A stretch of DNA of 64,000 nucleotides from Variovorax sp. TBS-050B (GTDB lineage: Bacteria; Pseudomonadota; Gammaproteobacteria; Burkholderiales; Burkholderiaceae_C): positions 1,525,001 through 1,589,000 of the forward strand of contig NZ_JARXYR010000002.1 of the NCBI RefSeq assembly GCF_029893635.1, written 5' to 3'. Every line of letters starts with the position of its first letter. Position 1 is the stretch's first letter. Both the position numbers and the translations under genes were made by a program. Below the pieces are notes generated by a model. That model saw only the letters and a program-made list of their open reading frames with translations. It did no database searches and was not told the DNA's origin. Below, in pieces: positions 1 through 64,000 of this stretch.

Positions 1-1
1 G

Positions 2-946
2 CTCTGGCGCTTCGCCGCGAAGCACCGCATCACCTTCTTCGGCGCGGGCGCGGCCTACTTCACCAACTGCATGAAGGCCGGCGTGGTGGCTGCCGACTGC
101 GGCGATCTCTCGCGCGTGCGCGCGCTCGGCAGCACCGGCTCGCCGCTCTCGGAGGAGGTGCAGCGCTGGGGCTCGCAGCAGATCCTCGATGCGGGCGCGC
201 CGGAGGTCTGGTGGTGCAACATCTCGGGCGGCACCGACTTCTGCGGCGCCTTCATCGGCGGCAACCGCGAGCTGCCCGAAGTGCCCGGCCAGATGCAGTG
301 CCGCGAACTCGGCCACGCGGTCGAAGCCTGGAACGAGGCGGGCGAGTCCGTCATCGGCGAGGTCGGCGAGCTGGTCTGCACGCAGCCCATTCCCTCGATG
401 CCGCTCTGCTTCTGGGGCGACGAAGGCAACGCACGCTACCTGTCGAGCTACTTCGATACCTATCCCGGCGTGTGGCGCCACGGCGACTGGATCCGGATCG
501 GCGCGGATGGCGGCTGCGTCATCTACGGCCGCAGCGACGCCACCATCAACCGCCAGGGCCTGCGCATGGGCACGAGCGAGATCTACAGCGCCGTCGAGGC
601 GCTGCCCGAAGTGCTCGATGCGATGGTGGTCGACCTCGAATACCTCGGCCGCGAGAGCTACATGCCGCTCTTCGTCGTGCTGCGCCCCGGCGTGACGCTC
701 GACGCCGCGATGCGCGCGAAGATCGACGGCGCGATCAAGACCTCGCTCTCGCCGCGCTTCTTGCCCAACGACGTGTTCCAGGTCGCCGAGATACCGCGCA
801 CGCTTTCGGGCAAGAAGCAGGAGCTGCCGATCAAGAAGCTGCTGCTCGGCCAGCCGGTCGAGAAGGTGGTGAACCGCGAGGCCATGGCCAACCCGGCTTC
901 GCTCGACTGGTTCGTGGCCTTCGCGGCGCAGCGCGCGTCCGCCTGA
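2..946 (+). CDS. aacS: Acetoacetate-CoA ligase (acetoacetyl-CoA synthetase), C-terminal part
   Basis: ATP-dependent activation of acetoacetate to acetoacetyl-CoA in the cytoplasm, used in ketone-body or polyhydroxybutyrate metabolism. The gene is cut by the left edge; the frame is open from base 2 and about 314 C-terminal residues remain of a family usually near 650. Visible are the adenylate-forming motif GSTGSPLSEE, the family-typical stretch FCGAFIGGNRELP, HGDWIRI and YGRSDATINRQGLRMG of the ANL C-terminal subdomain, and the terminal lysine region PRTLSGKKQELPIKK, which carries the catalytic lysine. The C-terminus looks complete. Identity is confident; the N-terminus cannot be assessed. 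Confidence 0.93.
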   Translation, partial: LWRFAAKHRITFFGAGAAYFTNCMKAGVVAADCGDLSRVRALGSTGSPLSEEVQRWGSQQILDAGAPEVWWCNISGGTDFCGAFIGGNRELPEVPGQMQCRELGHAVEAWNEAGESVIGEVGELVCTQPIPSMPLCFWGDEGNARYLSSYFDTYPGVWRHGDWIRIGADGGCVIYGRSDATINRQGLRMGTSEIYSAVEALPEVLDAMVVDLEYLGRESYMPLFVVLRPGVTLDAAMRAKIDGAIKTSLSPRFLPNDVFQVAEIPRTLSGKKQELPIKKLLLGQPVEKVVNREAMANPASLDWFVAFAAQRASA

Positions 947-970
947 GGCCGCGGCGCCGCGTGCGCGCTG

Positions 971-1684
971 CTAGCGCGCGTCGTGGAAGATGATGCCGAG
1001 GGTGTGCCGCTGCCCCGAGCGCACGCGGCTCACGCCGTGGCGCATCGTGACGCGGTAGCTGCCGCGCGTGCCCGCCACCGGCCGCTGGTTGACCGCGAAC
1101 ACCACCGCCTCGCCCTGCGCGAGCGCCACCACCTCGGCGCGCGACTGCATGCGCGGGCGCTGCTCGGTCAGCACGAACTCGCCGCCGGCGAAGTCCTCGC
1201 CCGGCCGGCTCAGCAGCACCGTGAGCTGCAGCGGGAAGTGCAGCTCGCCGTACAGGTCCTGGTGCAGGCAGTTGTAGTCGCCTTCGCCGTAGCGCAGCAG
1301 CAGCGGGGTGGGGCGCAGCTGGCCCGCTGCGTGGCAGCGCGCGAGGTAGGTGGCATGGTCCGGCGGATGGTCGGCCGGCTGCCCCATCGCGGCCGCCCAG
1401 GCGTTCGCCAGCGGTGCGAGGCGCGCATAGAGCGCGGCGCGCCAGCCGGCGAGCAGCGGCGGCAGCGGGTTCGCGAAGTACTGGTACTCGCCCTGGCCGA
1501 AGCCGTGGCGCTGCATCACGACGCGGCTGCGGAAGCGGGCGGGCTCGTCGTACATCGCGGCGAGCGCGCGGCATTCGTCGGGCGTGAAGAGCACGCCGGT
1601 GTTGGCCGAGCCGCGGGCGGCAAGGTCGTTCTCGATGCGCGGCCAGTCGAGGGCGGCCACGCTGCGGGCGATGGAAGTCTGCAT
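971..1684 (-). CDS. 2-oxoglutarate/Fe(II) dioxygenase family protein
   Basis: Predicted 237-residue non-heme iron oxygenase of the prolyl-4-hydroxylase-like group. The iron triad is visible: His141 and Asp143 in CLHQDLYGE, and a distal His216 in TMRHGVS, followed by Arg226, the likely 2-oxoglutarate anchor, in GQRHTLGIIFHD. The fold is a double-stranded beta helix in the C-terminal half. There is no signal peptide. It is convergent with aacS and stands alone. The substrate is unknown; alkylated-base repair or a small-molecule hydroxylation are both possible, and nothing nearby decides. Confidence 0.75.
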   Translation of the reverse strand: MQTSIARSVAALDWPRIENDLAARGSANTGVLFTPDECRALAAMYDEPARFRSRVVMQRHGFGQGEYQYFANPLPPLLAGWRAALYARLAPLANAWAAAMGQPADHPPDHATYLARCHAAGQLRPTPLLLRYGEGDYNCLHQDLYGELHFPLQLTVLLSRPGEDFAGGEFVLTEQRPRMQSRAEVVALAQGEAVVFAVNQRPVAGTRGSYRVTMRHGVSRVRSGQRHTLGIIFHDAR

Positions 1685-1763
1685 GGCGCCAGTCTCGCGC
1701 CGCGGCGGCGCGGGCGCTCGCCGTTTCCGGACATCGGTCCGGCGGGCGGGCGCGGTGCGGCGG

Positions 1764-2165
1764 CTAGAGCCAGACGCCGTTGGTCGGCATCTGGATGTTC
1801 GTCGCCGGGTCGCTGCCGGTCACGAGCGCGCCGATCGCCAGGCTCAGCAGCGCGATGAAGATGCTCGCGAAGAACGCGGTCCAGAAGCCCGAGAGCTTGA
1901 AGCCGCGCACCAGCGCGGCCACCAGCATGATCATCAGCGCATTGATCACGAGCAGGAAGAGCCCGAAGGTCAGCAGCGTCAGCGGCAGCGTGAGCACGAT
2001 CAGGAGTGGCTTGACGACGGCGTTGGCCAGACCCAGCAGCAGCGCCGAGACCACCAGCGCCGACGTGGTCTCGAACTTCAGGCCGCGGAAGATCAGGCTC
2101 GCGACCCACAGCGACAGCGCCGTGATCGCCCAGTGCACGAGAAAGGGAGCGATGTTGTTCAGCAT
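1764..2165 (-). CDS. Phage-holin-family (PF04020-like) small membrane protein
   Basis: A 133-residue inner-membrane protein with four hydrophobic segments at about residues 7-27, 36-57, 62-85 and 95-118. The run of short loops and the sequence GLANAVVKPLLIVLTLPLTL resembles the 'phage holin family' or YvlD-like membrane proteins, which are chromosomal, common in bacteria and of unknown role. No phage genes are nearby, so the name says nothing about lysis here. The polar C-terminal tail, around DPATNIQMPTNG, has no recognisable motif. Confidence 0.75.
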   Translation of the reverse strand: MLNNIAPFLVHWAITALSLWVASLIFRGLKFETTSALVVSALLLGLANAVVKPLLIVLTLPLTLLTFGLFLLVINALMIMLVAALVRGFKLSGFWTAFFASIFIALLSLAIGALVTGSDPATNIQMPTNGVWL

Positions 2166-2240
2166 GGTGGTGAAGGAAGAGGGCGCGGGACGTTGCGCCC
2201 GGCGCTGCGGGCCATCATATCGGCGCGCCGCGCCCCGGCA

Positions 2241-3143
2241 TCAGCCGCGCTGCGTTTCCGCCAGCAGCCAGTCGCTGAAGCGCTTCAGCAGCGGACGCTG
2301 GTCCGCGCGCTCCGGCGTGACGAGGTAGTAGGCGCGCTCGCCCGCGAGCGGCCGCGCGCAGGCCACCACCAGCTCGCCGCGCGCCAGTTCGTCGGCCACC
2401 AGCATGGTCGGCATCAGCGCCACGCCGAACCCGTGCGAGGCCGCCGCCGCGAGGATGGAGAACAGCTCGTAGCGCGGCCCGCCGCGCGCATTGGGCGCAT
2501 CGACCTGCTGCGCATCGAACCACTGGCGCCAGCCGTCGGGCCGCGTGCTCTGCTGCAGCAGCGGCATCTTCGCGATGGCCGCTGGCGCCACCGGGCGGCC
2601 GCGCGGCAGCAGCGAAGGGCTGCACACCGGCACCACGTCCTCGTGCATCAGCATGAGCGCGCGCGTGCCGGCCCAGTTCTCGACCTGCGCGGGCGTGCCG
2701 GCGTACAGCGCCGCGTCGAACTCGGCATCGGCGAAGAGAAAAGGGCGCGTGCGCGTCTCGATGTGCACCAGCACGTCGGGCTGCAGCGCCGCGAAGCCCT
2801 TGAGCCGCGGCATCAGCCAGCGCGTGGCGAAGGTGGGCACGGCCGCGAGCGAGAGCGAGCCGCCTTCGCCCTGGTGCGCCATCGCGTCGAGCGTGTCGCG
2901 CTCCATCGCCTCGAGCCGCTTGGCGGTCTGCCGCGCATAGGCCGCGCCGCTCGCCGTGAGCGCCACGCCGTGACGCGTGCGGCGGAACAGCGCCACGCCG
3001 AGGAAGGCCTCCAGCGTGCCGATCTGGCGCGAGACCGCGCTCTGCGTGAGCGCGAGTTCCTGCGCGGCGCGCGTGTAGCTCTCGTGGCGCGCTGCGGCGT
3101 CGAAGCACACGAGGGTCTGCAGGGGCGGGATCTTGCGGCGCAT
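2241..3143 (-). CDS. LysR-family regulator (GcvA/GcdR-like)
   Basis: A 300-residue LTTR with an N-terminal winged helix (SYTRAAQELALTQSAVSRQI, about residues 17-36) and a periplasmic-binding-protein-like effector domain from about residue 90. The opening MRRKIPPLQTLVCFDAAARH is typical of the GcvA subgroup. It is transcribed away from gcdH, with a 171-base gap holding both promoters. Adjacent LysR genes commonly control gcdH for glutarate use in proteobacteria, so control of the glutaryl-CoA dehydrogenase is the likeliest job. That link is inferred from position. Confidence 0.85.
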   Translation of the reverse strand: MRRKIPPLQTLVCFDAAARHESYTRAAQELALTQSAVSRQIGTLEAFLGVALFRRTRHGVALTASGAAYARQTAKRLEAMERDTLDAMAHQGEGGSLSLAAVPTFATRWLMPRLKGFAALQPDVLVHIETRTRPFLFADAEFDAALYAGTPAQVENWAGTRALMLMHEDVVPVCSPSLLPRGRPVAPAAIAKMPLLQQSTRPDGWRQWFDAQQVDAPNARGGPRYELFSILAAAASHGFGVALMPTMLVADELARGELVVACARPLAGERAYYLVTPERADQRPLLKRFSDWLLAETQRG

Positions 3144-3249
3144 GTATGCCGCGAGTGTATGACTGGATCGGCATTGCCACCAATGGAAACCGCGCTGCGA
3201 AGCCGGGCCAGATGTGCGGCCAGCGCATATCTGGGTGAGGATTCATCGT

Positions 3250-3278
3250 TTGCGCACGGGCAGGCCCGCGGCTAGGAT
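3250..3278 (+). promoter_or_regulatory. Candidate sigma-70 promoter for gcdH
   Basis: TTGCGC (3250-3255), a 17-base spacer and TAGGAT (3273-3278) lie 37 bases before the gcdH start. A ribosome-binding site (CCGGAGA) follows at about 3300. Spacing and -10 box are good and the -35 is fair. Seen by eye only. Confidence 0.45.
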
Positions 3279-3314
3279 CGGGCCCATTCCCCCTTTTTCT
3301 CCGGAGACAGCCAC

Positions 3315-4514
3315 ATGGCCGCCAAAGCGCAATTCCACTGGGACGACCCGTTCCTGCTCGACCAGCAACTGACCGACGACGAGCGCATGATCCGCGACGC
3401 GGCCAATGCCTACTGCCAGGAGCGCCTCGCGCCGCGCGTGCTCGAAGGCTTCCGCACCGGCGAGACCGACCCCGCCATCTTTCGCGAAATGGGCGCGCTC
3501 GGCCTGCTCGGCCCGACGATCCCCGAGCAGTACGGCGGCCCCGGCCTCAACTACGTGGCCTACGGCCTGATCGCGCGCGAAGTCGAGCGCGTCGATTCGG
3601 GCTACCGCTCGATGGCCAGCGTGCAGAGCTCGCTCGTGATGGTGCCGATCTTCGAATTCGGCAGCGAAGGGCAGAAGCAGAAGTTCCTGCCCAAGCTCGC
3701 CACCGGCGAATGGATCGGCTGCTTCGGCCTCACCGAGCCCGACCACGGCTCCGACCCCGGCAGCATGGCCACGCGTGCCAAGAAGGTGCCGGGCGGCTAC
3801 TCGCTCACCGGTTCCAAGATGTGGATCAGCAACTCGCCGATCGCCGACGTGTTCGTGGTCTGGGCCAAGGAGGTCAGCGAGGGCGGCGCCGTCGGCCCGA
3901 TCCGCGGCTTCGTGCTCGAGAAGGGCATGAAGGGCCTGAGCGCCCCGGCGATCCACGGCAAGGTCGGCCTGCGCGCCAGCATCACGGGCGAGATCGTGAT
4001 GGACGGCGTGTTCTGCCCCGAGGAGAACGCCTTCCCCGAAGTGCAGGGCCTCAAGGGTCCGTTCACCTGCCTCAACAGCGCGCGCTACGGCATCTCCTGG
4101 GGTGCGCTCGGCGCGGCCGAAGACTGCTGGCACCGCGCGCGCCAGTACACGCTGGACCGCAAGCAGTTCGGCCGCCCGCTGGCCGCCAACCAGCTGATCC
4201 AGAAGAAGCTCGCCGACATGCAGACCGAGATCACGCTCGGCCTGCAGGGCAGCCTGCGCCTCGGCCGCATGAAGGACGAGGGCACGGCCGCGGTCGAGAT
4301 CACCTCGATCATGAAGCGCAACAACTGCGGCAAGGCGCTCGACATCGCCCGCATGGCACGCGACATGATGGGCGGCAACGGCATCAGCGACGAGTTCGGC
4401 GTGGCGCGCCACCTCGTGAACCTCGAGGTGGTCAACACCTACGAAGGCACGCACGACATCCACGCGCTGATCCTGGGCCGCGCGATCACGGGCATCGCGG
4501 CCTTCGCGAACTGA
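3315..4514 (+). CDS. gcdH: Glutaryl-CoA dehydrogenase
   Basis: FAD enzyme that oxidises and decarboxylates glutaryl-CoA to crotonyl-CoA in lysine, tryptophan and glutarate breakdown. At 399 residues it has the full acyl-CoA dehydrogenase fold: N-terminal helical domain, middle beta domain with [16 protein letters not shown] (about 136-151) and WISNSP, and a C-terminal helical domain. The catalytic base is Glu377 in [20 protein letters not shown], a signature of this subfamily that distinguishes it from short-chain dehydrogenases. The start follows a CCGGAGA ribosome-binding site. It is divergent from a LysR gene and followed by a CoA-transferase gene, making a glutarate module. Confidence 0.95.
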
Positions 4515-4522
4515 CCTGAAAT

Positions 4523-4648
4523 CGGACCGCCGAACGCAGAAGAAATACAAAAGCTACGCAGAAGTCGCAGAAGAGACCCGAGAAATTTTCTTCTGCATTC
4601 CTTTTGCGACTTCTGCGAAACCTTCGCGCCCTCTGCGTTCTGCCCCCG
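4523..4648. repeat. Long inverted-repeat element, copy 1
   Basis: Imperfect palindrome starting 8 bases after the gcdH stop and ending about 20 bases before the next start. The left arm has CGGACCGCCGAACGCAGAAG and an inner CGCAGAAGTCGCA; the right arm carries the complement TGCGACTTCTGCG and an end CTCTGCGTTC. It is related in sequence to 50567-50695 and 61477-61599. Its right end is the most degraded of the three copies. Confidence 0.85.
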
Positions 4649-4667
4649 TATTCCTCCAGCCTCCAAC

Positions 4668-5900
4668 ATGACCCCAGCAGCCCTCGACGGCATCAAGGTT
4701 CTCGATCTTTCCCGCGTGCTCGCGGGCCCGTGGTGCACGCAGATCCTGGCGGACCTGGGTGCCGACGTCATCAAGATCGAACGTCCCGGCGTCGGCGACG
4801 ACACGCGCACCTGGGGCCCGCCCTTCATCAAGGACGCCCACGGCAACGACACCGACCAGGCCAGCTACTTCACCGCCTGCAACCGCAACAAGCGCTCGGT
4901 CACGGTCGACATGGCCACGCCCGAGGGGCAGGCGCTGCTGCAGCGCATGGCGGCCCAGGCCGACATCGTGGTCGAGAACTTCAAGACCGGTGGCCTCAAA
5001 CAGTACGGCCTCGACCACGAGAGCCTGCGCGCGGCCAACCCGCGCCTCATCTACTGCAGCGTCACCGGCTTCGGCCACGACGGCCCCTATGCCGAGCGCG
5101 CGGGCTACGACCTGATGATCCAGGCCATGACCGGCATGATGAGCATCACCGGCCGTCCCGACGGCGAGCCCGGCGGCGGCCCGCTGCGCGTGGGCGTGGC
5201 GCTCACCGACCTGTTCACCGGCGTCTACGCCAGCACCGCGATCCTGGCCGCGCTGCAGGTGCGCGACCGCACCGGCGAGGGCCAGCACATCGACATGGCG
5301 CTGCTCGACGTCGGGATGGCGATCCTCGCCAACCAGGCGAGCGCCTTCCTCAACACCGGCCGCGCGCCGCAGCGCCAGGGCAACACGCACCCGAGCCTCG
5401 CGCCGTACCAGGACTTCCCGACGCAGGACGGCGCGATGCTGCTCGCGATCGGCAACAACGGCCAGTTCGCGCGCTTCTGCGAGGCGGCGGGCCGCCCCGA
5501 GTGGGCCGCCGACGCGCGCTTCGCCACCAACACCCTGCGCGTGAAGCACCGCGGCGTGCTGATCCCGCTGATGGAGGAACTCACGCGCACCCGCACCACG
5601 GCCGAGTGGGTCGCGCTGCTCGAGGACAAGGCCGTGCCCTGCGGCCCGATCAACGACATCGCCCAGGCCTTCGACGACGCGCAGGTCAAGGCGCGCGGCC
5701 TCGCCGTCACGCTGCCGCGCGATGCGGGCGACGGCATCGCCAGCATCACCGGCGTCGCGAGCCCGCTGCGCCTCTCGGCCACGCCGCCGGTGCTGCGCCA
5801 TGCACCGCCCGCGCTCGGGCAGCACACGCGCGAGGTGCTGGCCGAGTTCGGCATCGACGGCGCGCGCTTCGAGGCCTTGCGCGCGGCGGGCGTGGTCTGA
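4668..5900 (+). CDS. CaiB/BaiF (family III) CoA-transferase, probable glutarate CoA-transferase
   Basis: Moves CoA between organic acids through an aspartyl-CoA thioester. The 410-residue protein has the family's opening LDGIKVLDLSRVLAGPWCTQ, the CoA-binding NRNKRSVTVD and the catalytic Asp148 in AGYDLMIQAMTG. Position directly after gcdH suggests that it makes glutaryl-CoA from glutarate with succinyl-CoA, as the SUGCT-type enzymes do; this is inference from context. The ATG has a weak ribosome-binding site. The inverted-repeat element upstream leaves little room for a separate promoter, so cotranscription with gcdH is likely. Confidence 0.88.
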   Translation: MTPAALDGIKVLDLSRVLAGPWCTQILADLGADVIKIERPGVGDDTRTWGPPFIKDAHGNDTDQASYFTACNRNKRSVTVDMATPEGQALLQRMAAQADIVVENFKTGGLKQYGLDHESLRAANPRLIYCSVTGFGHDGPYAERAGYDLMIQAMTGMMSITGRPDGEPGGGPLRVGVALTDLFTGVYASTAILAALQVRDRTGEGQHIDMALLDVGMAILANQASAFLNTGRAPQRQGNTHPSLAPYQDFPTQDGAMLLAIGNNGQFARFCEAAGRPEWAADARFATNTLRVKHRGVLIPLMEELTRTRTTAEWVALLEDKAVPCGPINDIAQAFDDAQVKARGLAVTLPRDAGDGIASITGVASPLRLSATPPVLRHAPPALGQHTREVLAEFGIDGARFEALRAAGVV

Positions 5901-5916
5901 GGCGCCCGCGGCCGCC

Positions 5917-6375
5917 TCAGCCCGCGCGCCCCACGATCGCCACCGCGAACACCGCCATGCCGAGCAGCAGGTTCAGGCTCACGAGCATGCGCACCGTGTG
6001 GAGCCGCGCGCCCGCCGCGGGCCATGCGCTCTGCTCGATCGCGCGGCGCAGCGCGGGGAACACCGCGGCGCGGATGTAGACGTAGACGCCGGCCATCACG
6101 AGCGCGATGCCCATCATCGCCTCGATGCGCCAGTGCAGCCCGCGGAACCCGCCCGCGCGCATCACCATTGCGAAGCCGCTCGCGAACAGCAGCGTGACGG
6201 CCGCATCCACGCCGACGAAGAAGCGCCGGAGCGCCGCGGCCATGGTGCGCAGGCGCAGCGGCGGCTCGAGCGTGGCGATCACGGCGGGGCGCACCGCGAA
6301 ATGCATGGTGGCCATGCCGCCGACCCAGAAGGCGGCTGCGAGCAGGTGGACGAGAAGCAGGACGACGTAGGACAT
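5917..6375 (-). CDS. CopD-like integral membrane protein
   Basis: A 152-residue inner-membrane protein with four hydrophobic segments, at about residues 3-25, 55-75, 83-105 and 128-148. The start VVLLLVHLLAAAFWVGGMA, with a histidine and tryptophan in the first helix, resembles CopD/DUF2269-type proteins that bind heme or copper at the membrane. It is convergent with the CoA-transferase gene, with a 16-base gap, and has no partner nearby. Function not established. Confidence 0.65.
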   Translation of the reverse strand: MSYVVLLLVHLLAAAFWVGGMATMHFAVRPAVIATLEPPLRLRTMAAALRRFFVGVDAAVTLLFASGFAMVMRAGGFRGLHWRIEAMMGIALVMAGVYVYIRAAVFPALRRAIEQSAWPAAGARLHTVRMLVSLNLLLGMAVFAVAIVGRAG

Positions 6376-6472
6376 GGGTGCCGATCAGAACACCGAAAGC
6401 CATGTGCGCGCAATCTCGGCGCGCTTGCGTTAAAACCCCGGGTCCCGCACATGCAGCAACGATGAGGCATCC

Positions 6473-7291
6473 ATGACCCGTTCCGTCGCCGAGAAACGCG
6501 CCGAATTCCGCGCGCTCCACCAGCAAGGCTGTTTCGTTCTCCCCAACCCCTGGGACGCGGGCAGCGCGCGCTACCTGCAGGGCCTGGGCTTCAAGGCGCT
6601 GGCCACCACGAGTTCGGGCCATGCCTGGTCGCAGGCGCGGCCCGACGGCGGCGAGACGCGCGACGCGGTGCTCGCGCACCTGCGCGAGATCGTCCAGGCC
6701 ACCGACCTGCCGGTCAACGCCGACTTCGAGAACGGCTTCGGGCGCGATGCCGACGAGGTGGCGGAGAGCGTGCGCCTCGCAATCGAGACCGGCGTGGCGG
6801 GCCTCTCGATCGAGGACTCGACCGGCGATGCCGCCGACCCGCTGTTCCCGGTCGAGGTCGCGGTGGCGCGCATGCGCGCCGCGCGCCGCGCCATCGATGC
6901 CGCCGGCGGCGACACGCTGCTCGTGGGCCGCGCCGAGAACTTCATCGTCGGCCGGCCCGACCTCGGCGATGCGATCGCACGCCTCAAGGCCTATGCCGAG
7001 GCCGGCGCCGACTGCCTCTATGCGCCAGCCATCCGCACCCGCGAGCAGATCGAAGCGGTGGTCGCGGCGGTCGCGCCCAGGCCGGTGAACCTGCTGCTCG
7101 GCTGGACCAGCGACCTCACGCTGAAGGACGCGGCCGCGCTCGGCGTGCGCCGCATCAGCGTGGGCGGCGCGCTCGCTCGTGCGGCCTGGGGCGGCTTCGA
7201 GCGCGCGGCGCGCACGATGGCCGAAGAAGGACGCTTCGACTTCGAAGGCGCGGCCTCGGGTGCCGAACTCAACAAGTTCTTCAGGGGCTGA
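6473..7291 (+). CDS. Isocitrate lyase/PEP mutase family protein
   Basis: A 272-residue TIM-barrel enzyme of the PEP-mutase/isocitrate-lyase superfamily. The metal-binding signature appears as NADFENGFG (Asp84, Glu86) and SIEDSTGD. It lacks the KKCGH loop of true isocitrate lyase and is about half its length, so it is probably a C-C lyase or hydrolase acting on a 2-oxo acid or a methylisocitrate-like substrate. The gene stands before a uracil-DNA-glycosylase-like gene with a 10-base gap and may be cotranscribed. The substrate cannot be read from the sequence. Confidence 0.78.
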   Translation: MTRSVAEKRAEFRALHQQGCFVLPNPWDAGSARYLQGLGFKALATTSSGHAWSQARPDGGETRDAVLAHLREIVQATDLPVNADFENGFGRDADEVAESVRLAIETGVAGLSIEDSTGDAADPLFPVEVAVARMRAARRAIDAAGGDTLLVGRAENFIVGRPDLGDAIARLKAYAEAGADCLYAPAIRTREQIEAVVAAVAPRPVNLLLGWTSDLTLKDAAALGVRRISVGGALARAAWGGFERAARTMAEEGRFDFEGAASGAELNKFFRG

Positions 7292-7301
7292 CGACCGCCG
7301 C

Positions 7302-7910
7302 ATGGACGCGCTGCTCGCGGAGGTGCGCGCCTGCAATGCCTGCGCCGCGCACCTGCCGCTCGGCCCGCGCCCGGTGGTGCAGGCGAGCGCGGGCGCGCGG
7401 CTGCTGATCGTGGGCCAGGCGCCGAGCATGACGGTGCACGCCACCGGCCGGCCCTGGGACGACCGCAGCGGCGAGCAGCTGCGCCGCTGGCTCGGCGTCG
7501 AGCGCGACCTGTTCTACGACGCCTCGCGCATCGCGATCATGCCGATGGGCTACTGCTACCCCGGGCGCGGCACCAGCGGCGACCTGCCGCCGCGCCGCGA
7601 ATGCGCCGCGCTCTGGCATGAGCGCCTGCTCGCGCAGATGAAGCACATCGAGCTCACGCTGCTCGTGGGCCAGTACGCGCAGCGCCACTTCCTCGGCGAT
7701 GCGCGCAAGGGCGGCGTCACCGAGACGGTGGCCGCCTTCGCCGAGTACGCGCCGCGCTTCATGCCGCTGCCGCATCCCTCGCCGCGCAACACCGGCTGGT
7801 TCAAGCACCATCCATGGTTCGAGCGCGAGGTGCTGCCCGTGCTGCGCGCGCGGGTGCGCCAGGCGCTCGCGGCCGGTCAGGGCGCCGCGCCGAAGGGTGG
7901 CGCTGCATAG
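7302..7910 (+). CDS. Uracil-DNA glycosylase superfamily protein
   Basis: A 202-residue protein of the uracil-DNA glycosylase fold. Visible are the N-terminal motif LLIVGQAPSMTVHATGRPWD (water-activating loop) and the C-terminal HPSPRNTGWFKHHPWFE, corresponding to the DNA-intercalating HPSP loop. Two Cys at the N-terminus (VRACNACAAH) may be remnants of the iron-sulfur cluster ligands of family 4 enzymes, but the full set is not obvious. I start at the ATG at 7302, 10 bases after the preceding stop, because upstream residues are low-complexity. The 3' end overlaps the convergent amidohydrolase gene by 34 bases. Confidence 0.75.
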   Translation: MDALLAEVRACNACAAHLPLGPRPVVQASAGARLLIVGQAPSMTVHATGRPWDDRSGEQLRRWLGVERDLFYDASRIAIMPMGYCYPGRGTSGDLPPRRECAALWHERLLAQMKHIELTLLVGQYAQRHFLGDARKGGVTETVAAFAEYAPRFMPLPHPSPRNTGWFKHHPWFEREVLPVLRARVRQALAAGQGAAPKGGAA

Positions 7911-9535
7911 ACCACGCGCCCGCCGACCACCGTCATCAGCGAGGCGGTCTTCGCGATGCGCTCCACCGGCACCGAGAAGAAATCCTGGTCGAGCACCGCG
8001 AAGTCCGCGAGCTTGCCGACTTCGAGCGTGCCGCGCTTCGCCTCGTCGAAGCTGAACCAGGCGCTGCCCGCGGTGTAGAGCCTGAGCGCCTGCTCGCGCG
8101 TGGGCAGCTCGTCGGGGCCGCGCATCGGCGTGCCGCTCACGGTGCGGCCGTCGAGCATCCACTGCAGCGCGACGAAGGGGTTGTACGACGCGACCCGGTG
8201 CGCGTCGGTCCCCGCGCCCACGTTCAGGCCCATGCGCAGCGCCGTGCCGATCGGCGGCATGCGGCGCGCCGCCTCGCCGCGCGTGGCGAGCGCGCGGTCG
8301 CCCTGGAAGTACATCGCGTCCTGCATCGTCCAGCCCATGCCCAGCGCCTTCATGCGCGCCAGCGTCTGGGGCGAGGCATCGTCGAGGTGCGCGATCGACC
8401 AGCGCAGCTGCCGGATCGGCACCTCGGCATCGAGCTTCTCGTACAGCGCGAGCAGGTGGTCGACCGAGCCGTTCTCCTGCCAGTGGATCGTGACCGCCAG
8501 CCCGCGCGCCGCGGCCCAGCGGATCAGCTCGTAGAACTTCTCCTTCGCGGCCGCGTCGGGAAAGTTGTTGTTGTACATCGCGAGCGTCACGCGCTCGCCG
8601 AGGCCGTTGAACCTGAGCATGTCGTCGCCGAAGCCCATCGGCAGCATCTGCGTGAGCTCGCGGAACTCCTGCAGTTCGGCGCCGGGCTTCTGCGCGAACA
8701 CGCTGTAGGCCACACGCAGGGTCAGCGCCTTGCGCCGCCACAGCTCGAACAGCGCCGCGTATTGCGAAGGCGCGATGCTGAAGCCGCCCGGATCGACGAG
8801 CCCGGTGATGCCGAGGCGGTTGAGTTCGGTGAAGAAGGCGCGCGTGCCGGCCAGGTTGTCGTCGTAGGTCGGCTTGGGCAGCTTGTCGAACAGCGCCGAG
8901 ATGCCGACGATGTCGCCGGTCATCCAGCCCGGGGCGCCGTCGGGCGCGGCCTTCATGCCCGCGGGCAGCGTGTCGGGCGCCACGCCCATTGCCTCGAGCG
9001 CCCTCGGCGTCATCGCCACGGCCTCGTAGAAGAGCTGCACGTACACCGGATGGTCCGGCGCGGCCTGCTGCAGTTCGGCCACCGTGGGGCGGCGCCGTTC
9101 GGCGAACTGCTGCTCGGTCCAGCCGCCGGCCACGATCAGCCAGCCGCCGGGCCGCGCGCGCGCCGCGGCCGCGCGCAGCCGCGCCATCGCCTCCGCGATC
9201 GTGGCCGCGCCGATCCAGTTGACCTCGGTCGAGTAGCTCAGCGCGGCGCGCACCGCATGCATGTGCGAATCGATCAGCCCCGGGATCACGGTGCGCCCGC
9301 CGGCATCCACGCTGCGCGTGGCGGGCCCCGCGAGCGCGCGCACCTGCGCGGCGCTGCCGACCGCGACGATGCGGCCGTCGCGCACCGCGAGCGCCTCGGC
9401 CATGGTCCCGGCCGCGTCGAGCGTGGCGATCTTCGCGTGGGTGACGACGAGGTCGGCCGGCTGGGCCTGCGCGGCGCCGCACGGCAGCGCGGCGGCGGCG
9501 AACGCGGCGAGGGCTGCGAGAAGGGCGCGGCGCAT
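7877..9535 (-). CDS. Exported amidohydrolase, YtcJ-like
   Basis: A 552-residue metal-dependent hydrolase. The signal peptide MRRALLAALAAFAAAALPCG, ending in AQA, fixes the start at 9535 and predicts a periplasmic enzyme. The N-terminal beta sandwich (DLVVTHAKIATLD) is followed by the metal motif DSHMHAV (His91, His93), and the C-terminal segment GTDAHRVASYNPF supplies the catalytic Asp. These are the marks of the YtcJ/AepA branch of the amidohydrolase superfamily. It is the last gene of the leftward catabolic operon that starts at 14742. The substrate may be an amide, carbamate or lactone imported or processed for that pathway; this is inference. Confidence 0.85.
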   Translation of the reverse strand: MRRALLAALAAFAAAALPCGAAQAQPADLVVTHAKIATLDAAGTMAEALAVRDGRIVAVGSAAQVRALAGPATRSVDAGGRTVIPGLIDSHMHAVRAALSYSTEVNWIGAATIAEAMARLRAAAARARPGGWLIVAGGWTEQQFAERRRPTVAELQQAAPDHPVYVQLFYEAVAMTPRALEAMGVAPDTLPAGMKAAPDGAPGWMTGDIVGISALFDKLPKPTYDDNLAGTRAFFTELNRLGITGLVDPGGFSIAPSQYAALFELWRRKALTLRVAYSVFAQKPGAELQEFRELTQMLPMGFGDDMLRFNGLGERVTLAMYNNNFPDAAAKEKFYELIRWAAARGLAVTIHWQENGSVDHLLALYEKLDAEVPIRQLRWSIAHLDDASPQTLARMKALGMGWTMQDAMYFQGDRALATRGEAARRMPPIGTALRMGLNVGAGTDAHRVASYNPFVALQWMLDGRTVSGTPMRGPDELPTREQALRLYTAGSAWFSFDEAKRGTLEVGKLADFAVLDQDFFSVPVERIAKTASLMTVVGGRVVYAAPPFGAAP

Positions 9536-9540
9536 GAAAC

Positions 9541-9620
9541 CGATGCACCCCGCTGCCGGGTGCGCCGCTCGAGGGAGCGTCGAGCGACACGAAGTGCGCG
9601 AGGGACGGGGTGGGTTCATC
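9541..9620. repeat. GC-rich intergenic repeat (CACGAAGTG family)
   Basis: The gap between two leftward genes is filled with a sequence containing GCGACACGAAGTGCGCGA and GGGTGG, shared with 13760-13866. On the opposite strand the CACTTCGTG core also occurs at 46372. I take these as copies of one intergenic repeat family. Confidence 0.6.
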
Positions 9621-10617
9621 TCAATCCACCTTGATGCTCGCGGCCTTGACGACCTGCTGCGCCTTCGCGGTCTCGTCGACGATGAACCGGTTGAACTGGG
9701 CCGACGGCATCGTGAACGGTTCGGCGCCAAGCTTCTCGAGCCTTTCCTTGACCTCGGGCGAGACCATGATCTTCGCGACCTCGGCCTGCAGGCGCTCGAC
9801 CACCGGCTGCGGTGTCTTCGCGGGGGCGAACAGGCCGACCCAGAACAGGTACTCCGAGCCCGGCACGCCGGCCTCCACCGTGGTGGGGGCGTTCGGCAAC
9901 ACCGGCGAGCGCTTGGCCGTGCCCACCGCCAGCGCCTGCAGCTTGCCCGACTGGATCAGCGGCAGCGCCGAGACCATCGGTGCGAAGAAACCAGTCCACG
10001 CGCCCCGCCATGACCTCGGTCATCGCCTCGGGCGTGCCGCGGAACGGCACGTGCTGCGCCTCGACGCCGGCCGCGAGGCGGAACACCTCGGCATTCATGT
10101 GCGTGGCCGAGCCGTTGCCGGCGGAGCCGTAGTTGAGCGCGCCGGGCCTGGCCCTGGCCTTTGCGACCAGGTCCTTCACGTCGGCGAAGTGCGAGGGCGC
10201 GCTGACCAGCACGTTGGGCAGGCTCGCCATCGGCGTGATGCCGGTGAAGTCCTTCACCGTGTCGTACGAGAGCCCCTTGTAGATCCACGGATTCACCAAG
10301 TGCCCGGCCGAATGCACCAGCAGCGTGTAGCCGTCGGCCGGCGCCTTGGCCGCGAGCGCCGCGCCCAGCGTGCCGCCCGCGCCGGGCTTGTTGTCGACCA
10401 CCACGCTGGTGCCGAGCGCCGGGCCGAGCTTCTCGGCCACCAGGCGCGCGACGATGTCGGTGCCGCTGCCCGCGGTGAAGGGCACGACGAGCCTGATCGG
10501 CTGCGTGCCGGGCCAGGGGCCCTGCGCATGGACCGTGCCGAGCGCGCAGCAGCCCAGCAGCGATGCGGCGGCCGCCGCCAGCGTCTGCCGGCGGCTCCAG
10601 GTGGGTGTCTTCTTCAT
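9621..10617 (-). pseudogene. Bug/TctC-family periplasmic binding protein, frameshifted
   Basis: Extracytoplasmic solute receptor of the tripartite tricarboxylate transporter type. A signal peptide (MKKTPTWSRRQTLAAAAASL, AQ cleavage) leads into the family motif IRLVVPFTAGSGTDIVARLV. Reading is intact to AGRVDWF, then one extra base in the AAA run at 9988-9990 (TTT on the coding strand) shifts the frame; the rest continues in another frame from FAPMVSALPLIQSGK to IKVD. Restoring one base gives a full-length protein of about 331 residues. It is either a recent mutation or a sequencing error. The gene lies between the cupin and the amidohydrolase in the leftward operon, with no TctAB genes nearby. 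Confidence 0.85.
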
Positions 10618-10688
10618 GGCGTCTTGTCTCCGTTGGATTTGTATTTCGGTGGGCGATGAATGACGGAAGCGGCGAGGGCGGCGGGCCG

Positions 10689-11045
10689 CTACGGCGGCGG
10701 CGCGTTCGGCATCACCAGCGCCACCAGCACCGGGCGGTTGCCGCGGTTCTCGAGCTGGCGCTTCTCGCCGGGCGCGAAGCGGCAGCTGTCGTAGGGCCCG
10801 AGCACTTCCTCCTGGCGCACGCCGTCGATCTCGCCGACCATGTGCAGCTCGCCTTCGAGCACGAGGTAGAGCTTCTCCATGGGCGAGCCGTCCAGGCCGG
10901 TGCGGCCGCCGGGCAGGATCTGGCTCATGCCCATCCACATCTGGGTGGACGGACCGGCCTCCTTGCCCTGCAGGCGCAGGCAGCGCATGTCGAAGTGGTT
11001 CGGTGCCTCGTAGTGCGGCGCCGCGTCGAAGCGGGTGACGTGCAT
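10689..11045 (-). CDS. Cupin-domain protein
   Basis: A 118-residue single-domain cupin. The first motif region reads LPGGRTGLDGSPMEKLYLVLEGELHM and the second YDSCRFAPGEKRQLENRGNRP. Metal-binding histidines of classical cupins are largely absent, so a catalytic role is uncertain and ligand binding is possible. The start at MHVTRFDAAPHYE lies 11 bases after the stop of the preceding reductase gene, so it belongs to the leftward operon with the dioxygenase, SDR and BKACE genes. Confidence 0.8.
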   Translation of the reverse strand: MHVTRFDAAPHYEAPNHFDMRCLRLQGKEAGPSTQMWMGMSQILPGGRTGLDGSPMEKLYLVLEGELHMVGEIDGVRQEEVLGPYDSCRFAPGEKRQLENRGNRPVLVALVMPNAPPP

Positions 11046-11056
11046 GGATCTGCTCC

Positions 11057-12067
11057 TCAGGGCCGCAGGACGACGCGGTCGGTGCTGCCCGAGAGCACCA
11101 GCCGGTAGGCGTCGAGGGCGTCGTCGAGCGCGAAGCTGCGCGCGACCGGAAAGGGCTGGAGCGTGCCGCGCTCGAAGCCCTCGCGCATCGCGTCGAGCTG
11201 CGCCGTGCTCGCCACGCAGTCCATCGCGAGCGAGTCGATGCCCACGAAGGTGTGCATGCCGCGGTAGAACGCGAAGATGTCGAAGGGCACCGCGCGCTCG
11301 TGCGTGGCGATGAAGATCTGCGTCGCGCCCTTGGCCATGGCCTTGTGGCCGGCCTCGAAGTAGGCGCTGCCGACGGTGTTGTAGACGATGTGCGCGCCGC
11401 GCCCGTCGGTGAGCTCGCGCACCCGCGTGCCCACGTCGGCATGCTCGCGCGCATCGATCACTTCCACCGGCGCGCTCGCGAAGCCCTCGAACGGCCCGGC
11501 GCGCCGCTGCACCGCGATCACGCGCGCGCCGGCCTGCGCCGCGAGCTGCACCGCCGCCTGACCCACCTTGCCGTTGGCGCCGAGCACCAGCACCGTCTGC
11601 CCGGCCTGCGGCATGCCGCTGCGGCGGAAGCCTTCGTAGGCGGTGACGAAGGGCACGCCCACCGCGCCCGCCTCGTCCATCGAGATGCCCTGCGGCTTGG
11701 CGCGCAGCGCCTGCGCGGGCAGCACGAGATGGCGCGCATGCGAGCCGTCGCGCGTGATGCCGAGGTCGCCGCCCGAGCCGTAGACCTCGCGCCCGATCCA
11801 TTCGCTGGGCCCGCTCACCACGGTACCCGCGAAGTCGCGCCCCGGCGTGCGCGGCCACACCGCCTGCGGCATCAGGCCGAGCGCGGCCTTCACGTCGCTC
11901 GGGTTCACCGCGGCGGCGGCGATGCGCACCACCGCATGGCCAGGCGGCGCGGCGGGCTCGGGCTGCGGCACGGCCTCGAGGCGCAGCGCGTCGAGGTTCG
12001 CGGCTTTCTGGTTCACGCGCAGCGCGCGCGCCGCGTGCGCGACGTGCATGGCGGCCGCGGCGCTCAT
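11057..12067 (-). CDS. MDR-family NAD(P)H-dependent oxidoreductase (quinone-reductase-like)
   Basis: A 336-residue medium-chain dehydrogenase/reductase. The GroES-like N-terminal domain has AAAVNPSDVKAALGLMPQ and PGRDFAGTV; the Rossmann motif is VLVLGANGKVGQAAVQLA. It lacks the cysteine cluster of zinc alcohol dehydrogenases and resembles zinc-independent quinone oxidoreductases or enoyl reductases. The start codon overlaps the BKACE stop by four bases (ATGA), which shows translational coupling. In the operon it probably reduces an enone or quinone formed after ring cleavage; this is inference. Confidence 0.82.
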   Translation of the reverse strand: MSAAAAMHVAHAARALRVNQKAANLDALRLEAVPQPEPAAPPGHAVVRIAAAAVNPSDVKAALGLMPQAVWPRTPGRDFAGTVVSGPSEWIGREVYGSGGDLGITRDGSHARHLVLPAQALRAKPQGISMDEAGAVGVPFVTAYEGFRRSGMPQAGQTVLVLGANGKVGQAAVQLAAQAGARVIAVQRRAGPFEGFASAPVEVIDAREHADVGTRVRELTDGRGAHIVYNTVGSAYFEAGHKAMAKGATQIFIATHERAVPFDIFAFYRGMHTFVGIDSLAMDCVASTAQLDAMREGFERGTLQPFPVARSFALDDALDAYRLVLSGSTDRVVLRP

Positions 12068-12966
12068 CGCACGGCCTCCTGCGCCACGCGCGCATCGGCC
12101 AGGCCGAGCATCGCGCGCGCCTCGCGCGGGTTGGCGATCTCGCCGCCCAGGCTCTGCACGATGTCGCGCGCCTTCGCCACGAGCTGCGCGTTGCTCTCGG
12201 CGAGCACGCCCTTCTCGAGGTAGATGTTGTCCTCCATGCCCACCCGCACATGGCCGCCGAGCAGCCACGCCTGCGCGACCATCGGAAACTCCATGCGGCC
12301 GATGCCGAAGGCGCTCCAGAAGGCGCCGCGCGGCAGCATGTTGCGCGCGTAGAGCAGGGTCTCGGGCGTGGGCGCGAAGCCGTACTTCACGCCGAGCACG
12401 AAGGTCCACATCGCGGGTCCGTCGAGCGTGCCGTCGGCGATCAGGTCGAGCGCGAGGTGCATGTCGCCGGAGTCGAAGATCTCCAGCTCGGGCTTCACGC
12501 CCGCCTCGCGCATCACGCGCGCCATGCGGCGCACGTTGCGCGGCGTGTTGATGACCACGTCTGGGCCCGAGTTCATGGTGTTGAGGTCGAGCGAGCACAC
12601 GTCGGGCCGGATCAGCGCGATGTGCTGCACGCGCGCCTCGGGCGGCAGCAGCGTGGTGCCGGGTGCCGCGACCTTCGGATCGTCCTCGCTCGGGATGAAG
12701 CGGCCGCCCGGGCCGGTCGTGAGGTTGACGATCAGCTCGCGGTTTTCGCGCCGGATGCGGTCGACCACCTCGCGGTAGAGCTCGACCTCCATCGAGGGCC
12801 GGCCGGTCTCCGGGTTGCGCACGTGGATGTGCACCTGGCCCGCGCCGGCCTCGGCCGCGGCCAGGCACTCGTCGGCGATCTGCCGGGGCGTGATCGGCAG
12901 GTGCGGCGTCTGCTCGGGCTTCACGAGGTTGCCGGTGACGGCGCAGGTGATCAGCGTCTTGTTCAC
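12064..12966 (-). CDS. BKACE (DUF849) beta-keto acid cleavage enzyme
   Basis: A 300-residue TIM-barrel enzyme of the 3-keto-5-aminohexanoate cleavage family. Members condense a beta-keto acid with acetyl-CoA to give acetoacetate and a new CoA ester. The zinc ligands His46 and His48 are seen in GQVHIHVRNPETGRPS, with LTTGPGG and SLDLNTMNSG further along and MEDNIYLEKGVLA near the C-terminus. The GTG start at 12966 overlaps the SDR stop (GTGA). A product such as acetoacetate would fit the acetoacetyl-CoA synthetase at the left edge, but the keto-acid substrate is unknown. Confidence 0.9.
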   Translation of the reverse strand: MNKTLITCAVTGNLVKPEQTPHLPITPRQIADECLAAAEAGAGQVHIHVRNPETGRPSMEVELYREVVDRIRRENRELIVNLTTGPGGRFIPSEDDPKVAAPGTTLLPPEARVQHIALIRPDVCSLDLNTMNSGPDVVINTPRNVRRMARVMREAGVKPELEIFDSGDMHLALDLIADGTLDGPAMWTFVLGVKYGFAPTPETLLYARNMLPRGAFWSAFGIGRMEFPMVAQAWLLGGHVRVGMEDNIYLEKGVLAESNAQLVAKARDIVQSLGGEIANPREARAMLGLADARVAQEAVR

Positions 12967-13736
12967 AGGTGGCGCCCCCCGTCCACCACGATGCGGGTGC
13001 CGGTGACGAAGCGCATCGTGGTCGCGAGCGCCTCGACCGCGGCGGCCACGTCCTCGGGCCGGCCGATGCGGCCGAGCGGCGTGGTGCTGGCCATCTTCTG
13101 CGCGAACTCGGCGCCGCGGCCGGGCACGAAGCCCGATTCGACCGCGCCCGGCGAGACCGAGACCACGCGCACCGCGGGCGCCAGCGCCTTGGCGAGCGCA
13201 TCGCCCACCACGTCGAGCCCGGCCTTGGCCGCGACGTAGGCGAGGTTGCTGCCCACGCCGGTGAAGCCCGCGATCGACGAGATGTTGACCACCAGCCCGT
13301 CGCCGCTCGCCCTGAGCATCGGCGCGAAGGTGCGGATGGTGGCGAACACGCCGCGGAAGTTGGCGCGCACGATGTCGTCGATGAGCTCGTCGGTCAGCGC
13401 GTCGAGGTCGGCGGCCGGCACCGGCTGCGTGTGGCCGGCGCTGTTGACCAGGATGTCGCAGCGGCCCAGCGTGGCCTTCACTTCCGCGGCGGCGGCGGCG
13501 AGGCTGGCCGAATCGACGATGTCGGCGCGGATCGCCGCATGGCGCTGGCCGTCGGCCGAAGGCAGGGCGGCGGCGCGCGCGGCCGCCTCCGCGTCGGCCT
13601 TGCGGTGCAGCAGCACGCAGCTGGCGCCGAGCGCGGCCAGCCGCATCGCGGTGGCATGGCCGATGGCGCCGAGGCCGCCGGTGATGACGGCGACCTTGCC
13701 GTCGAGTCGGGAAACGGGATCGAAAGTCATGGGCAT
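12963..13736 (-). CDS. Short-chain dehydrogenase/reductase
   Basis: A classical SDR of 257 residues. The cofactor motif is ITGGLGAIGHA (TGxxxGxG), the NSAG motif follows at about 98-101, and the catalytic residues are Ser154, Tyr167 and Lys171 (YVAAK). It probably oxidises a secondary alcohol, or reduces a ketone, with NAD(P). The BKACE start overlaps its stop. A second in-frame ATG two codons downstream (13730) could be used. A GC-rich repeat separates it from the upstream dioxygenase gene, but orientation and function suggest one transcript. Confidence 0.88.
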   Translation of the reverse strand: MPMTFDPVSRLDGKVAVITGGLGAIGHATAMRLAALGASCVLLHRKADAEAAARAAALPSADGQRHAAIRADIVDSASLAAAAAEVKATLGRCDILVNSAGHTQPVPAADLDALTDELIDDIVRANFRGVFATIRTFAPMLRASGDGLVVNISSIAGFTGVGSNLAYVAAKAGLDVVGDALAKALAPAVRVVSVSPGAVESGFVPGRGAEFAQKMASTTPLGRIGRPEDVAAAVEALATTMRFVTGTRIVVDGGRHL

Positions 13737-13759
13737 GAGAACAGTTGGTTGATCGGGGC

Positions 13760-13866
13760 GATGCCTTTTCGCGGAACACCGCGGAGCCGGCTTTGCCGGG
13801 CCGCTGGTGTTGCCCCCGGCGAGGGGGTTGGCGCAGCGACACGAAGTGCGCGAAGCCTGGGGGTGG
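13760..13866. repeat. GC-rich intergenic repeat (CACGAAGTG family)
   Basis: The gap between the SDR and dioxygenase genes contains GCCGGCTTTGCCGGGCCGCT, a CCCCCGGCGAGGGGG hairpin and GCGACACGAAGTGCGCGAAG followed by CCTGGGGGTGG. The last part matches 9541-9620, and the G-rich hairpin resembles 46370-46437. Confidence 0.65.
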
Positions 13867-14742
13867 TCAAGGGATCGGTGGGCGGGGAAACTTCATTTCG
13901 CCCGGCTCCAGCTGGAAGTCGTACTGCAAGGTGGCGCTGCCGCCGTCCGGCGCGAGCGCGAAGCGGCCGATCAGCCGCCGCGTCACGCCGAAGGTGGGAT
14001 CGCTCTCCAGGTTCTCGTCGTCGTCGGCGAACACCTGCGTGATCAGCACTTTGTGGCCCGGCTTGCTGACCATGAAGTGCAGGTGCGCGGGCCGGTTGGG
14101 ATGGCGCCGCTGCGCGCGCAGCAGCACGCCGCAGGGGCCGTCGGTCGGCACCGGATAGCCCGCCGGGCGCACGCTGCGGAAATGGAAGCGGCCCTCGGCA
14201 TCGGTGCTGAAGCGGCCGCGCAGGTTCATGTCTTCCTGCGCCGGGTCCTGGTTCTCGTAGAGGCCGACCGGCGAGGCCTGCCACACGTCGACCGTCGCGC
14301 CCGCGACCGGCCGGCCCTGCGCATCGCGCACCGTGCCCGTCACCTCGAGCGGAACGCCCGGCGTGCCCGAGCGCGCGATGCTCTCGCCCGCCGCGCAGGC
14401 CGGCGAATTCGCGCGCCAGAAGGGGCCGAGCAGCGCGGCAGGCGATTCGCCGTGCGGGTCCTGGTTGTTCTGCAGCGCGACCACGGTCGACAGGCCGAGG
14501 ATGTCGGCCGCGAGCACCACCTCGTTCTTGCTGTCGCCCGTGGCCTGGCCCAGCGCCACGATGAATTCGAGCGCCTGCTCGAACTCCTCCTCGCTCAGCG
14601 CCACCTCGCGGACGAAGGCATGCAGGTGGCGCGTGAGCGCTTCCATCACGGTGCGCAGCCGCGCATCGGGCGTGTGCTTCATCGCTTCGAGCGCGAAGCG
14701 CAGCACCGAATCGGGAGAGGTGGCGATGTTCATCGGCGTCAT
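13867..14742 (-). CDS. Intradiol ring-cleavage dioxygenase (hydroxyquinol/catechol 1,2-dioxygenase family)
   Basis: A 291-residue non-heme Fe(III) enzyme that opens aromatic diols between the hydroxyls. The N-terminal helical dimerisation domain (about 1-105) is followed by a beta-sandwich with all four iron ligands visible: Tyr162 (VGLYENQDP), Tyr196 (PAGYPVPTDGP), His220 and His222 (RPAHLHFMV). The domain order and length fit hydroxyquinol 1,2-dioxygenases better than protocatechuate dioxygenases. It is the first gene of a leftward operon, with a promoter and LacI-type operator just upstream. The true substrate is not readable from the sequence. Confidence 0.88.
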   Translation of the reverse strand: MTPMNIATSPDSVLRFALEAMKHTPDARLRTVMEALTRHLHAFVREVALSEEEFEQALEFIVALGQATGDSKNEVVLAADILGLSTVVALQNNQDPHGESPAALLGPFWRANSPACAAGESIARSGTPGVPLEVTGTVRDAQGRPVAGATVDVWQASPVGLYENQDPAQEDMNLRGRFSTDAEGRFHFRSVRPAGYPVPTDGPCGVLLRAQRRHPNRPAHLHFMVSKPGHKVLITQVFADDDENLESDPTFGVTRRLIGRFALAPDGGSATLQYDFQLEPGEMKFPRPPIP

Positions 14743-14753
14743 CCGGAGGTTTC

Positions 14754-14767
14754 TGCAATCGTTTGCA
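14754..14767. promoter_or_regulatory. LacI-family operator at the dioxygenase promoter
   Basis: TGCAATCGTTTGCA, which is TGCAAACGATTGCA on the other strand, is a near-perfect dyad with the central CG typical of LacI/GalR sites. It lies just downstream of the leftward -10 box and would cover the transcription start. Confidence 0.75.
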
Positions 14768-14769
14768 TG

Positions 14770-14798
14770 ATCTTAGACCAAAACCCGGAAAAGTAAAA
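14770..14798 (-). promoter_or_regulatory. Candidate sigma-70 promoter of the dioxygenase operon
   Basis: On the minus strand TTTTAC (14798-14793), a 17-base spacer and TAAGAT (14775-14770) precede the dioxygenase gene. The LacI-type operator begins three bases after the -10 box, an arrangement expected for repression. Confidence 0.5.
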
Positions 14799-14855
14799 TG
14801 GCGGTTTCGCGGCGCGCCTGAGTAAAGAAAAGCAGCTTCCTGTCGCACGCCCTTC

Positions 14856-14869
14856 GACAATCGTTTGCA
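14856..14869. promoter_or_regulatory. Second LacI-type operator, before lacI-like gene
   Basis: GACAATCGTTTGCA shares 12 of 14 bases with the site at 14754 and has one good half-site. It ends six bases before the regulator's ATG, so binding there could autoregulate the gene or allow looping to the first site about 100 bases away. Confidence 0.6.
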
Positions 14870-14875
14870 AGAAAC

Positions 14876-15910
14876 ATGAGCACCCACCCGCCTTCCTCGT
14901 CCCCCGTGACCATCCGCGACGTGGCGCGCGCCGCCGGCGTGCACGTGTCGACGGTGTCGCGCGCGCTCAGCCCCGGGAAGCGTTCGCTGATCAGCGACGA
15001 GGTGCTGCGCGTGGTGGAGGAGGCGGCGCAGCGCCTGGGCTACCGGCCGAACCGCGCGGCCTCGGCGCTGCGCACCGGCCGCACCCACACCATCGGCGTG
15101 CTGGTGCCCGACATCACGAACGCGGTGTTCCCGCCGATCCTGCAGGGCATCGAGGCCAGCGCGGCGGCGCGCGGCTACTTCGTCTTCGTCGCCAACGTGG
15201 TCGACCATGCGCTCGCACGGCCGGTGCTGGAGCGCATGCTGGCGCAGCGCGTCGACGGCGTGGTCATGGCCACCGCGACGCGCGACGACCCGCTGGTCGA
15301 CTTCGTGGCCCGCGCCGGCATGACGGCCGTGCTGGTCAACCGCGCCGACGAGACCGGCCGGCTGCCGGCCGTGGTCAGCGACGACCGGCTCGCGATGAAG
15401 CTCGCGGTCGATCACCTCGTGGGACTGGGCCACAAGCGCATCGCCCACCTGGCGGGCCCGCAGACCATCCCGACCGGCGTGGGTCGGCGGCTCGGCGTGG
15501 AGCAGGCGCTGCGCGACCACCGCATGAAGCCCTTCCGCGTGGTGGAGTGCGCAAGCTACAGCCGCGAGGCCGGCGCCGCCGCGATGCAGCAGATGCTCGA
15601 AGCCGGCGCGCCGCCGCAGGCCGTGGTGTGCTGCAACGACCTGGTGGCGCTCGGCGCCTACGACGCGCTGCGCGCGGCGGGACTGCGCGTGCCGCAGGAC
15701 GTGTCGGTCACCGGCCACAACGACATGCCGCTGGTGGACATGGTCGATCCGCCGCTCACCACCATCCGCCTGCCGCACCGCGAGCTCGGCTGGCGCGCGG
15801 CCGAGATGCTGTTCGAGGAGATCGAAGGGCAGGCGCTGTCGGCCTCGACGGTGGTGCTGCGGCCCGAGCTCGTGGTGCGCAAGTCGACGGCGGCGCCTGT
15901 CGGGCGCTAG
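14876..15910 (+). CDS. LacI/GalR-family transcriptional regulator
   Basis: A 344-residue repressor. The helix-turn-helix VTIRDVARAAGVHVSTVSRA (about residues 10-29) is followed by the hinge helix (YRPNRAASALRTGRT) and a periplasmic-binding-protein-like ligand domain ending near residue 335. Divergent placement from the dioxygenase operon and two matching operators between them argue that it controls that operon and itself. The inducer is unknown, but LacI proteins of aromatic or sugar-acid pathways are plausible relatives. The 3' end overlaps the convergent gene by four bases. Confidence 0.92.
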   Translation: MSTHPPSSSPVTIRDVARAAGVHVSTVSRALSPGKRSLISDEVLRVVEEAAQRLGYRPNRAASALRTGRTHTIGVLVPDITNAVFPPILQGIEASAAARGYFVFVANVVDHALARPVLERMLAQRVDGVVMATATRDDPLVDFVARAGMTAVLVNRADETGRLPAVVSDDRLAMKLAVDHLVGLGHKRIAHLAGPQTIPTGVGRRLGVEQALRDHRMKPFRVVECASYSREAGAAAMQQMLEAGAPPQAVVCCNDLVALGAYDALRAAGLRVPQDVSVTGHNDMPLVDMVDPPLTTIRLPHRELGWRAAEMLFEEIEGQALSASTVVLRPELVVRKSTAAPVGR

Positions 15911-17601
15911 GCGCTGCGCCGCCCGGCCGCCTTGCGCGCCGCGGGCCGGCGCGGCGGCCGGGCCTCCAGCACCAGCTCGGCCGGCAGCGTGTCGTTCCAC
16001 GACTCGGTGAAATAGGCGCGGTCGCTCGGCACCAGTTGCGGCAGCGTGTCGCGCAGCAGCGCGAGCGAGCCTTCGGCCGCCTTCAGGTCGCCCGCATGCG
16101 CCGCGTACCAGGCGTGCTCGAACAACAGGCTGCAGTGCTGCAGCCCGGGGTAGCGCCGGCGTCCGGCCTGGTGGTCGGCGAGCCGGGCCTGCGCCACCTC
16201 GACCCAGCGCGCGGGCCAGTGGGCGGCGTCGAAGGCATCGGCGAGCGGGCCGGCCAGTTGCGAGACCGCGGCCCGGTCGAGCGGCGCCTGCGCGCGGAAC
16301 TGGGCCAGCGTGGGCGGCTGCCCCGCGCTGCGGCAGTGGCCGCGCGCGATGCGCATCAGGTAGATCGCGTTCCAGGCCGAACGGCCCTGGCCGTCGGCAT
16401 GCCCGCAGAGCCATTCGCTGAAGGCGATCCACTGCACCGCGCGGCGCGTGGTGTCGGCATGGCCGTCATGCGCGAGCGCAGGCAGGTCGGACAGCCCCAC
16501 GCGGTCGAACAGCCAGGCGGCCATGCCCATGTTGGCCGCGACGTGCTGGGCCGCGTCGAAGGAATGCGATTCGAACGCGGCCGCGAGCGCCTCGCCGAAG
16601 CGCTGCAGCGACTCCTCGGCGAGCGCGGCGGCCTGCGGCCTGTCGTCGGCCGCCAGGCTCAGCGCGCGCGAGCGGCAGGCGAGCGCCCACAGGTTGCACC
16701 ATTCGAAGCGCACGTCGGGATGGTGGCGCAGCACCGGGCTGCGCGCCGCGTCGCGCGCCATGCCCTCGAGCAGCGACTGCGCGAGCGGCAGGTCGCGCGC
16801 GGTGTAGGCGCACCAGGCCGAGACGACGCATTCCATCGCGCCCAGGTAGTCGTTGCCCGCGACGTGGTGCGCGAGGCGCTGCTTCTTGAGCGCCTGCAGG
16901 CGGCGCCGCGCCTGCTCGTTGTCGCCGAGCCGGCGCCACAGCATCGCCTCGTTCAGCGTGACCAGCGCGCGCTGGAAATCGCTCGCCGCCAGGCCGCCGG
17001 CGGCGCGGATCGATTCGAGCGCGCTGGGGGCCGCGTCGCCCGCACCGCCGCCCGCCACGGGCGAGATCAGCCGGCCCTGCCGCGCGGCCTGCTGCGCGGC
17101 GACCAGCTGCTTCCAGAAGGCGGCATCCTGCAGGTGCACCGCATCGGGCGGCGCCGAACCGGGCACCGGCACGGCCGGCGCGCGGCGCGCGCGCAGCCCG
17201 AGGAAGGAGGCCACCTCGGCGGCCGTGGCCGGGCGCCCTTCCACCCGCAGCTGCACGCGCGCGGCTTCGGCCGCGGGCAGCCAGAACGGGCCCTGGCTGC
17301 GCCGCTCGGCGTTGAGGAAGCGCGGCTCGCGCTGCCGGTCCTCGCCCCAGCCGACCTCGAGGCCCCAGGCCTTGAAGTCGCGGAAGGCGCGGCTCACCAC
17401 CATGCGCAGCGTGCTCGCGTCGGAGACCTCGCCACGCAGGTCGGCCAGCCGCACCAGGCCGCCTTCGGCATCGTGCGCATGCTTCATGCGCACCACTAGC
17501 CAGAGCGACTGGAAGGCCGCGCGGCGGCCGTCGACCGTCTGCGGCGAAGTGAGTTCGATCGACAGCGGCGGGAGAGCAGGAGAAGAGGCAGGCTGGGGCA
17601 C
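15907..17601 (-). CDS. Hypothetical protein with possible winged-helix and TPR-like region
   Basis: A 564-residue soluble protein that I do not recognise. Residues about 40-110 (LVRLADLRGEVSDASTLRMV, then FRDFKAWGLEVGWGED) look like a short DNA-binding winged helix. From about residue 200 to 530 the sequence is alanine- and leucine-rich helical, with TPR-like patterns (ALVTLNEAMLWRRLGDNEQA, CSLLFEHAWYAAHAGDLKAA). The C-terminus is basic (PPRRPAARKAAGRRSA). There is no signal peptide or membrane segment. This layout recalls SARP/MalT-like regulators or a scaffold protein, but no nucleotide-binding motif is present. Confidence 0.6.
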   Translation of the reverse strand: MPQPASSPALPPLSIELTSPQTVDGRRAAFQSLWLVVRMKHAHDAEGGLVRLADLRGEVSDASTLRMVVSRAFRDFKAWGLEVGWGEDRQREPRFLNAERRSQGPFWLPAAEAARVQLRVEGRPATAAEVASFLGLRARRAPAVPVPGSAPPDAVHLQDAAFWKQLVAAQQAARQGRLISPVAGGGAGDAAPSALESIRAAGGLAASDFQRALVTLNEAMLWRRLGDNEQARRRLQALKKQRLAHHVAGNDYLGAMECVVSAWCAYTARDLPLAQSLLEGMARDAARSPVLRHHPDVRFEWCNLWALACRSRALSLAADDRPQAAALAEESLQRFGEALAAAFESHSFDAAQHVAANMGMAAWLFDRVGLSDLPALAHDGHADTTRRAVQWIAFSEWLCGHADGQGRSAWNAIYLMRIARGHCRSAGQPPTLAQFRAQAPLDRAAVSQLAGPLADAFDAAHWPARWVEVAQARLADHQAGRRRYPGLQHCSLLFEHAWYAAHAGDLKAAEGSLALLRDTLPQLVPSDRAYFTESWNDTLPAELVLEARPPRRPAARKAAGRRSA

Positions 17602-17622
17602 GCCCCGGATTGAACCTCAAAT

Positions 17623-17814
17623 TCAGCGATGGCGGTCCAGCAGCGCCGGCAATTCGCTGCGGCCGATGCCCAGGTCGCGCAGCTCGTGGTCGCTCATCCC
17701 GCCCAGGTGGCGGGCGGCGGCGCGCGCGCTGCGGCCGTCCCTCACGCGACGGCGCCAGCCGCGCAGGGCATGGATCAGGCGTTGATGGAAGGACGATGGC
17801 TTCGGCGCATTCAC
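17623..17814 (-). CDS. DUF1127 small protein
   Basis: A 63-residue basic protein with the DUF1127 (YjiS-like) C-terminal signature LGGMSDHELRDLGIGRSELP. The N-terminal half is arginine-rich. Such proteins are common in proteobacteria; some bind RNA or affect phosphate and stress responses. It is divergent from a LysR gene, with two candidate operator dyads between them, so LysR control is possible. Confidence 0.82.
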   Translation of the reverse strand: MNAPKPSSFHQRLIHALRGWRRRVRDGRSARAAARHLGGMSDHELRDLGIGRSELPALLDRHR

Positions 17815-17892
17815 GATGGGCTCCTTGGTTCGGGAGCGCCCATCTTCTGGCGCCGCATGCTATTGTGGAAGTTGAGAATTCTGAGCGCGCCA

Positions 17893-17907
17893 ATCAGGTG
17901 TTCTGAT
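17893..17907. promoter_or_regulatory. LysR-type operator dyad
   Basis: ATCAGGTGTTCTGAT is a perfect ATCAG-N5-CTGAT dyad with T-N11-A-like spacing, 16 bases before the LysR start at 17924. A second palindrome, AGAATTCT, is at 17876-17883. Both lie between the LysR and DUF1127 genes. Confidence 0.5.
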
Positions 17908-17923
17908 ACCAAGCCCGAAGCCC

Positions 17924-18814
17924 ATGCGACACCTCAACCTCGATCAGCTGCGCACCCTCATCGCCATCGCCGACCTCGGCACCTTCTCGGCCGCGGCCAA
18001 AGCGCTGCACCTGGCGCAGCCCACGGTGAGCCTGCACATCAGCGAGCTCGAATCGCGCCTGGGCGCACCGCTGGTGCTGCGCGGCAACCGCCGCATCACG
18101 CCCACCGCGGCCGGCGCGGCGCTGGTGGAGCGCGGCCGCAAGCTGCTGCGCGACACCGACGATGCGATCGAGGCCGTCAAGCGCCAGAACGAAGGCCGCG
18201 TGGGCCGCGTGCGGCTCGGCACCTCCACCGGCGTGCTGGTCGACCTGCTGCCGCAGGTGCTGGAGACGCTCGGTGCCGAGCATGCGGGCATCGACGTGGA
18301 AGTCAGCATCCGCGGTTCGTCCGAGGCCATGGAGCGGCTCGCCGCGGGCACGCTCGACATCGGCCTGGTCGCGGTGCCGCAGCCGCCGGCGGCCGGCATC
18401 GTGGTCACGCCCTGGTGCGAGCAGCCGATGATGGCCTTCGTGCCGCGGCGCTGGAAGGCGCCGAAGCGCGTCACGCCGGCCTGGCTCGCGGCACAGCCGC
18501 TGATCTTCAACGAGGCGGTTACGCACATGTACCGGCTCACGATGGAATGGTTCGCGGCGGCCGGCTTCGCGCCGCGCGCGCGCATCGAGCTCAACTACGA
18601 CGCCGCGATCCGCAGCCTCGTGGCCGCGGGCTACGGCGCGGCGCTGCTGCCGCTGCAGAAGAGCACCGACTCGATGCACGACGCGCGCGTGCAGATCCTG
18701 CCCGTGACGCCGAAGCTCACGCGGCGCGTGGGCATCGCGCACCGCCAGCACGCGATGCTCGACGGCGCCACGCGCAGCGTGCTGCAGGTGCTCAACGCGT
18801 TCCGCCAGGCGTGA
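17924..18814 (+). CDS. LysR-family regulator
   Basis: A 296-residue LTTR with an N-terminal helix-turn-helix ([20 protein letters not shown], about residues 19-38) and an effector domain from about residue 92. The 3' end overlaps the convergent amidase gene by 23 bases. Its likely targets are itself and the divergent DUF1127 gene, because the dyads sit between those two starts; control of the amidase is possible but less direct. Confidence 0.88.
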
Positions 18815-19850
18815 GGCGGTCCGGTGCGGGCGCCGACGGAATGCCCTCGATCGGGCACTCCGGCGTGCCGACGGTGCGGCGCGTGAGCGATTCCACCATC
18901 TCGCGCGTGCCTTCGGGGTCGTCGATCCAGCGCCGGTAGAACTCGTACGGGCACTCGGCCTTGCCCTTGTCGCCGTCGCCCGAGTGGAGGGTGCCGGTGT
19001 AGCCGCGGTGCAGCAGCTTGAACAGGTGGTTCTGCGACTGGCCGTTGCGCCGCGCGTCGCGGATCAGCGAGAGCGAGAGCTCGGCGTAGTTGATGCCCAT
19101 CTCCTCCTCGCCGCATTCGCCGAGCGTGCGCCCGTCGAAACCGATCAGCGCCGAATGGCCGAAGTACGAGTACACGCCGTCGAAACCCGCGGCGTTCGCC
19201 ACCGCGACGTAGGTGTTGTTCATGAAGGCCATGGCCTTCGACACCAGGATCTGCTGCTCCTTCGACGGGTACATGTAGCCCTGGCAGCGCACCACCAGCT
19301 CGGCGCCGCGCATCGTGCAGTCGCGCCAGATCTCGGGGTAGTTGCCGTCGTCGCAGACGATCAGGCTGATCTTCATGCCCTTGGGCCCGTCGCTCACGTA
19401 GGTGCGGTCGCCCGGGTACCAGCCCTCGATCGGCACCCAGGGCATGATCTTGCGGTACTTCTGGACGATCTCGCCCTGGTTGTTCATCAGGATCAGCGTG
19501 TTGTAGGGCGCCTTGTCGGGATGCGATTCGTGGCGCTCGCCGGTGAGCGAGAACACGCCCCACACGTTGGCGCGGCGGCAGGCGTCGGCGAAGATGGCGG
19601 TCTCCTCGCCGGGCACGGTGGCCGCGGTCTCGTACATCTCCTTCTCGTCGTACATGATCCCGTGCGTCGAATACTCGGGAAAGATCACGAGGTCCATGCC
19701 CGGCAGGCCGCGCTTCATGCCGACCAGCATCTCCCCGATGCGGCGTGCGTTGTCCAGCACCTCGGCCCGGGTGTGCAGGCGGGGCATCCTGTAGTTGACG
19801 ACCGCCACGCCGACGCAATCGTTGCTGCTCGAAATATCACCATGTCTCAT
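18792..19850 (-). CDS. amiE: Aliphatic amidase (acylamide amidohydrolase)
   Basis: Hydrolyses short aliphatic amides to acid and ammonia in the cytoplasm. The 352-residue sequence aligns from its start ([11 protein letters not shown]) with the Pseudomonas AmiE family. The nitrilase triad is present at the family positions: Glu59 (FPEY), Lys134 (YRKIMPW) and Cys166 ([12 protein letters not shown]). A formamidase is the main alternative, but the N-terminus favours AmiE. The ribosome-binding site CAGGAG sits between a terminator-like hairpin and the ATG, so expression depends on read-through of that hairpin. The nearby LysR genes may also act on it. Confidence 0.93.
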
Positions 19851-19878
19851 CGCGCTGCTCCTGAGGGTTGAAGAAGAA

Positions 19879-19910
19879 AGGCCCGAACCGGTGTTCACCG
19901 ATCCGGGCCT
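19879..19910 (-). terminator. Terminator-like hairpin in the amiE leader (candidate attenuator)
   Basis: On the minus strand AGGCCCGGATCGGT and ACCGGTTCGGGCCT form a 14-pair stem (two G-T pairs) with a GAAC loop, followed by TTCTTCTTC. It lies 28 bases before the amiE ATG and 96 bases after the stop of the upstream gene. It may simply terminate the upstream genes, but no room is left for an amiE promoter after it. Confidence 0.7.
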
Positions 19911-20006
19911 GCCTCGGAAGCCGCGCATGCCTGTCGTCGGAGCCGATTGTTCTCAGCCCGCGCCGGCCTGCCCATACGTCATTTCGCTGATTGCGCGCCG
20001 CGCCCC

Positions 20007-20498
20007 TCAGCGCGGCCGCGCGTAGTCCGACTCGATCCAGGCGGCGGCGCTGGCCGCGGTGAGCCGGAAGGCCGGCGAGACCGGCACGCGCGCGAGCTCG
20101 GTGTCGTCGGCATCGTCGTGCGCGCTCAGCGTGGCCGAGGGGTTGTCCTCGTCGGGCACGATCGCGAGCGACACGCGCACGCGGCGGTCGTCGCGCGCCG
20201 TCACCGTCACGTGCTTGTTGAGCGTGGCGTGCAGCTGCTGCTCGTGGCGGCGGATCACCTCGCTGGCGGTCTTCACGAGCGTGGAGAAGGCGGCGGCATC
20301 GAGCGGCTTGGGGTTCTTCTTGTCGCGGCCCATGGTCCACGGGCCGACGAGCGCGGGTTCGGGGTCGCCCTGGCGCGTCATCTCGACGGCCCAGCCGTCG
20401 TCTTCCTCGTTCTTGATCACGCGCGCGGTCCAGAGGCCGTCGCGCCAGAGGCGGTCTTCGTGCAGGGGGAGGGTGTCGGTGTCGGTCGGTTCGGTCAT
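20007..20498 (-). CDS. Hypothetical protein, 163 aa
   Basis: An acidic soluble protein that I do not recognise. It begins MTEPTDTDTLPLHEDRLWRD and has mixed alpha/beta character: an N-terminal beta region (WTARVIKNEEDDGWAVEMTR), a helix with RRHEQQLHATLNKHVTV, and beta strands after it. No signal peptide, membrane segment or metal motif is seen. Its start overlaps the stop of the LysR gene at 20495 (ATGA), so the two are translationally coupled. A terminator-like hairpin follows at 19879-19910. Confidence 0.7.
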   Translation of the reverse strand: MTEPTDTDTLPLHEDRLWRDGLWTARVIKNEEDDGWAVEMTRQGDPEPALVGPWTMGRDKKNPKPLDAAAFSTLVKTASEVIRRHEQQLHATLNKHVTVTARDDRRVRVSLAIVPDEDNPSATLSAHDDADDTELARVPVSPAFRLTAASAAAWIESDYARPR

Positions 20499-21430
20499 TC
20501 GGAAGCAGAGGTTCGTGCGCGGTCGATTGTCGCCTGCGGCCGCGCGGCGGCGTACCGCTGCAGGCCCTCGACCAGCGCGTCGAAGGCGGCGCGGCAGCGC
20601 GGGCTCGCGCGCAGGTCCTCGTGCATCGTGACCCAGGTCTCGAGCTTGAGCGAGAAGGCGCGCGGCAGCACGCGCCGCAGCACCCCGCCGGGCGGCGCCA
20701 GGCCGACCTGGCAGACGCCGATGCCGGCGCCGGCCCGGATCAGCGCGAGCTGCGCGAGGTCGCTGTCGGTGCGCAGCGAGAAGGCCTCGCGCTCGAAGCC
20801 CTTGAGCGAGCGCACCGCACCGCGCGCGAAGGCCGGCAGCTGGTCGTAGCCGATGATCGAATGGCCCGCCAGTTCCTCGAGCCGGCGCGGCGTGCCGTGG
20901 CGCGCGAGGTAGTCCCGGTGGGCGTGGAAGCCGAGCTCGATGGCGCCGATGCGGCGCGCCACGAGCTGCTCCTGCTTCGGACGCACCATGCGCACGGCGA
21001 TGTCGGCCTCCCTTCGCAGCAGGTCCTGCATGCGGTTGGTCGAGACCAGTTCCACCTTGAGCGCCGGGTGCCGCTCGCGCAAGCCGGCGAGGATCGGCGG
21101 CAGCACCTCCACGCCGACCACCTCGCTGGCGGAAACGCGCACCACGCCGCGCACGCCTTCGCCCTGGCTGGTGGCGGCGCGCTCCAGCGCGGCGGCGGTG
21201 CTTTCCATCGCCTCGGCATGGCCCTGCAGCGCGAGCGCCACCTCGGTCGGCAGCAGGCCGGTCTGCGAGCGCGTGAAGAGCGCCACGCCGAGCGCTTCCT
21301 CGAGCGCCGCGACATGGCGCCCCACCGTCGGTTGCGTGATGCCGAGCCTGCGCGCCGCGCCCGAGAGCGAGCCTTCGCGCAGCACGCCGAGGAAGGAGCG
21401 GTAGAGCTCCCAGCCGATGTTCGTTGCCAT
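20495..21430 (-). CDS. LysR-family regulator
   Basis: A 311-residue LTTR with a helix-turn-helix at about residues 18-38 (SLSGAARRLGITQPTVGRHV) and an effector domain from about residue 90. The start at MATNIGWELYRSFLGVLREG is chosen because upstream residues are not family-like. It is divergent from the NAD(P)-binding epimerase-like gene at 21526, a common LTTR arrangement, so that gene is the likely target. Confidence 0.88.
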   Translation of the reverse strand: MATNIGWELYRSFLGVLREGSLSGAARRLGITQPTVGRHVAALEEALGVALFTRSQTGLLPTEVALALQGHAEAMESTAAALERAATSQGEGVRGVVRVSASEVVGVEVLPPILAGLRERHPALKVELVSTNRMQDLLRREADIAVRMVRPKQEQLVARRIGAIELGFHAHRDYLARHGTPRRLEELAGHSIIGYDQLPAFARGAVRSLKGFEREAFSLRTDSDLAQLALIRAGAGIGVCQVGLAPPGGVLRRVLPRAFSLKLETWVTMHEDLRASPRCRAAFDALVEGLQRYAAARPQATIDRARTSASE

Positions 21431-21525
21431 GCAGAAATGTATAGCTGCTGACCGATGTTCGGCAATTCCATTCGTGCCGGCGGCGACCCAGAATCCGCCC
21501 ATCGACAACGCATCTGGAGCATGGC

Positions 21526-22515
21526 ATGGCAAGCGAAGACAACACGGTTCTGGTTCTGGGCGCCACCGGCGGCATCGGCAGCGAGGTGGCGCGGCAGCTG
21601 CGCGACGCGGGCTGGCGGGTGCGCGCCATGACGCGCGGCGCGGTTCCCGCCACGGGGGACGGCATCGCCTGGCTGCGCGGCGACGCGATGGACCGGCAGG
21701 CGGTGGCCGAGGCGGCCCGCGGCTGCGCCGTCATCGTGCATGCGCTCAACCCGCCCGGCTACAAGCGCTGGCCGGCGCTGGTGCTGCCGATGCTCGACAA
21801 CACCATCGCCGCCGCCGAGGCCGGGGGCGCGACCATCGTGCTGCCGGGCTCGGTCTACAACTTCGGCCCCGACGCGTTTCCGCTGCTCGACGAGGCATCG
21901 CCGCAGCATCCGGCCACGCGCAAGGGCGCGATCCGCAAGGAGATGGAAAGCCGGCTCGAGGCCGCGAGCCGCCGCGGGGCGCGCGTGCTCGTGGTGCGCG
22001 CGGGCGATTTCTTCGGGCCGAGCACCGGCAACAACTGGTTCTCGCAGGGGCTCGTGAAGCCCGGGCGGCCGGTCGGCACCGTGAGCGATCCGGGCCGCGC
22101 CGGCGTCGGCCATCTGTGGTCGTACCTGCCCGACGTGGCGCGCACCATGGTCGAACTGCTGGCGCGGCGCGACCGGCTCGAAGCCTTCGCATGCTTCCAC
22201 ATGGCGGGCCACTGGGACGCCGACGGCACGGCCATGTGCGGCGCCATCCAGCGCGTGGTGGCCAGGCGCACCGGGATCACGCCGCGCGTGGTGGCCTTTC
22301 CGTGGCGGCTGCTCGCACTGGCCGCGCCCTTCGTCCCGACCTTCCGCGAGTTGCGCGAGATGCGCTACCTGTGGGAGACGCCGCTGCGCATGGACAACGC
22401 GCGGCTGCTGGCCTTCCTCGGCCGCGAGCCGCACACGCCGCTGGACGAAGCAGTGGAGGCCACGCTCGAGGGCATGGGCTGCTTCGGTGCGATGCCGCGG
22501 GCCGCGACCGCCTGA
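21526..22515 (+). CDS. NAD(P)-binding epimerase/dehydratase-like protein (atypical SDR)
   Basis: A 329-residue Rossmann protein with VLVLGATGGIGSEVARQL at residues 8-25 (GxxGxxG). The middle shows VLPGSVYNFGPDAFPLLDE and RAGDFFGPST, as in NAD-dependent epimerases, but the catalytic YxxxK is not clear. It probably uses NAD(P)H on a small substrate of unknown identity. It is divergent from a LysR gene, which is its likely regulator. Confidence 0.78.
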   Translation: MASEDNTVLVLGATGGIGSEVARQLRDAGWRVRAMTRGAVPATGDGIAWLRGDAMDRQAVAEAARGCAVIVHALNPPGYKRWPALVLPMLDNTIAAAEAGGATIVLPGSVYNFGPDAFPLLDEASPQHPATRKGAIRKEMESRLEAASRRGARVLVVRAGDFFGPSTGNNWFSQGLVKPGRPVGTVSDPGRAGVGHLWSYLPDVARTMVELLARRDRLEAFACFHMAGHWDADGTAMCGAIQRVVARRTGITPRVVAFPWRLLALAAPFVPTFRELREMRYLWETPLRMDNARLLAFLGREPHTPLDEAVEATLEGMGCFGAMPRAATA

Positions 22516-22528
22516 AGCGACCCGGGGC

Positions 22529-23470
22529 TCAGAACACCGAAAGCCCGGTGCGCGCGACGAAGAGTTCGAGCGCCTTCATGCCGAGCAGCGAATTGCCCGT
22601 GGCATCGAGCGCGGGCGACCAGACGCAGAGCGTGAGCCGGTCGGGCACCACCGCCACGATGCCGCCGCCCACGCCGCTCTTGCAAGGCAGGCCGATCGAG
22701 AAGGCCACGTCGCCGGCCGCGTCGTAGGTGCCGCAGGTGAGCATCAGCGCGTTGATGCGCCGGGTCTGCCGCTCGCCCGTGACTTCGGCATGGCCGTCGA
22801 TCGGATGCGCGCCGTCGCGGCACAGGAAGGCGGCGGCGCGCGCGAGCTGGCGGCAGCTCATGCGCAGTGCGCACTGGTGGAAGTAGGTGTCGAGCACCGC
22901 GCCCACGTCGTTGTCGATCTTGCCGAAGCTCTTCATGAAGTTGGCGAGCGCCACGTTGCGGAAGCCCGTGGCCGCCTCGGAGCGCGCGACTTCCTCGTCG
23001 AACGCGATCGGCTCGCCGCACAGGCCGCCCATCAGCGCGAGGATGTCGGCCTTGGCGCTGCCGCCGGCCGCGAGCGCCTGGCTCACGAGCCGGTCGGCGA
23101 CCGCGATCGCGCCGGCATTGATGAATGGGTTGCGCGGCTTGCCCTGCTCGTTCTCGAGCTGGACCAGCGAGTTGAACGGATTGCCCGAGGGCTCGCGCCC
23201 GATGCGCTCCCACAGCGCGTCGCCCACGCGCTGCATCGCGAGCGTGAGCGTGAAGAGCTTCGAGATGCTCTGGATCGAGAACGGCGTCTCGAAGTCGCCG
23301 GCGCCGGCCTCCTCGCCTTCGCAGGTGCGCAGCGCGATGCCGAGCTGGCGCGGATCGACGCAGGCGAGCGCCGGGATGTAGCTCGCGACCGTGCCGCCCT
23401 GGCCGAGCTGCGGGCTCAGGGTGGCGACGATCTCGTCGAGCACCGGCTGGAACTGGGCCATGCGCTTCAT
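22529..23470 (-). CDS. glsA: Glutaminase
   Basis: Hydrolyses glutamine to glutamate and ammonia. A 313-residue protein with the serine-beta-lactamase-like glutaminase fold: the catalytic SxxK is Ser68-Lys71 in FSIQSISKLFTL, followed by GNPFNSLVQLE, NPFINAGAIA and, later, LTCGTYDAAGDVAF and KSGVGGGIVAV. The start overlaps the stop of the upstream EamA transporter gene by four bases, so the two are coupled. It is convergent with the epimerase-like gene. Together with the hut locus and amidase the window has several nitrogen-releasing enzymes. Confidence 0.93.
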   Translation of the reverse strand: MKRMAQFQPVLDEIVATLSPQLGQGGTVASYIPALACVDPRQLGIALRTCEGEEAGAGDFETPFSIQSISKLFTLTLAMQRVGDALWERIGREPSGNPFNSLVQLENEQGKPRNPFINAGAIAVADRLVSQALAAGGSAKADILALMGGLCGEPIAFDEEVARSEAATGFRNVALANFMKSFGKIDNDVGAVLDTYFHQCALRMSCRQLARAAAFLCRDGAHPIDGHAEVTGERQTRRINALMLTCGTYDAAGDVAFSIGLPCKSGVGGGIVAVVPDRLTLCVWSPALDATGNSLLGMKALELFVARTGLSVF

Positions 23471-24375
23471 GCCGTGGGCCGTGCCGCGGAACGCCGGTTC
23501 ACGAGCACGATGCCCACCGCCACGCCCGCGAGCGCCACGATCAGCTGCACCGTGAGCGGCTCCTTCAGCAGCAGCACGCCGAACACCAGCGCGAACAGCG
23601 GCGTGAGGAAGGTGAAGGACGACATCTGCGTGGCCGGGTAGTGCCGCAGCAGCCACATCCATGCGAGGTAGCTCGCGAAGGCGCCGACGACGGTCTGCAG
23701 GCCGATCGAGGTCCAGGCCCAGGCGGAATACGAGAAGCTCCAGGTCTCGCCGAGCGCGAGCGACAGCAGCGGGCACACCGCGGCCGTGACCGCCACCTGG
23801 TAGAACAGCGTCTTCTCGGCGCTCGCGGTGGCGAGCCGCGTGGTGCGCAGGGTGATCGTGGTCAGGCCCCAGAGCATGCCGGCCCCGAGCGCCATCGCAT
23901 CGCCGACGAGCTGCGTCGAGCTCATGTGGCCGAAGCCCTCGCTGAAGGCCAGCACCACGCCGGCGAACGCGATCGACAGGCCCAGCCACTGCAAGCCGCG
24001 CAGCCGCTCGGCCGGCACCCAGCGCGGCAGCAGCAGCGAGACCCAGAACGGCGCGGTGTAGAGAAACACCGTGAGCCGCGAGGCCGAGGTGTTCTGCAGC
24101 CCGAGGTAGATGCACGCGAACTCGCCCGCGAACAGCAGCCCGGCGACGAGGCCGCCCGGCAGCGTGCCGTCGCGCTCGAACAGCGGCACGCGGCGCCATG
24201 CGCACCAGAGCCACAGCAGCGCCACCGCGCCCGCCATGCGGATCGAGGCCTGCCAGAGCGGCGGCACCTCGGTCACGGTGGTCTTGATGAGGATCTGCTG
24301 CAGCCCCCAGAACGCGCAGCAGGCGATGAGCAGGCCGATGGCCAGGGAGTCGAGGTGGGTCTTGCGCTGGATCAT
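23467..24375 (-). CDS. DMT-superfamily (EamA) transporter
   Basis: A 302-residue inner-membrane protein with ten predicted helices in two EamA repeats. Visible are LLIACCAFWGLQQILIK in helix 1, and the second repeat from about residue 158 (GDAMALGAGMLWGLTT). It probably exports an amino acid or a metabolite. Coupled translation with glutaminase suggests a link to glutamine or glutamate, but EamA substrates cannot be predicted from sequence. Confidence 0.87.
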   Translation of the reverse strand: MIQRKTHLDSLAIGLLIACCAFWGLQQILIKTTVTEVPPLWQASIRMAGAVALLWLWCAWRRVPLFERDGTLPGGLVAGLLFAGEFACIYLGLQNTSASRLTVFLYTAPFWVSLLLPRWVPAERLRGLQWLGLSIAFAGVVLAFSEGFGHMSSTQLVGDAMALGAGMLWGLTTITLRTTRLATASAEKTLFYQVAVTAAVCPLLSLALGETWSFSYSAWAWTSIGLQTVVGAFASYLAWMWLLRHYPATQMSSFTFLTPLFALVFGVLLLKEPLTVQLIVALAGVAVGIVLVNRRSAARPTA

Positions 24376-24403
24376 TCGTTTGTTTCGGCTGTTGGCTTCG
24401 CGC

Positions 24404-24904
24404 TCAGCGGGCGGCGGCGACGGGGTAGGGCGGCCGGCCGCGCGTGCCCACCATCAGGTCGGGCACGACGGTCTCGACCTCGGGCACCGCGTGCGCCGCG
24501 CGCTCGAGGCGCTTCGCGAGCGCGGCCGAGGGCACGCAGCCCTGCAGGTAGACCCAGCGCCGCTGCAGGATCACCCAGACGCTGCCGCGGCGCAGGCCCG
24601 GCACCGCTTCGAGCGCGGCGCGCACCTTGGGCGCGAGCGGCTTGTCGTAGCGGTAGGCGTTGCTGTCGGCGCAGCGGCCCGCGAGCCAGCAGCTGGTGCC
24701 GCGTTCGAGCCGCGAATGGGTCTGCGCGCGCCGTTCCTCGGCGGTGTAGAGCGGGCCTTCGGGCGCCGGGCAGGCCGGCATGCCCGATGCGACCTGGAAG
24801 AAAGGGTCGTCGAACCAGTTCTGCTTCGGCGCCGCTTCCTGCGCCGCGCCCTGCTGCGCGGCGAGCGGCAGCACCGACAGCAGCAGTGCGGCGCGAACCC
24901 TCAT
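24404..24904 (-). CDS. Exported BON-domain protein
   Basis: A 166-residue protein with a signal peptide (MRVRAALLLSVLPLAAQQGA, cleavage near AQ). After a linker with several Cys (CPAPEG, CWLAGRC) comes a BON-like domain at about residues 95-150 (VRAALEAVPGLRRGSVWVIL, WVYLQGCVPSAALAKRLERA). BON domains bind membranes or peptidoglycan. The ATG overlaps the TAA of the flavin reductase gene by one base, so it is probably cotranscribed with it. Role unknown. Confidence 0.72.
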   Translation of the reverse strand: MRVRAALLLSVLPLAAQQGAAQEAAPKQNWFDDPFFQVASGMPACPAPEGPLYTAEERRAQTHSRLERGTSCWLAGRCADSNAYRYDKPLAPKVRAALEAVPGLRRGSVWVILQRRWVYLQGCVPSAALAKRLERAAHAVPEVETVVPDLMVGTRGRPPYPVAAAR

Positions 24905-25413
24905 TACAGCGGATGCTCGGTGTAGAAGCGCCCGCCGTGGAACAGCAGCGGCGAGGCGTTCGCGTCGTGCGTGCAGCGCTCCACCTCGCCGACGAAGATC
25001 ACATGGTCGCCTTCGTCGTAGCGGCTGCGGTTGAAGCATTCGAAGCTGGCGGCCGCGCCCGCGAGCACGGGCGCGCCGCCGAGGCCCTCGGTGAAGGCCA
25101 CGTCGACCCACCGGTCGATGTTCTTGGTGGCGAAGCGCTCGGCCAGCGCCTTCTGGTTGGCCGCGAGGATGTTGACGGCGTAGTGCGAACCGGCCCGCAG
25201 CGCCGGCATCGAGCCGGCGGCGCGCGCGAGGCTCCACAGCACCAGCGGCGGCGCCAGCGAGACCGAATTGAACGAGTTGGCGGTCAGGCCCACGAGCGTG
25301 CCGTCGCTCGATCGCGCGGTGACGATGGTCACCCCGGTGGCGAACATGCCGAGTGCCGCGCGGAATTCAGCGGGCGAGAAGGCGGGCGGCTGGGCGCGGC
25401 GGGCAGTGGTCAC
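24904..25413 (-). CDS. Flavin reductase (HpaC/NADH:FMN type)
   Basis: A 169-residue flavin-binding protein of the HpaC/DIM6 family that gives reduced FMN or FAD to a partner monooxygenase. Visible are MFATGVTIVTARS, LTANSFNSVSLAPPLVLWSL and the C-terminal HVIFVGEVE with LLFHGGRFY. I chose the GTG start at 25413, just before VTTARRAQPPAFSPAEF, because no good ATG precedes the conserved region; the start is uncertain. No monooxygenase gene is adjacent, so its partner must be elsewhere. Confidence 0.82.
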   Translation of the reverse strand: MTTARRAQPPAFSPAEFRAALGMFATGVTIVTARSSDGTLVGLTANSFNSVSLAPPLVLWSLARAAGSMPALRAGSHYAVNILAANQKALAERFATKNIDRWVDVAFTEGLGGAPVLAGAAASFECFNRSRYDEGDHVIFVGEVERCTHDANASPLLFHGGRFYTEHPL

Positions 25414-25454
25414 GAAACGGGCAGGGCGTTGGCTGGGCGGAGGACCATTTTGGC

Positions 25455-26366
25455 TCAGCGTGGCGCGGCCTGCTTGGCCGGGCCCATCAATGCCGTCACG
25501 AGCCGGCCATAGGCCGCGGCCGCGGCCGACGGCGTGCGGCCCGCGAGCGTGACCAGGCTGTAATGCGTCTGCATGCGCGCGAAGCCCGCGATCGGCAGCG
25601 CGGCGAGGCGCGGGGTGTCGGTGTCCAGCGCCGGTGCATGGGGCGCGAGGATCACCGCGTTGGCCGTCAGCGCAAGGTGGCGCAGCGTGCCTGGATCGTC
25701 GCAGGTGACGTTGAAGACGCCGCGGTCGGCGCGCTGTGCCTGGCGGTCGAAATACGCCGCCACTTCGGTCGGCAGGTTCGGGCCGGCGAGCGGATAGGCC
25801 ATGGCCTCGTCCAGCGTCACCTGCTTCTGCCGCCGCAGCGGATGCTTCGGCTGCACGAAGAACGACACCGGCAGGTCGGGCAGGCGCGCGAGCTTCAGGC
25901 CGGGCTGCTTCTTCAGGTCGCGGGTGTCGGCGATGAACAGGTCGAGCTGGCGCCGGTGCAGGCGCTCGCAGAGCGTGGCGGTGTCGGCGACCTCCATGCG
26001 CATGCGCAGCTGGGGATGGCGCTGCGCCATCTGCGACAGGGCCACGCGCCCGAGCGTGCTGGCCGCGAACGGCCCGAGGCCGACGGCCAGGCTGCCGATC
26101 GCGAGGCCTTCGAGCTGCAGCACGTCGCGCTGGATCTGGCCGGCGTCCGCGAGCAGCTCGCGCGCGCGCGCGAGCACCAACTCGCCGGCCTGCGTGAAGC
26201 GCGCGCTGCCGTAGGTCCGGTCGACCAGGCGCGCCTGCAGGCTGCCTTCGAGCGCATCGATGCTGCGCGAGAAGGCCGGCTGCGAAAGATGCGCCGCCTC
26301 TGCGGCGCGGCCGAAGCTGCCGTGCTCGGACAGCAGGACGAGATGGTGGAGCTGGCGCAGCTGCAT
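25455..26366 (-). CDS. LysR-family regulator
   Basis: A 303-residue LTTR. The helix-turn-helix SFGRAAEAAHLSQPAFSRSI is at about residues 17-36, and the effector domain (SLAVGLGPFAASTL) starts near residue 92. It is divergent from the alkyl/aryl sulfatase gene at 26474, with about 107 bases between starts, so it probably regulates that enzyme in response to a sulfate ester or its product. Confidence 0.88.
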   Translation of the reverse strand: MQLRQLHHLVLLSEHGSFGRAAEAAHLSQPAFSRSIDALEGSLQARLVDRTYGSARFTQAGELVLARARELLADAGQIQRDVLQLEGLAIGSLAVGLGPFAASTLGRVALSQMAQRHPQLRMRMEVADTATLCERLHRRQLDLFIADTRDLKKQPGLKLARLPDLPVSFFVQPKHPLRRQKQVTLDEAMAYPLAGPNLPTEVAAYFDRQAQRADRGVFNVTCDDPGTLRHLALTANAVILAPHAPALDTDTPRLAALPIAGFARMQTHYSLVTLAGRTPSAAAAAYGRLVTALMGPAKQAAPR

Positions 26367-26473
26367 TTTGCGTTCGGCTTAAAAAGTCTTCGCACATTTT
26401 GCATTTGCATTGGATTTGCCCGCTTCGGAGAATCGCCGCTCGCTCCTGCTCTCTCCGCGACCTCGCAGACACC

Positions 26474-28483
26474 ATGACCACGCCTTCGCGCTTCGCTCTT
26501 TGCTCTTCCGTCCTCTGCGCCGCGCTGGCCTGCAGCCTCGCGGCCGCGCCCGCCCGCGCGCAGACGGCCCCCAAGCCGCCGGAACCGGCCACGCTGCAGG
26601 CCCATGCCGAGATGGCGAAGGCGCTGCCGTTCGCCGACCGCCAGGACTTCGAGGATGCGATGCGCGGCTTCATCGGCACGGTGCCCGACGCGCTGGTGCC
26701 GGGCGCGGGCGCGCGCCCGGCCTGGAGCATGAAGCCGTACGACTTCCTGCAGGCGGCGCAGCCGGCCGACACGGTCAACCCGAGCCTGTGGCGGCAGGCG
26801 CAGCTCAATGCGATCCACGGCCTGTTCAAGGTGAGCGACCGCGTCTATCAGGTGCGCGGCTTCGACCTCGCGAACATGACCATCGTCGAAGGCGATGCGA
26901 GCCTGATCGTGATCGATCCGCTGCTCACCGCCGAGACCGCGCGCGCGGCGCTGGCGCTCTACCACCAGCACCGCCCGCGCAAGCCGGTCGGCACGGTGAT
27001 CTACACGCACGGGCACGTCGACCACTTCGGCGGCGTGAAGGGCGTGGTGGACGAGGCCGACGTGGCCGCGGGCAGGGTGCAGGTGATCGCGCCCGCCGGC
27101 TTCATGGAAACCGCGGTGGCCGAGAACATCCTCGCGGGCAACGCGATGAGCCGGCGCTCGCAGTACCAGTTCGGCACGCTGCTCGCGCCGGGCGCGCGCG
27201 GGCAGGTCGACACGGGGCTCGGCAAGGCGCTCGCGCGCGGCACCATCACGCTGATCGCGCCCACCTCCAGCATCGAGAAGCCCACCGAGACGCGCACGAT
27301 CGACGGCGTGCAGTTCGTCTTCAAGCTCGTGCCGGGCTCTGAGGCGCCCTCGGAAATGCTCATGTACCTGCCGCAGCAGCGCGTGCTCAACATGGCCGAG
27401 GACGTGACGCACAACATGCACAACCTCTACACGATCCGCGGCGCCGAGGTGCGCGACGGCAACCTGTGGTCGAAGTACATCGACGAGGCGCGCGTGGCCT
27501 TCGGCGGCGAGGCCGAGGTGCTGATCGCGCAGCACCACTGGCCCACCTTCGGCAGCGAGCGCATCGTCGGCCTGCTGAAGAAGCAGCGCGACATGTACAA
27601 GTTCATCAACGACCAGTCGCTGCGCCTGCTCAACCAGGGCTACACCGCGGCCGAGATCGCCGAGACGCTGCGCATGCCCGCGAGCCTGGCCAGGGAATGG
27701 TCCGCGCGCGGCTACTACGGCACGCTGCGCCACAACGCGAAGGGCGTCTACCAGAAGTACCTCGGCTGGTACGACGCGAACCCGGCCAACCTCGATCCGC
27801 TGCCGCCGGTGGAGGCCGCGAAGAAGACGATGCAGTACATGGGCGGGGCCGACGCGGTGGTCGCCCGCGCGCGCGAGGACTTCGCGAAAGGCGAATACCG
27901 CTGGGTCGCGAGCGCGATGAACCAGGTGGTGCATGCCGACCCCGCGAACCGCGCGGCGCGCGAGCTCGGCGCCGATGCGCTGGAGCAGCTCGGCTACCAG
28001 GCGGAGGCCGGCACCTGGCGCAGCGCCTACCTGGTGGGCGCGATGGAGCTGCGGCGCGGCGTGCCCAAGGTGCCGGGCGGCAGCAGCCTCAATGCCGACA
28101 CGCTGAAGGCGGTGAGCAACGAGCTGTTCTTCGACTTCCTCGGCGTGCGGCTCGATGCGGCCAAGGCCGAAGGCAAGACGATGGTGATCAACTGGCACTT
28201 CACCGATTCGGGCCAGAAGTTCGTGCTGACGCTCGAGAACTCGGCACTCACGCACGTGGCGGGCCGGCAGGCGGAGGCGGCGGATGCCAATGTGACGCTG
28301 AGCCGCGCGACGCTCGATGCGATCACGCTCAAGCAGACCAGCTTTCCCGAGGCGGTGCGCTCGGGCCAGGTGCGCGTCGAGGGCGACCGCGCGAAGCTCG
28401 GCGAACTGCTCGCGATGCTCGACACCTTCGAGCCGATGTTCCCGATCGTCGAGCCGCGCGCCGCTCAGCCGAAGAACCAGTAG
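26474..28483 (+). CDS. Alkyl/aryl sulfatase, metallo-beta-lactamase type (SdsA1/BDS1-like)
   Basis: Hydrolyses alkyl sulfate esters such as dodecyl sulfate to the alcohol and sulfate. The 669-residue precursor starts at the ATG at 26474, with a signal peptide ending AAAPARAQ, so it acts in the periplasm. The zinc motif THGHVDHFGG is at residues 178-187. After it come the family's dimerisation domain (GYTAAEIAETLRMP, SAMNQVVHADPANRAARELG) and a C-terminal SCP2-like domain (LGVRLDAAKAEGKTM, NWHFTDSGQKFVLTLENS) thought to bind the alkyl chain. Divergent LysR control is likely. The 3' end overlaps the convergent gene by 19 bases. Confidence 0.92.
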   Translation: MTTPSRFALCSSVLCAALACSLAAAPARAQTAPKPPEPATLQAHAEMAKALPFADRQDFEDAMRGFIGTVPDALVPGAGARPAWSMKPYDFLQAAQPADTVNPSLWRQAQLNAIHGLFKVSDRVYQVRGFDLANMTIVEGDASLIVIDPLLTAETARAALALYHQHRPRKPVGTVIYTHGHVDHFGGVKGVVDEADVAAGRVQVIAPAGFMETAVAENILAGNAMSRRSQYQFGTLLAPGARGQVDTGLGKALARGTITLIAPTSSIEKPTETRTIDGVQFVFKLVPGSEAPSEMLMYLPQQRVLNMAEDVTHNMHNLYTIRGAEVRDGNLWSKYIDEARVAFGGEAEVLIAQHHWPTFGSERIVGLLKKQRDMYKFINDQSLRLLNQGYTAAEIAETLRMPASLAREWSARGYYGTLRHNAKGVYQKYLGWYDANPANLDPLPPVEAAKKTMQYMGGADAVVARAREDFAKGEYRWVASAMNQVVHADPANRAARELGADALEQLGYQAEAGTWRSAYLVGAMELRRGVPKVPGGSSLNADTLKAVSNELFFDFLGVRLDAAKAEGKTMVINWHFTDSGQKFVLTLENSALTHVAGRQAEAADANVTLSRATLDAITLKQTSFPEAVRSGQVRVEGDRAKLGELLAMLDTFEPMFPIVEPRAAQPKNQ

Positions 28484-29694
28484 CAGACCGCGACGGCCGC
28501 CACCACGCCGGCCAGCTCGGCCGCGAGCGCGCAGGCCACCGCATGCCGTGCGCGCTGGATGCCGACCGCGCCGAAGTACACCGCGAGCACGTAGAAGGTG
28601 GTCTCGGTGCTGCCCTGGATGGTCGCGGCCACGAGCGCGGGAAAGCTGTCGACGCCCTGGCTCTTCATGGTCTCGATCAGCATCGCGCGCGCCGCGCTGC
28701 CCGAGAAGGGCTTGACCAGCGCGGTGGGCATCGCATCGACGAAGCGCGAATCCCAGCCGCCCATGTCCACCAGCCAGCGCAGGCCGCCGAGCGCGACGTC
28801 GAGCGCGCCCGAGGCCCGCAGCACGCCGACCGCGCACAGCATCGCGACCAGGTACGGCAGCAGGTTCTTCGCGATCTCGAAGCCGTCCTTCGCGCCCTCG
28901 ATGAAGCATTCGTAGACCTTGATGCGCCGCAGCGCCCCCACCAGCAGGAACGCGACGATCACGCCGAAGAGCACGAGATTGCCCAGGAGCGACGAGAGCG
29001 ATGCGATGGCCGCCGCCGACAGGCTGCCCAGCAGCGCCATGAAGCCGCCGAGCAGCAGCGCGCCCGGCACGAGGTAGGCCAGCACGACGGGATCCCACAG
29101 CCGCAGGCGCTGCACCGCGGCCACCGCGAGCAGGCCCGCGAGCGTCGAGGCGCTGGTGGCGAGCAGGATCGGCAGGAACACCATCGCCGGATCGGCCGCG
29201 CCCTGCTGCGCGCGGTACATGAAGATGGTTACGGGCAGCAGCGTGAGCGACGAGGCGTTGAGCACCAGGAACAGGATCTGCGCGTTCGTGGCCGTGAGCG
29301 GATCGGGGTTGAGCCGCTGCAGCTCACGCATCGCCTTCAGGCCGATCGGCGTGGCCGCGTTGTCGAGCCCGAGCGCATTGGCCGCGAAGTTCATCGTGAT
29401 GAGGCCCAGCGCCGGATGGCCCGCCGGCACGCCGGGCATGAGCCGCCGGAACAGCGGGCCGAGCATGCGTGCGAGCCAGCCGACCAGCCCGGCCGCCTCG
29501 GCGATGCGCAGGAAGCCGAGCCACAGCGTGAGCGTGCCGAACAGCAGCACCATCACCTCGACCGCGAGCCGCGCCATCGCGAAGAGGCTCTCGACGATCG
29601 CCGCGAACACGGCCGCATCGCCCCCCGCGAGCCAGCGCACCAGCGCCGCCAGCATCGCGGCGACGAAGAAACCCAGCCACAGGCCGTTGAGCAC
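28465..29694 (-). CDS. Fused SpmA-SpmB nucleoside-recognition (Gate-domain) membrane protein
   Basis: A 409-residue inner-membrane protein with about nine to ten hydrophobic segments. The N-terminal half has the SpmA pattern (MNFAANALGLDNAATPIGLK) and the C-terminal half the SpmB pattern (KPFSGSAARAMLIE, IQGSTETTFYVLAVYFGAVG). In Bacillus these are two spore-maturation proteins; here they are one chain in a non-sporulating lineage, a known arrangement with unclear substrate, possibly nucleoside transport. The gene lies 18 bases after the phosphoesterase gene on the same strand and is probably cotranscribed. Confidence 0.86.
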   Translation of the reverse strand: MLNGLWLGFFVAAMLAALVRWLAGGDAAVFAAIVESLFAMARLAVEVMVLLFGTLTLWLGFLRIAEAAGLVGWLARMLGPLFRRLMPGVPAGHPALGLITMNFAANALGLDNAATPIGLKAMRELQRLNPDPLTATNAQILFLVLNASSLTLLPVTIFMYRAQQGAADPAMVFLPILLATSASTLAGLLAVAAVQRLRLWDPVVLAYLVPGALLLGGFMALLGSLSAAAIASLSSLLGNLVLFGVIVAFLLVGALRRIKVYECFIEGAKDGFEIAKNLLPYLVAMLCAVGVLRASGALDVALGGLRWLVDMGGWDSRFVDAMPTALVKPFSGSAARAMLIETMKSQGVDSFPALVAATIQGSTETTFYVLAVYFGAVGIQRARHAVACALAAELAGVVAAVAVCYWFFG

Positions 29695-29712
29695 GCGTTT
29701 TTTCTTTCTGCG

Positions 29713-30522
29713 TCAGTTCACTTCGATCAGCAGCTGCGGGTGGAAGCCTTCCTGCTCGCCCTTGCCCTTGTAGCCGAGCGGATTGGCGACCACGCGGCAG
29801 CCGTTCCTCACGTAGTCGAAGGGGCAGTGCAGATGGCCGTGCAGCCACAGCTGCGCATGGGCGAGCAGCGGGTCGAGCGCATTGCAGAAGCCGGCCGTGC
29901 CCGGCGTGAGGCCGTAGCGCGGATCGGCGCTCGCGAGGCTGGGCGCGAAATGCGTGATCGCGACGGTGGTGCCCGCGAAGGGCTCGGCCAGCGCCTGTTC
30001 GAGCCAGGCCTGGCATTCGAGCGCCTGCGCGCGCAGCTCGGCCGCCATGAAGGGCCGGCCGTGGCGCACCGTGGCGGCCTTCTCGAGGTAGAAGTCGGCC
30101 GCGCGCATCGCCTTGCCGCGTTTCTTGAGCGCTTCGGCGAGCCCGTCGGTGCCGGGGTCCACCAGCGCGTCGAAGTCGGCCCAGAGCGTGGTGCCGACGA
30201 AGCGGATGCCGTCGATCACCGCGGTCTCGCGCTCCAGCCAGCGGATGTCGAGTTCGGCGCAGAGTTCGCGCAGCCGCGCGTGGGTCTGGTCGAAGTCGGT
30301 GTTGTCGTACTCGTGGTTGCCGGGCACGTAGACCACTGGCACGGGCCAGCCGCGGCGCGGCGAGAAGCGGCCGAGGCCGAAGTCGTCGTCGGCCAGCCGC
30401 GAGCCCTGCTGGTAGGAGCCGATGTCGCCCGCGAGCACCAGCATGTCGGCGCCGGGCACCGGCGCCGCATGGAAATGTGGGTGGGACTCCAGGTGCAGGT
30501 CGGAGAGCAGTTGCAGCTTCAT
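29713..30522 (-). CDS. Metallophosphoesterase
   Basis: A 269-residue calcineurin-like phosphoesterase. The metal motifs are in order: LLSDLHLE (Asp8, His10), LAGDIGSY, PGNHEYDN, ITHFAPS and a final WLHGHLH. No signal peptide, so cytoplasmic. Family members hydrolyse phosphodiesters or nucleotides; the substrate is not predictable. It probably heads an operon with the SpmAB-like gene. Confidence 0.88.
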   Translation of the reverse strand: MKLQLLSDLHLESHPHFHAAPVPGADMLVLAGDIGSYQQGSRLADDDFGLGRFSPRRGWPVPVVYVPGNHEYDNTDFDQTHARLRELCAELDIRWLERETAVIDGIRFVGTTLWADFDALVDPGTDGLAEALKKRGKAMRAADFYLEKAATVRHGRPFMAAELRAQALECQAWLEQALAEPFAGTTVAITHFAPSLASADPRYGLTPGTAGFCNALDPLLAHAQLWLHGHLHCPFDYVRNGCRVVANPLGYKGKGEQEGFHPQLLIEVN

Positions 30523-30599
30523 CGTCGTCGGGTCGGTGCGGCAAACCAGTCTATAGGAATCAGCCCATGCACAAAGCGCATGACAGGGGTGGTTTAAAT

Positions 30600-30617
30600 A
30601 CTAGGGATAACCCTTAT
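30600..30617. promoter_or_regulatory. TAGGG/CCCT promoter dyad, copy 1
   Basis: ACTAGGGATAACCCTTAT lies 47 bases before the small gene at 30665. It matches the 31883-31900 site at most positions (ACTAGGG-N2-AACCCTWAT). The two copies flank the LysR gene between them. Confidence 0.6.
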
Positions 30618-30664
30618 TCTTGAGCCATCAACCACTCCGCGCCGCCAAAAGCAGCGCAACCGTC

Positions 30665-30841
30665 ATGTTCAGCCTTCTTGCCCAAGTGGCCCGTTTCTTC
30701 CGTTCGACCCCGGCCGACAGCCTGCCGGCCAGCCATGCCGCCGTGCTGATGGAAAGCGCCGACAGCCGCGCCGGCCTCGACGCCCGCCAGGCGCAGGAAC
30801 TGCGCATCGCCGCCAGCACCTGGCTCAGCGTCGTCCGCTGA
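30665..30841 (+). CDS. Small hypothetical protein, 58 aa
   Basis: A short protein starting MFSLLAQVARFFRSTPADSL. It has an amphipathic N-terminus followed by a charged helix (GLDARQAQELRIAASTWLSV). The ATG at 30665 is chosen over an upstream one because the upstream residues look random. The gene carries the TAGGG/CCCT dyad upstream and is convergent with the LysR gene. I do not recognise the family; size and context suggest a membrane-associated regulatory or stress peptide, but this is a guess. Confidence 0.5.
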   Translation: MFSLLAQVARFFRSTPADSLPASHAAVLMESADSRAGLDARQAQELRIAASTWLSVVR

Positions 30842-30857
30842 GGCCCCTCGCCGGCAG

Positions 30858-31838
30858 TCAGCCGGCGGCCTTGCGCCCGAGCGCCGGGTCCGAAAACGCG
30901 GCCGCCGCCGAGCGCAACAGCGCGGTGCGCAGCCATTCGTGCGCATGCCCGTGCTGCGCGCGACGGTGCCAGATCGCATCGACGTGCACCATCGGCTGCT
31001 CGAAGGGCAGCTCGCGCAGCACCAGCTGGTCCTCGATGCCCGTCACGGTCACGAAGTGGCGCGGCAGCACCGTCAGAAGGTCGGAGTTGGCGACCACCCG
31101 GCCGGCGGTGAAGAACTGGTTCACCGTCACCACGATGTGGCGTTCGCGCCCCAGCGCGCCCAGCGTCTGGTCGATGAAGCCGTAGGGACGCCCCGAAAAG
31201 CTCACCAGCAGGTGCCGCGCGGCGCAGTAGTCGTCGAGCGTGAGCGGCTTCTGCGCGAGCGGATGGCCGCGCCGCATCACGCAGACGTATTCGCCGCGGT
31301 AGAGGCGCTGGGTCTCGAAGGCCACCCCCACGCCGGACTGGCCGCGCGCCGCGAGGCTCGCGATCACGGCCGGGAAGTAGCCCACGGCCATGTCGACCTC
31401 TTCCTGCTCCAGCATGCGCCGCGGATCGCGCGTGGTCAGCGGCAGCACGCGCAGCGAAATGGCGGGCGCTTCCTTCTCGACGATCTTCACCAGGCCGGGG
31501 ATCAACTCCGCCGCCGTGGCGTCGGCCATGGCGAGCAGGAAGGTGGTGTCGGCCGAAGCCGCATCGAACTCGCCGGGCGCGAGCGTGTGCTGCAGCTGCC
31601 GCAGCGCGTCGCGCACCGTGGGCCAGAGCGCCAGCGCGCGCGGCGTGGGCTCGACGCCCGCGCCCGAGCGGCTCACGAGTTCGTCGCCCAGCACTTCGCG
31701 CAGCCGGCGCAGCGCGTTGCTCACGGCCGGCTGGGTGATCGACAGGTTGCGCGCGGCCCGCGTGAGGTTGCGCTCCGCCATCACCTCGTCGAAGACGCGC
31801 AGGAGGTTGAGGTCGAGGGTGCGGAAGTTGACGTCCAT
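30858..31838 (-). CDS. LysR-family regulator (NodD/LeuO-like)
   Basis: A 326-residue LTTR of the subgroup starting FRTLDLNLLRVFDEVMAERN, with the helix-turn-helix NLTRAARNLSITQPAVSNAL at about residues 24-43. The effector domain starts near residue 95. It is divergent from the 182-residue membrane-protein gene and convergent with the 58-residue gene. Both of those have the same TAGGG/CCCT dyad upstream, so it is the natural candidate to bind it. Confidence 0.88.
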   Translation of the reverse strand: MDVNFRTLDLNLLRVFDEVMAERNLTRAARNLSITQPAVSNALRRLREVLGDELVSRSGAGVEPTPRALALWPTVRDALRQLQHTLAPGEFDAASADTTFLLAMADATAAELIPGLVKIVEKEAPAISLRVLPLTTRDPRRMLEQEEVDMAVGYFPAVIASLAARGQSGVGVAFETQRLYRGEYVCVMRRGHPLAQKPLTLDDYCAARHLLVSFSGRPYGFIDQTLGALGRERHIVVTVNQFFTAGRVVANSDLLTVLPRHFVTVTGIEDQLVLRELPFEQPMVHVDAIWHRRAQHGHAHEWLRTALLRSAAAAFSDPALGRKAAG

Positions 31839-31882
31839 CAGCGTTGTGAATGATAAACATCAGAAAGATAAAGTGGCAAAAC

Positions 31883-31900
31883 ACTAGGGCAAACCCTAAT
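31883..31900. promoter_or_regulatory. TAGGG/CCCT promoter dyad, copy 2
   Basis: ACTAGGGCAAACCCTAAT contains the dyad TAGGG-N4-CCCTA in the gap between the divergent LysR gene and the gene at 31949. It is closely related to the site at 30600-30617. Confidence 0.65.
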
Positions 31901-31948
31901 ATCTCCCCATCGGCGGCATTCGCCACTCATCCCACGGAGGGATTCATC

Positions 31949-32497
31949 ATGACCAGCTTCGTCCACGTCGACCAACCCACTGTCCATCCCGGCGTCGAGC
32001 GCGCCGAGATTCTTCTTGCGCGCATCCAGGCAGCCCGTGCGGGCGGCAACGGTGCGCGCCCCCTGATCGTCCTGCTGATCCTGGCCGTGCTGGCCGCGGC
32101 CGCGGTGGTGGCCGACAACCTCGTCACCCATTGGGACGAAGGCGCGCTGCTCGCGGCCTGGGCGGTGCTCTCTGCCGCGGTGTTCGCCGGCGTCGCGCTC
32201 TACGCCAGCTCGCTGCGCAGCGTCTTCGCCCGCGTGGCCGGCGTCTGGAACGCCGCCGCCCAGCGCCGCGCCGCGGCCCGTGCCGATGCCCGCTTCCTCG
32301 CCACCGCCAAGAGCGACCCGCGCATCATGCAGGAGCTGCAGGCCGCCACCTGGCGCGAAGAGTCGCAGGGCAAGATCCCGGCCGCTGCCGCCGCCAAGGT
32401 CGACGCCCTGGCCCGCATGGCCGAGCGCTCGAACGAAGCCCGCATGCCGACGATCTACGAAGCCATGCGCCGCATGAACAGCTCGCGCTACTACTGA
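31949..32497 (+). CDS. Hypothetical membrane protein, 182 aa
   Basis: The protein starts MTSFVHVDQPTVHPGVERAE after a good ribosome-binding site (CGGAGGG). Two hydrophobic segments (about residues 38-55 and 67-88) are followed by a long alanine- and arginine-rich cytoplasmic helix and a C-terminus ending NSSRYY. I do not recognise a family. It is followed by a strong terminator, so it is a single-gene unit. The shared dyad with the 58-residue gene suggests coregulation by the intervening LysR protein. Confidence 0.65.
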   Translation: MTSFVHVDQPTVHPGVERAEILLARIQAARAGGNGARPLIVLLILAVLAAAAVVADNLVTHWDEGALLAAWAVLSAAVFAGVALYASSLRSVFARVAGVWNAAAQRRAAARADARFLATAKSDPRIMQELQAATWREESQGKIPAAAAAKVDALARMAERSNEARMPTIYEAMRRMNSSRYY

Positions 32498-32516
32498 TCG
32501 GCCGCCAGGCCGCACG

Positions 32517-32545
32517 AAAAAGCCGCCCCGAGGGGCGGCTTTTTT
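32517..32545. terminator. Bidirectional rho-independent terminator
   Basis: AGCCGCCCC and GGGGCGGCT form a stem flanked by an A-run on the left and six T on the right. It sits between convergent genes, the 182-residue membrane protein and pckG, and should serve both. Confidence 0.9.
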
Positions 32546-32563
32546 CATGGGCGCTGCGGCGCC

Positions 32564-34432
32564 TCAGGCGGCCAGGCGCTGCTCGATGGCGGCGCGGGTC
32601 TCGGGCAGCTCCTTCGGCAGGTGGTGCTTGAGCTGCTCGAACAGCTCGGCATGGAGCTTGAGTTCGGCTTCCCAGGCGGCCTTGTCGATGCTCGTGACGC
32701 TCTTGAACTGCTCGGCGCTGAAGTCCAGGCCGGTCCAGTTGAGTTCCTCGTAGCGCGGGCTCACGCCGAACACGTGGTCGACGCCCTCGGCCTTGCCTTC
32801 GATGCGGTCGATCATCCACTTGAGCACGCGCATGTTCTCGCCGTAGCCGGGCCAGACGAACTTGCCGTCCGGGCCCTTGCGGAACCAGTTGGTGGTGAAG
32901 ATGCGCGGCTGCTTCGCGCCCGAGGCTTCGAGCTTCCTGCCGAGGTCGAGCCAGTGCTGGAAGTAGTCGCTCATGTTGTAGCCCATGAAGGCCAGCATCG
33001 CGAACGGATCGCGGCGCACCACGCCGACCTGGCCGACGATGGCCGCGGTGGTTTCCGAGCCCATGGTGGCGGCCATGTAGACGCCTTCGGTCCAGTTGCG
33101 GCCTTCGGTCACGAGCGGCACGGTGGTCGAGCGGCGGCCGCCGAAGATGAAGGCGTCGATCGGCACGCCGGCCGGATCGTCCCAGGCCGGGTCGAGCGCG
33201 GGGTTGTTGGTGGCGGCCACGGTGAAGCGCGAGTTCGGATGCGCGGCCTTGGCGCCGGTCTCCTTGGCGATCGCGGGCGTCCAGTCCTTGCCCTGCCAGT
33301 CGATCAGGTGCTCGGGCAGCTTCTTGCCGGGCACGTCGTCCTCCAGGCCTTCCCACCAGACGTCGCCGTCGTCGGTCAGCGCCACGTTGGTGAAGATCAC
33401 GTCGCGGTCGAGGCTCTTGAGGCAGTTCGGGTTGGTCTTGAGGTTGGTGCCGGGGGCCACGCCGAAGTAGCCGGCCTCGGGGTTGATCGCGTACATGCGG
33501 CCATCCTTGCCGGGCTTGATCCAGGCGATGTCGTCGCCGATGGTCGTGACCTTCCAGCCCTCGAAGCCCGCGGGCGGCACCAGCATCGAGAAGTTGGTCT
33601 TGCCGCAGGCCGAGGGGAAGGCGGCGGCCACGTGGTACTTCTTGCCCTCGGGCGAGGTCACGCCCAGGATCAGCATGTGCTCGGCGAGCCAGCCTTCGTC
33701 GCGGCCCATGGTGGAGGCGATGCGCAGCGCGAAGCACTTCTTGCCGAGCAGCGCGTTGCCGCCGTAGCCCGAGCCGTAGCTCCAGATCTCGCGCGTCTCG
33801 GGGTAGTGCACGATGTACTTGGTCTTGTTGCAGGGCCAGGCCACGTCCTTCTGGCCCGGCTCGAGCGGCGCACCCACGGTGTGGACGCAGGGCACGAACT
33901 CGCCGTCGGCGCCGAGCACGTCGTACACGGCCTTGCCCATGCGGGTCATGATGCGCATGTTGACGGCGACGTAGGGGCTGTCCGACAGCTCGATGCCGAT
34001 GTGGGCGATCGGCGAGCCCAGCGGGCCCATGCTGAAGGGCACCACGTACATCGTGCGGCCCTTCATGCAGCCGTCGAACAGCGGCTGCAGCGTGGCGCGC
34101 ATCTCGGCCGGGGCCACCCAGTTGTTGGTGGGGCCGGCGTTCTCCTTCTGCTCGGAGCAGATGAAGGTGCGGTCCTCGACGCGTGCGACGTCGCTCGGGT
34201 CGGACAACGCGAGGAAGGAGTCGGGGCGCTTGGCCGGATTGAGCTTCTTGAAGGTGCCCGCATCCACCAGCTTCTGGCAGAGGCGGTCATACTCTTCCTT
34301 GCTGCCGTCGCACCAGTAGACGGCCTCGGGTTTGCAGAGCGCGGCCATTTCGGCCACCCAGGCAATCAGCTTCGCGTTCTTGACGTATGAGGGTGCCTGA
34401 ATGGCGAGGCCCTGCATCGTGGGTGCGTTCAT
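32564..34432 (-). CDS. pckG: Phosphoenolpyruvate carboxykinase (GTP)
   Basis: Converts oxaloacetate and GTP to phosphoenolpyruvate for gluconeogenesis. The 622-residue length is that of the GTP-dependent family. Visible are [20 protein letters not shown], the P-loop FPSACGKTN (about 272-280), TIGDDIAWI, with metal and substrate residues, and [15 protein letters not shown] strong ribosome-binding site (TAGGAGA) precedes the start. A LacI/Cra-like AAACGTTT site and a long palindrome lie in the leader. This fits an organism growing on organic and amino acids. Confidence 0.96.
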
Positions 34433-34507
34433 CGGAAATCTCCTAAGTTGAAAAATCGTCTTTCCGAACGGGACGCCGCGCCGGCGGGGCCGCGGAGGTC
34501 CGTTTGA

Positions 34508-34518
34508 GAAAACGTTTC
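34508..34518. promoter_or_regulatory. Possible LacI/Cra-like site upstream of pckG
   Basis: GAAAACGTTTC has the palindromic core AAACGTTT, and on the pckG strand reads GAAACGTTTTC, close to the Cra/FruR consensus TGAAACGNTTCA. It is about 75 bases before the pckG start. A single imperfect site, so weak evidence. Confidence 0.3.
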
Positions 34519-34539
34519 GCCTGAGGGAGACTGCGTCAG

Positions 34540-34559
34540 CGCGGGCCGGCCGGCCCGCG
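34540..34559. repeat. Perfect 20-bp palindrome
   Basis: CGCGGGCCGGCCGGCCCGCG, ten bases each side, lies between the 50-residue membrane-protein gene and pckG, both leftward. No T-run follows on either strand, so it is not a standard terminator. Confidence 0.7.
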
Positions 34560-34579
34560 GACGGGAACGCGACTGGCTG

Positions 34580-34732
34580 TCAGGCCAGGTAGACGGCGAT
34601 GGATGCCAGGAGCAGCATCAGCACCCCGCCGGCCAGGGGCAGCACGAGCGGCATCAGATGCACGACCGATTCGACGGCGTCTGCTTCAACGGCCGCGGCG
34701 TGGCCGGGCTCGACGGGAGTGGTGTTGGACAT
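34580..34732 (-). CDS. Small single-pass membrane protein, 50 aa
   Basis: The protein MSNTTPVEPGHAAAVEADAV is followed by one hydrophobic segment running to the C-terminus (LMPLVLPLAGGVLMLLLASI). The short acidic N-terminus would face the cytoplasm or periplasm. It lies upstream of pckG on the same strand. I do not recognise a family. A coding role is supported by the transmembrane pattern and its compact fit between neighbours. Confidence 0.55.
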   Translation of the reverse strand: MSNTTPVEPGHAAAVEADAVESVVHLMPLVLPLAGGVLMLLLASIAVYLA

Positions 34733-34820
34733 GGAATACCTCAAATCACGAATACACAAACTGGGGCGCATTTTACCGATGGGGCCGCCCGGACCGGTCT
34801 AGGGGGTTGCCAGCCCCCAT

Positions 34821-36029
34821 TCAATGCTGCTCCTCGGCTTCGAACCCGGCCTCGTGGAGCGCGCCCAGCACGCTCGCCAGATGGGCCCGCCCGCGGGTCT
34901 GCAGCACGAGTTCGATGTCGACGTTCTGCGCCGCCAGCATGGTGAACGCGCGCTGGTGGTGCACCTCGTCGACGTTAGCGCCCGCTTCCGCCACGGTGGC
35001 CGTGATCTGGGCCAGCGAGCCCGGCACATCGCGCGCGCTCACGCGCACGCGCGCCAGCCGGCCGGCCCGCACCATGCCGCGTTCGATGATCGCCGCGAGC
35101 AGCAGCGGATCGATGTTGCCGCCCGAGAGCACCAGCCCCACGCGCTTGCCGCGGAAGCGCTCGGGATGCCGGATCAGCGCCGCCAGGCCGGCCGCGCCGG
35201 CGCCTTCGACCAGGGTCTTCTCGATCTCGAGCAGCATCAGCACGCCCTGCTCGATGTCGCCTTCGTCCACCAGCAGCAGGTCGTCGACGTGGCGCGCGAT
35301 GATCTCGCGCGTGAGAACGCCCGGCGTGCCCACCGCGATGCCTTCGGCGATGGTGCTCTTGCCCTGCAGGTGCTGCGTGCCCTTGACGGCGTTCACCATG
35401 CCGGGAAAGCGCGTGGTCTGCACGCCGACGATCTCGATGCCGGGCTTGCGCTCGCGCGCCGCGATCGCCATGCCGGCGATCAGCCCGCCGCCGCCGACCG
35501 AGACCACCAGCGCATCGAGGTCGGGCACGGCATCGAGCATCTCCAGCGCCACCGTGCCCTGGCCCGCGATGATGGCTTCGTCGTCGTAGGGATGGACGAA
35601 GCTCAGCCCTTCGCGCGCGGCCAGTTCGAGCGCATGCGCGCGCGCCGCGTCGAGCGTGTCGCCGTGCAGCACCACCTCGGCCCCGAAGCCGCGCGTGCGC
35701 TCGATCTTCACGCCCGGCGTGAAGCGCGGCATCACGATGAGCGCGCGCAGGCCGAGCCGCTCGGCGTGGTAGGCCACGCCCTGGGCATGGTTGCCGGCCG
35801 ACATCGCGATCACGCCGCGGCAGCCGCCTTCGGACAGGTCGACGAGCTTGTTGCAGGCGCCGCGCTCCTTGAAGGACGACGTGAACTGCAGGTTCTCGAA
35901 CTTCAGGAACACCTGCGCGCCCACGATCTCCGAGAGCGTGCGCGATTCGACGCAGGGCGTGTCGAGCACCTGGCCCTGCAGGCGTGCCGCCGCACGCCGG
36001 ATTTCTTCGATTCCGACCATGGCGGCCAT
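34821..36029 (-). CDS. Threonine ammonia-lyase (threonine dehydratase) with ACT domain
   Basis: PLP enzyme that deaminates threonine (and serine) to 2-oxobutyrate. The 402-residue chain has the PLP lysine Lys54 in SSFKERGACNKL, the phosphate loop SVGGGGLIAG, and VLSGGNID. A single ACT-like regulatory domain occupies about residues 328-402 (RVRVSARDVPGSLAQITATV). This size matches the TdcB-like/ACT form rather than the two-ACT biosynthetic IlvA of enteric bacteria; it may still serve isoleucine synthesis. An alternative start is the ATG at 36020, three codons later. Confidence 0.9.
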   Translation of the reverse strand: MAAMVGIEEIRRAAARLQGQVLDTPCVESRTLSEIVGAQVFLKFENLQFTSSFKERGACNKLVDLSEGGCRGVIAMSAGNHAQGVAYHAERLGLRALIVMPRFTPGVKIERTRGFGAEVVLHGDTLDAARAHALELAAREGLSFVHPYDDEAIIAGQGTVALEMLDAVPDLDALVVSVGGGGLIAGMAIAARERKPGIEIVGVQTTRFPGMVNAVKGTQHLQGKSTIAEGIAVGTPGVLTREIIARHVDDLLLVDEGDIEQGVLMLLEIEKTLVEGAGAAGLAALIRHPERFRGKRVGLVLSGGNIDPLLLAAIIERGMVRAGRLARVRVSARDVPGSLAQITATVAEAGANVDEVHHQRAFTMLAAQNVDIELVLQTRGRAHLASVLGALHEAGFEAEEQH

Positions 36030-36135
36030 TGTGGCTGTAATCGCACCACGAGGGTTTTTACCGTTCCGGCATCTTCCCCCAACCAAAAGTCTGCGCTATG
36101 GTCTCTCCACGAATTTCCTCGTCTGGAGTTGGCTG

Positions 36136-38460
36136 ATGGTCAAGCGTGCGGGTGTCGATGTGGTGGCTGCTGCGGTACGCGGGCAGGCATTGCCGTCGCC
36201 CGGGCTCAAGGGGGCGCCGGTGCTGGAGCTCATGTGCTCGCACTTCGTGCTCACGCTGGCCGCCAAGCAGGGGCCGCGCTTCAACGTGCGCCGCGACATC
36301 AACGGCCTGCTCTCGCTCACCGGCCGCCATCTGGTGTGGCCGGCCGCGGTGCTGCAGCGGCTGCGTGAATTTCTCGGCCGGCGCTGCGCGGGCAACGAGG
36401 CCTGGAAGGGCGTCGAGAGCTTCGACGGCCGCACGCTGCTCGAGCGGCACGGCGTGTGGCGCGGGCCCTACGAGGAAGGCACGCTGTTCTTCTACCTCGA
36501 CGAATACGCCAAGGACCATCCCAAGGACCTGCTCTCGGTGCTCGCCGTCACGCGCGACTGGCTCACGCATGCGCTGCGCAAGCAGTCGACGCTGGTCGAG
36601 AAGAACATCGATGCGCTCGCGGGCCTCCTGCAGCTCAACAAGGCCGAGCGCGCGCTGCTGCTGTACGGCACGCTCGCGCGCTACCAGCGCGACCTGCGTT
36701 CGCTGCTGGTGGAGTTCAAGGTCAACAACGCGCCCGAGGCCTACGCCGCCATCGCCGACATCGCCGGCGTGAACGCGAGCGAGGTGGGCGAGGCGCTGCG
36801 CGCGGGCTCGCGGCTCGAACGCATCGGCCTGGTGGAGAACCTGATCTCCGAGCACAACATCACCGACCTCGCCGACCTCATGAAGGTCAGCGAGAAGCTG
36901 CCGCCGGTGCTGATGCGCGAGTACCGCGACCACAACGAACTCATGGCCGTGTTCACGCGGCCCTCGGCCAAGAGCACGCTCACGCCGCACGACTTCTCCT
37001 TCGTCGAGGAGGACACGCGCATGCTCGTCACGCTGCTGCGCGCCGCGGTCGCGCGCAAGGAGCCCGGCGTCAACGTGCTGCTCTACGGCCCGCCCGGCAC
37101 CGGCAAGACCGAGCTCGCCAAGGTGGTGGCGCAGGCCGCGGGGCTCGAGCTGTTCGAGGTCGAGTACGCCGACCGCGACGGCAACTCGCTCTCGGGCCGC
37201 GACCGTTACCGCTCGCTGCAGATCGCGCAGGTCTTCCTCAAGGGCAGTGCGCAGGCGGCGCTGCTGTTCGACGAGGTCGAGGACGTGTTCCCGCCCATCA
37301 GCACCGAGGCGGCGCAGTTCATGGCGCGCGCCGAGCAGATTCCCGCGCCCACGAGCGGCAGCGTGAGCGGCAAGGCCTGGGTCAACCAGATCCTCGAAGC
37401 CAATCCGGTGCCCACGCTGTGGGTCACCAACCGCATCGAGCAGATCGACCCGGCGTTCCGGCGCCGCTTCGCCTATCACCTCGAACTCAAGTCGCCGCCG
37501 CCGGGCGCGCGCGAGCAGCTCGTCAAGAAGACGCTCGAAGGCATCGTCGTGTCCGAGGCGTTCACCGCGAAGCTCGCCGAGCGCAAGGGGCTCACGCCGG
37601 CGCAGATCCGCACCGCGGTGCGCTTCGCGGGGCTGGCGTGCACCGAGGGCACTTCGATGGAGGCGCTGATCGAGCGCCAGCTGCGCAACGCCGACCTCGC
37701 GCTCGGCACGCCCGATGCCGGCCACGGCGAGCGGCGCAGCGTCACCACCTACGACCTCGACATGCTCAACGTCGAGACCCGCTTCGAAGTGCCGCGCATC
37801 GTCGCGGCGCTCAAGGCGCGCGGCCACGGCACGCTGTGCTTCTACGGCGCGCCGGGCACCGGCAAGACCGCGCTCGCCGAGCACATCGCCAGGGCCATCG
37901 GCCGGCCGCTCATCATCAAGCAGGCCAGCGATCTCATGAGCAAGTACGTCGGCGAGACCGAGCAGAACATGGCCGCCATGTTCCGCGAGGCCGAGGCCGA
38001 GAAGGCCGTGCTGCTGCTCGACGAGGCCGACAGCTTCCTGCAGGACCGGCGCGGCGCGCAGCGCACCTACGAAGTGACCGAGGTCAACGAGATGCTGCAG
38101 GGCATGGAGCGCTTCAACGGCGTGTTCGTCTGCACCACCAACCTGCTCGACCGGCTCGACCAGGCGGCGCTGCGGCGCTTCACCTTCAAGATCAAGTTCA
38201 TGCCGCTCACGGCCGAGCAGCGCGAGCGCATGTTCGTGACGGAGGCGCTCGCGGGCGACGCGGCGCTGCTCACCGCGCCGATGAAGGCCCGCCTCGCGCA
38301 ATTGCGCCAGCTGTGTCCCGGCGACTTCGCGGCCGTGAAGCGGCAGACCGACATCCTCGCGGTCGCGTTCTCTGCCGCGGAGTTTCTCGACCAGCTCGAG
38401 GCCGAGCACCGGATCAAGCCCGAAGTGCGCGAATCGCGCGGCATCGGCTTCGTGCAGTAG
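36136..38460 (+). CDS. Tandem AAA+ ATPase
   Basis: A 774-residue protein with two AAA+ modules. Residues about 1-290 are a helical N-terminal region without a known motif. Module 1 has Walker A GPPGTGKT (318-325), Walker B LLFDEVED (376-383), a sensor WVTN and arginine fingers FRRRF. Module 2 has Walker A GAPGTGKT (572-579), Walker B LLLDEADSF (626-634), sensor CTTN and ALRRF. Both appear active. The two-ring layout recalls Cdc48/ClpB-type remodelling machines, but the N-domain is different and no protease-binding loop is evident. It is divergent from the threonine dehydratase gene. The target is unknown. Confidence 0.82.
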   Translation: MVKRAGVDVVAAAVRGQALPSPGLKGAPVLELMCSHFVLTLAAKQGPRFNVRRDINGLLSLTGRHLVWPAAVLQRLREFLGRRCAGNEAWKGVESFDGRTLLERHGVWRGPYEEGTLFFYLDEYAKDHPKDLLSVLAVTRDWLTHALRKQSTLVEKNIDALAGLLQLNKAERALLLYGTLARYQRDLRSLLVEFKVNNAPEAYAAIADIAGVNASEVGEALRAGSRLERIGLVENLISEHNITDLADLMKVSEKLPPVLMREYRDHNELMAVFTRPSAKSTLTPHDFSFVEEDTRMLVTLLRAAVARKEPGVNVLLYGPPGTGKTELAKVVAQAAGLELFEVEYADRDGNSLSGRDRYRSLQIAQVFLKGSAQAALLFDEVEDVFPPISTEAAQFMARAEQIPAPTSGSVSGKAWVNQILEANPVPTLWVTNRIEQIDPAFRRRFAYHLELKSPPPGAREQLVKKTLEGIVVSEAFTAKLAERKGLTPAQIRTAVRFAGLACTEGTSMEALIERQLRNADLALGTPDAGHGERRSVTTYDLDMLNVETRFEVPRIVAALKARGHGTLCFYGAPGTGKTALAEHIARAIGRPLIIKQASDLMSKYVGETEQNMAAMFREAEAEKAVLLLDEADSFLQDRRGAQRTYEVTEVNEMLQGMERFNGVFVCTTNLLDRLDQAALRRFTFKIKFMPLTAEQRERMFVTEALAGDAALLTAPMKARLAQLRQLCPGDFAAVKRQTDILAVAFSAAEFLDQLEAEHRIKPEVRESRGIGFVQ

Positions 38461-38572
38461 CAGCGGCGGCAGGACGAGACCAGCACGACACATGCGACAG
38501 ACCGCGGCGACGCGGCCCACGGGGAGCCAAGATGATCACGACCGCCGGTGCGGCGTGGCGAGGAGGGGTTCG

Positions 38573-40237
38573 ATGAACGAGCACAACATGCGGGCCGCAC
38601 GCGCCCGGGGCACGCCGCGTTCCACCGCGGCGACGGTGGCCGCGTTCCTTCTGGCCGCGGTCGTCGTCGCGCTCGGCGGATGCGGCGGCGGTGGGGGCGG
38701 TGGTGGAGGCGGCGGGGGCTTTCCCATCGTCGCGCCGCCCGTCGCCGGGGGTGGCGGCGGTACCGGCACTGGCGATGGTGGCAACGGCCCCGGCGACGGC
38801 GGCACGTCCGACCCGGACGCGATCGTGCCTTCGTCCAGCGTGGCGGGCCTGTGCGCCGCGCCGCGCGCCGGCATCAACCCCGCCACGGGCACGGCCTATC
38901 CGGACCGGCCCGGCACGCTGACCGACGAGAAGCGCTGGGTGCGCGGCTGGATCGACGAGACCTACCTCTGGTACACCGAGGTGCCGACCACGCTCAAGGC
39001 CGCCGACTACGCCACGCCGGTCGCCTATTTCAGCGTGCTCAAGACGCCGGCGCTCACGCCCTCGGGGCGCGCGAAGGACCGCTACCACTACGTCTACGAC
39101 ACCGAGCGCTACCGCCAGCTGTCGGAGGCCGGCGTGTCGCCGAGCTACGGCATGGAGATCGCCTTCGTGCGCAGTTCGGCGCCGCGCAACATCCGCATCG
39201 CCTTCGTCGAGCCGCTGGGCCCGGCGGCGGCGGCCGGCCTGCAGCGCGGCGCGAAGCTGGTCGAGGTCGACGGCGTCGACGCGGTGAACGCCACCGGCAC
39301 GGCCAACGTCAACGTCATCAACCGCGCGCTCTCGCCGCAGGCCAGCGGCGAGAAGCACACCTTCACCTTCGAGGTGAACGGCCTGCGCGGCAGCCCGATC
39401 GAACTCACCTCGGCGCAGGTCACGCGCACGCCGGTGCAGAACGTGCGCATCATCGACAGCGGCGGGGTGCGCGTGGGGTACCTGCTCTTCAACGCCCACA
39501 TCACGACCTCCGAGACGCAGCTCATCAGTGCGATCAACCAGTTCAAGAGCGCTGGCGTGCAGGACCTCGTGCTCGACATGCGCTACAACGGCGGCGGCCA
39601 GCTCAACATTGCAAGCCGGCTGGCCTACATGGTCTCCGGACCGGCCGCGACCACCGGCAAGGCGTTCGAGCGCCTCGCCTTCAACGACAAGAACCCGTTC
39701 CGGTTCACGCCGGCGCAAACGCTGATTCCTTTCTACGACACCAGCCGCAGCGGCGCGGCACTGCCCAGGCTCGGCCTCTCGCGCGTCACGGTGCTGGTGG
39801 GCCCCGACACCTGCTCCGCGAGCGAGTCGGTCATCAACGGGCTGCGCGGCGCGGACGTGAGCGTCAATCTGGTCGGCGGCCGGACCTGCGGCAAGCCCTA
39901 CGGCTTCTATCCGCAGGACAACTGCGGCACCACCTACTTCGCGATCCAGTTCCAGGGCGTGAACCACAAGAACTTCGGCGACTACGGCGACGGCTTCACG
40001 CCCGACTGCAGCGTGGCCGACGACTTCGGCCATGCGCTCGGCGACGAATCGGAAGCGCGGCTCGCGGCCGCGCTGAGCATGCGCAACGGCGGCGCTTGCC
40101 CGACCGGCTCCACCAAGCTGCTGCCGGGGCTCACGAAGCCCGAGGCGCCCGAAGCCGAGCCCTACCTGCGCAACCGTTCGCCGCTGCAGGAGATCCGCCT
40201 GATCGACGCGCCCGGCGCGCCGTCCTCGGCGGGCTGA
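38573..40237 (+). CDS. S41-family peptidase, lipoprotein
   Basis: A 554-residue C-terminal-processing-protease relative. The N-terminus has a membrane segment (TVAAFLLAAVVVALGGC), with the lipobox cysteine directly followed by a run of twelve glycines and then a Gly/Pro-rich linker. A PDZ-like part (about residues 200-240, LGPAAAAGLQRGAKLVEVDG) precedes the catalytic domain, with LDMRYNGGGQLN and the nucleophile region DTCSASESVING (about 412-423). It is probably anchored to the outer or inner membrane in the periplasm. AGGAGGGG before the start is a strong ribosome-binding site. The gap to the AAA+ gene is 112 bases. Confidence 0.87.
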   Translation: MNEHNMRAARARGTPRSTAATVAAFLLAAVVVALGGCGGGGGGGGGGGGFPIVAPPVAGGGGGTGTGDGGNGPGDGGTSDPDAIVPSSSVAGLCAAPRAGINPATGTAYPDRPGTLTDEKRWVRGWIDETYLWYTEVPTTLKAADYATPVAYFSVLKTPALTPSGRAKDRYHYVYDTERYRQLSEAGVSPSYGMEIAFVRSSAPRNIRIAFVEPLGPAAAAGLQRGAKLVEVDGVDAVNATGTANVNVINRALSPQASGEKHTFTFEVNGLRGSPIELTSAQVTRTPVQNVRIIDSGGVRVGYLLFNAHITTSETQLISAINQFKSAGVQDLVLDMRYNGGGQLNIASRLAYMVSGPAATTGKAFERLAFNDKNPFRFTPAQTLIPFYDTSRSGAALPRLGLSRVTVLVGPDTCSASESVINGLRGADVSVNLVGGRTCGKPYGFYPQDNCGTTYFAIQFQGVNHKNFGDYGDGFTPDCSVADDFGHALGDESEARLAAALSMRNGGACPTGSTKLLPGLTKPEAPEAEPYLRNRSPLQEIRLIDAPGAPSSAG

Positions 40238-40282
40238 GCCCGCCCGCGGTCCCCGCGTAAACCCTGAAACCTTTTGGCCGTC

Positions 40283-40311
40283 TTGCCGCGCGACGGCGTG
40301 GCCGATAGAGT
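40283..40311 (+). promoter_or_regulatory. Candidate sigma-70 promoter of the nucleoside hydrolase gene
   Basis: TTGCCG (40283-40288), a 17-base spacer and TAGAGT (40306-40311). Tandem LacI-type operators begin 14 bases after the -10 box, where they would block transcription. Confidence 0.45.
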
Positions 40312-40324
40312 GGCCGCAGTCAGA

Positions 40325-40350
40325 CGCAAACGTTTGCGCAAACGTTTGGC
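40325..40350. promoter_or_regulatory. Two overlapping LacI-family operators
   Basis: CGCAAACGTTTGCG (40325-40338) is a perfect dyad with central CG. An overlapping second unit, GCGCAAACGTTTGGC (40336-40350), repeats it. Both lie in the leader of the nucleoside hydrolase gene at 40407. The half-sites differ from the TGCAA type at 14754. Confidence 0.75.
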
Positions 40351-40406
40351 TTCGAGGTTTCATTTTTTCTTCGATCACGGCGTCGGCCGTTGCAAAGGAG
40401 CGCGGG

Positions 40407-41579
40407 ATGCAGGTTCAGATTCAACGGCGCCGGTGGATCGCCTCGGCACTGTTCGCCACGGTGCTGTCGGCCTGCGGCGGGGGTGGCAGCAGCGGCACCG
40501 GCGGCTTCGGGCTCGCGCCCGGCTTCGGCGCCGATGCGCCGGCGGCGCAGAAGATCATCATCGACAGCGACTACAACACCATGAGCGACGACGGCCAGCT
40601 CGGCGTGATGGCCGCGCAGCTGCAGGCCGAAGGCAAGGTGCAGGTCATGGGCATCACCGTGGTGTCGGGCAACAAGTGGCTGCGCCAGGGCGTGGCGGAG
40701 GCGCTGAAGTCGGTCGAGCGGCTCGGCGTGGGCGACCGCATCGGCGTCTATGCGGGCGAGAACTACGCGCTCAACCACGACCATGCGGACGTCCAGGCCG
40801 AGCTCGCCGCAGGCGCCGGCGGGGACGGCTACCTGGGCGCCTGGAGCAGCCCCGAGCCGAGGACCGACGCCGACCTCGTGCCCATTCCCGACGGCTTCGC
40901 CACGCACACGCAGGTGCAGCCGCGCAGCGCGGTCGACTTCATCATCGACACCGTCAAGGCGAACCCGAACGAGATCACCATCTTCGCCATCGGCCCGCTC
41001 ACCAACATCGCCAAGGCCGTGCAGCGCAGCCCCGAGATCGTGCCGCTGATCAAGCAGATCATCTACATGGGCGGCGCGGTCCACGTGCCCGGCAACACCA
41101 CCAAGGCGGCCGAGTTCAACTGGTGGTTCGACCCCGACGCGGCGCAGTTCGTGGTGCGGCTGCCGATCCCGCAGGTGGTGGTGCCGCTCGACGTGACCGA
41201 CACCGTGCTCATGGACCGGAAGATCTACGACCGGATCGCGCATCCGGCGCGGCCGACCGCGGTGACCGAGGCGTTCCGCCAGGAATGGTTCGCGGCGGAC
41301 TTCGAAAGCGATCCGTCGCACACCTCGAACATCTGGAATACGCTGACCATCGCCTACCTGCTCGACCCGCGCTATGCGACCGAGGTCTCGGAAGAGTTCG
41401 TCGACGTGATCGCCCGCCCCGGCGATCCGCAGAACGGCCGCTCGATCGGCTACGCGACGCCGCCCGCGGGCCTGCCGCTGCAGAAGATGAAGGTGGTGAA
41501 GAAGTTCGACAACGCGCGCTTCTTCGATCTGTACGTGGACCTGCTCACCCGGCCGGTGCCGGTCACGCTGAAGCCCTGA
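40407..41579 (+). CDS. Nucleoside hydrolase, predicted lipoprotein
   Basis: Hydrolyses the N-glycosidic bond of nucleosides to ribose and base. The 390-residue protein has a lipoprotein signal (SALFATVLSACGGGGSSG), so it is outside the cytoplasm, unlike the usual enzymes. The calcium-binding signature is Asp53, Asp55, Asp61 and Asp62 in DSDYNTMSDDG. FAIGPLTNIAKA and IIYMGGAVHVPGNTT follow, and the C-terminal AEFNWWFDPDAAQ has the substrate-binding Asp. A strong ribosome-binding site (AAAGGAG) is present. Control by a LacI-type repressor is likely from the tandem operators; no such gene is adjacent. Confidence 0.88.
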   Translation: MQVQIQRRRWIASALFATVLSACGGGGSSGTGGFGLAPGFGADAPAAQKIIIDSDYNTMSDDGQLGVMAAQLQAEGKVQVMGITVVSGNKWLRQGVAEALKSVERLGVGDRIGVYAGENYALNHDHADVQAELAAGAGGDGYLGAWSSPEPRTDADLVPIPDGFATHTQVQPRSAVDFIIDTVKANPNEITIFAIGPLTNIAKAVQRSPEIVPLIKQIIYMGGAVHVPGNTTKAAEFNWWFDPDAAQFVVRLPIPQVVVPLDVTDTVLMDRKIYDRIAHPARPTAVTEAFRQEWFAADFESDPSHTSNIWNTLTIAYLLDPRYATEVSEEFVDVIARPGDPQNGRSIGYATPPAGLPLQKMKVVKKFDNARFFDLYVDLLTRPVPVTLKP

Positions 41580-41697
41580 GCAAAGGCCCGCAAGGGCTCG
41601 CGGCGCTGCGGCGCCCGTTTGCCTTTCTCCCGCTGCTGGAGCCCCTCCGCGCGGCGACGGCGGTTCGCGCGTCCTTGTTAACGCCGGACCCCGTCGC

Positions 41698-41726
41698 TTG
41701 ATGCCGAACTGCCCTTTTGTTGTAAT
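41698..41726 (+). promoter_or_regulatory. Candidate promoter of the binding-protein/kinase operon
   Basis: TTGATG (41698-41703), a 17-base spacer and TGTAAT (41721-41726), about 93 bases before the start at 41819. A reasonable sigma-70 match, by eye only. Confidence 0.4.
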
Positions 41727-41818
41727 GGTGCGCGGAGTGTCACCCACACGACAGCCTGCATCCGTTCCGGATCAGGGCATCGGCAGCAGGCGTTCCGCAT
41801 GGCAGGGAGAAACAACAA

Positions 41819-42712
41819 ATGCATCCGAAACCCTTCGCGAGATGGGCTTGCGCAGCCCTTTGCGCGTTCTTTGCGGTGGCCGTGCAGGCACAGCCCGCAC
41901 AACTGATCCATCCGCGCTCCGAGTCGGGTTCGGACCTGTTCATCGACTACTACTGGAACCTTCTGGGCGAGGCGCTCCAGCGCACCGAGGCGCGCTACGG
42001 GCCGACCCGGGTCATCCAGACCCCCGACCTGATGAACCACAAGCGGGCCATGGAGGAACTGGCCCGCGGCCGCATCGACATCTACGTGCGCGCCTACATT
42101 CCGCCGAGCTACGCGGACCAGCTCAAGCTGGTGCCCTTTCCGCTCGACAAGGGACTGATCGGCCACCGCCTGCTGCTGATCCACCGCGACATGCAGGCGC
42201 GGCTGCGGCAGGTGAAGACGCTCGAGGACCTGAAGGCGTTCAGCATCGTGCAGGGCGCCTACTGGATCGATGCCGACATTCTCGAGGCCGCGGGCTTGCG
42301 CGTCGTGCGCAGCACCAGCTACCTGGGCATGTTCGACATGATCGCGAACCGGAACGTGGACCTGTTCTCGCGCGGCGCGAACGAGATCCTCGCCGAGTAC
42401 CGCGACCATTCGGCGCGGCTGCCAGGCCTCGTGATGGACGAGGCGCTGGGGCTGGTCTTCCCGATGTCGTTCTACTTCATCGTCGCCAACACGGCGGCCG
42501 GCCACCAGATCCGCCGGCGCGTGCTCGAGGGGCTGGAAGCGATGGTGACCGACGGCAGCTTCGAGCGCAGCTACCAGCTGCTCAAGCGCAAATCGCTGGA
42601 GGGCGTCCCGGTGCAGGGGCGGACGGTCATCCGGCTGGCCAACCCCTTCTACGACAAGCCCGACTACATGGTCGGACGGCGAGGCATGTGGGACCAGGCG
42701 GTGTTTCGCTGA
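41819..42712 (+). CDS. Periplasmic solute-binding (SBP_bac_3-like) sensor protein
   Basis: A 297-residue exported protein: signal peptide MHPKPFARWACAALCAFFAV ending AVQAQ, then a type II binding-protein fold (YWNLLGEALQRTEARYGPTR, LARGRIDIYVRAYIP, GMFDMIANRNVDLFSRGANE). There is no transporter gene nearby. It is nine bases before the hybrid histidine kinase and is surely cotranscribed, so it is best read as a ligand-sensing partner of that kinase rather than a transport receptor. Confidence 0.82.
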   Translation: MHPKPFARWACAALCAFFAVAVQAQPAQLIHPRSESGSDLFIDYYWNLLGEALQRTEARYGPTRVIQTPDLMNHKRAMEELARGRIDIYVRAYIPPSYADQLKLVPFPLDKGLIGHRLLLIHRDMQARLRQVKTLEDLKAFSIVQGAYWIDADILEAAGLRVVRSTSYLGMFDMIANRNVDLFSRGANEILAEYRDHSARLPGLVMDEALGLVFPMSFYFIVANTAAGHQIRRRVLEGLEAMVTDGSFERSYQLLKRKSLEGVPVQGRTVIRLANPFYDKPDYMVGRRGMWDQAVFR

Positions 42713-42721
42713 GCCCGCTTC

Positions 42722-45673
42722 ATGCAGACCATCACACGCCCGCCCGTCGGACGCACGGCCCACGAAGCTTTCGAAGGCGCGGCGGCGCCGACCTTCGGTG
42801 CCGGCCGTCCGTTCTTCAATTCGATCCAGGTGCGCTTCACCGTGCTGGTGGCCGCCCTGACCCTGATCTTCCTGGCCTGCTTCCAGGTCTGGAACTACCA
42901 CAGCAGCCGCCAGGACATCATGCGTGCGCTCAACCGCCAGATCAACGAGGCGGTGCAGCGCATCGAGGCCAGCATTCCCAATGCCCTGTGGGAATACAAC
43001 ACGCGCCAGATCCACAAGACGCTCGATGCCGAACTGCAGTCGCCGCTGCTGCTGGGCATCGAACTGCGCGACGTCGACAAGCTGGTCTACAGCGAGGTCG
43101 CGCCCCACGCCGCCGACCAGACGGTCGACGAAGTGCGCGAGATCGAGCTGCGGCATTCCGAGTATCCGAGCGTCAAGCGGATCGGCACGGTGCGGCTGCG
43201 GATCACCCATTCGTCCGCCACCGCGCAACTGAAGAAGGAGGCGCTGATGCTCTTCCTCGTGTCGTCGCTGCTGAACCTAGCCATCGTCGGGGTGCTCTTC
43301 TTCGTGCTCAACTGGGTGGTGCTGCGGCCGCTCGCGCGGCTCCAGCATGCGATGCAGGAGGTGGCCTCGGGCGATTCCGACCTGTCGCTGCGGCTGCGGC
43401 ACTTCCGCACGGCGGAATTCGCCTGCATCACCTATTCGTTCAACCTCTTCGTCAGCAAGCTGCAGCGCGTGATGGGCGGCAGCATCGATGACGTGCACGA
43501 GTCGATCCGGGCCGTGGCGGAGGGCGAGCTGCAGCAGCAGATCCACGTCGCCGAGGGCGACGAAGCCAGCATCATGGCCCGGCTCGCGCTGATGCAGCGC
43601 CGCCTGCGCGAGTACCGCGACAACGAACGCAACGCGGCCGAACTGCTCACCGCGAAGGAAGCCGCCGACGCGGCCAATCGCGCGAAGAGCGACTTCCTCG
43701 CCAACATGAACCACGAGATCCGCACGCCGATGAACGCGATCGTCGGGTTCGCGTCGCTGCTCAAGCAGACCCGGCTCGACAGGCAGCAGCGCAGCTACCT
43801 CGACAAGATCGGCAGGTCGTGCCAGCACCTGCTGGGGCTGGTCAACGACATCCTCGATTTCTCCCGCCTCGATTCCGACAAGCTGAGCCTCGACTGCAGC
43901 GAGTTCGAACTCGAATCGGTGCTCGAGAACGTGGCGAGCCTGATGTCCGAGAAGATGAAGCAGAAGGACATCGAGTTCGTCTACGAGGTGGCGGCGAACG
44001 TGCCCAACCACCTCTACGGCGACGCGTTGCGCATCGGGCAGGTGCTGCTCAACCTGGTGAGCAATTCGGCCAAGTTCACCGAGCGCGGCCTGGTGCGCGT
44101 GGACGTGCGGGTGCGCGAGCGCGCGCACGACGCGCTGGTGCTGTACTTCGCCGTGACCGACACCGGCATCGGCATCGCGCCGGAACAGATCGGCCGGCTG
44201 TTCGAACGCTTCTACCAGGGCGACGCCGGCGTGACCAGCAAGTACGGCGGATCGGGCCTCGGCCTGCCCATTTCCAAGCGGCTGGTCGAGCTCATGGACG
44301 GCGAGATCGGCGTGCAGAGCGAGCCCGGCAAGGGCGCGACCTTCTGGTTCACGCTGAAGCTCCGGATCGACGGCGCCGCCGCGCCGGAAGGCTCCGCCGA
44401 CGCCGGTCACTGCGGCCGGCGCGTGCTGCTGATCCAGCAGCGCGAGGCTTCTGCGTCGGCCACGCAGCGGCTGCTGCGGCGCCAGGGCCTGCAGGCCGAG
44501 TGGGTGCCGTCGGCCGCGGCCGCGCTGCGGAACATGGCGGCCCGGCCGCGCGAGCCCTACGACCTGATCGTGGTCGACGCGAGCGTGGCGCCGGGCGCGC
44601 ATTCGCTCGCCATGCGGCTGCGCAACCATTGCCTGGAAGGCGAGGCGCCGCCCTTGATCCTGCTCACCCTGGGTGCGGGCGAGGCCGCGACCGCCGACTG
44701 GTCGGGTTTCGGCTCCGTCAACTTCGTCTCGCAGCCCGTCACGCCCATTTCGCTCAGCAAGGTTCTGCACCGCGCGCTGCGCCGCGGGCCCTCACCTGCC
44801 GGGCGCGGCCATGCGGTCGCAGCGTCGGACATCGGTTCGCTGCGGAGCCACCGCGGCGCGCGCGTGCTGCTGGTGGAAGACAACGAGTTCAACCAGCAGG
44901 TCGCGAGCGACATGATCCGCCGCGCGGGGCTGTCGGTCGACATCGCGGAGAACGGTCTGGCCGCGGTGTCGCTGCTCGAAACCAGCCTGCTGGGCGGTGC
45001 GCCCTACGACGTGGTGCTGATGGACCTGCAGATGCCGGTGATGGACGGCGTCACCGCCACGCGCATCCTGCGTGCGAACCGGGCGTTCGACGATCTCCCC
45101 ATCGTCGCCATGACCGCGAGCGCGCTGACCGAGAACCGCGACCTCTGCCTGTCGGTGGGGATGAACGACTTTCTCGCCAAGCCCGTGGACCCCTCCGCGC
45201 TGTGGCGGGTGCTGGGCACCGCGCTGGCCGGCAGGCCGCCGCACGGCGCGGCACAAGCGGTGTTCGAGGACGATCCAGAGGCCGCCTCGGTGCAGGCGCT
45301 GCAGGCGGCCCTGGCACGCGTGCGCCATCTGCGGGTCGACATTGGCCTGCGCTGCGCGATGGACGACGCCAGGCATTTCTGCAGCGTGCTGCGCAAGTTC
45401 GCGCAGACCGAGGCGAACATCATCGCCGGGCTGCGCGCGGCACTGCAGGCCGGCGACTGGCCGCTCGCCGAGCGCGCGGCGCACAACCTCAAGGGCTCTG
45501 CCGGCTTCATCGGCGCGCATGAACTGCAGGTCGACGCCGTCCGGCTCGAGAAGGCCCTGGTGGCACGCGATGCCGAAGGCATCGAGCCGCTGGCGGCCGC
45601 CTGCGAGCAGGTGCTGTCAGAGCTGACCGAAGACATCCTGCGCCACGTGCCCGATCTCGCGGCCGTGGCCTGA
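42722..45673 (+). CDS. Hybrid sensor histidine kinase with two receiver-like domains and Hpt
   Basis: A 983-residue membrane kinase. Order: transmembrane helix (about 38-56), periplasmic sensor (about 60-172), second helix (about 175-200), HAMP (about 200-255), HisKA with His331 in [14 protein letters not shown], HATPase (about 430-548, [24 protein letters not shown]), a degenerate receiver (about 565-690, Asp619 in LIVVDAS, no clear acidic pair), a normal receiver (about 713-835; Asp768 in [11 protein letters not shown]) and Hpt (His921 in [11 protein letters not shown]). This is a BvgS/ArcB-like phosphorelay. No response regulator gene is adjacent, so the output is elsewhere. The preceding binding protein probably supplies the signal. 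Confidence 0.93.
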
Positions 45674-45675
45674 GC

Positions 45676-47667
45676 TCACGCAGGCTGGCCGCAGACCCGC
45701 AGCACTTCGCTGCCGTAGGCCTCGAGCTTCTTGGTGCCGATGCCGCTGATGCCCTGCAGGTCCTCGAGCGTCGCCGGCGCGCGCTCGGCGATGGCGGCCA
45801 GCGTGGCGTCGTGGAAGATCACGTAGGCCGGCAGGTTGTGCTCGCGCGCCACCTCGGCGCGCCAGGCCTTGAGCGCCTCGAAGCGCGCCTGGCCCTCTGC
45901 GTCGAGCGCCGCGGCGGCGGGCGAGGGCGCACCGCGCGCGGCCTTTTCGCGCCGCGCCTTGCCGCCGCTGCGCGGCGCCGGCGACGAGATCGACTCGCGC
46001 AGCGACACCGGCGTCTCCCCGCGCAGCACCGCGCGCGAGCCCTCCGTGAGCTTGAGCGTGTTGTAGGCCTCGGCATCGACCGCCACCGCGCCGATCGCGA
46101 TCAATTGCCGCAGCACGCCGCGCAATTGCACCTCGCTGAACTCGGCGCCGAGCCCGAAGGTGCTGATGCGTTCGTGGCCGTACTGCTTCACCTTGTCGGT
46201 CGCCTTGCCGCGCAGGATGTCCATCACGTGGCCGGCGCCGAAGCTGATGCCGCTTTGCTGCTGCACGCGGTAGACGGTGGAGAGCAGCTTGCGCGCCGCG
46301 TCGGTGCCGTCCCAGACCTGCGGCGGGCTGATGCAGTTGTCGCAGTTGCCGCATGTGGCCCCCACGGTCGGCACTTCGTGCCCTCCCTGCCCCCCGAGGG
46401 GGCCGCGGCCGCCTTGGGGCGGCCCGGCGTCGGCCGGGGCGCGCTTGTAGGTTTCGCCGAAGTAGCCCAGGAGCCGCACGCGCCGGCAGTCGCTCGCCTC
46501 GGCCAGCGAGAGCAGCGCGTCGAGCTTGCCGCGCATCACCTGCTTGAACTCCTCGCCCGCGGGGCTCTCGTCGATCATGCGGCGCTGGTTCACCACGTCC
46601 TGCAGGCCGTAGGCCATCCAGGCGTCGGCGGGCGCGCCGTCGCGGCCCGCGCGGCCGGTCTCCTGGTAGTAGCCCTCGATGTTCTTCGGCATGTCGAGGT
46701 GGGCCACGAAGCGCACGTCGGGCTTGTCGATCCCCATGCCGAAGGCGATGGTCGCGACCATCACGATGCCCTCCTCGCGCAGGAAGCGGTCCTGGTGCTT
46801 CTGGCGCACCGCCGCATCGAGTCCCGCGTGGTAGGGCAGGGCGTTGATGCCCGCGCCCTGCAGCGCCACCGCCACGTCTTCCACCCGCTTGCGCGACTGG
46901 CAGTACACCACGCCCGCATCGCCCTCGTGCTCGCGCTCGATGAAGCGCAGCAGCTGCGTGGTCGCTTCCTTCTTCTCGACGATGGTGTAGCGGATGTTCG
47001 GCCGGTCGAAGCTGGAGACGAACTGGCGCGCCTCCTGCAACTGCAGCCGCTCGACGATGTCCGCGCGCGTGAGCGCATCGGCCGTGGCCGTGAGCGCGAT
47101 GCGCGGCACGCGGGCATAGCGCTCGTGCAGCACCGTGAGCGCGCGGTACTCGGGGCGGAAGTCGTGGCCCCACTGGCTCACGCAATGCGCCTCGTCGATC
47201 GCGAACAGCGAGAGCTTGCCGCGCGCCGCGAGCGCGTCCATCAGTTCGAGGAAGCGCGGCGTGGTCACGCGCTCGGGCGCGGCGTAGAGCAGCGTGATCT
47301 CCGCGCGCGCCATGCGGCGCTCGACCTCCTGCGTCTGCTGCCAGTCGAGCGTGGAATTCAGGAAGGCCGCGTCCACCCCCGCCTCGTGCAGCGCGCCGAC
47401 CTGGTCGTGCATCAGCGCGATCAGCGGCGACACCACCACCGTCACCCCGTGGCCCGCGCGCTGCCGCGCGATCGCCGGGATCTGGTAGCACAGCGACTTG
47501 CCGCCGCCCGTGGGCATCAGCACCAGCGCGTCGCCGCCGCCCACCACGTGATCGACGATGGCCTGCTGCGGGCCGCGGAACTGCGCATAGCCGAAGACCT
47601 CGTGGAGGATGGCGGCGGGCGCGTTGCTGTGGGGGTCGTCGAGGGGCGGGGGGGCGAGGGAGGACAC
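45676..47667 (-). CDS. recQ: ATP-dependent DNA helicase RecQ
   Basis: A 3'-5' helicase in recombination and fork repair. Motifs are in order: [20 protein letters not shown], Walker [38 protein letters not shown], and [16 protein letters not shown]. The zinc domain has Cys in ASDCRR and ATCGNCDNC, separated by 44 residues rather than the roughly 16 in E. coli RecQ, because a GC-rich repeat is read in frame there (46370-46437). RQC and HRDC domains follow, the latter ending [18 protein letters not shown] take the GTG at 47667 as start; an ATG at 47757 is possible, but the added residues look non-coding. About 663 residues. Confidence 0.93.
46370..46437. repeat. GC-rich repeat inside recQ
   Basis: Contains CACTTCGTG (46372-46380), GCCCCCCGAGGGGGC and GCCTTGGGGCGGCCCGG. 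The last part matches CGGCTTGGGGCGGCCCGG at 56528-56545, an intergenic copy. Here it is translated as [20 protein letters not shown]. Confidence 0.8.
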
Positions 47668-47783
47668 GGGCAATCGAAGGGGGCGCGGAGGGTGGGAAGG
47701 ACGGGCGCTCGATTGTCCCCCAGCGGCTCGTTGAAGACTGTGGCACGAGGTTTGCAATCGACAGGCGGACCGCCGCGCTTAGC

Positions 47784-47795
47784 CTGTATAGACAG
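47784..47795. promoter_or_regulatory. HutC-type operator, site A
   Basis: CTGTATAGACAG, an imperfect TGTATA/TGTCTATACA-type dyad in the gap between recQ and the ABC importer genes, 162 bases before the binding-protein start. Confidence 0.7.
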
Positions 47796-47850
47796 CAATC
47801 TGGTGCATGTTTCCGGACAAATGCACCGAATCGAGGCCTTTCGGGTTATC

Positions 47851-47863
47851 CTGTATATACAAG
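47851..47863. promoter_or_regulatory. HutC-type operator, site B
   Basis: CTGTATATACAAG closely matches the known HutC dyad CTTGTATATACAAG. It probably overlaps the -10 region of the importer operon, 94 bases before its first start codon. Confidence 0.8.
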
Positions 47864-47957
47864 TTGGGGCGTCCGGCAACAATGCGAGGCGCGCGACAGC
47901 CCGGGCTGCCCGGGGCGAGTGCCGAGCCATCCTCAAGAAACGGAACCAGGAGTACCC

Positions 47958-48926
47958 ATGGTCAAGACGGTAGTTGTGAAAGTCGCTTCGCTGCTGGCAG
48001 CAGGCGCATGTGTCGCGAGCCTCGCCGGAACGGCCGCGGCGCAGGAGACCAAGATCGCGCTCGGCATGTCGGGCTGGACCGGCTTTGCGCCGCTCACGCT
48101 CGCCGACAAGGCCGGCATCTTCAAGAAGAACGGCCTCGACGTCGAACTCAAGATGATCCCGCAGAAGGACCGCCACCTCGCGCTGGCCGCGGGCGCGATC
48201 CAGTGCGCCGCCACCACGGTCGAGACGCACGTGGCCTGGAACGCCAACGGCGTGCCGATCGTGCAGATCTTCCAGATGGACAAGTCCTACGGCGCCGACG
48301 GCCTCGCGGTGCGCAACGACGTCAAGGGCTTCGCCGACCTCAAGGGCAAGACCATCGGCGTGAGCGCCCCCGGCACCGCACCGTACTTCGGCCTGGCGTG
48401 GATGCTCAACAAGAACGGCATGGCGCTGAAGGACGTGAAGCTCGTCTCGCTCGAGCCCCAGCCCGCGGCGCAGGCCTTCGTGGCCGGCCAGAACGATGCG
48501 GCCATGACCTACGAGCCCTACCTCTCGACCGTGCGCGCCAATCCGGCCGCGGGCAAGATCCTCGCGACCACGCTCGACTATCCGATGGTGATGGACACCG
48601 TGGGCTGCGCGCCGACCTGGCTCAAGGCCAACGCCAAGGCCGCGGCCGCGCTGACCAAGTCGTACTTCGATGCGCTCGACATGATCAAGGCCGATCCGGC
48701 CAAGGCCAACGAGATCATGGGTGCGGCCGTCAAGCAGACCGGCGAGCAGTTCGCCAAGTCGTCGGCCTACCTGCGCTGGCAGGACAAGGCCGCGAACCAG
48801 AAGTTCTTCTCGGGCGAGCTGCTCGGCTTCATGAAGGAAGCCGCGCCGATCCTGCTCGAGGCCGGCGTGATCCGCAAGGCGCCCGACGACTACGCCGCCA
48901 CCTTCGATGCAAGCTTCGTCAAGTAA
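47958..48926 (+). CDS. NitT/TauT-type ABC transporter substrate-binding protein
   Basis: A 322-residue periplasmic receptor. Signal peptide MVKTVVVKVASLLAAGACVA ending AAAQ, then the SsuA/ThiY-like fold (GMSGWTGFAPLTLADKAGIF, GKTIGVSAPGTAPYFG, AFVAGQNDAAMTYEPY). The ATG at 47958 follows CCAGGAG. HutC sites upstream and the hut genes downstream argue that it binds histidine, urocanate or a related imidazole, though the family usually takes taurine, sulfonates or nitrate. The permease start lies 20 bases inside its 3' end. Confidence 0.88.
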   Translation: MVKTVVVKVASLLAAGACVASLAGTAAAQETKIALGMSGWTGFAPLTLADKAGIFKKNGLDVELKMIPQKDRHLALAAGAIQCAATTVETHVAWNANGVPIVQIFQMDKSYGADGLAVRNDVKGFADLKGKTIGVSAPGTAPYFGLAWMLNKNGMALKDVKLVSLEPQPAAQAFVAGQNDAAMTYEPYLSTVRANPAAGKILATTLDYPMVMDTVGCAPTWLKANAKAAAALTKSYFDALDMIKADPAKANEIMGAAVKQTGEQFAKSSAYLRWQDKAANQKFFSGELLGFMKEAAPILLEAGVIRKAPDDYAATFDASFVK

Positions 48927-49773
48927 CGCCGTCGCGCAGGCGCAGCCGGTTGCGGCGCGCCCCAGCGCCCCGCCCGCCGCACCGCGGCGGCGCCGCGCGC
49001 TCGCGCCGCTCGAACCCGTGAGCGGCCGCGCGCGCGTGCTGCTCGGCCTCGGCTTCTTCGTGGTGTTCGTGCTCGCATGGTCGGTCGCCACGCTCGGCGG
49101 CTTCGTGCCGCCGACCTTCCTCGCGAGCCCGGTGACCATGCTCAAGGAGGGCTGGATGCTCTTCGCCGAGTTCGGCTTCATCGGCGACGTGGGCATGACC
49201 GTGTGGCGCGTGTTCGGCGGCTTCCTGCTCGCGGCGGTGTTCGCCGTGCCGCTCGGCATCGCGATGGGCACCTGGAAGTCGGTCGAGGCCTTCTTCGAGC
49301 CCTTCGTCTCGTTCTGCCGCTACCTGCCGGCCTCGGCCTTCATTCCGCTGCTGATCCTCTGGGCCGGCCTGGGCGAGATGCAGAAGCTGCTCGTGATCTT
49401 CATCGGCTCCTTCTTCCAGATCGTGCTGATGGTGGCCGTCACCGTGGGCAGCGCGCGGCGCGACCTCGTCGAGGCGGCCTACACGCTCGGCGCCAACAGC
49501 CGCGGCATCGTGGCGCGCGTGCTCATCCCGGGCGCGGCGCCGGGCATCGCCGAGACGTTGCGCCTCGTGCTCGGCTGGGCCTGGACCTACGTGATCGTGG
49601 CGGAGCTGATCGGCTCCTCCTCGGGCATCGGCCACATGATCACCGACAGCCAGGCGCTCTTGAACACCGGCCAGATCATCTTCGGGATCATCGTGATCGG
49701 CGTCATCGGCCTCGTGTCCGACTTCGCCTTCAAGGCGCTCAACCGCCGCCTCTTTGCCTGGAGTACGTTATGA
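48907..49773 (+). CDS. ABC transporter permease (NitT/TauT type)
   Basis: A 288-residue inner-membrane protein with a proline-rich N-terminus and about six helices from residue 43. The EAA-loop sequence is seen as VEAAYTLGANSRGIVARVLI. It overlaps the binding-protein gene by 20 bases and the ATPase gene by 4, so the three form one tight operon. By context an importer for histidine or urocanate. Confidence 0.9.
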   Translation: MQASSSNAVAQAQPVAARPSAPPAAPRRRRALAPLEPVSGRARVLLGLGFFVVFVLAWSVATLGGFVPPTFLASPVTMLKEGWMLFAEFGFIGDVGMTVWRVFGGFLLAAVFAVPLGIAMGTWKSVEAFFEPFVSFCRYLPASAFIPLLILWAGLGEMQKLLVIFIGSFFQIVLMVAVTVGSARRDLVEAAYTLGANSRGIVARVLIPGAAPGIAETLRLVLGWAWTYVIVAELIGSSSGIGHMITDSQALLNTGQIIFGIIVIGVIGLVSDFAFKALNRRLFAWSTL

Positions 49774-50558
49774 CGGCCCGCAGCCAGCTTTCGATCCAGG
49801 GCGTCTCGCGCGTCTTCACGGGTGCCAAGGGCCAGCGCACGCAGGCGCTGCAGCCGATCGACTTCGAGGTGCGCGAGAACGACTTCGTCACCATCCTCGG
49901 CCCTTCGGGCTGCGGCAAGTCGACGCTGCTGCGCATCGTCGCGGGGCTCGACTTCCCGAGCACTGGCCAGGTGCTGCTCGACGGCGAGCGCATCGAGGGC
50001 CCGGGCGCCGACCGCGGCGTGGTGTTCCAGAGCTACACGCTGTTCCCGTGGCTCACGGTGGCGCAGAACATCCGCTTCGGCCTGCGCGAGCGCGGCATGA
50101 GCGAGGCCGACCAGAAGGAGCGCAGCGAGTTCTTCATCGCCAAGGTCGGGCTGCGCGGCTTCGAGCACCACTACCCCAAGCAGCTCTCGGGCGGCATGCA
50201 GCAGCGCACCGCGATCGCGCGCGCGCTCGCCAACGACCCCAAGATGCTGCTGCTCGACGAACCCTTCGGCGCGCTCGACAACCAGACCCGCGTGCTGATG
50301 CAGGAGCTCTTGCTCGGCATCTGGGAATCGGCGCAGAAGACCGTGCTGTTCGTCACGCACGACATCGACGAGGCGATCTTCATGGCCAACCGGGTGGCAG
50401 TATTCAGCGCCCGGCCCGGCCGCATCAAGACCGAGATCGCCGTCGACTTCCCGCATCCGCGCAAGTACACCATCAAGACCTCGCCCGAGTTCATGGCCAT
50501 CAAGGCGCGGCTCACCGAAGAGATCCGCGCCGAGTCGATGGCTGCTGCGGAGCACTGA
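49770..50558 (+). CDS. ABC transporter ATP-binding protein (NitT/TauT type)
   Basis: A 262-residue ATPase. Walker A GPSGCGKST (44-52), Q-loop VVFQSYTLFPWL, signature LSGGMQQRTAIARAL, Walker B LLLDEPFGALD and H-loop VTHDIDEA are all present. Its start overlaps the permease stop (ATGA). It energises the importer of the hut locus. An inverted-repeat element begins eight bases after its stop. Confidence 0.93.
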   Translation: MTARSQLSIQGVSRVFTGAKGQRTQALQPIDFEVRENDFVTILGPSGCGKSTLLRIVAGLDFPSTGQVLLDGERIEGPGADRGVVFQSYTLFPWLTVAQNIRFGLRERGMSEADQKERSEFFIAKVGLRGFEHHYPKQLSGGMQQRTAIARALANDPKMLLLDEPFGALDNQTRVLMQELLLGIWESAQKTVLFVTHDIDEAIFMANRVAVFSARPGRIKTEIAVDFPHPRKYTIKTSPEFMAIKARLTEEIRAESMAAAEH

Positions 50559-50566
50559 GATGAACA

Positions 50567-50695
50567 CGGACAGCCGAACGCAGAAGAAAGACAAAAGAAT
50601 CGCAGAAGTCGCAGAACGAGAAAACCAAGAATTCCTGGTTTCTTCTTTTTCGCGACCTCTGCGAAATCTTCGCGCCCTCTGCATTCGGCAGTCCG
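50567..50695. repeat. Long inverted-repeat element, copy 2
   Basis: The best-preserved copy. Ends are CGGACAGCCGAACGCAGA and, on the complement of the right side, CGGACTGCCGAATGCAGA. Inner arms pair CGCAGAAGTCGCAGAA with TTTTTCGCGACCTCTGCG. It fills the gap between the ATPase stop (50558) and hutC (50712). Confidence 0.9.
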
Positions 50696-50711
50696 CTTTC
50701 GGCAGCGTCCC

Positions 50712-51455
50712 ATGACCGCACCCCGCACCGAGCCCTCGCTTGCGCTCTACGCGCAGGTCAAGGACCACATCTCGCGCAAGATCCAGGACGGCACCTGGCC
50801 CGCGGGCCATCGCCTGCCTTCGGAGAGCGAGCTGGTCGCGCAGTTCGGCATCTCGCGCATGACGGTGAACCGCGCGCTGCGCGAGCTGGTGGAGCAGGGG
50901 CGCATCGTGCGCATGGCCGGCGTCGGCAGCTTCGTGGCCGAGGCCAAGCCGCAGTCCACGCTGCTGCAGATCGCCAACATCGCGAGCGAGATCCGCCAGC
51001 GCGGCCACGACTACCGCTGCGAGATGCTCGCGGTCGAGCGCCTTGCCGCCTCGCCCGACGTGGCCGCCTGGCTCGACATGCGCGCGGGCACCTCGGTGTT
51101 CCACAGCGTCTGCCTGCACCTCGAGAACGACACGCCGGTGCAGCTCGAGGAGCGCTACGTCAATCCGCAGGTGGTGCCCGACTTCCTCGAGCAGGATTTC
51201 GCGGCCGTGCCGCCGAGCGAATACCTGGTGCGCCACGTGCCCTTCGACCAGATCGAGCATGTGGTCGATGCGGTGCTGCCCACCGCCGAGCAGGCCGGCC
51301 GGCTCGCGATGGAGCCCACTGACCCCTGCCTGCTGCTGACGCGCCGCACCTGGACGCGCAACACGCCGGTCACCTGGGTGCGCTGCCTGCATCCCGCCTC
51401 GCGCTACAGCCTCGGCAGCCGCTTCCGGGCCGACGGCAATCCTTCCTTCGGCTGA
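50712..51455 (+). CDS. hutC: Histidine utilisation repressor HutC
   Basis: A 247-residue GntR/HutC-family repressor. The winged helix (HRLPSESELVAQFGISRMTV, about residues 36-55) and wing GRIVRMAGVGSFVAE precede a UTRA ligand domain from about residue 90 that binds urocanate in known HutC proteins. LEERYVNPQVVPDFLEQDF and the C-terminal TRRTWTRNTPVTWV are typical. Three matching operators in the locus support the assignment. No operator is seen directly before hutC, which is preceded by the inverted-repeat element. Confidence 0.95.
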   Translation: MTAPRTEPSLALYAQVKDHISRKIQDGTWPAGHRLPSESELVAQFGISRMTVNRALRELVEQGRIVRMAGVGSFVAEAKPQSTLLQIANIASEIRQRGHDYRCEMLAVERLAASPDVAAWLDMRAGTSVFHSVCLHLENDTPVQLEERYVNPQVVPDFLEQDFAAVPPSEYLVRHVPFDQIEHVVDAVLPTAEQAGRLAMEPTDPCLLLTRRTWTRNTPVTWVRCLHPASRYSLGSRFRADGNPSFG

Positions 51456-51492
51456 GCGTCCCCGCGCGCATCGCTTTCTTCTCACGCCCCTA

Positions 51493-51505
51493 CTTGTATA
51501 GACAG
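51493..51505. promoter_or_regulatory. HutC-type operator, site C, at hutH
   Basis: CTTGTATAGACAG lies seven bases before the hutH ATG (51513). TGTATA within it could also be the -10 box, which would give a leader of only a few bases. Confidence 0.75.
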
Positions 51506-51512
51506 GTTGACC

Positions 51513-53055
51513 ATGACGAACCCTGAAACCCTGACCCTCACACCCGGCCATGTAGACCTCGCGATGCTGCGCCGCATCCAGGCGGGCGGCGTGCAGTTGG
51601 CGCTCGATCCTTCGGTGCGCGCACCGATGGCGCAGTCGCAGGCGGCGGTGCAAGGCATCGTCGACAACGACCAGGTGGTCTACGGCATCAACACCGGCTT
51701 CGGCAAGCTCGCGAGCACGCGCATCGGCCACGACCACTTGGCCGACCTGCAGCGCAACCTCGTGCTCTCGCACAGCGTGGGCACGGGCGAGCCGCTCGCC
51801 GCGCCGGTGGTGCGCCTGGTGCTCGCGACCAAGGCCGTGAGCCTCGCGCGCGGCCATTCGGGCGTGCGGCCGGCGCTCGCCGATGCGCTGCTCGCGCTGT
51901 TCAACGCCGGCGTCATGCCGCGCATTCCGTGCAAGGGCTCGGTCGGCGCCTCGGGCGACCTGGCGCCGCTCGCGCACATGGCCTGCGTGCTGATCGGCGA
52001 GGGCGAGGCGACGCTCGCCGACGGCCGCGTGGTCGGCGGCGCCGAGGCGATGCGGAGCATCGGCCTCGAACCCTTCGTGCTCGGCCCCAAGGAGGGTCTT
52101 GCGCTGCTCAACGGCACGCAGGTCTCGACCGCGCTCGCGCTCGCCGGGCTGTTCGGCGCCGAGAACGTGTTCGCGGCGGCGCTGATGTCGGGCGCGCTCT
52201 CGCTCGAGGCGATCCAGGGCTCGATCAAGCCCTTCGATGCGCGCATCCATGCCGCGCGCGGCCAGCCGGGGCAGATCGCCGTGGCCGCCGCGGTGCGCAC
52301 GCTGCTCGAAGGCAGCGAGATCGTGCCCTCGCACGCCGACTGCGGGCGCGTGCAGGACCCGTACTCGGTGCGCTGCATTCCGCAGGTGATGGGCGCCTGC
52401 CTCGACAACCTCGCGCATGCGGCGCGCGTGCTCGTCATCGAGGCCAATGCGGCCTCGGACAACCCCCTGGTCTTCACCGACACCGGTCGAAGTCATCTCC
52501 GGCGGCAACTTCCACGCCGAGCCCGTGGCCTTCGCGGCCGACATCATCGCGCTCGCCGTGAGCGAGATCGGCGCCATCGCCGAGCGCCGCATCGCGCTGC
52601 TGCTCGACACCGGGCTCTCGGGCCTGCCGCCCTTCCTGGTGCGCGACGGCGGGCTCAACTCGGGCTTCATGATCGCGCAGGTCACGGCCGCGGCGCTCGC
52701 GTCGGAGAACAAGTCGCTCGCCCATCCCGCGAGCGTGGACAGCCTGCCGACCTCGGCCAACCAGGAGGACCATGTCTCGATGGCCACCTTCGCGGCGCGC
52801 CGCCTCGGCGACATGGTCGAGAACACCGCAGTGGTCGTCGGCATCGAGGCGATGGCCGCCGCCCAGGGCATCGAACTGAAGAGAGGCCTGAAAAGCTCGC
52901 CGCTGGTCGAGGCCGAATTCGCGCGCATCCGCCAGCGGGTCGCCTTCCTCGACACCGACCGCTACCTCGCACCGGACATCGAAGCCATGCGCCAGTGGGC
53001 GCGCCGTGCCGACATGCCGCCCGTGCTGCTGAACATCCTGCCCAGTCACTCTTGA
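51513..53055 (+). pseudogene. hutH: Histidine ammonia-lyase, frameshifted in this sequence
   Basis: Removes ammonia from histidine to give urocanate. The MIO cofactor triad Ala146-Ser147-Gly148 is intact in [17 protein letters not shown], with Tyr57 in [10 protein letters not shown]. Reading stops making sense after NPLVFTDTG at about residue 324: one extra T at about 52487 (GGTCGAAG in place of GGCGAAG) shifts the frame, and the rest ([20 protein letters not shown] to NILPSHS) continues one frame over. Without the extra base the protein is about 513 residues, normal for HutH. Everything else in the locus is intact, so a sequencing error or very recent mutation is likely. Confidence 0.93.
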
Positions 53056-53072
53056 TCAAGGAGATCCATGCC

Positions 53073-54794
<1,722 letters not shown>

Positions 54795-54831
54795 GCCGGA
54801 CAAAGGTAAGCCGAAGGTAGGAAGAAAAAGC

Positions 54832-54862
54832 GCGCCGATTCCCACTCGGTGGGAATCGGCGC
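54832..54862. terminator. Strong hairpin after hutU
   Basis: GCGCCGATTCCCA and TGGGAATCGGCGC form a perfect 13-bp stem with a five-base loop. On the plus strand it is preceded by GAAGAAAAAG and lacks a U-tract; on the minus strand TTTTTCTTC follows it, so it is best oriented against antisense transcription. Confidence 0.65.
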
Positions 54863-54919
54863 TTGGATGTGGGAACGACGGGCCAGATACTGCACGCCAT
54901 TTCCCGTGACCGCCGCCCG

Positions 54920-55651
54920 ATGACGCCGACCGAAGCCTCCGCCCACAACGACCGCGCCCTGCGCGTGCTGTCGGTGCTGGCGCAAAGCAAGTCCGCGATG
55001 ACGGCGGCCGAGCTGGTGCAGGCCACGGGCCTGTCGCAGAGCACGCTCTACCGGCAGATCGCGCTGCTGCGGCGCTGGGGCTTCGTGATGGAGTCCGACG
55101 GCCGCTACTCGCCGGGCCCGGTGAGCGTGCAGCTCGCGAGCGGCTTCGACGGCAACTCCGACCTCGTGATGGCCGCGCGCGCCGACATGCGCGCGCTCGC
55201 GCAGCAGAGCCACGAGAGCGTGGCGCTGGTCACGGCGGTCAACGACCGCGTCGTGTGCCTCGAGATGATCGACAGCGAGCAGTCGCTGCGCTGCTCCTTC
55301 GACCGCGGCCGCAGCGTGCCCGCCAAGGACGGCGCGAGCGCCAAGTGCCTGCTGGCCCACATGCCGCTCGACCAGCGCGATGCGCTGCTCGACGCGCTCG
55401 GCGAAAGCCCCGAGCAGCGCGCGGCGCGTGCCGCCGAGCTCGATGCGATCCGCGAGGCCGGCCATGCCGTGACGCACGGCGAGGTCGATGCCGGCGTCTG
55501 GGGCGCGAGCGCGCCGGTGCTCGCACCGGGCCGGCGCCTGCGCGGCGCGATCACGCTGATGGCGCCGCTCACGCGCGTCGAAGGCATGGAAGCTGCATTG
55601 CTGCACATGACGGTCGTCACCGCGGCGCGCATCTCGCGCGCCCTGCCATAG
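54920..55651 (+). CDS. IclR-family regulator
   Basis: A 243-residue regulator: N-terminal winged helix (AMTAAELVQATGLSQSTLYR, about residues 28-47) and an IclR ligand domain from about residue 80 (VALVTAVNDRVVCLEMIDSE, AKDGASAKCLLAHM). I prefer the ATG at 54920 to one at 54863, which would start inside the region directly after the hairpin. It stands between hutU and the second amino-acid transport genes and may regulate that downstream set. Confidence 0.87.
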   Translation: MTPTEASAHNDRALRVLSVLAQSKSAMTAAELVQATGLSQSTLYRQIALLRRWGFVMESDGRYSPGPVSVQLASGFDGNSDLVMAARADMRALAQQSHESVALVTAVNDRVVCLEMIDSEQSLRCSFDRGRSVPAKDGASAKCLLAHMPLDQRDALLDALGESPEQRAARAAELDAIREAGHAVTHGEVDAGVWGASAPVLAPGRRLRGAITLMAPLTRVEGMEAALLHMTVVTAARISRALP

Positions 55652-55708
55652 CGCCTGTTCCTTTTCTTTCTTTCTCTTCCTTTTCCAAACCACGAAAGCT
55701 CCCCGACC

Positions 55709-56461
55709 ATGAACACCCGTCGCACCTTCGTCGCCGCCGCGCTCGCCGGCTCCGCCATCCTCGGTTTCGCCGGCGCCGCGCAGGCCCAGGGCGAGCCGCT
55801 GCGCGTGGCCACCGACGCCACCTTCCCGCCGATGGAGTTCATCGAGAACGGCAAGCGCACCGGCTTCGACGTGGAACTGGTCGAGGCCGTCGGCAAGGTG
55901 CTGGGCCGCAAGATCGAGTGGATCGACATCGACTTCAAGGGCCTGGTGCCGGGCCTGGTGTCGAAGCGCTTCGACATGGCCGTGTCGGGCATCTACATCA
56001 CCGACGAGCGCAGGAAGGTCGTCGACTTCACCAACCCCTACTACGCGGGCGGCCTGGTGGTGATGGTGAAGGAGGGCAACACCGCGATCAAGACGCCGGC
56101 CGACATCAACGGCAAGAAGGTCAGCGTGCAGGTGGGCACCAAGTCGGTGGCCTACACCAAGGAGAAGTTCCCGCAGGTGCAGCTGATGGAGGTCGAGAAG
56201 AACCAGGAGATGTTCAACCTCGTCGACATCGGCCGCGCCGACGCCGCCGTGACCGGCAAGCCCGCCGCCTACCAGTACGTGCGCACGCGCGGCGGCCTCA
56301 AGGTGCTGCCCGAGCAGATCACCACCGAGGAATACGGCATGGCCATCCGCAAGGACACGCCCGAACTCACCAAGGCCGTGAACGGCGCGCTCGACAAGCT
56401 CAAGGCCGACGGCACGTACGCGCAAATCGTCGCCAAGTGGTTCAGCACGGCCACCAAGTAA
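55709..56461 (+). CDS. Polar-amino-acid ABC transporter substrate-binding protein
   Basis: A 250-residue periplasmic receptor with signal peptide MNTRRTFVAAALAGSAILGF ending AAQAQ. The SBP_bac_3 signature LRVATDATFPPMEFIENGKR is followed by GFDVELVEAVGKVLGRKIEW and DMAVSGIYITDERRKVVDFT. Members bind histidine, glutamine, arginine and similar amino acids; in this locus histidine is the likely ligand. A permease gene follows, but no ATPase gene. Confidence 0.9.
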   Translation: MNTRRTFVAAALAGSAILGFAGAAQAQGEPLRVATDATFPPMEFIENGKRTGFDVELVEAVGKVLGRKIEWIDIDFKGLVPGLVSKRFDMAVSGIYITDERRKVVDFTNPYYAGGLVVMVKEGNTAIKTPADINGKKVSVQVGTKSVAYTKEKFPQVQLMEVEKNQEMFNLVDIGRADAAVTGKPAAYQYVRTRGGLKVLPEQITTEEYGMAIRKDTPELTKAVNGALDKLKADGTYAQIVAKWFSTATK

Positions 56462-56464
56462 TGT

Positions 56465-56566
56465 CGGCTCCCCGGCTTTTCACGCGCTGCGCGCGTGTAA
56501 CTCCACCCCCCGCGGGGGCGGCGCGGCCGGCTTGGGGCGGCCCGGCGCTCGGCCGCGAAAGGCACT
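56465..56566. repeat. GC-rich intergenic repeat
   Basis: The gap between binding protein and permease holds CACGCGCTGCGCGCGTG, CACCCCCCGCGGGGGCGG and CCGGCTTGGGGCGGCCCGG. The last matches the copy inside recQ. Confidence 0.75.
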
Positions 56567-56569
56567 GAA

Positions 56570-57238
56570 ATGGATCTCGACTTCTCGCCGGTCCGGGAAG
56601 GCTGGCCCGCGCTGCTGCGCGGCGCGCTCGTCACGGTGGAGATCACCGCCTGCGCGCTCGCGCTCGGCTGCGTGGTCGGCCTCTTGGTCGGCATCGGCCG
56701 GCTCAATCCGAAGCGGCGCTGGCTCTACGGCATCTGCACCGCCTACGTGGCGGCGATCCGCGGCACGCCGCTCCTGGTGCAGCTCTTCATCCTGTTCTTC
56801 GGCCTGCCGCACTTCGGCATCCTGCTGCCGGCCTTTCTCTGCGGCGTGCTCGGGCTCGGCGTCTACTCCGGCGCCTACGTGTCGGAGATCGTGCGCGGCG
56901 CGATCCAGTCGATCGACAAGGGCCAGACGCTGGCCGCGCAGTCGCTCGGCATGACGCCGGCCGTGGCCATGCGCGAGATCGTGCTGCCGCAGGCCGTGGT
57001 GCGCATGATCCCGCCGCTGGGCAACGAGTTCATCGCGCTGATCAAGAACTCGGCGCTGGTGTCGCTGCTCACCATCCACGACGTGATGCACGAAGGGCAG
57101 AAGATCATCAGCGTGTCGTACCGCTCGCTCGAGGTCTACCTCGCGATCGCGCTCGTGTACTTCGTGCTCACGGGCACGATGACGCTGGTGCTGCGCCACT
57201 TCGAGCGCAAGCTGGGGCAGGGCGGACTGGTGCGATGA
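56570..57238 (+). CDS. Polar-amino-acid ABC transporter permease
   Basis: A 222-residue HisM/GlnP-type permease with about five helices. RGTPLLVQLFILFFGLPHFG and the EAA-loop region QTLAAQSLGMTPAVAMREIV are typical. The single permease would act as a homodimer. Its stop overlaps the ATG at 57235 used for hutD. The missing ATPase must come from another locus or be shared. Confidence 0.9.
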   Translation: MDLDFSPVREGWPALLRGALVTVEITACALALGCVVGLLVGIGRLNPKRRWLYGICTAYVAAIRGTPLLVQLFILFFGLPHFGILLPAFLCGVLGLGVYSGAYVSEIVRGAIQSIDKGQTLAAQSLGMTPAVAMREIVLPQAVVRMIPPLGNEFIALIKNSALVSLLTIHDVMHEGQKIISVSYRSLEVYLAIALVYFVLTGTMTLVLRHFERKLGQGGLVR

Positions 57239-57957
57239 CGGGGTCCGCTGTCTGTCTCCCTCCCCTCCCGGGGGAGGGCGGGGGTGGGGGCGCGCGGCGC
57301 CCGATGAGGCATTGCGCTGAACCCGCGCCGCTTGCCCCCATCCCGACCTTCCCCCAGGAGGGGAAGGGGCAGGATTCGGCAACGACGGTCGTGCGTCGCT
57401 TCTCCCGCGCCTCGCTGCCCGCCACGCCGTGGAAGAACGGCGGCGGCACCACGCAGGAGATCGCCAGCTGGCCCGAGGGCGCGGGGCTCGACGCTTTCGG
57501 CTGGCGCGCGAGCATCGCGACCATCGCGCAGCCCGGTCCGTTCTCGGTCTTCGCGGGCATCGACCGGCAGATCATGCTGCTCGAAGGCGACGGCGTGCGC
57601 CTGTTCACGCACGACGGCCGCATCGACCACCGGCTCGATGCGCCGCACCGTCCCTTCGCCTTCAGCGGCGACGAGGCCATCGACTGCACGCTGCTCGGCG
57701 GCGCCTCGGCCGACTTCAACATCATGACGCGGCGCGGCCAGTGGCGCGCCGAGCTGCAGGTGCTCGAGGCGGCCGCTTGCATCGCGCCCGCGCCGCACGG
57801 CCTGCTGCTGGCGCTGCGCGGCGACTGGCGCTTCGGCGACGCGCGCTGCGCCGAAGGCGAGGGCCTGTGCTGGACCGGGGCCGCGCCAGAGCCCTGGCAG
57901 GCCCGCCCCGCGCAGGAAGGCGCGCGGCTGGCTGCGGTGCGCATCCTGCCGGCGTAA
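57235..57957 (+). CDS. hutD: HutD/Ves family protein
   Basis: A bicupin-like protein of the histidine locus; in Pseudomonas it is thought to set an upper limit on hut activity, perhaps by binding formylglutamate. Core motifs are [40 protein letters not shown] and DFNIMTRRG. The frame is open from an ATG overlapping the permease stop (240 residues), but the first ~50 codons run through a GC-rich inverted repeat (57252-57372). A GTG at 57391 gives 188 residues, close to the usual size, and may be the real start. Either start keeps the conserved domain whole. Confidence 0.88.
57252..57372. repeat. GC-rich inverted repeat at the 5' end of hutD
   Basis: Left arm CTCCCTCCCCTCCCGGGGGA with GGGCGGGGGTGGGGGC (57252-57294) pairs with a right arm (57329-57372) whose complement reads CCCCTTCCCCTCCTGGGGGA and GTCGGGATGGGGGC. 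It is an imperfect ~43-bp dyad around a short centre, resembling widespread C/G-rich bacterial intergenic palindromes. Confidence 0.8.
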
Positions 57958-57989
57958 GCTGCGGCAACGAAAAAAGAGAGCACCCACAG

Positions 57990-59237
57990 ATGACATCCGC
58001 CCCTCGCCATCCCTCGGCCGACGGCCTCTGGACCGGCCTGCGCCTCGCACCCGGCGCTGCGCCGGGCACCGGGGCAGAAGACGATGCCGCGATCGCCGTC
58101 ACCGGCGGCACCGTGCGCTGGGCCGGCGCGCGCACCGCGCTGCCGGCCGAATTCGCGAAGCTGCCGCTGCACGACGGCGGCGGCGCGCTCGTGACGCCCG
58201 GCCTCGTCGACTGCCACACCCACCTGGTCTACGGCGGCCAGCGTGCGAACGAATTCGCGATGCGGCTCGCGGGCGCCAGCTACGAAGAGATCGCCAGGGC
58301 CGGCGGCGGCATCGTCTCCTCGGTCCGCGCCACGCGCGAGGCCGACGAGGACGCGCTGTTCGCGCAGGCCGCGCCGCGCCTCGAACAACTGCTCGCCGAC
58401 GGCGTCTGCGCGATCGAGATCAAGTCGGGCTACGGCCTCGCGCTCGCGCACGAGCGCAAGCAGCTGCGCGTGGCGCGCCGGCTCGGCGAGGCCTACGGCG
58501 TGACCGTGCGCACCACCTTCCTCGGCGCGCATGCGCTGCCGCCCGAGTACGCGGGCCGCAGCGGCGACTACATCGACCTCGTCTGCCGCGAGATGCTGCC
58601 CGCACTCGCGGCCGAAGGCCTGGTGGACGCGGTCGACGTGTTCTGCGAGCGCATCGCGTTCTCGCTCGCCGAGACCGCGCAGGTCTTCGAGGCCGCGCGG
58701 GCGCTCGGGCTGCCGGTCAAGCTGCATGCCGAGCAGCTCTCCGACATGGGCGGCGCCGCGCTCGCGGCACGTCATGGCGCGCTCTCGTGCGACCACATCG
58801 AGCATCTCTCGGCCGAGGGCATCGCCGCCATGCGGCAGTCCGGCACCGTGGCCGTGCTGCTGCCTGGCGCCTACTACACGCTGCGCGACACGCACCTGCC
58901 GCCCATCGACGGCCTGCGCGCCGCCGGCGTGCCGATGGCCGTCTCGACCGACCACAACCCCGGCACCTCGCCCGCGCTGAGCCTGCTGCTGATGATGAAC
59001 ATGGCCTGCACCCTGTTCCGCCTGACCGTGCCCGAGGCGCTGGCCGGCGTCACCGTGCATGCGGCGCGCGCGCTCGGCCTGCAGGACACGCACGGCGCCA
59101 TCGCGGCCGGCATGCCCGCCAACTTCGTGCTCTGGAACGTGCGCGAGGCGGCTGAGCTCGCCTACTGGTTCGGCCAGCGGCCGGTGCGCACCGTGGTGCG
59201 TCAGGGCCGCATCGCGACCGGAGGCGCTCCCGCATGA
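57990..59237 (+). CDS. hutI: Imidazolonepropionase
   Basis: Opens the imidazolone ring to give N-formimidoylglutamate. A 415-residue amidohydrolase with metal ligands His76 and His78 ([10 protein letters not shown]), [23 protein letters not shown] and the catalytic Asp in [23 protein letters not shown] and [13 protein letters not shown] regions are family-typical. It starts 32 bases after hutD and overlaps hutF by four bases. Confidence 0.96.
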
Positions 59238-60640
59238 CGACAACGACAACAACGACGACGAAGATGCTTTTCGCGCCCGATGCCCTGCTGCCCGACGGCT
59301 GGGCGAAGAACGTGCGGCTGGCGTGGGACGACGCCGGCCGGCTGGTGCAGGTGCAGGCCGGCGCCGCGCCGGTGGCCGGCGTGCCGGTGGCGCGCGGCCC
59401 GGTGATCCCTGGCATGCCCAACCTGCATTCGCATGCCTTCCAGCGCGCCTTCGCAGGCCTGACCGAGTACCGCGCCGAGGCCACCGACAGCTTCTGGAGC
59501 TGGCGCACGCTGATGTACCGCTTCGCCGCGCGCCTCGGCCCCGCGCACATGGAAGCGATCGCCACCTGGCTCTACGCCGAGATGCTCGAGGCCGGCTACA
59601 CCAGCGTCTGCGAGTTCCAGTACGTGCACCACGACACCGACGGCCGCCCCTATGCCGACGACGCGACGCTGAGCCTCGCGCTGCTGCGCGCTGCGCGCAA
59701 GACGGGCATCGGCCTCACGCTGCTGCCGGTGCTCTACCAGACCAGCGGCTTCGGCGGCCTGCCGCCCAGCGAGGGGCAGCGCCGCTTCATCCGCAGCACC
59801 GACTCGATGCTGCGGCTGCTCGAGGCGCTCGCGCCGGCGTGCGAGGCGCAGGGTTCCCGCCTGGGCCTCGCGCCCCACTCGCTGCGCGCCGTGCCGCCCG
59901 CGGCGCTGGCCGAGGCGCTCGCGGGGCTCGATGCGATCGACCCCACGGCGCCGGTCCACATCCACATCGCCGAGCAGACCAAGGAGGTCGACGACTGCAT
60001 CGCCTGGAGCGGGCAGCGGCCGGTCGCCTGGCTGCTCGACCATGCGAAGGTCGATGCGCGCTGGTGCCTGGTGCATGCCACCCACATGGACGCGGCCGAA
60101 TACGAGCGCGGCGCGAAGAGCGGCGCAGTCGCGGGGCTGTGCCCGACCACCGAGGCCAACCTCGGCGACGGAATCTTCGACTTCGCGGCCTGGCGCCACC
60201 ATGGCGGCGCCTGGGGCGTCGGCTCCGACAGCCATGCCAGCGTGAACGCCGCCGAGGAACTGCTGATGCTCGAATACAGCCAGCGCCTCGCGCGCCGGCA
60301 GCGCAACGTCGGCGCCGAGGCCGCGCATCCGCACGTCGCGACCGCGCTGACGCTCGGCGCGGTGCGGGGCGGGGCCCAGGCCGCGGGCCGCGCCGTCGGC
60401 GGGCTCGCGGTCGGGCAGCAGGCCGATTTCGTGCTGCTCGACGGCGCGCACGTCGCGCTGCAGGGCCTCTCCGCGGCCGATGCGCTCTCCTCGCATGTGT
60501 TCGCGAGCCATCGCACTTCGGCGATCGACGCGGTGTGGGTCGCCGGCGTGCCGCGCGTCACGGCGGGCCGCCATGCGCTGCACGACGAGGCCGCCGCCGC
60601 CTTCACCGCCGCGCGCGCCGAACTGCTCACGGACCATTGA
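59234..60640 (+). CDS. hutF: Formimidoylglutamate deiminase
   Basis: Removes ammonia from formimidoylglutamate to give N-formylglutamate, which defines the five-step pathway. The 468-residue amidohydrolase has [10 protein letters not shown] (His65, His67), [25 protein letters not shown] and [15 protein letters not shown]. The ATG overlaps the hutI stop. It is followed by eight threonine codons built from an ACG/ACA repeat; a second ATG at 59264 lies just after them and could also start translation. Confidence 0.95.
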
Positions 60641-60651
60641 TCGAACCCACC

Positions 60652-61464
60652 ATGCCCTTCACCACCCACGAACCCCCTTTCCGCTTTCGCCAGGGCACGC
60701 GCCCGCTGCTGATCTCGATGCCGCACGTCGGCACCCACGTGCCGCCCGCGCTGGCCGCGCGCCTCACCGACGAGGCGCGCCAGGTGCCCGACACCGACTG
60801 GCACCTCGAACGGCTCTATGACTTCGCCGACGAGCTCGGCGCCTCGGTGCTCGTGGCCACGCACTCGCGCTACGTCATCGACCTCAACCGTCCGCCCGAC
60901 GGCGCGAGCCTCTACCCGGGCCAGAGCGTCACGGGCCTGTGCCCGGTCGACACCTTCGACGACACGCCGGTCTACGGCTCGGCCGACGACCTGCCCGACG
61001 AGGCCGAGATCGCCGAGCGCCGCGAGGCCATCTGGGTGCCGTACCACCGCCAGCTGCAGACCGAGCTCGCGCGCCTGAAGGCCGCGCACGGCACCATCGC
61101 GCTGTGGGATGCGCATTCGATCCGCTCGGTGCTGCCGCGCTTCTTCGAGGGCAAGCTGCCCGACCTGAACCTCGGCACCGGCAAGGGCACGAGCTGCGAT
61201 CCGGTGCTCGCTCAGACGCTGCTCGACATCGCCGAGTCGGCCACCGGCTATACCGGCGTGCTCAACGGCCGCTTCACGGGCGGCTACATCACGCGCGAAT
61301 ACGGCAACCCGGCCGCGGGCGTGCATGCGGTGCAGCTCGAGATGACCCAGTCGAGCTACATGCAGGAGCAGCTGCCCTTCGACTACCTGCCCGAAGTCGC
61401 GGCGGGCGTGCAGCCGCACGTGCGGCGCATGATCGAGGCGGTGCTGGCGTTCGTCGAGCAGTAG
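60652..61464 (+). CDS. hutG: N-formylglutamate deformylase
   Basis: Zinc amidohydrolase that releases formate from N-formylglutamate, giving glutamate as the last hut step. The 270-residue protein shows ISMPHVGTHVP, YVIDLNRPPDG, LWDAHSIRSVLPRFFEGKLP and GYITREYGNPAAGVHAVQLE. It starts 11 bases after hutF and ends the hut locus; copy 3 of the inverted-repeat element begins 12 bases after its stop. Confidence 0.95.
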   Translation: MPFTTHEPPFRFRQGTRPLLISMPHVGTHVPPALAARLTDEARQVPDTDWHLERLYDFADELGASVLVATHSRYVIDLNRPPDGASLYPGQSVTGLCPVDTFDDTPVYGSADDLPDEAEIAERREAIWVPYHRQLQTELARLKAAHGTIALWDAHSIRSVLPRFFEGKLPDLNLGTGKGTSCDPVLAQTLLDIAESATGYTGVLNGRFTGGYITREYGNPAAGVHAVQLEMTQSSYMQEQLPFDYLPEVAAGVQPHVRRMIEAVLAFVEQ

Positions 61465-61476
61465 CCGCAGGGAAGG

Positions 61477-61599
61477 CGGACAGCCGGACGCAGAGGACGC
61501 GAAGGTTTCGCGAAAGGCGCGAAAGAAATCAAATTAATTTTTCAGGTTTCCTTTCGCGTCCTTCGCGGAACCTTTGCGCCCTTCGCGTACGGAAGTCCG
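61477..61599. repeat. Long inverted-repeat element, copy 3
   Basis: Left end CGGACAGCCGGACGCAGAGG; the complement of the right end reads CGGACTTCCGTACGCGAAGG. Inner arms pair CGCGAAAGGCGCGAAAG with CTTTCGCGTCCTTCGCG. It lies between hutG and metH. This copy has diverged most in its inner repeats from copies 1 and 2 but is the most regular hairpin. Confidence 0.88.
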
Positions 61600-61648
61600 A
61601 TCCCGCATTGCAGCGAGGGTGGTCAACCGCGAGCGACAATAACGGCCT

Positions 61649-62704
61649 ATGAAGCCCCCCGTCTACACCCGCGGCCAGGCCCTGCCCGGCATCCTTGCAA
61701 AGCGCATCGCCATCCTCGACGGCGCGATGGGCACGATGATCCAGCGCTTCAAGCTCACCGAGGAACAGTACCGCGGCGAGCGCTTCAAGGACTTCGGCCG
61801 CGACGTGAAGGGCAACAACGAGCTGCTCTCGCTCACCCGGCCCGACGTGATCTCCGACATCCACGAGGGCTACCTCGCGGCCGGTGCCGACCTGATCGAG
61901 ACCAACACCTTCGGCGCCACCACCATCGCGCAGGAGGACTACGGCATGGCGGATCTCGCGCGCGAGATGAACTTCGAATCCGCCAAGCTCGCACGCGCCG
62001 CCTGCGACAAGTTCAGCACGCCCGACAAGCCGCGCTTCGTGGCAGGCGCGCTCGGCCCCACGCCCAAGACCGCGAGCATCAGCCCCGACGTCAACGACCC
62101 GGGCGCGCGCAACGTCAGCTTCGAGGAACTGCGCGCGGCCTACTACGAACAGACCCAGGCGCTCGTCGAGGGCGGCGCCGACGTGCTGCTGGTCGAGACC
62201 ATCTTCGACACGCTCAACGCCAAGGCCGCGCTGTTCGCGATCGACGAGTACTTCGAGGCGAGCGGCGAGCGCCTGCCGCTGATCATCAGCGGCACCGTGA
62301 CCGATGCCTCGGGCCGCATCCTCAGCGGCCAGACCGTGACCGCCTTCTGGCACAGCGTGCGCCACGCGCAGCCGCTGGCCGTGGGCCTCAACTGCGCGCT
62401 CGGCGCGGCGCTGATGCGGCCGTACATCCAGGAACTGGCCAAGGCCGCGGGCGACACCTACATCAGCTGCTATCCGAACGCCGGCCTGCCCAATCCGATG
62501 AGCGAGACCGGCTTCGACGAGACGCCCGACGTCACCTCGCGGCTGCTGCACGAGTTCGCCGACGAAGGGCTGGTCAACATCGTCGGCGGCTGCTGCGGCA
62601 CCACGCCCGACCACATCGCGGCGATCGGCCAGGCCGTGGCGCCGATGCCGGTGCGCCTGCTGAGCGGCACCCACCACGCCGGCTTCTACAAGGAAGCGGC
62701 CTGA
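61649..62704 (+). CDS. metH: Methionine synthase, homocysteine-methyltransferase domain protein (split MetH)
   Basis: The N-terminal homocysteine-binding domain of cobalamin-dependent methionine synthase, as a 351-residue protein. Visible are [29 protein letters not shown] and the zinc ligands Cys249 (GLNCALG), Cys315 and Cys316 ([12 protein letters not shown]). The folate, cobalamin and activation domains are absent, and the next gene is unrelated. In several betaproteobacteria metH is two genes, and the second part is presumably elsewhere. No cobalamin riboswitch is evident in the short leader. Confidence 0.92.
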
Positions 62705-62740
62705 ACCGCGGGCCGCGGGGCGGTTTGCGCCCGCGGCTGA

Positions 62741-62769
62741 TTGACGCGGGCGGGGCGGCCGCCTAGGCT
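62741..62769 (+). promoter_or_regulatory. Candidate sigma-70 promoter of the SH3 protein gene
   Basis: TTGACG (62741-62746), a 17-base spacer and TAGGCT (62764-62769), 28 bases before the start at 62798. A good -35 and a fair -10. Confidence 0.5.
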
Positions 62770-62797
62770 GGGCGCGCACACCCACGAGAGCCCCGCC

Positions 62798-63595
62798 ATG
62801 AACGACAACGACGACAAGCGATCCTTCTTCTCATTCCCGCGGGGCATCCGCATCGCTGCGTTGGCGTTCGCCTTCGCGCTGCCGCTCGCGGCCGCGGCGC
62901 AGCAGGCCTACACGCGCGGTCCCGTCAACCTGCGGGCCGGGCCTTCGGGCGACTATCCCCTGGTGGCGCGCCTCTCGCCGGGCCAGCCGCTCGACGTGCT
63001 CGGCTGCACCAGCGGTTACGGCTGGTGCGACGTGGTGCTGCCCGACGGCGGGCGCGGCTGGGTCTGGTCGCGCAGCCTCGACTACGCCTGGCAGGCGCAG
63101 CGCGTGCCGGTCGCGACCTATGGCGCGGCCATCGGCATTCCGATCGTGACCTTCGTGATCGGCAGCTACTGGGCCGACTACTACCGCGACCGCCCCTGGT
63201 ACGGCGAGCGCCGCTGGTGGGGCGGCCGCCCGCCGCCGCCGCCCGTGGCCGGCTGGCGCCCGCCGCCGCCGATCCGCCCGGCATGGCAGCCCCGGCCGTG
63301 GCCCGGTCCCGGCTTCAAGCCCGCGCCGGGGCCCGGCTACCGGCCGCAGCCCGCGCACGGTCCGCGCCCGCAGCCCGGGCCGGGCTTCCGCCCGCCGTCC
63401 GATCCCGGCTTCAGGCCGCCGCGTCCGCAGCCGGTGCAGCGCCCGGGACCGCCGCCTCGTCCGCCGCAGATGCACCCCGGCGGCGGTCGGCACGAGGGTG
63501 GCGGTGGCGGGCGTCCGCACGGGAGAGGCGAGGGCGGGGGCCGCGGCGGTGGCGAGGGCGGCGGCAAGGGCGGCGGGCACGGGCCGCACCGCTGA
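62798..63595 (+). CDS. Exported SH3-domain protein with Pro/Gly-rich tail
   Basis: A 265-residue protein with a signal sequence (IRIAALAFAFALPLAAAAQQ, residues about 17-36) and a bacterial SH3 domain at about 38-93 (VNLRAGPSGDYPLVARLSPG, YGWCDVVLPDGGRGWVWSR). A hydrophobic patch (AAIGIPIVTFVIGSYWADYY) is followed by about 130 residues of proline-rich repeats of the form PGPGFRP and a Gly/His/Arg tail. It probably binds the cell wall or resides in the envelope. The start at 62798 is supported by the promoter and the signal peptide. Confidence 0.8.
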   Translation: MNDNDDKRSFFSFPRGIRIAALAFAFALPLAAAAQQAYTRGPVNLRAGPSGDYPLVARLSPGQPLDVLGCTSGYGWCDVVLPDGGRGWVWSRSLDYAWQAQRVPVATYGAAIGIPIVTFVIGSYWADYYRDRPWYGERRWWGGRPPPPPVAGWRPPPPIRPAWQPRPWPGPGFKPAPGPGYRPQPAHGPRPQPGPGFRPPSDPGFRPPRPQPVQRPGPPPRPPQMHPGGGRHEGGGGGRPHGRGEGGGRGGGEGGGKGGGHGPHR

Positions 63596-63612
63596 TCGGC
63601 CGGGGACCGGGG

Positions 63613-64000
63613 TCAGCGGCCACCGGTCCAGGGATCGAACAGCTTGACGGCGGTCTGCTCGAAATCGCGCACGTTGCGCGTGACGAGCGTGAAGCGGTGT
63701 GCAATGGCCGTCGCAGCGATCATCGCGTCGCGGTAATCCTTGGGATCGGGCACGTGCATCGGTGCGCAGAGCATCGCGGCTCTGTCGTCGAACGGGAGGA
63801 TGCGCCCGTCGAAGGCATCGCGAAGGCCGTCGAACCACCGGCGCAGCGCACCGCCCTGCGGCGGCTCTCTGCGTTCCAGCCGCAGGATGCCCGTCTCGAG
63901 TTCGAGCACGGTGATCGCCGACAGAAAGAAGCTGCTCTGCGGAACCGATGCGGCCCATTCCCGGACCGCGGCCGACGGGTTCGGCTTTGCCGTGCCGGAG
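63613..64000 (-). CDS. PIN-domain toxin (VapC/FitB-like), cut by the right edge
   Basis: Predicted ribonuclease toxin of a type II toxin-antitoxin pair. The visible 128 residues read from ANPSAAVREWAASVPQ through SAITVLELETGILRLERREP to DPKDYRDAMIAATAIAHRFT and LVTRNVRDFEQTAVKLFDPW. PIN acidic residues are Glu in ELETG and Asp in RDAMIAA. The N-terminus, with the LDTNV-type motif, lies outside the window, as would an upstream antitoxin. The frame is open to base 64000. It is convergent with the SH3-protein gene. Confidence 0.85.
   Translation of the reverse strand, partial: SGTAKPNPSAAVREWAASVPQSSFFLSAITVLELETGILRLERREPPQGGALRRWFDGLRDAFDGRILPFDDRAAMLCAPMHVPDPKDYRDAMIAATAIAHRFTLVTRNVRDFEQTAVKLFDPWTGGR

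Follow-up and report, generated by a model that had tools for sequence, protein, structure and literature searches.

Three palindromic elements in the window

The window, by which we mean the whole stretch of 64,000 nucleotides of Variovorax sp. TBS-050B analyzed here, carries three palindromic elements in the spacers between genes (Table 1). Copy 1 lies between an acyl-CoA dehydrogenase gene (stop codon at 4512-4514) and a CoA-transferase family III gene (start at 4668). Copy 2 begins 8 nt past the stop codon of its upstream gene (50556-50558) and is followed by a GntR/UTRA (hutC-like) gene starting at 50712. Copy 3 begins 12 nt past the stop codon (61462-61464) of a gene with an N-formylglutamate amidohydrolase domain, and precedes a homocysteine S-methyltransferase gene (start at 61649).

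Table 1. Copies of the repeat family in the window, and the complete element found elsewhere in the same genome
Feature	Position	Outer palindrome	Strand	Description
Copy 1	4523..4649	~4517-4653	+	Asymmetric 'A' subtype; covariance model 127.7 bits
Copy 2	50567..50695	~50561-50700	+	Asymmetric 'A' subtype; covariance model 118.2 bits
Copy 3	61477..61599	~61471-61609	+	Symmetric 'S' subtype with CGCGAAGG arms; covariance model 99.3 bits (+), 93.7 bits (-)
Complete element (L436)	C2:2018953-2019477			Intact GxxExxY ORF between family arms

All three copies are imperfect palindromes from end to end: two arms of ~50 nt are separated by a loop of about 20-25 nt, and their folding surpasses that of 200 dinucleotide shuffles by a wide margin on either strand (z -6.8 to -11.2). 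With a covariance model built from 41 copies, the best other match in the window reaches 17.7 bits (matches on the opposite strand at the same places being set aside), and an Rfam scan of the window gave no match at the gathering score. The original prediction, made from the letters of the window, had described three imperfect palindromes of ~125 bp at these places, and its boundaries are right within a base or so.

The window also contains, at 54797-54873, a short GC-rich hairpin (CCGATTCCCACTCGGTGGGAATCGGCGC) past a stop codon, which is probably an ordinary terminator.

Size and anatomy of the family

Merging several searches, we found at least 103 distinct places of the family, some of them incomplete, in this Variovorax genome of 5.54 Mb, which is assembled in two contigs (4.93 Mb and 0.60 Mb). 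A search with the sequence of copy 2 (best 40 of 95 candidates scored) returned mostly full-length copies, and the covariance model gave 150 matches, both strands counted, as the best 150 of 2924 candidates scored; the copy numbers that it gives are minimum values, and it may overlook weak families. A 24-nt arm-end pattern with up to three mismatches matched the genome 138 times, versus 0 times for the reversed control, although for the count of 103 placed copies 38 of these 138 matches were counted but carried no position. Three of 106 merged positions turned out to be the second halves of long copies, leaving 103. All 103 placed copies map to the 4.93-Mb contig; the 0.60-Mb contig C1, where ~11 would be expected by length, has none of them.

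From the copy-2 search and the covariance model we collected 86 non-redundant copies with their flanks. Their core is 107-137 bp long, and their arms are strings of 9-11-nt units of the form CGC(AG or GA)A(A/G)G, spaced by one to three bases. Two subtypes can be told apart: an asymmetric one (55/86), in which the left arm has GGAAGACAAAAG replacing two units, and a symmetric one (31/86). No arm pair asymmetric on both sides occurs among the 166 copies of a wider set (this set leaves out L010, L014, L018, L022, L027 and L031, which belong to G014 and were re-fetched or superseded, and the partial match L013). The outward ends share the motif (T)GAA[A/T]NCGG, sometimes together with a CGGGAT block, and we write the family ends as TGAAWNCGG...AACGCAGA. 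In a survey of the ends, in which 3 of the 86 copies had no anchor, the strict (T)GAA[A/T]NCGG pattern was present at the left end in 50 and at the right end in 40 of 83 copies. The ends are slightly longer than the original prediction had drawn them, and this motif is common at both.

Some copies host other sequences in their loop. A second palindromic repeat, of the GTGGGCTG...CAGCCCAC type, is nested in the loop at L437 (C2:1108430-1108770) and L441 (C2:1779850-1780120), and other inserts occupy the loop at L442 and L445.

Pairing of the arms

Concerning the arms, it had been predicted that they diverge between copies in a way that keeps their pairing, and our data agree in part. Paired cells amount to 80.2% versus 79.4% after shuffling, a level reached by 1 of 500 shuffles, and both the covariation score (0.107 versus 0.094) and the number of cells changed on both sides (138 versus 106) lie above all 500 shuffles, all three measures being inflated by the relatedness of the copies. 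However, pairs changed on both sides number 17, versus 18.6 in shuffles, which is no excess, and most of the signal is subfamily structure (CGCAGAAG versus CGCGAAGG arms).

The minus strand folds more stably in 36 of 41 copies. Moreover, most mismatches are A.C or G.T, with A.C cells outnumbering G.T cells over all pairs (466 versus 183). Both the minus-strand folding and the A.C excess arise mostly because one inherited arm is asymmetric, and the freely varying columns 44, 45, 47, 53 and 54 have no strand preference (71 versus 67). Selection at the RNA level was considered and rejected, on account of the weak covariation and of the balanced mismatches at these free columns; therefore, we do not claim a functional RNA.

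Placement behind stop codons

In this genome, the nearest stop codon is at most 20 nt away in 79 of the 84 copies having one. Judged from a codon-usage score on both flanks rather than from annotation, the neighbouring genes are co-directional for 59 of the 86 copies, convergent for 25 and divergent for 2. The same picture was obtained for 80 copies from six other Variovorax genomes (51 co-directional, 28 convergent, 1 divergent; stop codon at most 20 nt away in 67/79), these being the best-scoring ones, so that the 'A' subtype is over-represented. In this genome, the element faces either way relative to transcription about equally often, with 30 versus 29 copies in tandem pairs. The leftover spacer is mostly small, which indicates that the element fills a formerly very short gap. 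Such placement is not new in itself, since passages in Di Nocera et al. (PMC3733652) report a similar one for REP sequences, which lie within 20 nt of stop codons and avoid divergent pairs.

Distribution, empty sites and changing occupants

At E <= 1e-5, 21 of 101 Variovorax genomes match the family and 80 have no match at this threshold, while seven have at least 32-34 matches each (best 34 per genome scored). Matches were obtained for 18 of 299 genomes and 15 of 141 genera at the family level, and, with more divergent arms, for 26 of 369 genomes at the class level, this last being an upper figure because one of the 11 class-level loci read (L284) has no units and is probably a chance structural match. 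At the phylum level, a two-unit pattern with 16 fixed bases matched 23 of 398 genomes, many belonging to a single family, versus 5 for the reversed control. The original prediction of a dispersed family, to be sought through the whole genome and its relatives, is supported: numerous paralogues exist in this genome, and relatives occur in Variovorax and other genera.

Empty orthologous sites, which had also been proposed as something to look for, are present, and at such sites ORF-less copies are either there or missing as whole units. The copy-1 site was read in 30 of the 100 genomes that matched: it is occupied in 5 (this genome and four relatives), it is a bare spacer of at most 20 nt in 23 of the 29 relatives, and it holds other sequence in 2. 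The copy-2 site is occupied in 2 of 30 genomes (this one and G091), the rest having 28-381 nt of other or bare sequence. Trees of the copy-1 flanks are in conflict: the occupied G010 groups with the occupied G049 in the left-flank tree and with the empty G009 in the right-flank tree, a hint of transfer through flank recombination.

In several relatives (L185, L187, L193, L196, L205, L207, L208), the spacer orthologous to that of copy 2 (50559-50711) holds other, unrelated repeat-like sequence, of the types CTCCCTCC/GGAGGG and GCGAATGTCCCCCGCTTCGCTCC, as if this spacer attracted several repeat families.

Occupancy recurs at the same sites. Among the 80 copies from the six other Variovorax genomes, 37 lie at sites also occupied in this genome (16/23 for V. 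guangxiensis, 5/20 for G014 and 3/20 for G091), corresponding to 25 distinct sites overall. By our estimate, scattered insertion into a few thousand gaps would give ~2% of sharing by chance, far below what is observed. Between close relatives, same-site occupants have an identity of 0.82-0.98 in eight of nine pairs and of 0.75 in the ninth, and most of them descend from each other. In the comparison with V. guangxiensis, 4 of 16 same-site occupants are each other's best match, a ranking that is blurred by neutral drift between species and is only partly usable as proof of independent insertion, since free positions are near saturation between species. Subtype changes and inversions are a firmer sign of turnover: of 46 more distant site pairs, 14 have different subtypes and 11 have occupants in opposite orientations, and among the nine close pairs eight agree and one is flipped, although site pairs overlap and these counts are not independent. 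In one clear case, at G000 C2:1133901, the occupant matches its V. guangxiensis counterpart better than any other of the 86 copies does, yet it lies there inverted (0.88 when flipped, 0.70 when syntenic). Either the recurrent sites are hit repeatedly or their occupants are exchanged, and both would suit an element that provokes breaks at preferred places; the alternative would be common descent with many losses.

Two tandem copies are present in G001 (C10:229046-229171 and 229203-229327; L020, L025), 31 bp apart, where G000 has one copy. A 9-nt piece of the neighbouring gene end (TTACTTGGC) lies on both sides of the second copy.

The original prediction had also suggested looking for target-site duplications, and here the outcome was negative. 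Local alignment over the 166 copies did not exceed permuted pairs (p 0.07-0.61, depending on window size), nor did the copies of this genome taken alone, with flanks defined by terminus or by core, apart from one of many offset tests that yielded 5 versus 0.9 expected; old copies could have lost their duplications.

A complete copy with a GxxExxY nuclease gene

The arm-end pattern exposed copies with larger centres, one of which is a complete element (L436, Table 1). Several others hold other sequence and some a nested hairpin; among the long copies read in this genome after the pattern search, only GxxExxY or other inserts were found, and the complete form was seen once. It lies between a trpE-like gene, of which the locus contains a part with TIGR00564 as its best match, and a trpG-like gene, which scores above the cut-off of TIGR00566. 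Its two arms align to each other over 61 nt and are 94% identical over 52 nt, versus a mean of 72%, lowered by the 55 copies with one asymmetric arm, and a maximum of 85% in the 86 ORF-less copies. These arms were recovered by the family's own end pattern and are the same arms as those of the window copies.

The ORF belongs to Pfam family PF13366 (PDDEXK_3; E 2.4e-38, 131.5 bits versus a cut-off of 22) and to NCBIfam family TIGR04256 (GxxExxY; E 7.3e-40, 136 bits versus a cut-off of 35), for which we know of no biochemical activity. It codes for a protein of 150 residues whose ATG overlaps the upstream stop codon (ATGA), and its reading frame runs through the left arm, which is encoded as EYGLPDAEDAKDSRRTQK. 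In the structure model, this N-terminal tail is predicted to be disordered (residues 1-26, pLDDT < 50), and the core is confident (113/150 residues with pLDDT >= 90). All 43 aligned proteins have D92, E102, K104 and Q116, and the Q-x3-Y motif is kept, with an invariant Q and a Y in at least 90% of them. Fold matches are weak, none being at E <= 0.001; the best is SSO0001 (4ic1; E 2.4e-3), which we take to be a Cas4, followed by lambda-type exonucleases, and PADLOC Cas4 profiles match the nuclease at 0.029 and 0.0005. A tblastn search of the protein over 452 loci (2.0 Mb) matched L436 alone.

GxxExxY homologues and their flanks in other phyla

At least 7,979 GxxExxY homologues pass among the best 8,000 candidates scored. 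Judged from protein sequence, 112 of the 120 nearest homologues have an arm-like N-terminus under a strict pattern and seven of the other eight have visible variants of it, leaving P0063 as the sole one without. Those named come from Variovorax, Ramlibacter, Xenophilus, Xylophilus, Brachymonas and Burkholderiales.

We read the DNA of ten GxxExxY loci, namely L436, eight plasmid records and one viral contig. In eight of them, the flanking repeats beat all 200 shuffles. Inverted arms surround the gene in Variovorax, in Sphingomonas (between fabD and fabG), in Bernardetia (with CACAGAG units), in Bacteroides finegoldii (behind radA) and in the viral contig; the Gemmatirosa gene has whole palindromes on both sides, and the flanking repeats of a Fusobacteriota plasmid and of Prevotella are direct, not inverted. 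No repeat beyond chance was found at the Persicobacter (4/200 shuffles as high) and Treponema (45/200) loci. Because units are shared between the arms of different loci, the top mismatched inverted score in a cross-locus control was 21.5, which exceeds the inverted scores of Sphingomonas (20.5) and Bernardetia (18.0). In all six annotated records, the GxxExxY gene is co-directional with both neighbours.

Similar repeats are also frequent in other phyla. Using the Bernardetia protein as a Bacteroidota query, we obtained 120 homologues; an N-terminal extension is present in 21, many of them near copies of each other, and in 17 of the 21 it holds tripeptides that CACAGAG, CACGGAG or CGCAGAG arms would encode. 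Such tripeptides occur at 0.065 per residue in the extensions versus 0.0004 in the core.

Concerning viruses, we found no GxxExxY match in phage records; in viral contigs, a scan with a single sequence gave no relative and a profile scan gave one. A contig classed as viral (L369; IMGVR_UViG_3300035696_003031, 10,959 bp) has several palindromes of the TTTCAACGCAGAG...CTCTGCGTTGAAA type in 11 kb. The family may also have other roles, as passages in the literature mention GxxExxY annotations in an algal virus genome (PMC12085832) and beside a CRISPR-like reverse transcriptase (PMC8934634).

Origin of the repeats

Judging from sequence, the family looks like gutted copies of an undescribed mobile element with a small DNA-cutting enzyme, and we consider it probable (roughly 0.68) that the repeats of the window are non-autonomous, ORF-less copies of a GxxExxY element. 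Its complete form would consist of one nuclease gene between two long inverted arms of CGC(AG/GA)AGG units. The nuclease may act on the arms, as a hairpin or cruciform, or on empty sites, and repair of the break would then copy or exchange the element, so that no target duplication would arise. Structure-specific cutting at the arms, or cutting at empty sites, with subsequent copying during repair would target the same sites time and again and could invert an occupant. By inserting at the stop codons of transcribed genes, the complete form would gain translation coupled to that of the host gene and do little harm, and the short copies would spread by using the nuclease in trans. We infer that the nuclease drives this spread, as well as the way in which it would move DNA. 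Weighing against such an explanation are the single complete copy seen in this genome, and the ten loci themselves, of which two have no repeat beyond chance and two have direct repeats.

A rather unlikely alternative is that the repeats are kept for a host function at the 3' ends of genes, such as mRNA protection, termination or control of translation, GxxExxY being a passenger. Their placement behind stop codons and their very stable hairpins on both strands would fit this, as would a report, cited in passages of PMC12306157, that REPs at most 15 nt from stop codons stall ribosomes. However, the absence of the element at our threshold from most Variovorax genomes, and the bare state of most orthologous spacers read, indicate that no conserved function is needed; the even orientation relative to transcription and the lack of strand preference at the free columns also argue against it, and chance landing of a passenger fails to explain why nearly all of the nearest GxxExxY homologues carry an arm-like peptide. 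Somewhat less probable still is that we are dealing with ordinary MITEs, derived from a DDE insertion sequence of which no full-length copy was seen. They resemble MITEs in their ~125 bp, terminal inverted symmetry, intergenic dispersal and empty sites, but their symmetry spans the whole length rather than ends of 15-30 bp, no target-site duplication was found over the 166 copies, the long copies read carry GxxExxY or other inserts, and occupancy recurs at the same sites.

The original prediction held that, being devoid of an ORF, the repeats would need a protein encoded elsewhere if mobile, such as a REP-associated transposase. The first half of this fits the GxxExxY gene, which is encoded elsewhere in the genome, but the partner does not appear to be a REP-associated transposase, and we give very little credence to the repeats being REP/BIME-like elements moved in trans by a Y1 (RAYT/TIRYT) enzyme. 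Placement within 20 nt of stop codons and the scarcity of divergent pairs are indeed as described for REPs in parts of PMC3733652, the lack of target-site duplication is expected of IS200/IS605-type chemistry, and each Variovorax genome checked, in a set of 12 and in another of 10, has one Y1_Tnp match. Yet the Y1 gene is also present without the repeat, since 7 of those 12 genomes had no element in a first search (three of the seven have two weak covariance-model matches); conversely, G385 (9 element matches, 96% complete) and G479 (4 matches) bear the element and have no Y1 match. Moreover, none of the 32 Y1 loci scanned with the covariance model is flanked by the repeat. The sole model match near such loci is 1.2 kb from an IS200-type gene, in an IS200-rich genome with 20 Y1 matches, and a looser unit pattern adds one short unit pair at L424, another Y1 copy of the same genome. 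The RAYT-like Y1 gene of the present genome is a single copy (C2:2520718-2521050, L069) with no flanking copies of the element. Finally, the repeats have no GTAG or CGTC tag and measure ~125 bp rather than 20-40 bp. On the grounds of this two-way mismatch in occurrence and of the unflanked loci, a RAYT/TIRYT partner was rejected.

Returning to the GxxExxY element, a wider reading can be proposed tentatively, at slightly less than even odds. GxxExxY nucleases may represent an undescribed class of mobile elements present across phyla, each made of one Cas4/RecB-like PD-(D/E)XK nuclease between unit-built palindromic arms, with no transposase, recombinase or reverse transcriptase. The gene would read through one arm in Burkholderiales, the element would be parked on the stop codons of operons, and it would move without target duplication via nuclease-provoked copying into preferred intergenic sites. 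The intergenic palindromes of CGCAGAG/CACAGAG type of many bacteria would then be its offspring.

Comparison with known systems

Bacterial genomes contain long intergenic palindromes for which no motor is known, a long-standing puzzle, and GxxExxY genes are very common and have no assigned role; joining the two gives each a testable function. If correct, this link would mean that small repeats, for which few ways of spreading are known, can also spread by means of a nuclease and without a transposase, and it would account for the position of such palindromes on stop codons. Annotators should take heed as well, since in many GxxExxY proteins the N-terminus may stem from translation through a mobile repeat.

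The ORF of the complete element is a clear member of the GxxExxY family (TIGR04256; PF13366, PDDEXK_3), far above both cut-offs and with the PD-(D/E)XK residues and the Q-x3-Y motif. However, this family is listed without function. We found no link in print between GxxExxY and palindromic arms or ORF-less repeats, in a search that had most subscription papers and all figures outside its reach, nor any description of the exact unit sequences or of this palindrome family in the literature searched. Other small PD-(D/E)XK nucleases are linked to DNA mobility, such as the Rpn/PDDEXK_2 recombination-promoting nucleases and the PD-(D/E)XK homing endonucleases, but we know of none that lies between long unit-built palindromic arms or has palindromic offspring.

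By description, the family can be likened to ERIC-like elements, which are also non-coding, palindromic, intergenic, of ~125 bp and in high copy number. The same features are shared with MITEs, from which the element differs in that no target-site duplication and, among the long copies read, no parent insertion sequence was found, the parent found being a nuclease gene rather than a transposase gene. The closest parallel in organization is offered by REPtrons and TIRtrons (RAYT, TIRYT), in which, according to passages of PMC3733652, dispersed intergenic palindromes likewise lie close behind stop codons and ORF-less repeats match the flanks of a gene for a DNA-acting enzyme. In contrast to REPs, the present element is about four times longer, has no GTAG/CGTC tag and has no Y1 gene between its repeats; in contrast to REPtrons, its enzyme is a PD-(D/E)XK nuclease, with a reading frame that runs through an arm. 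Gene-carrying elements with palindromic non-autonomous copies are a known kind; should the nuclease prove to be the motor, this one would count as new in kind.
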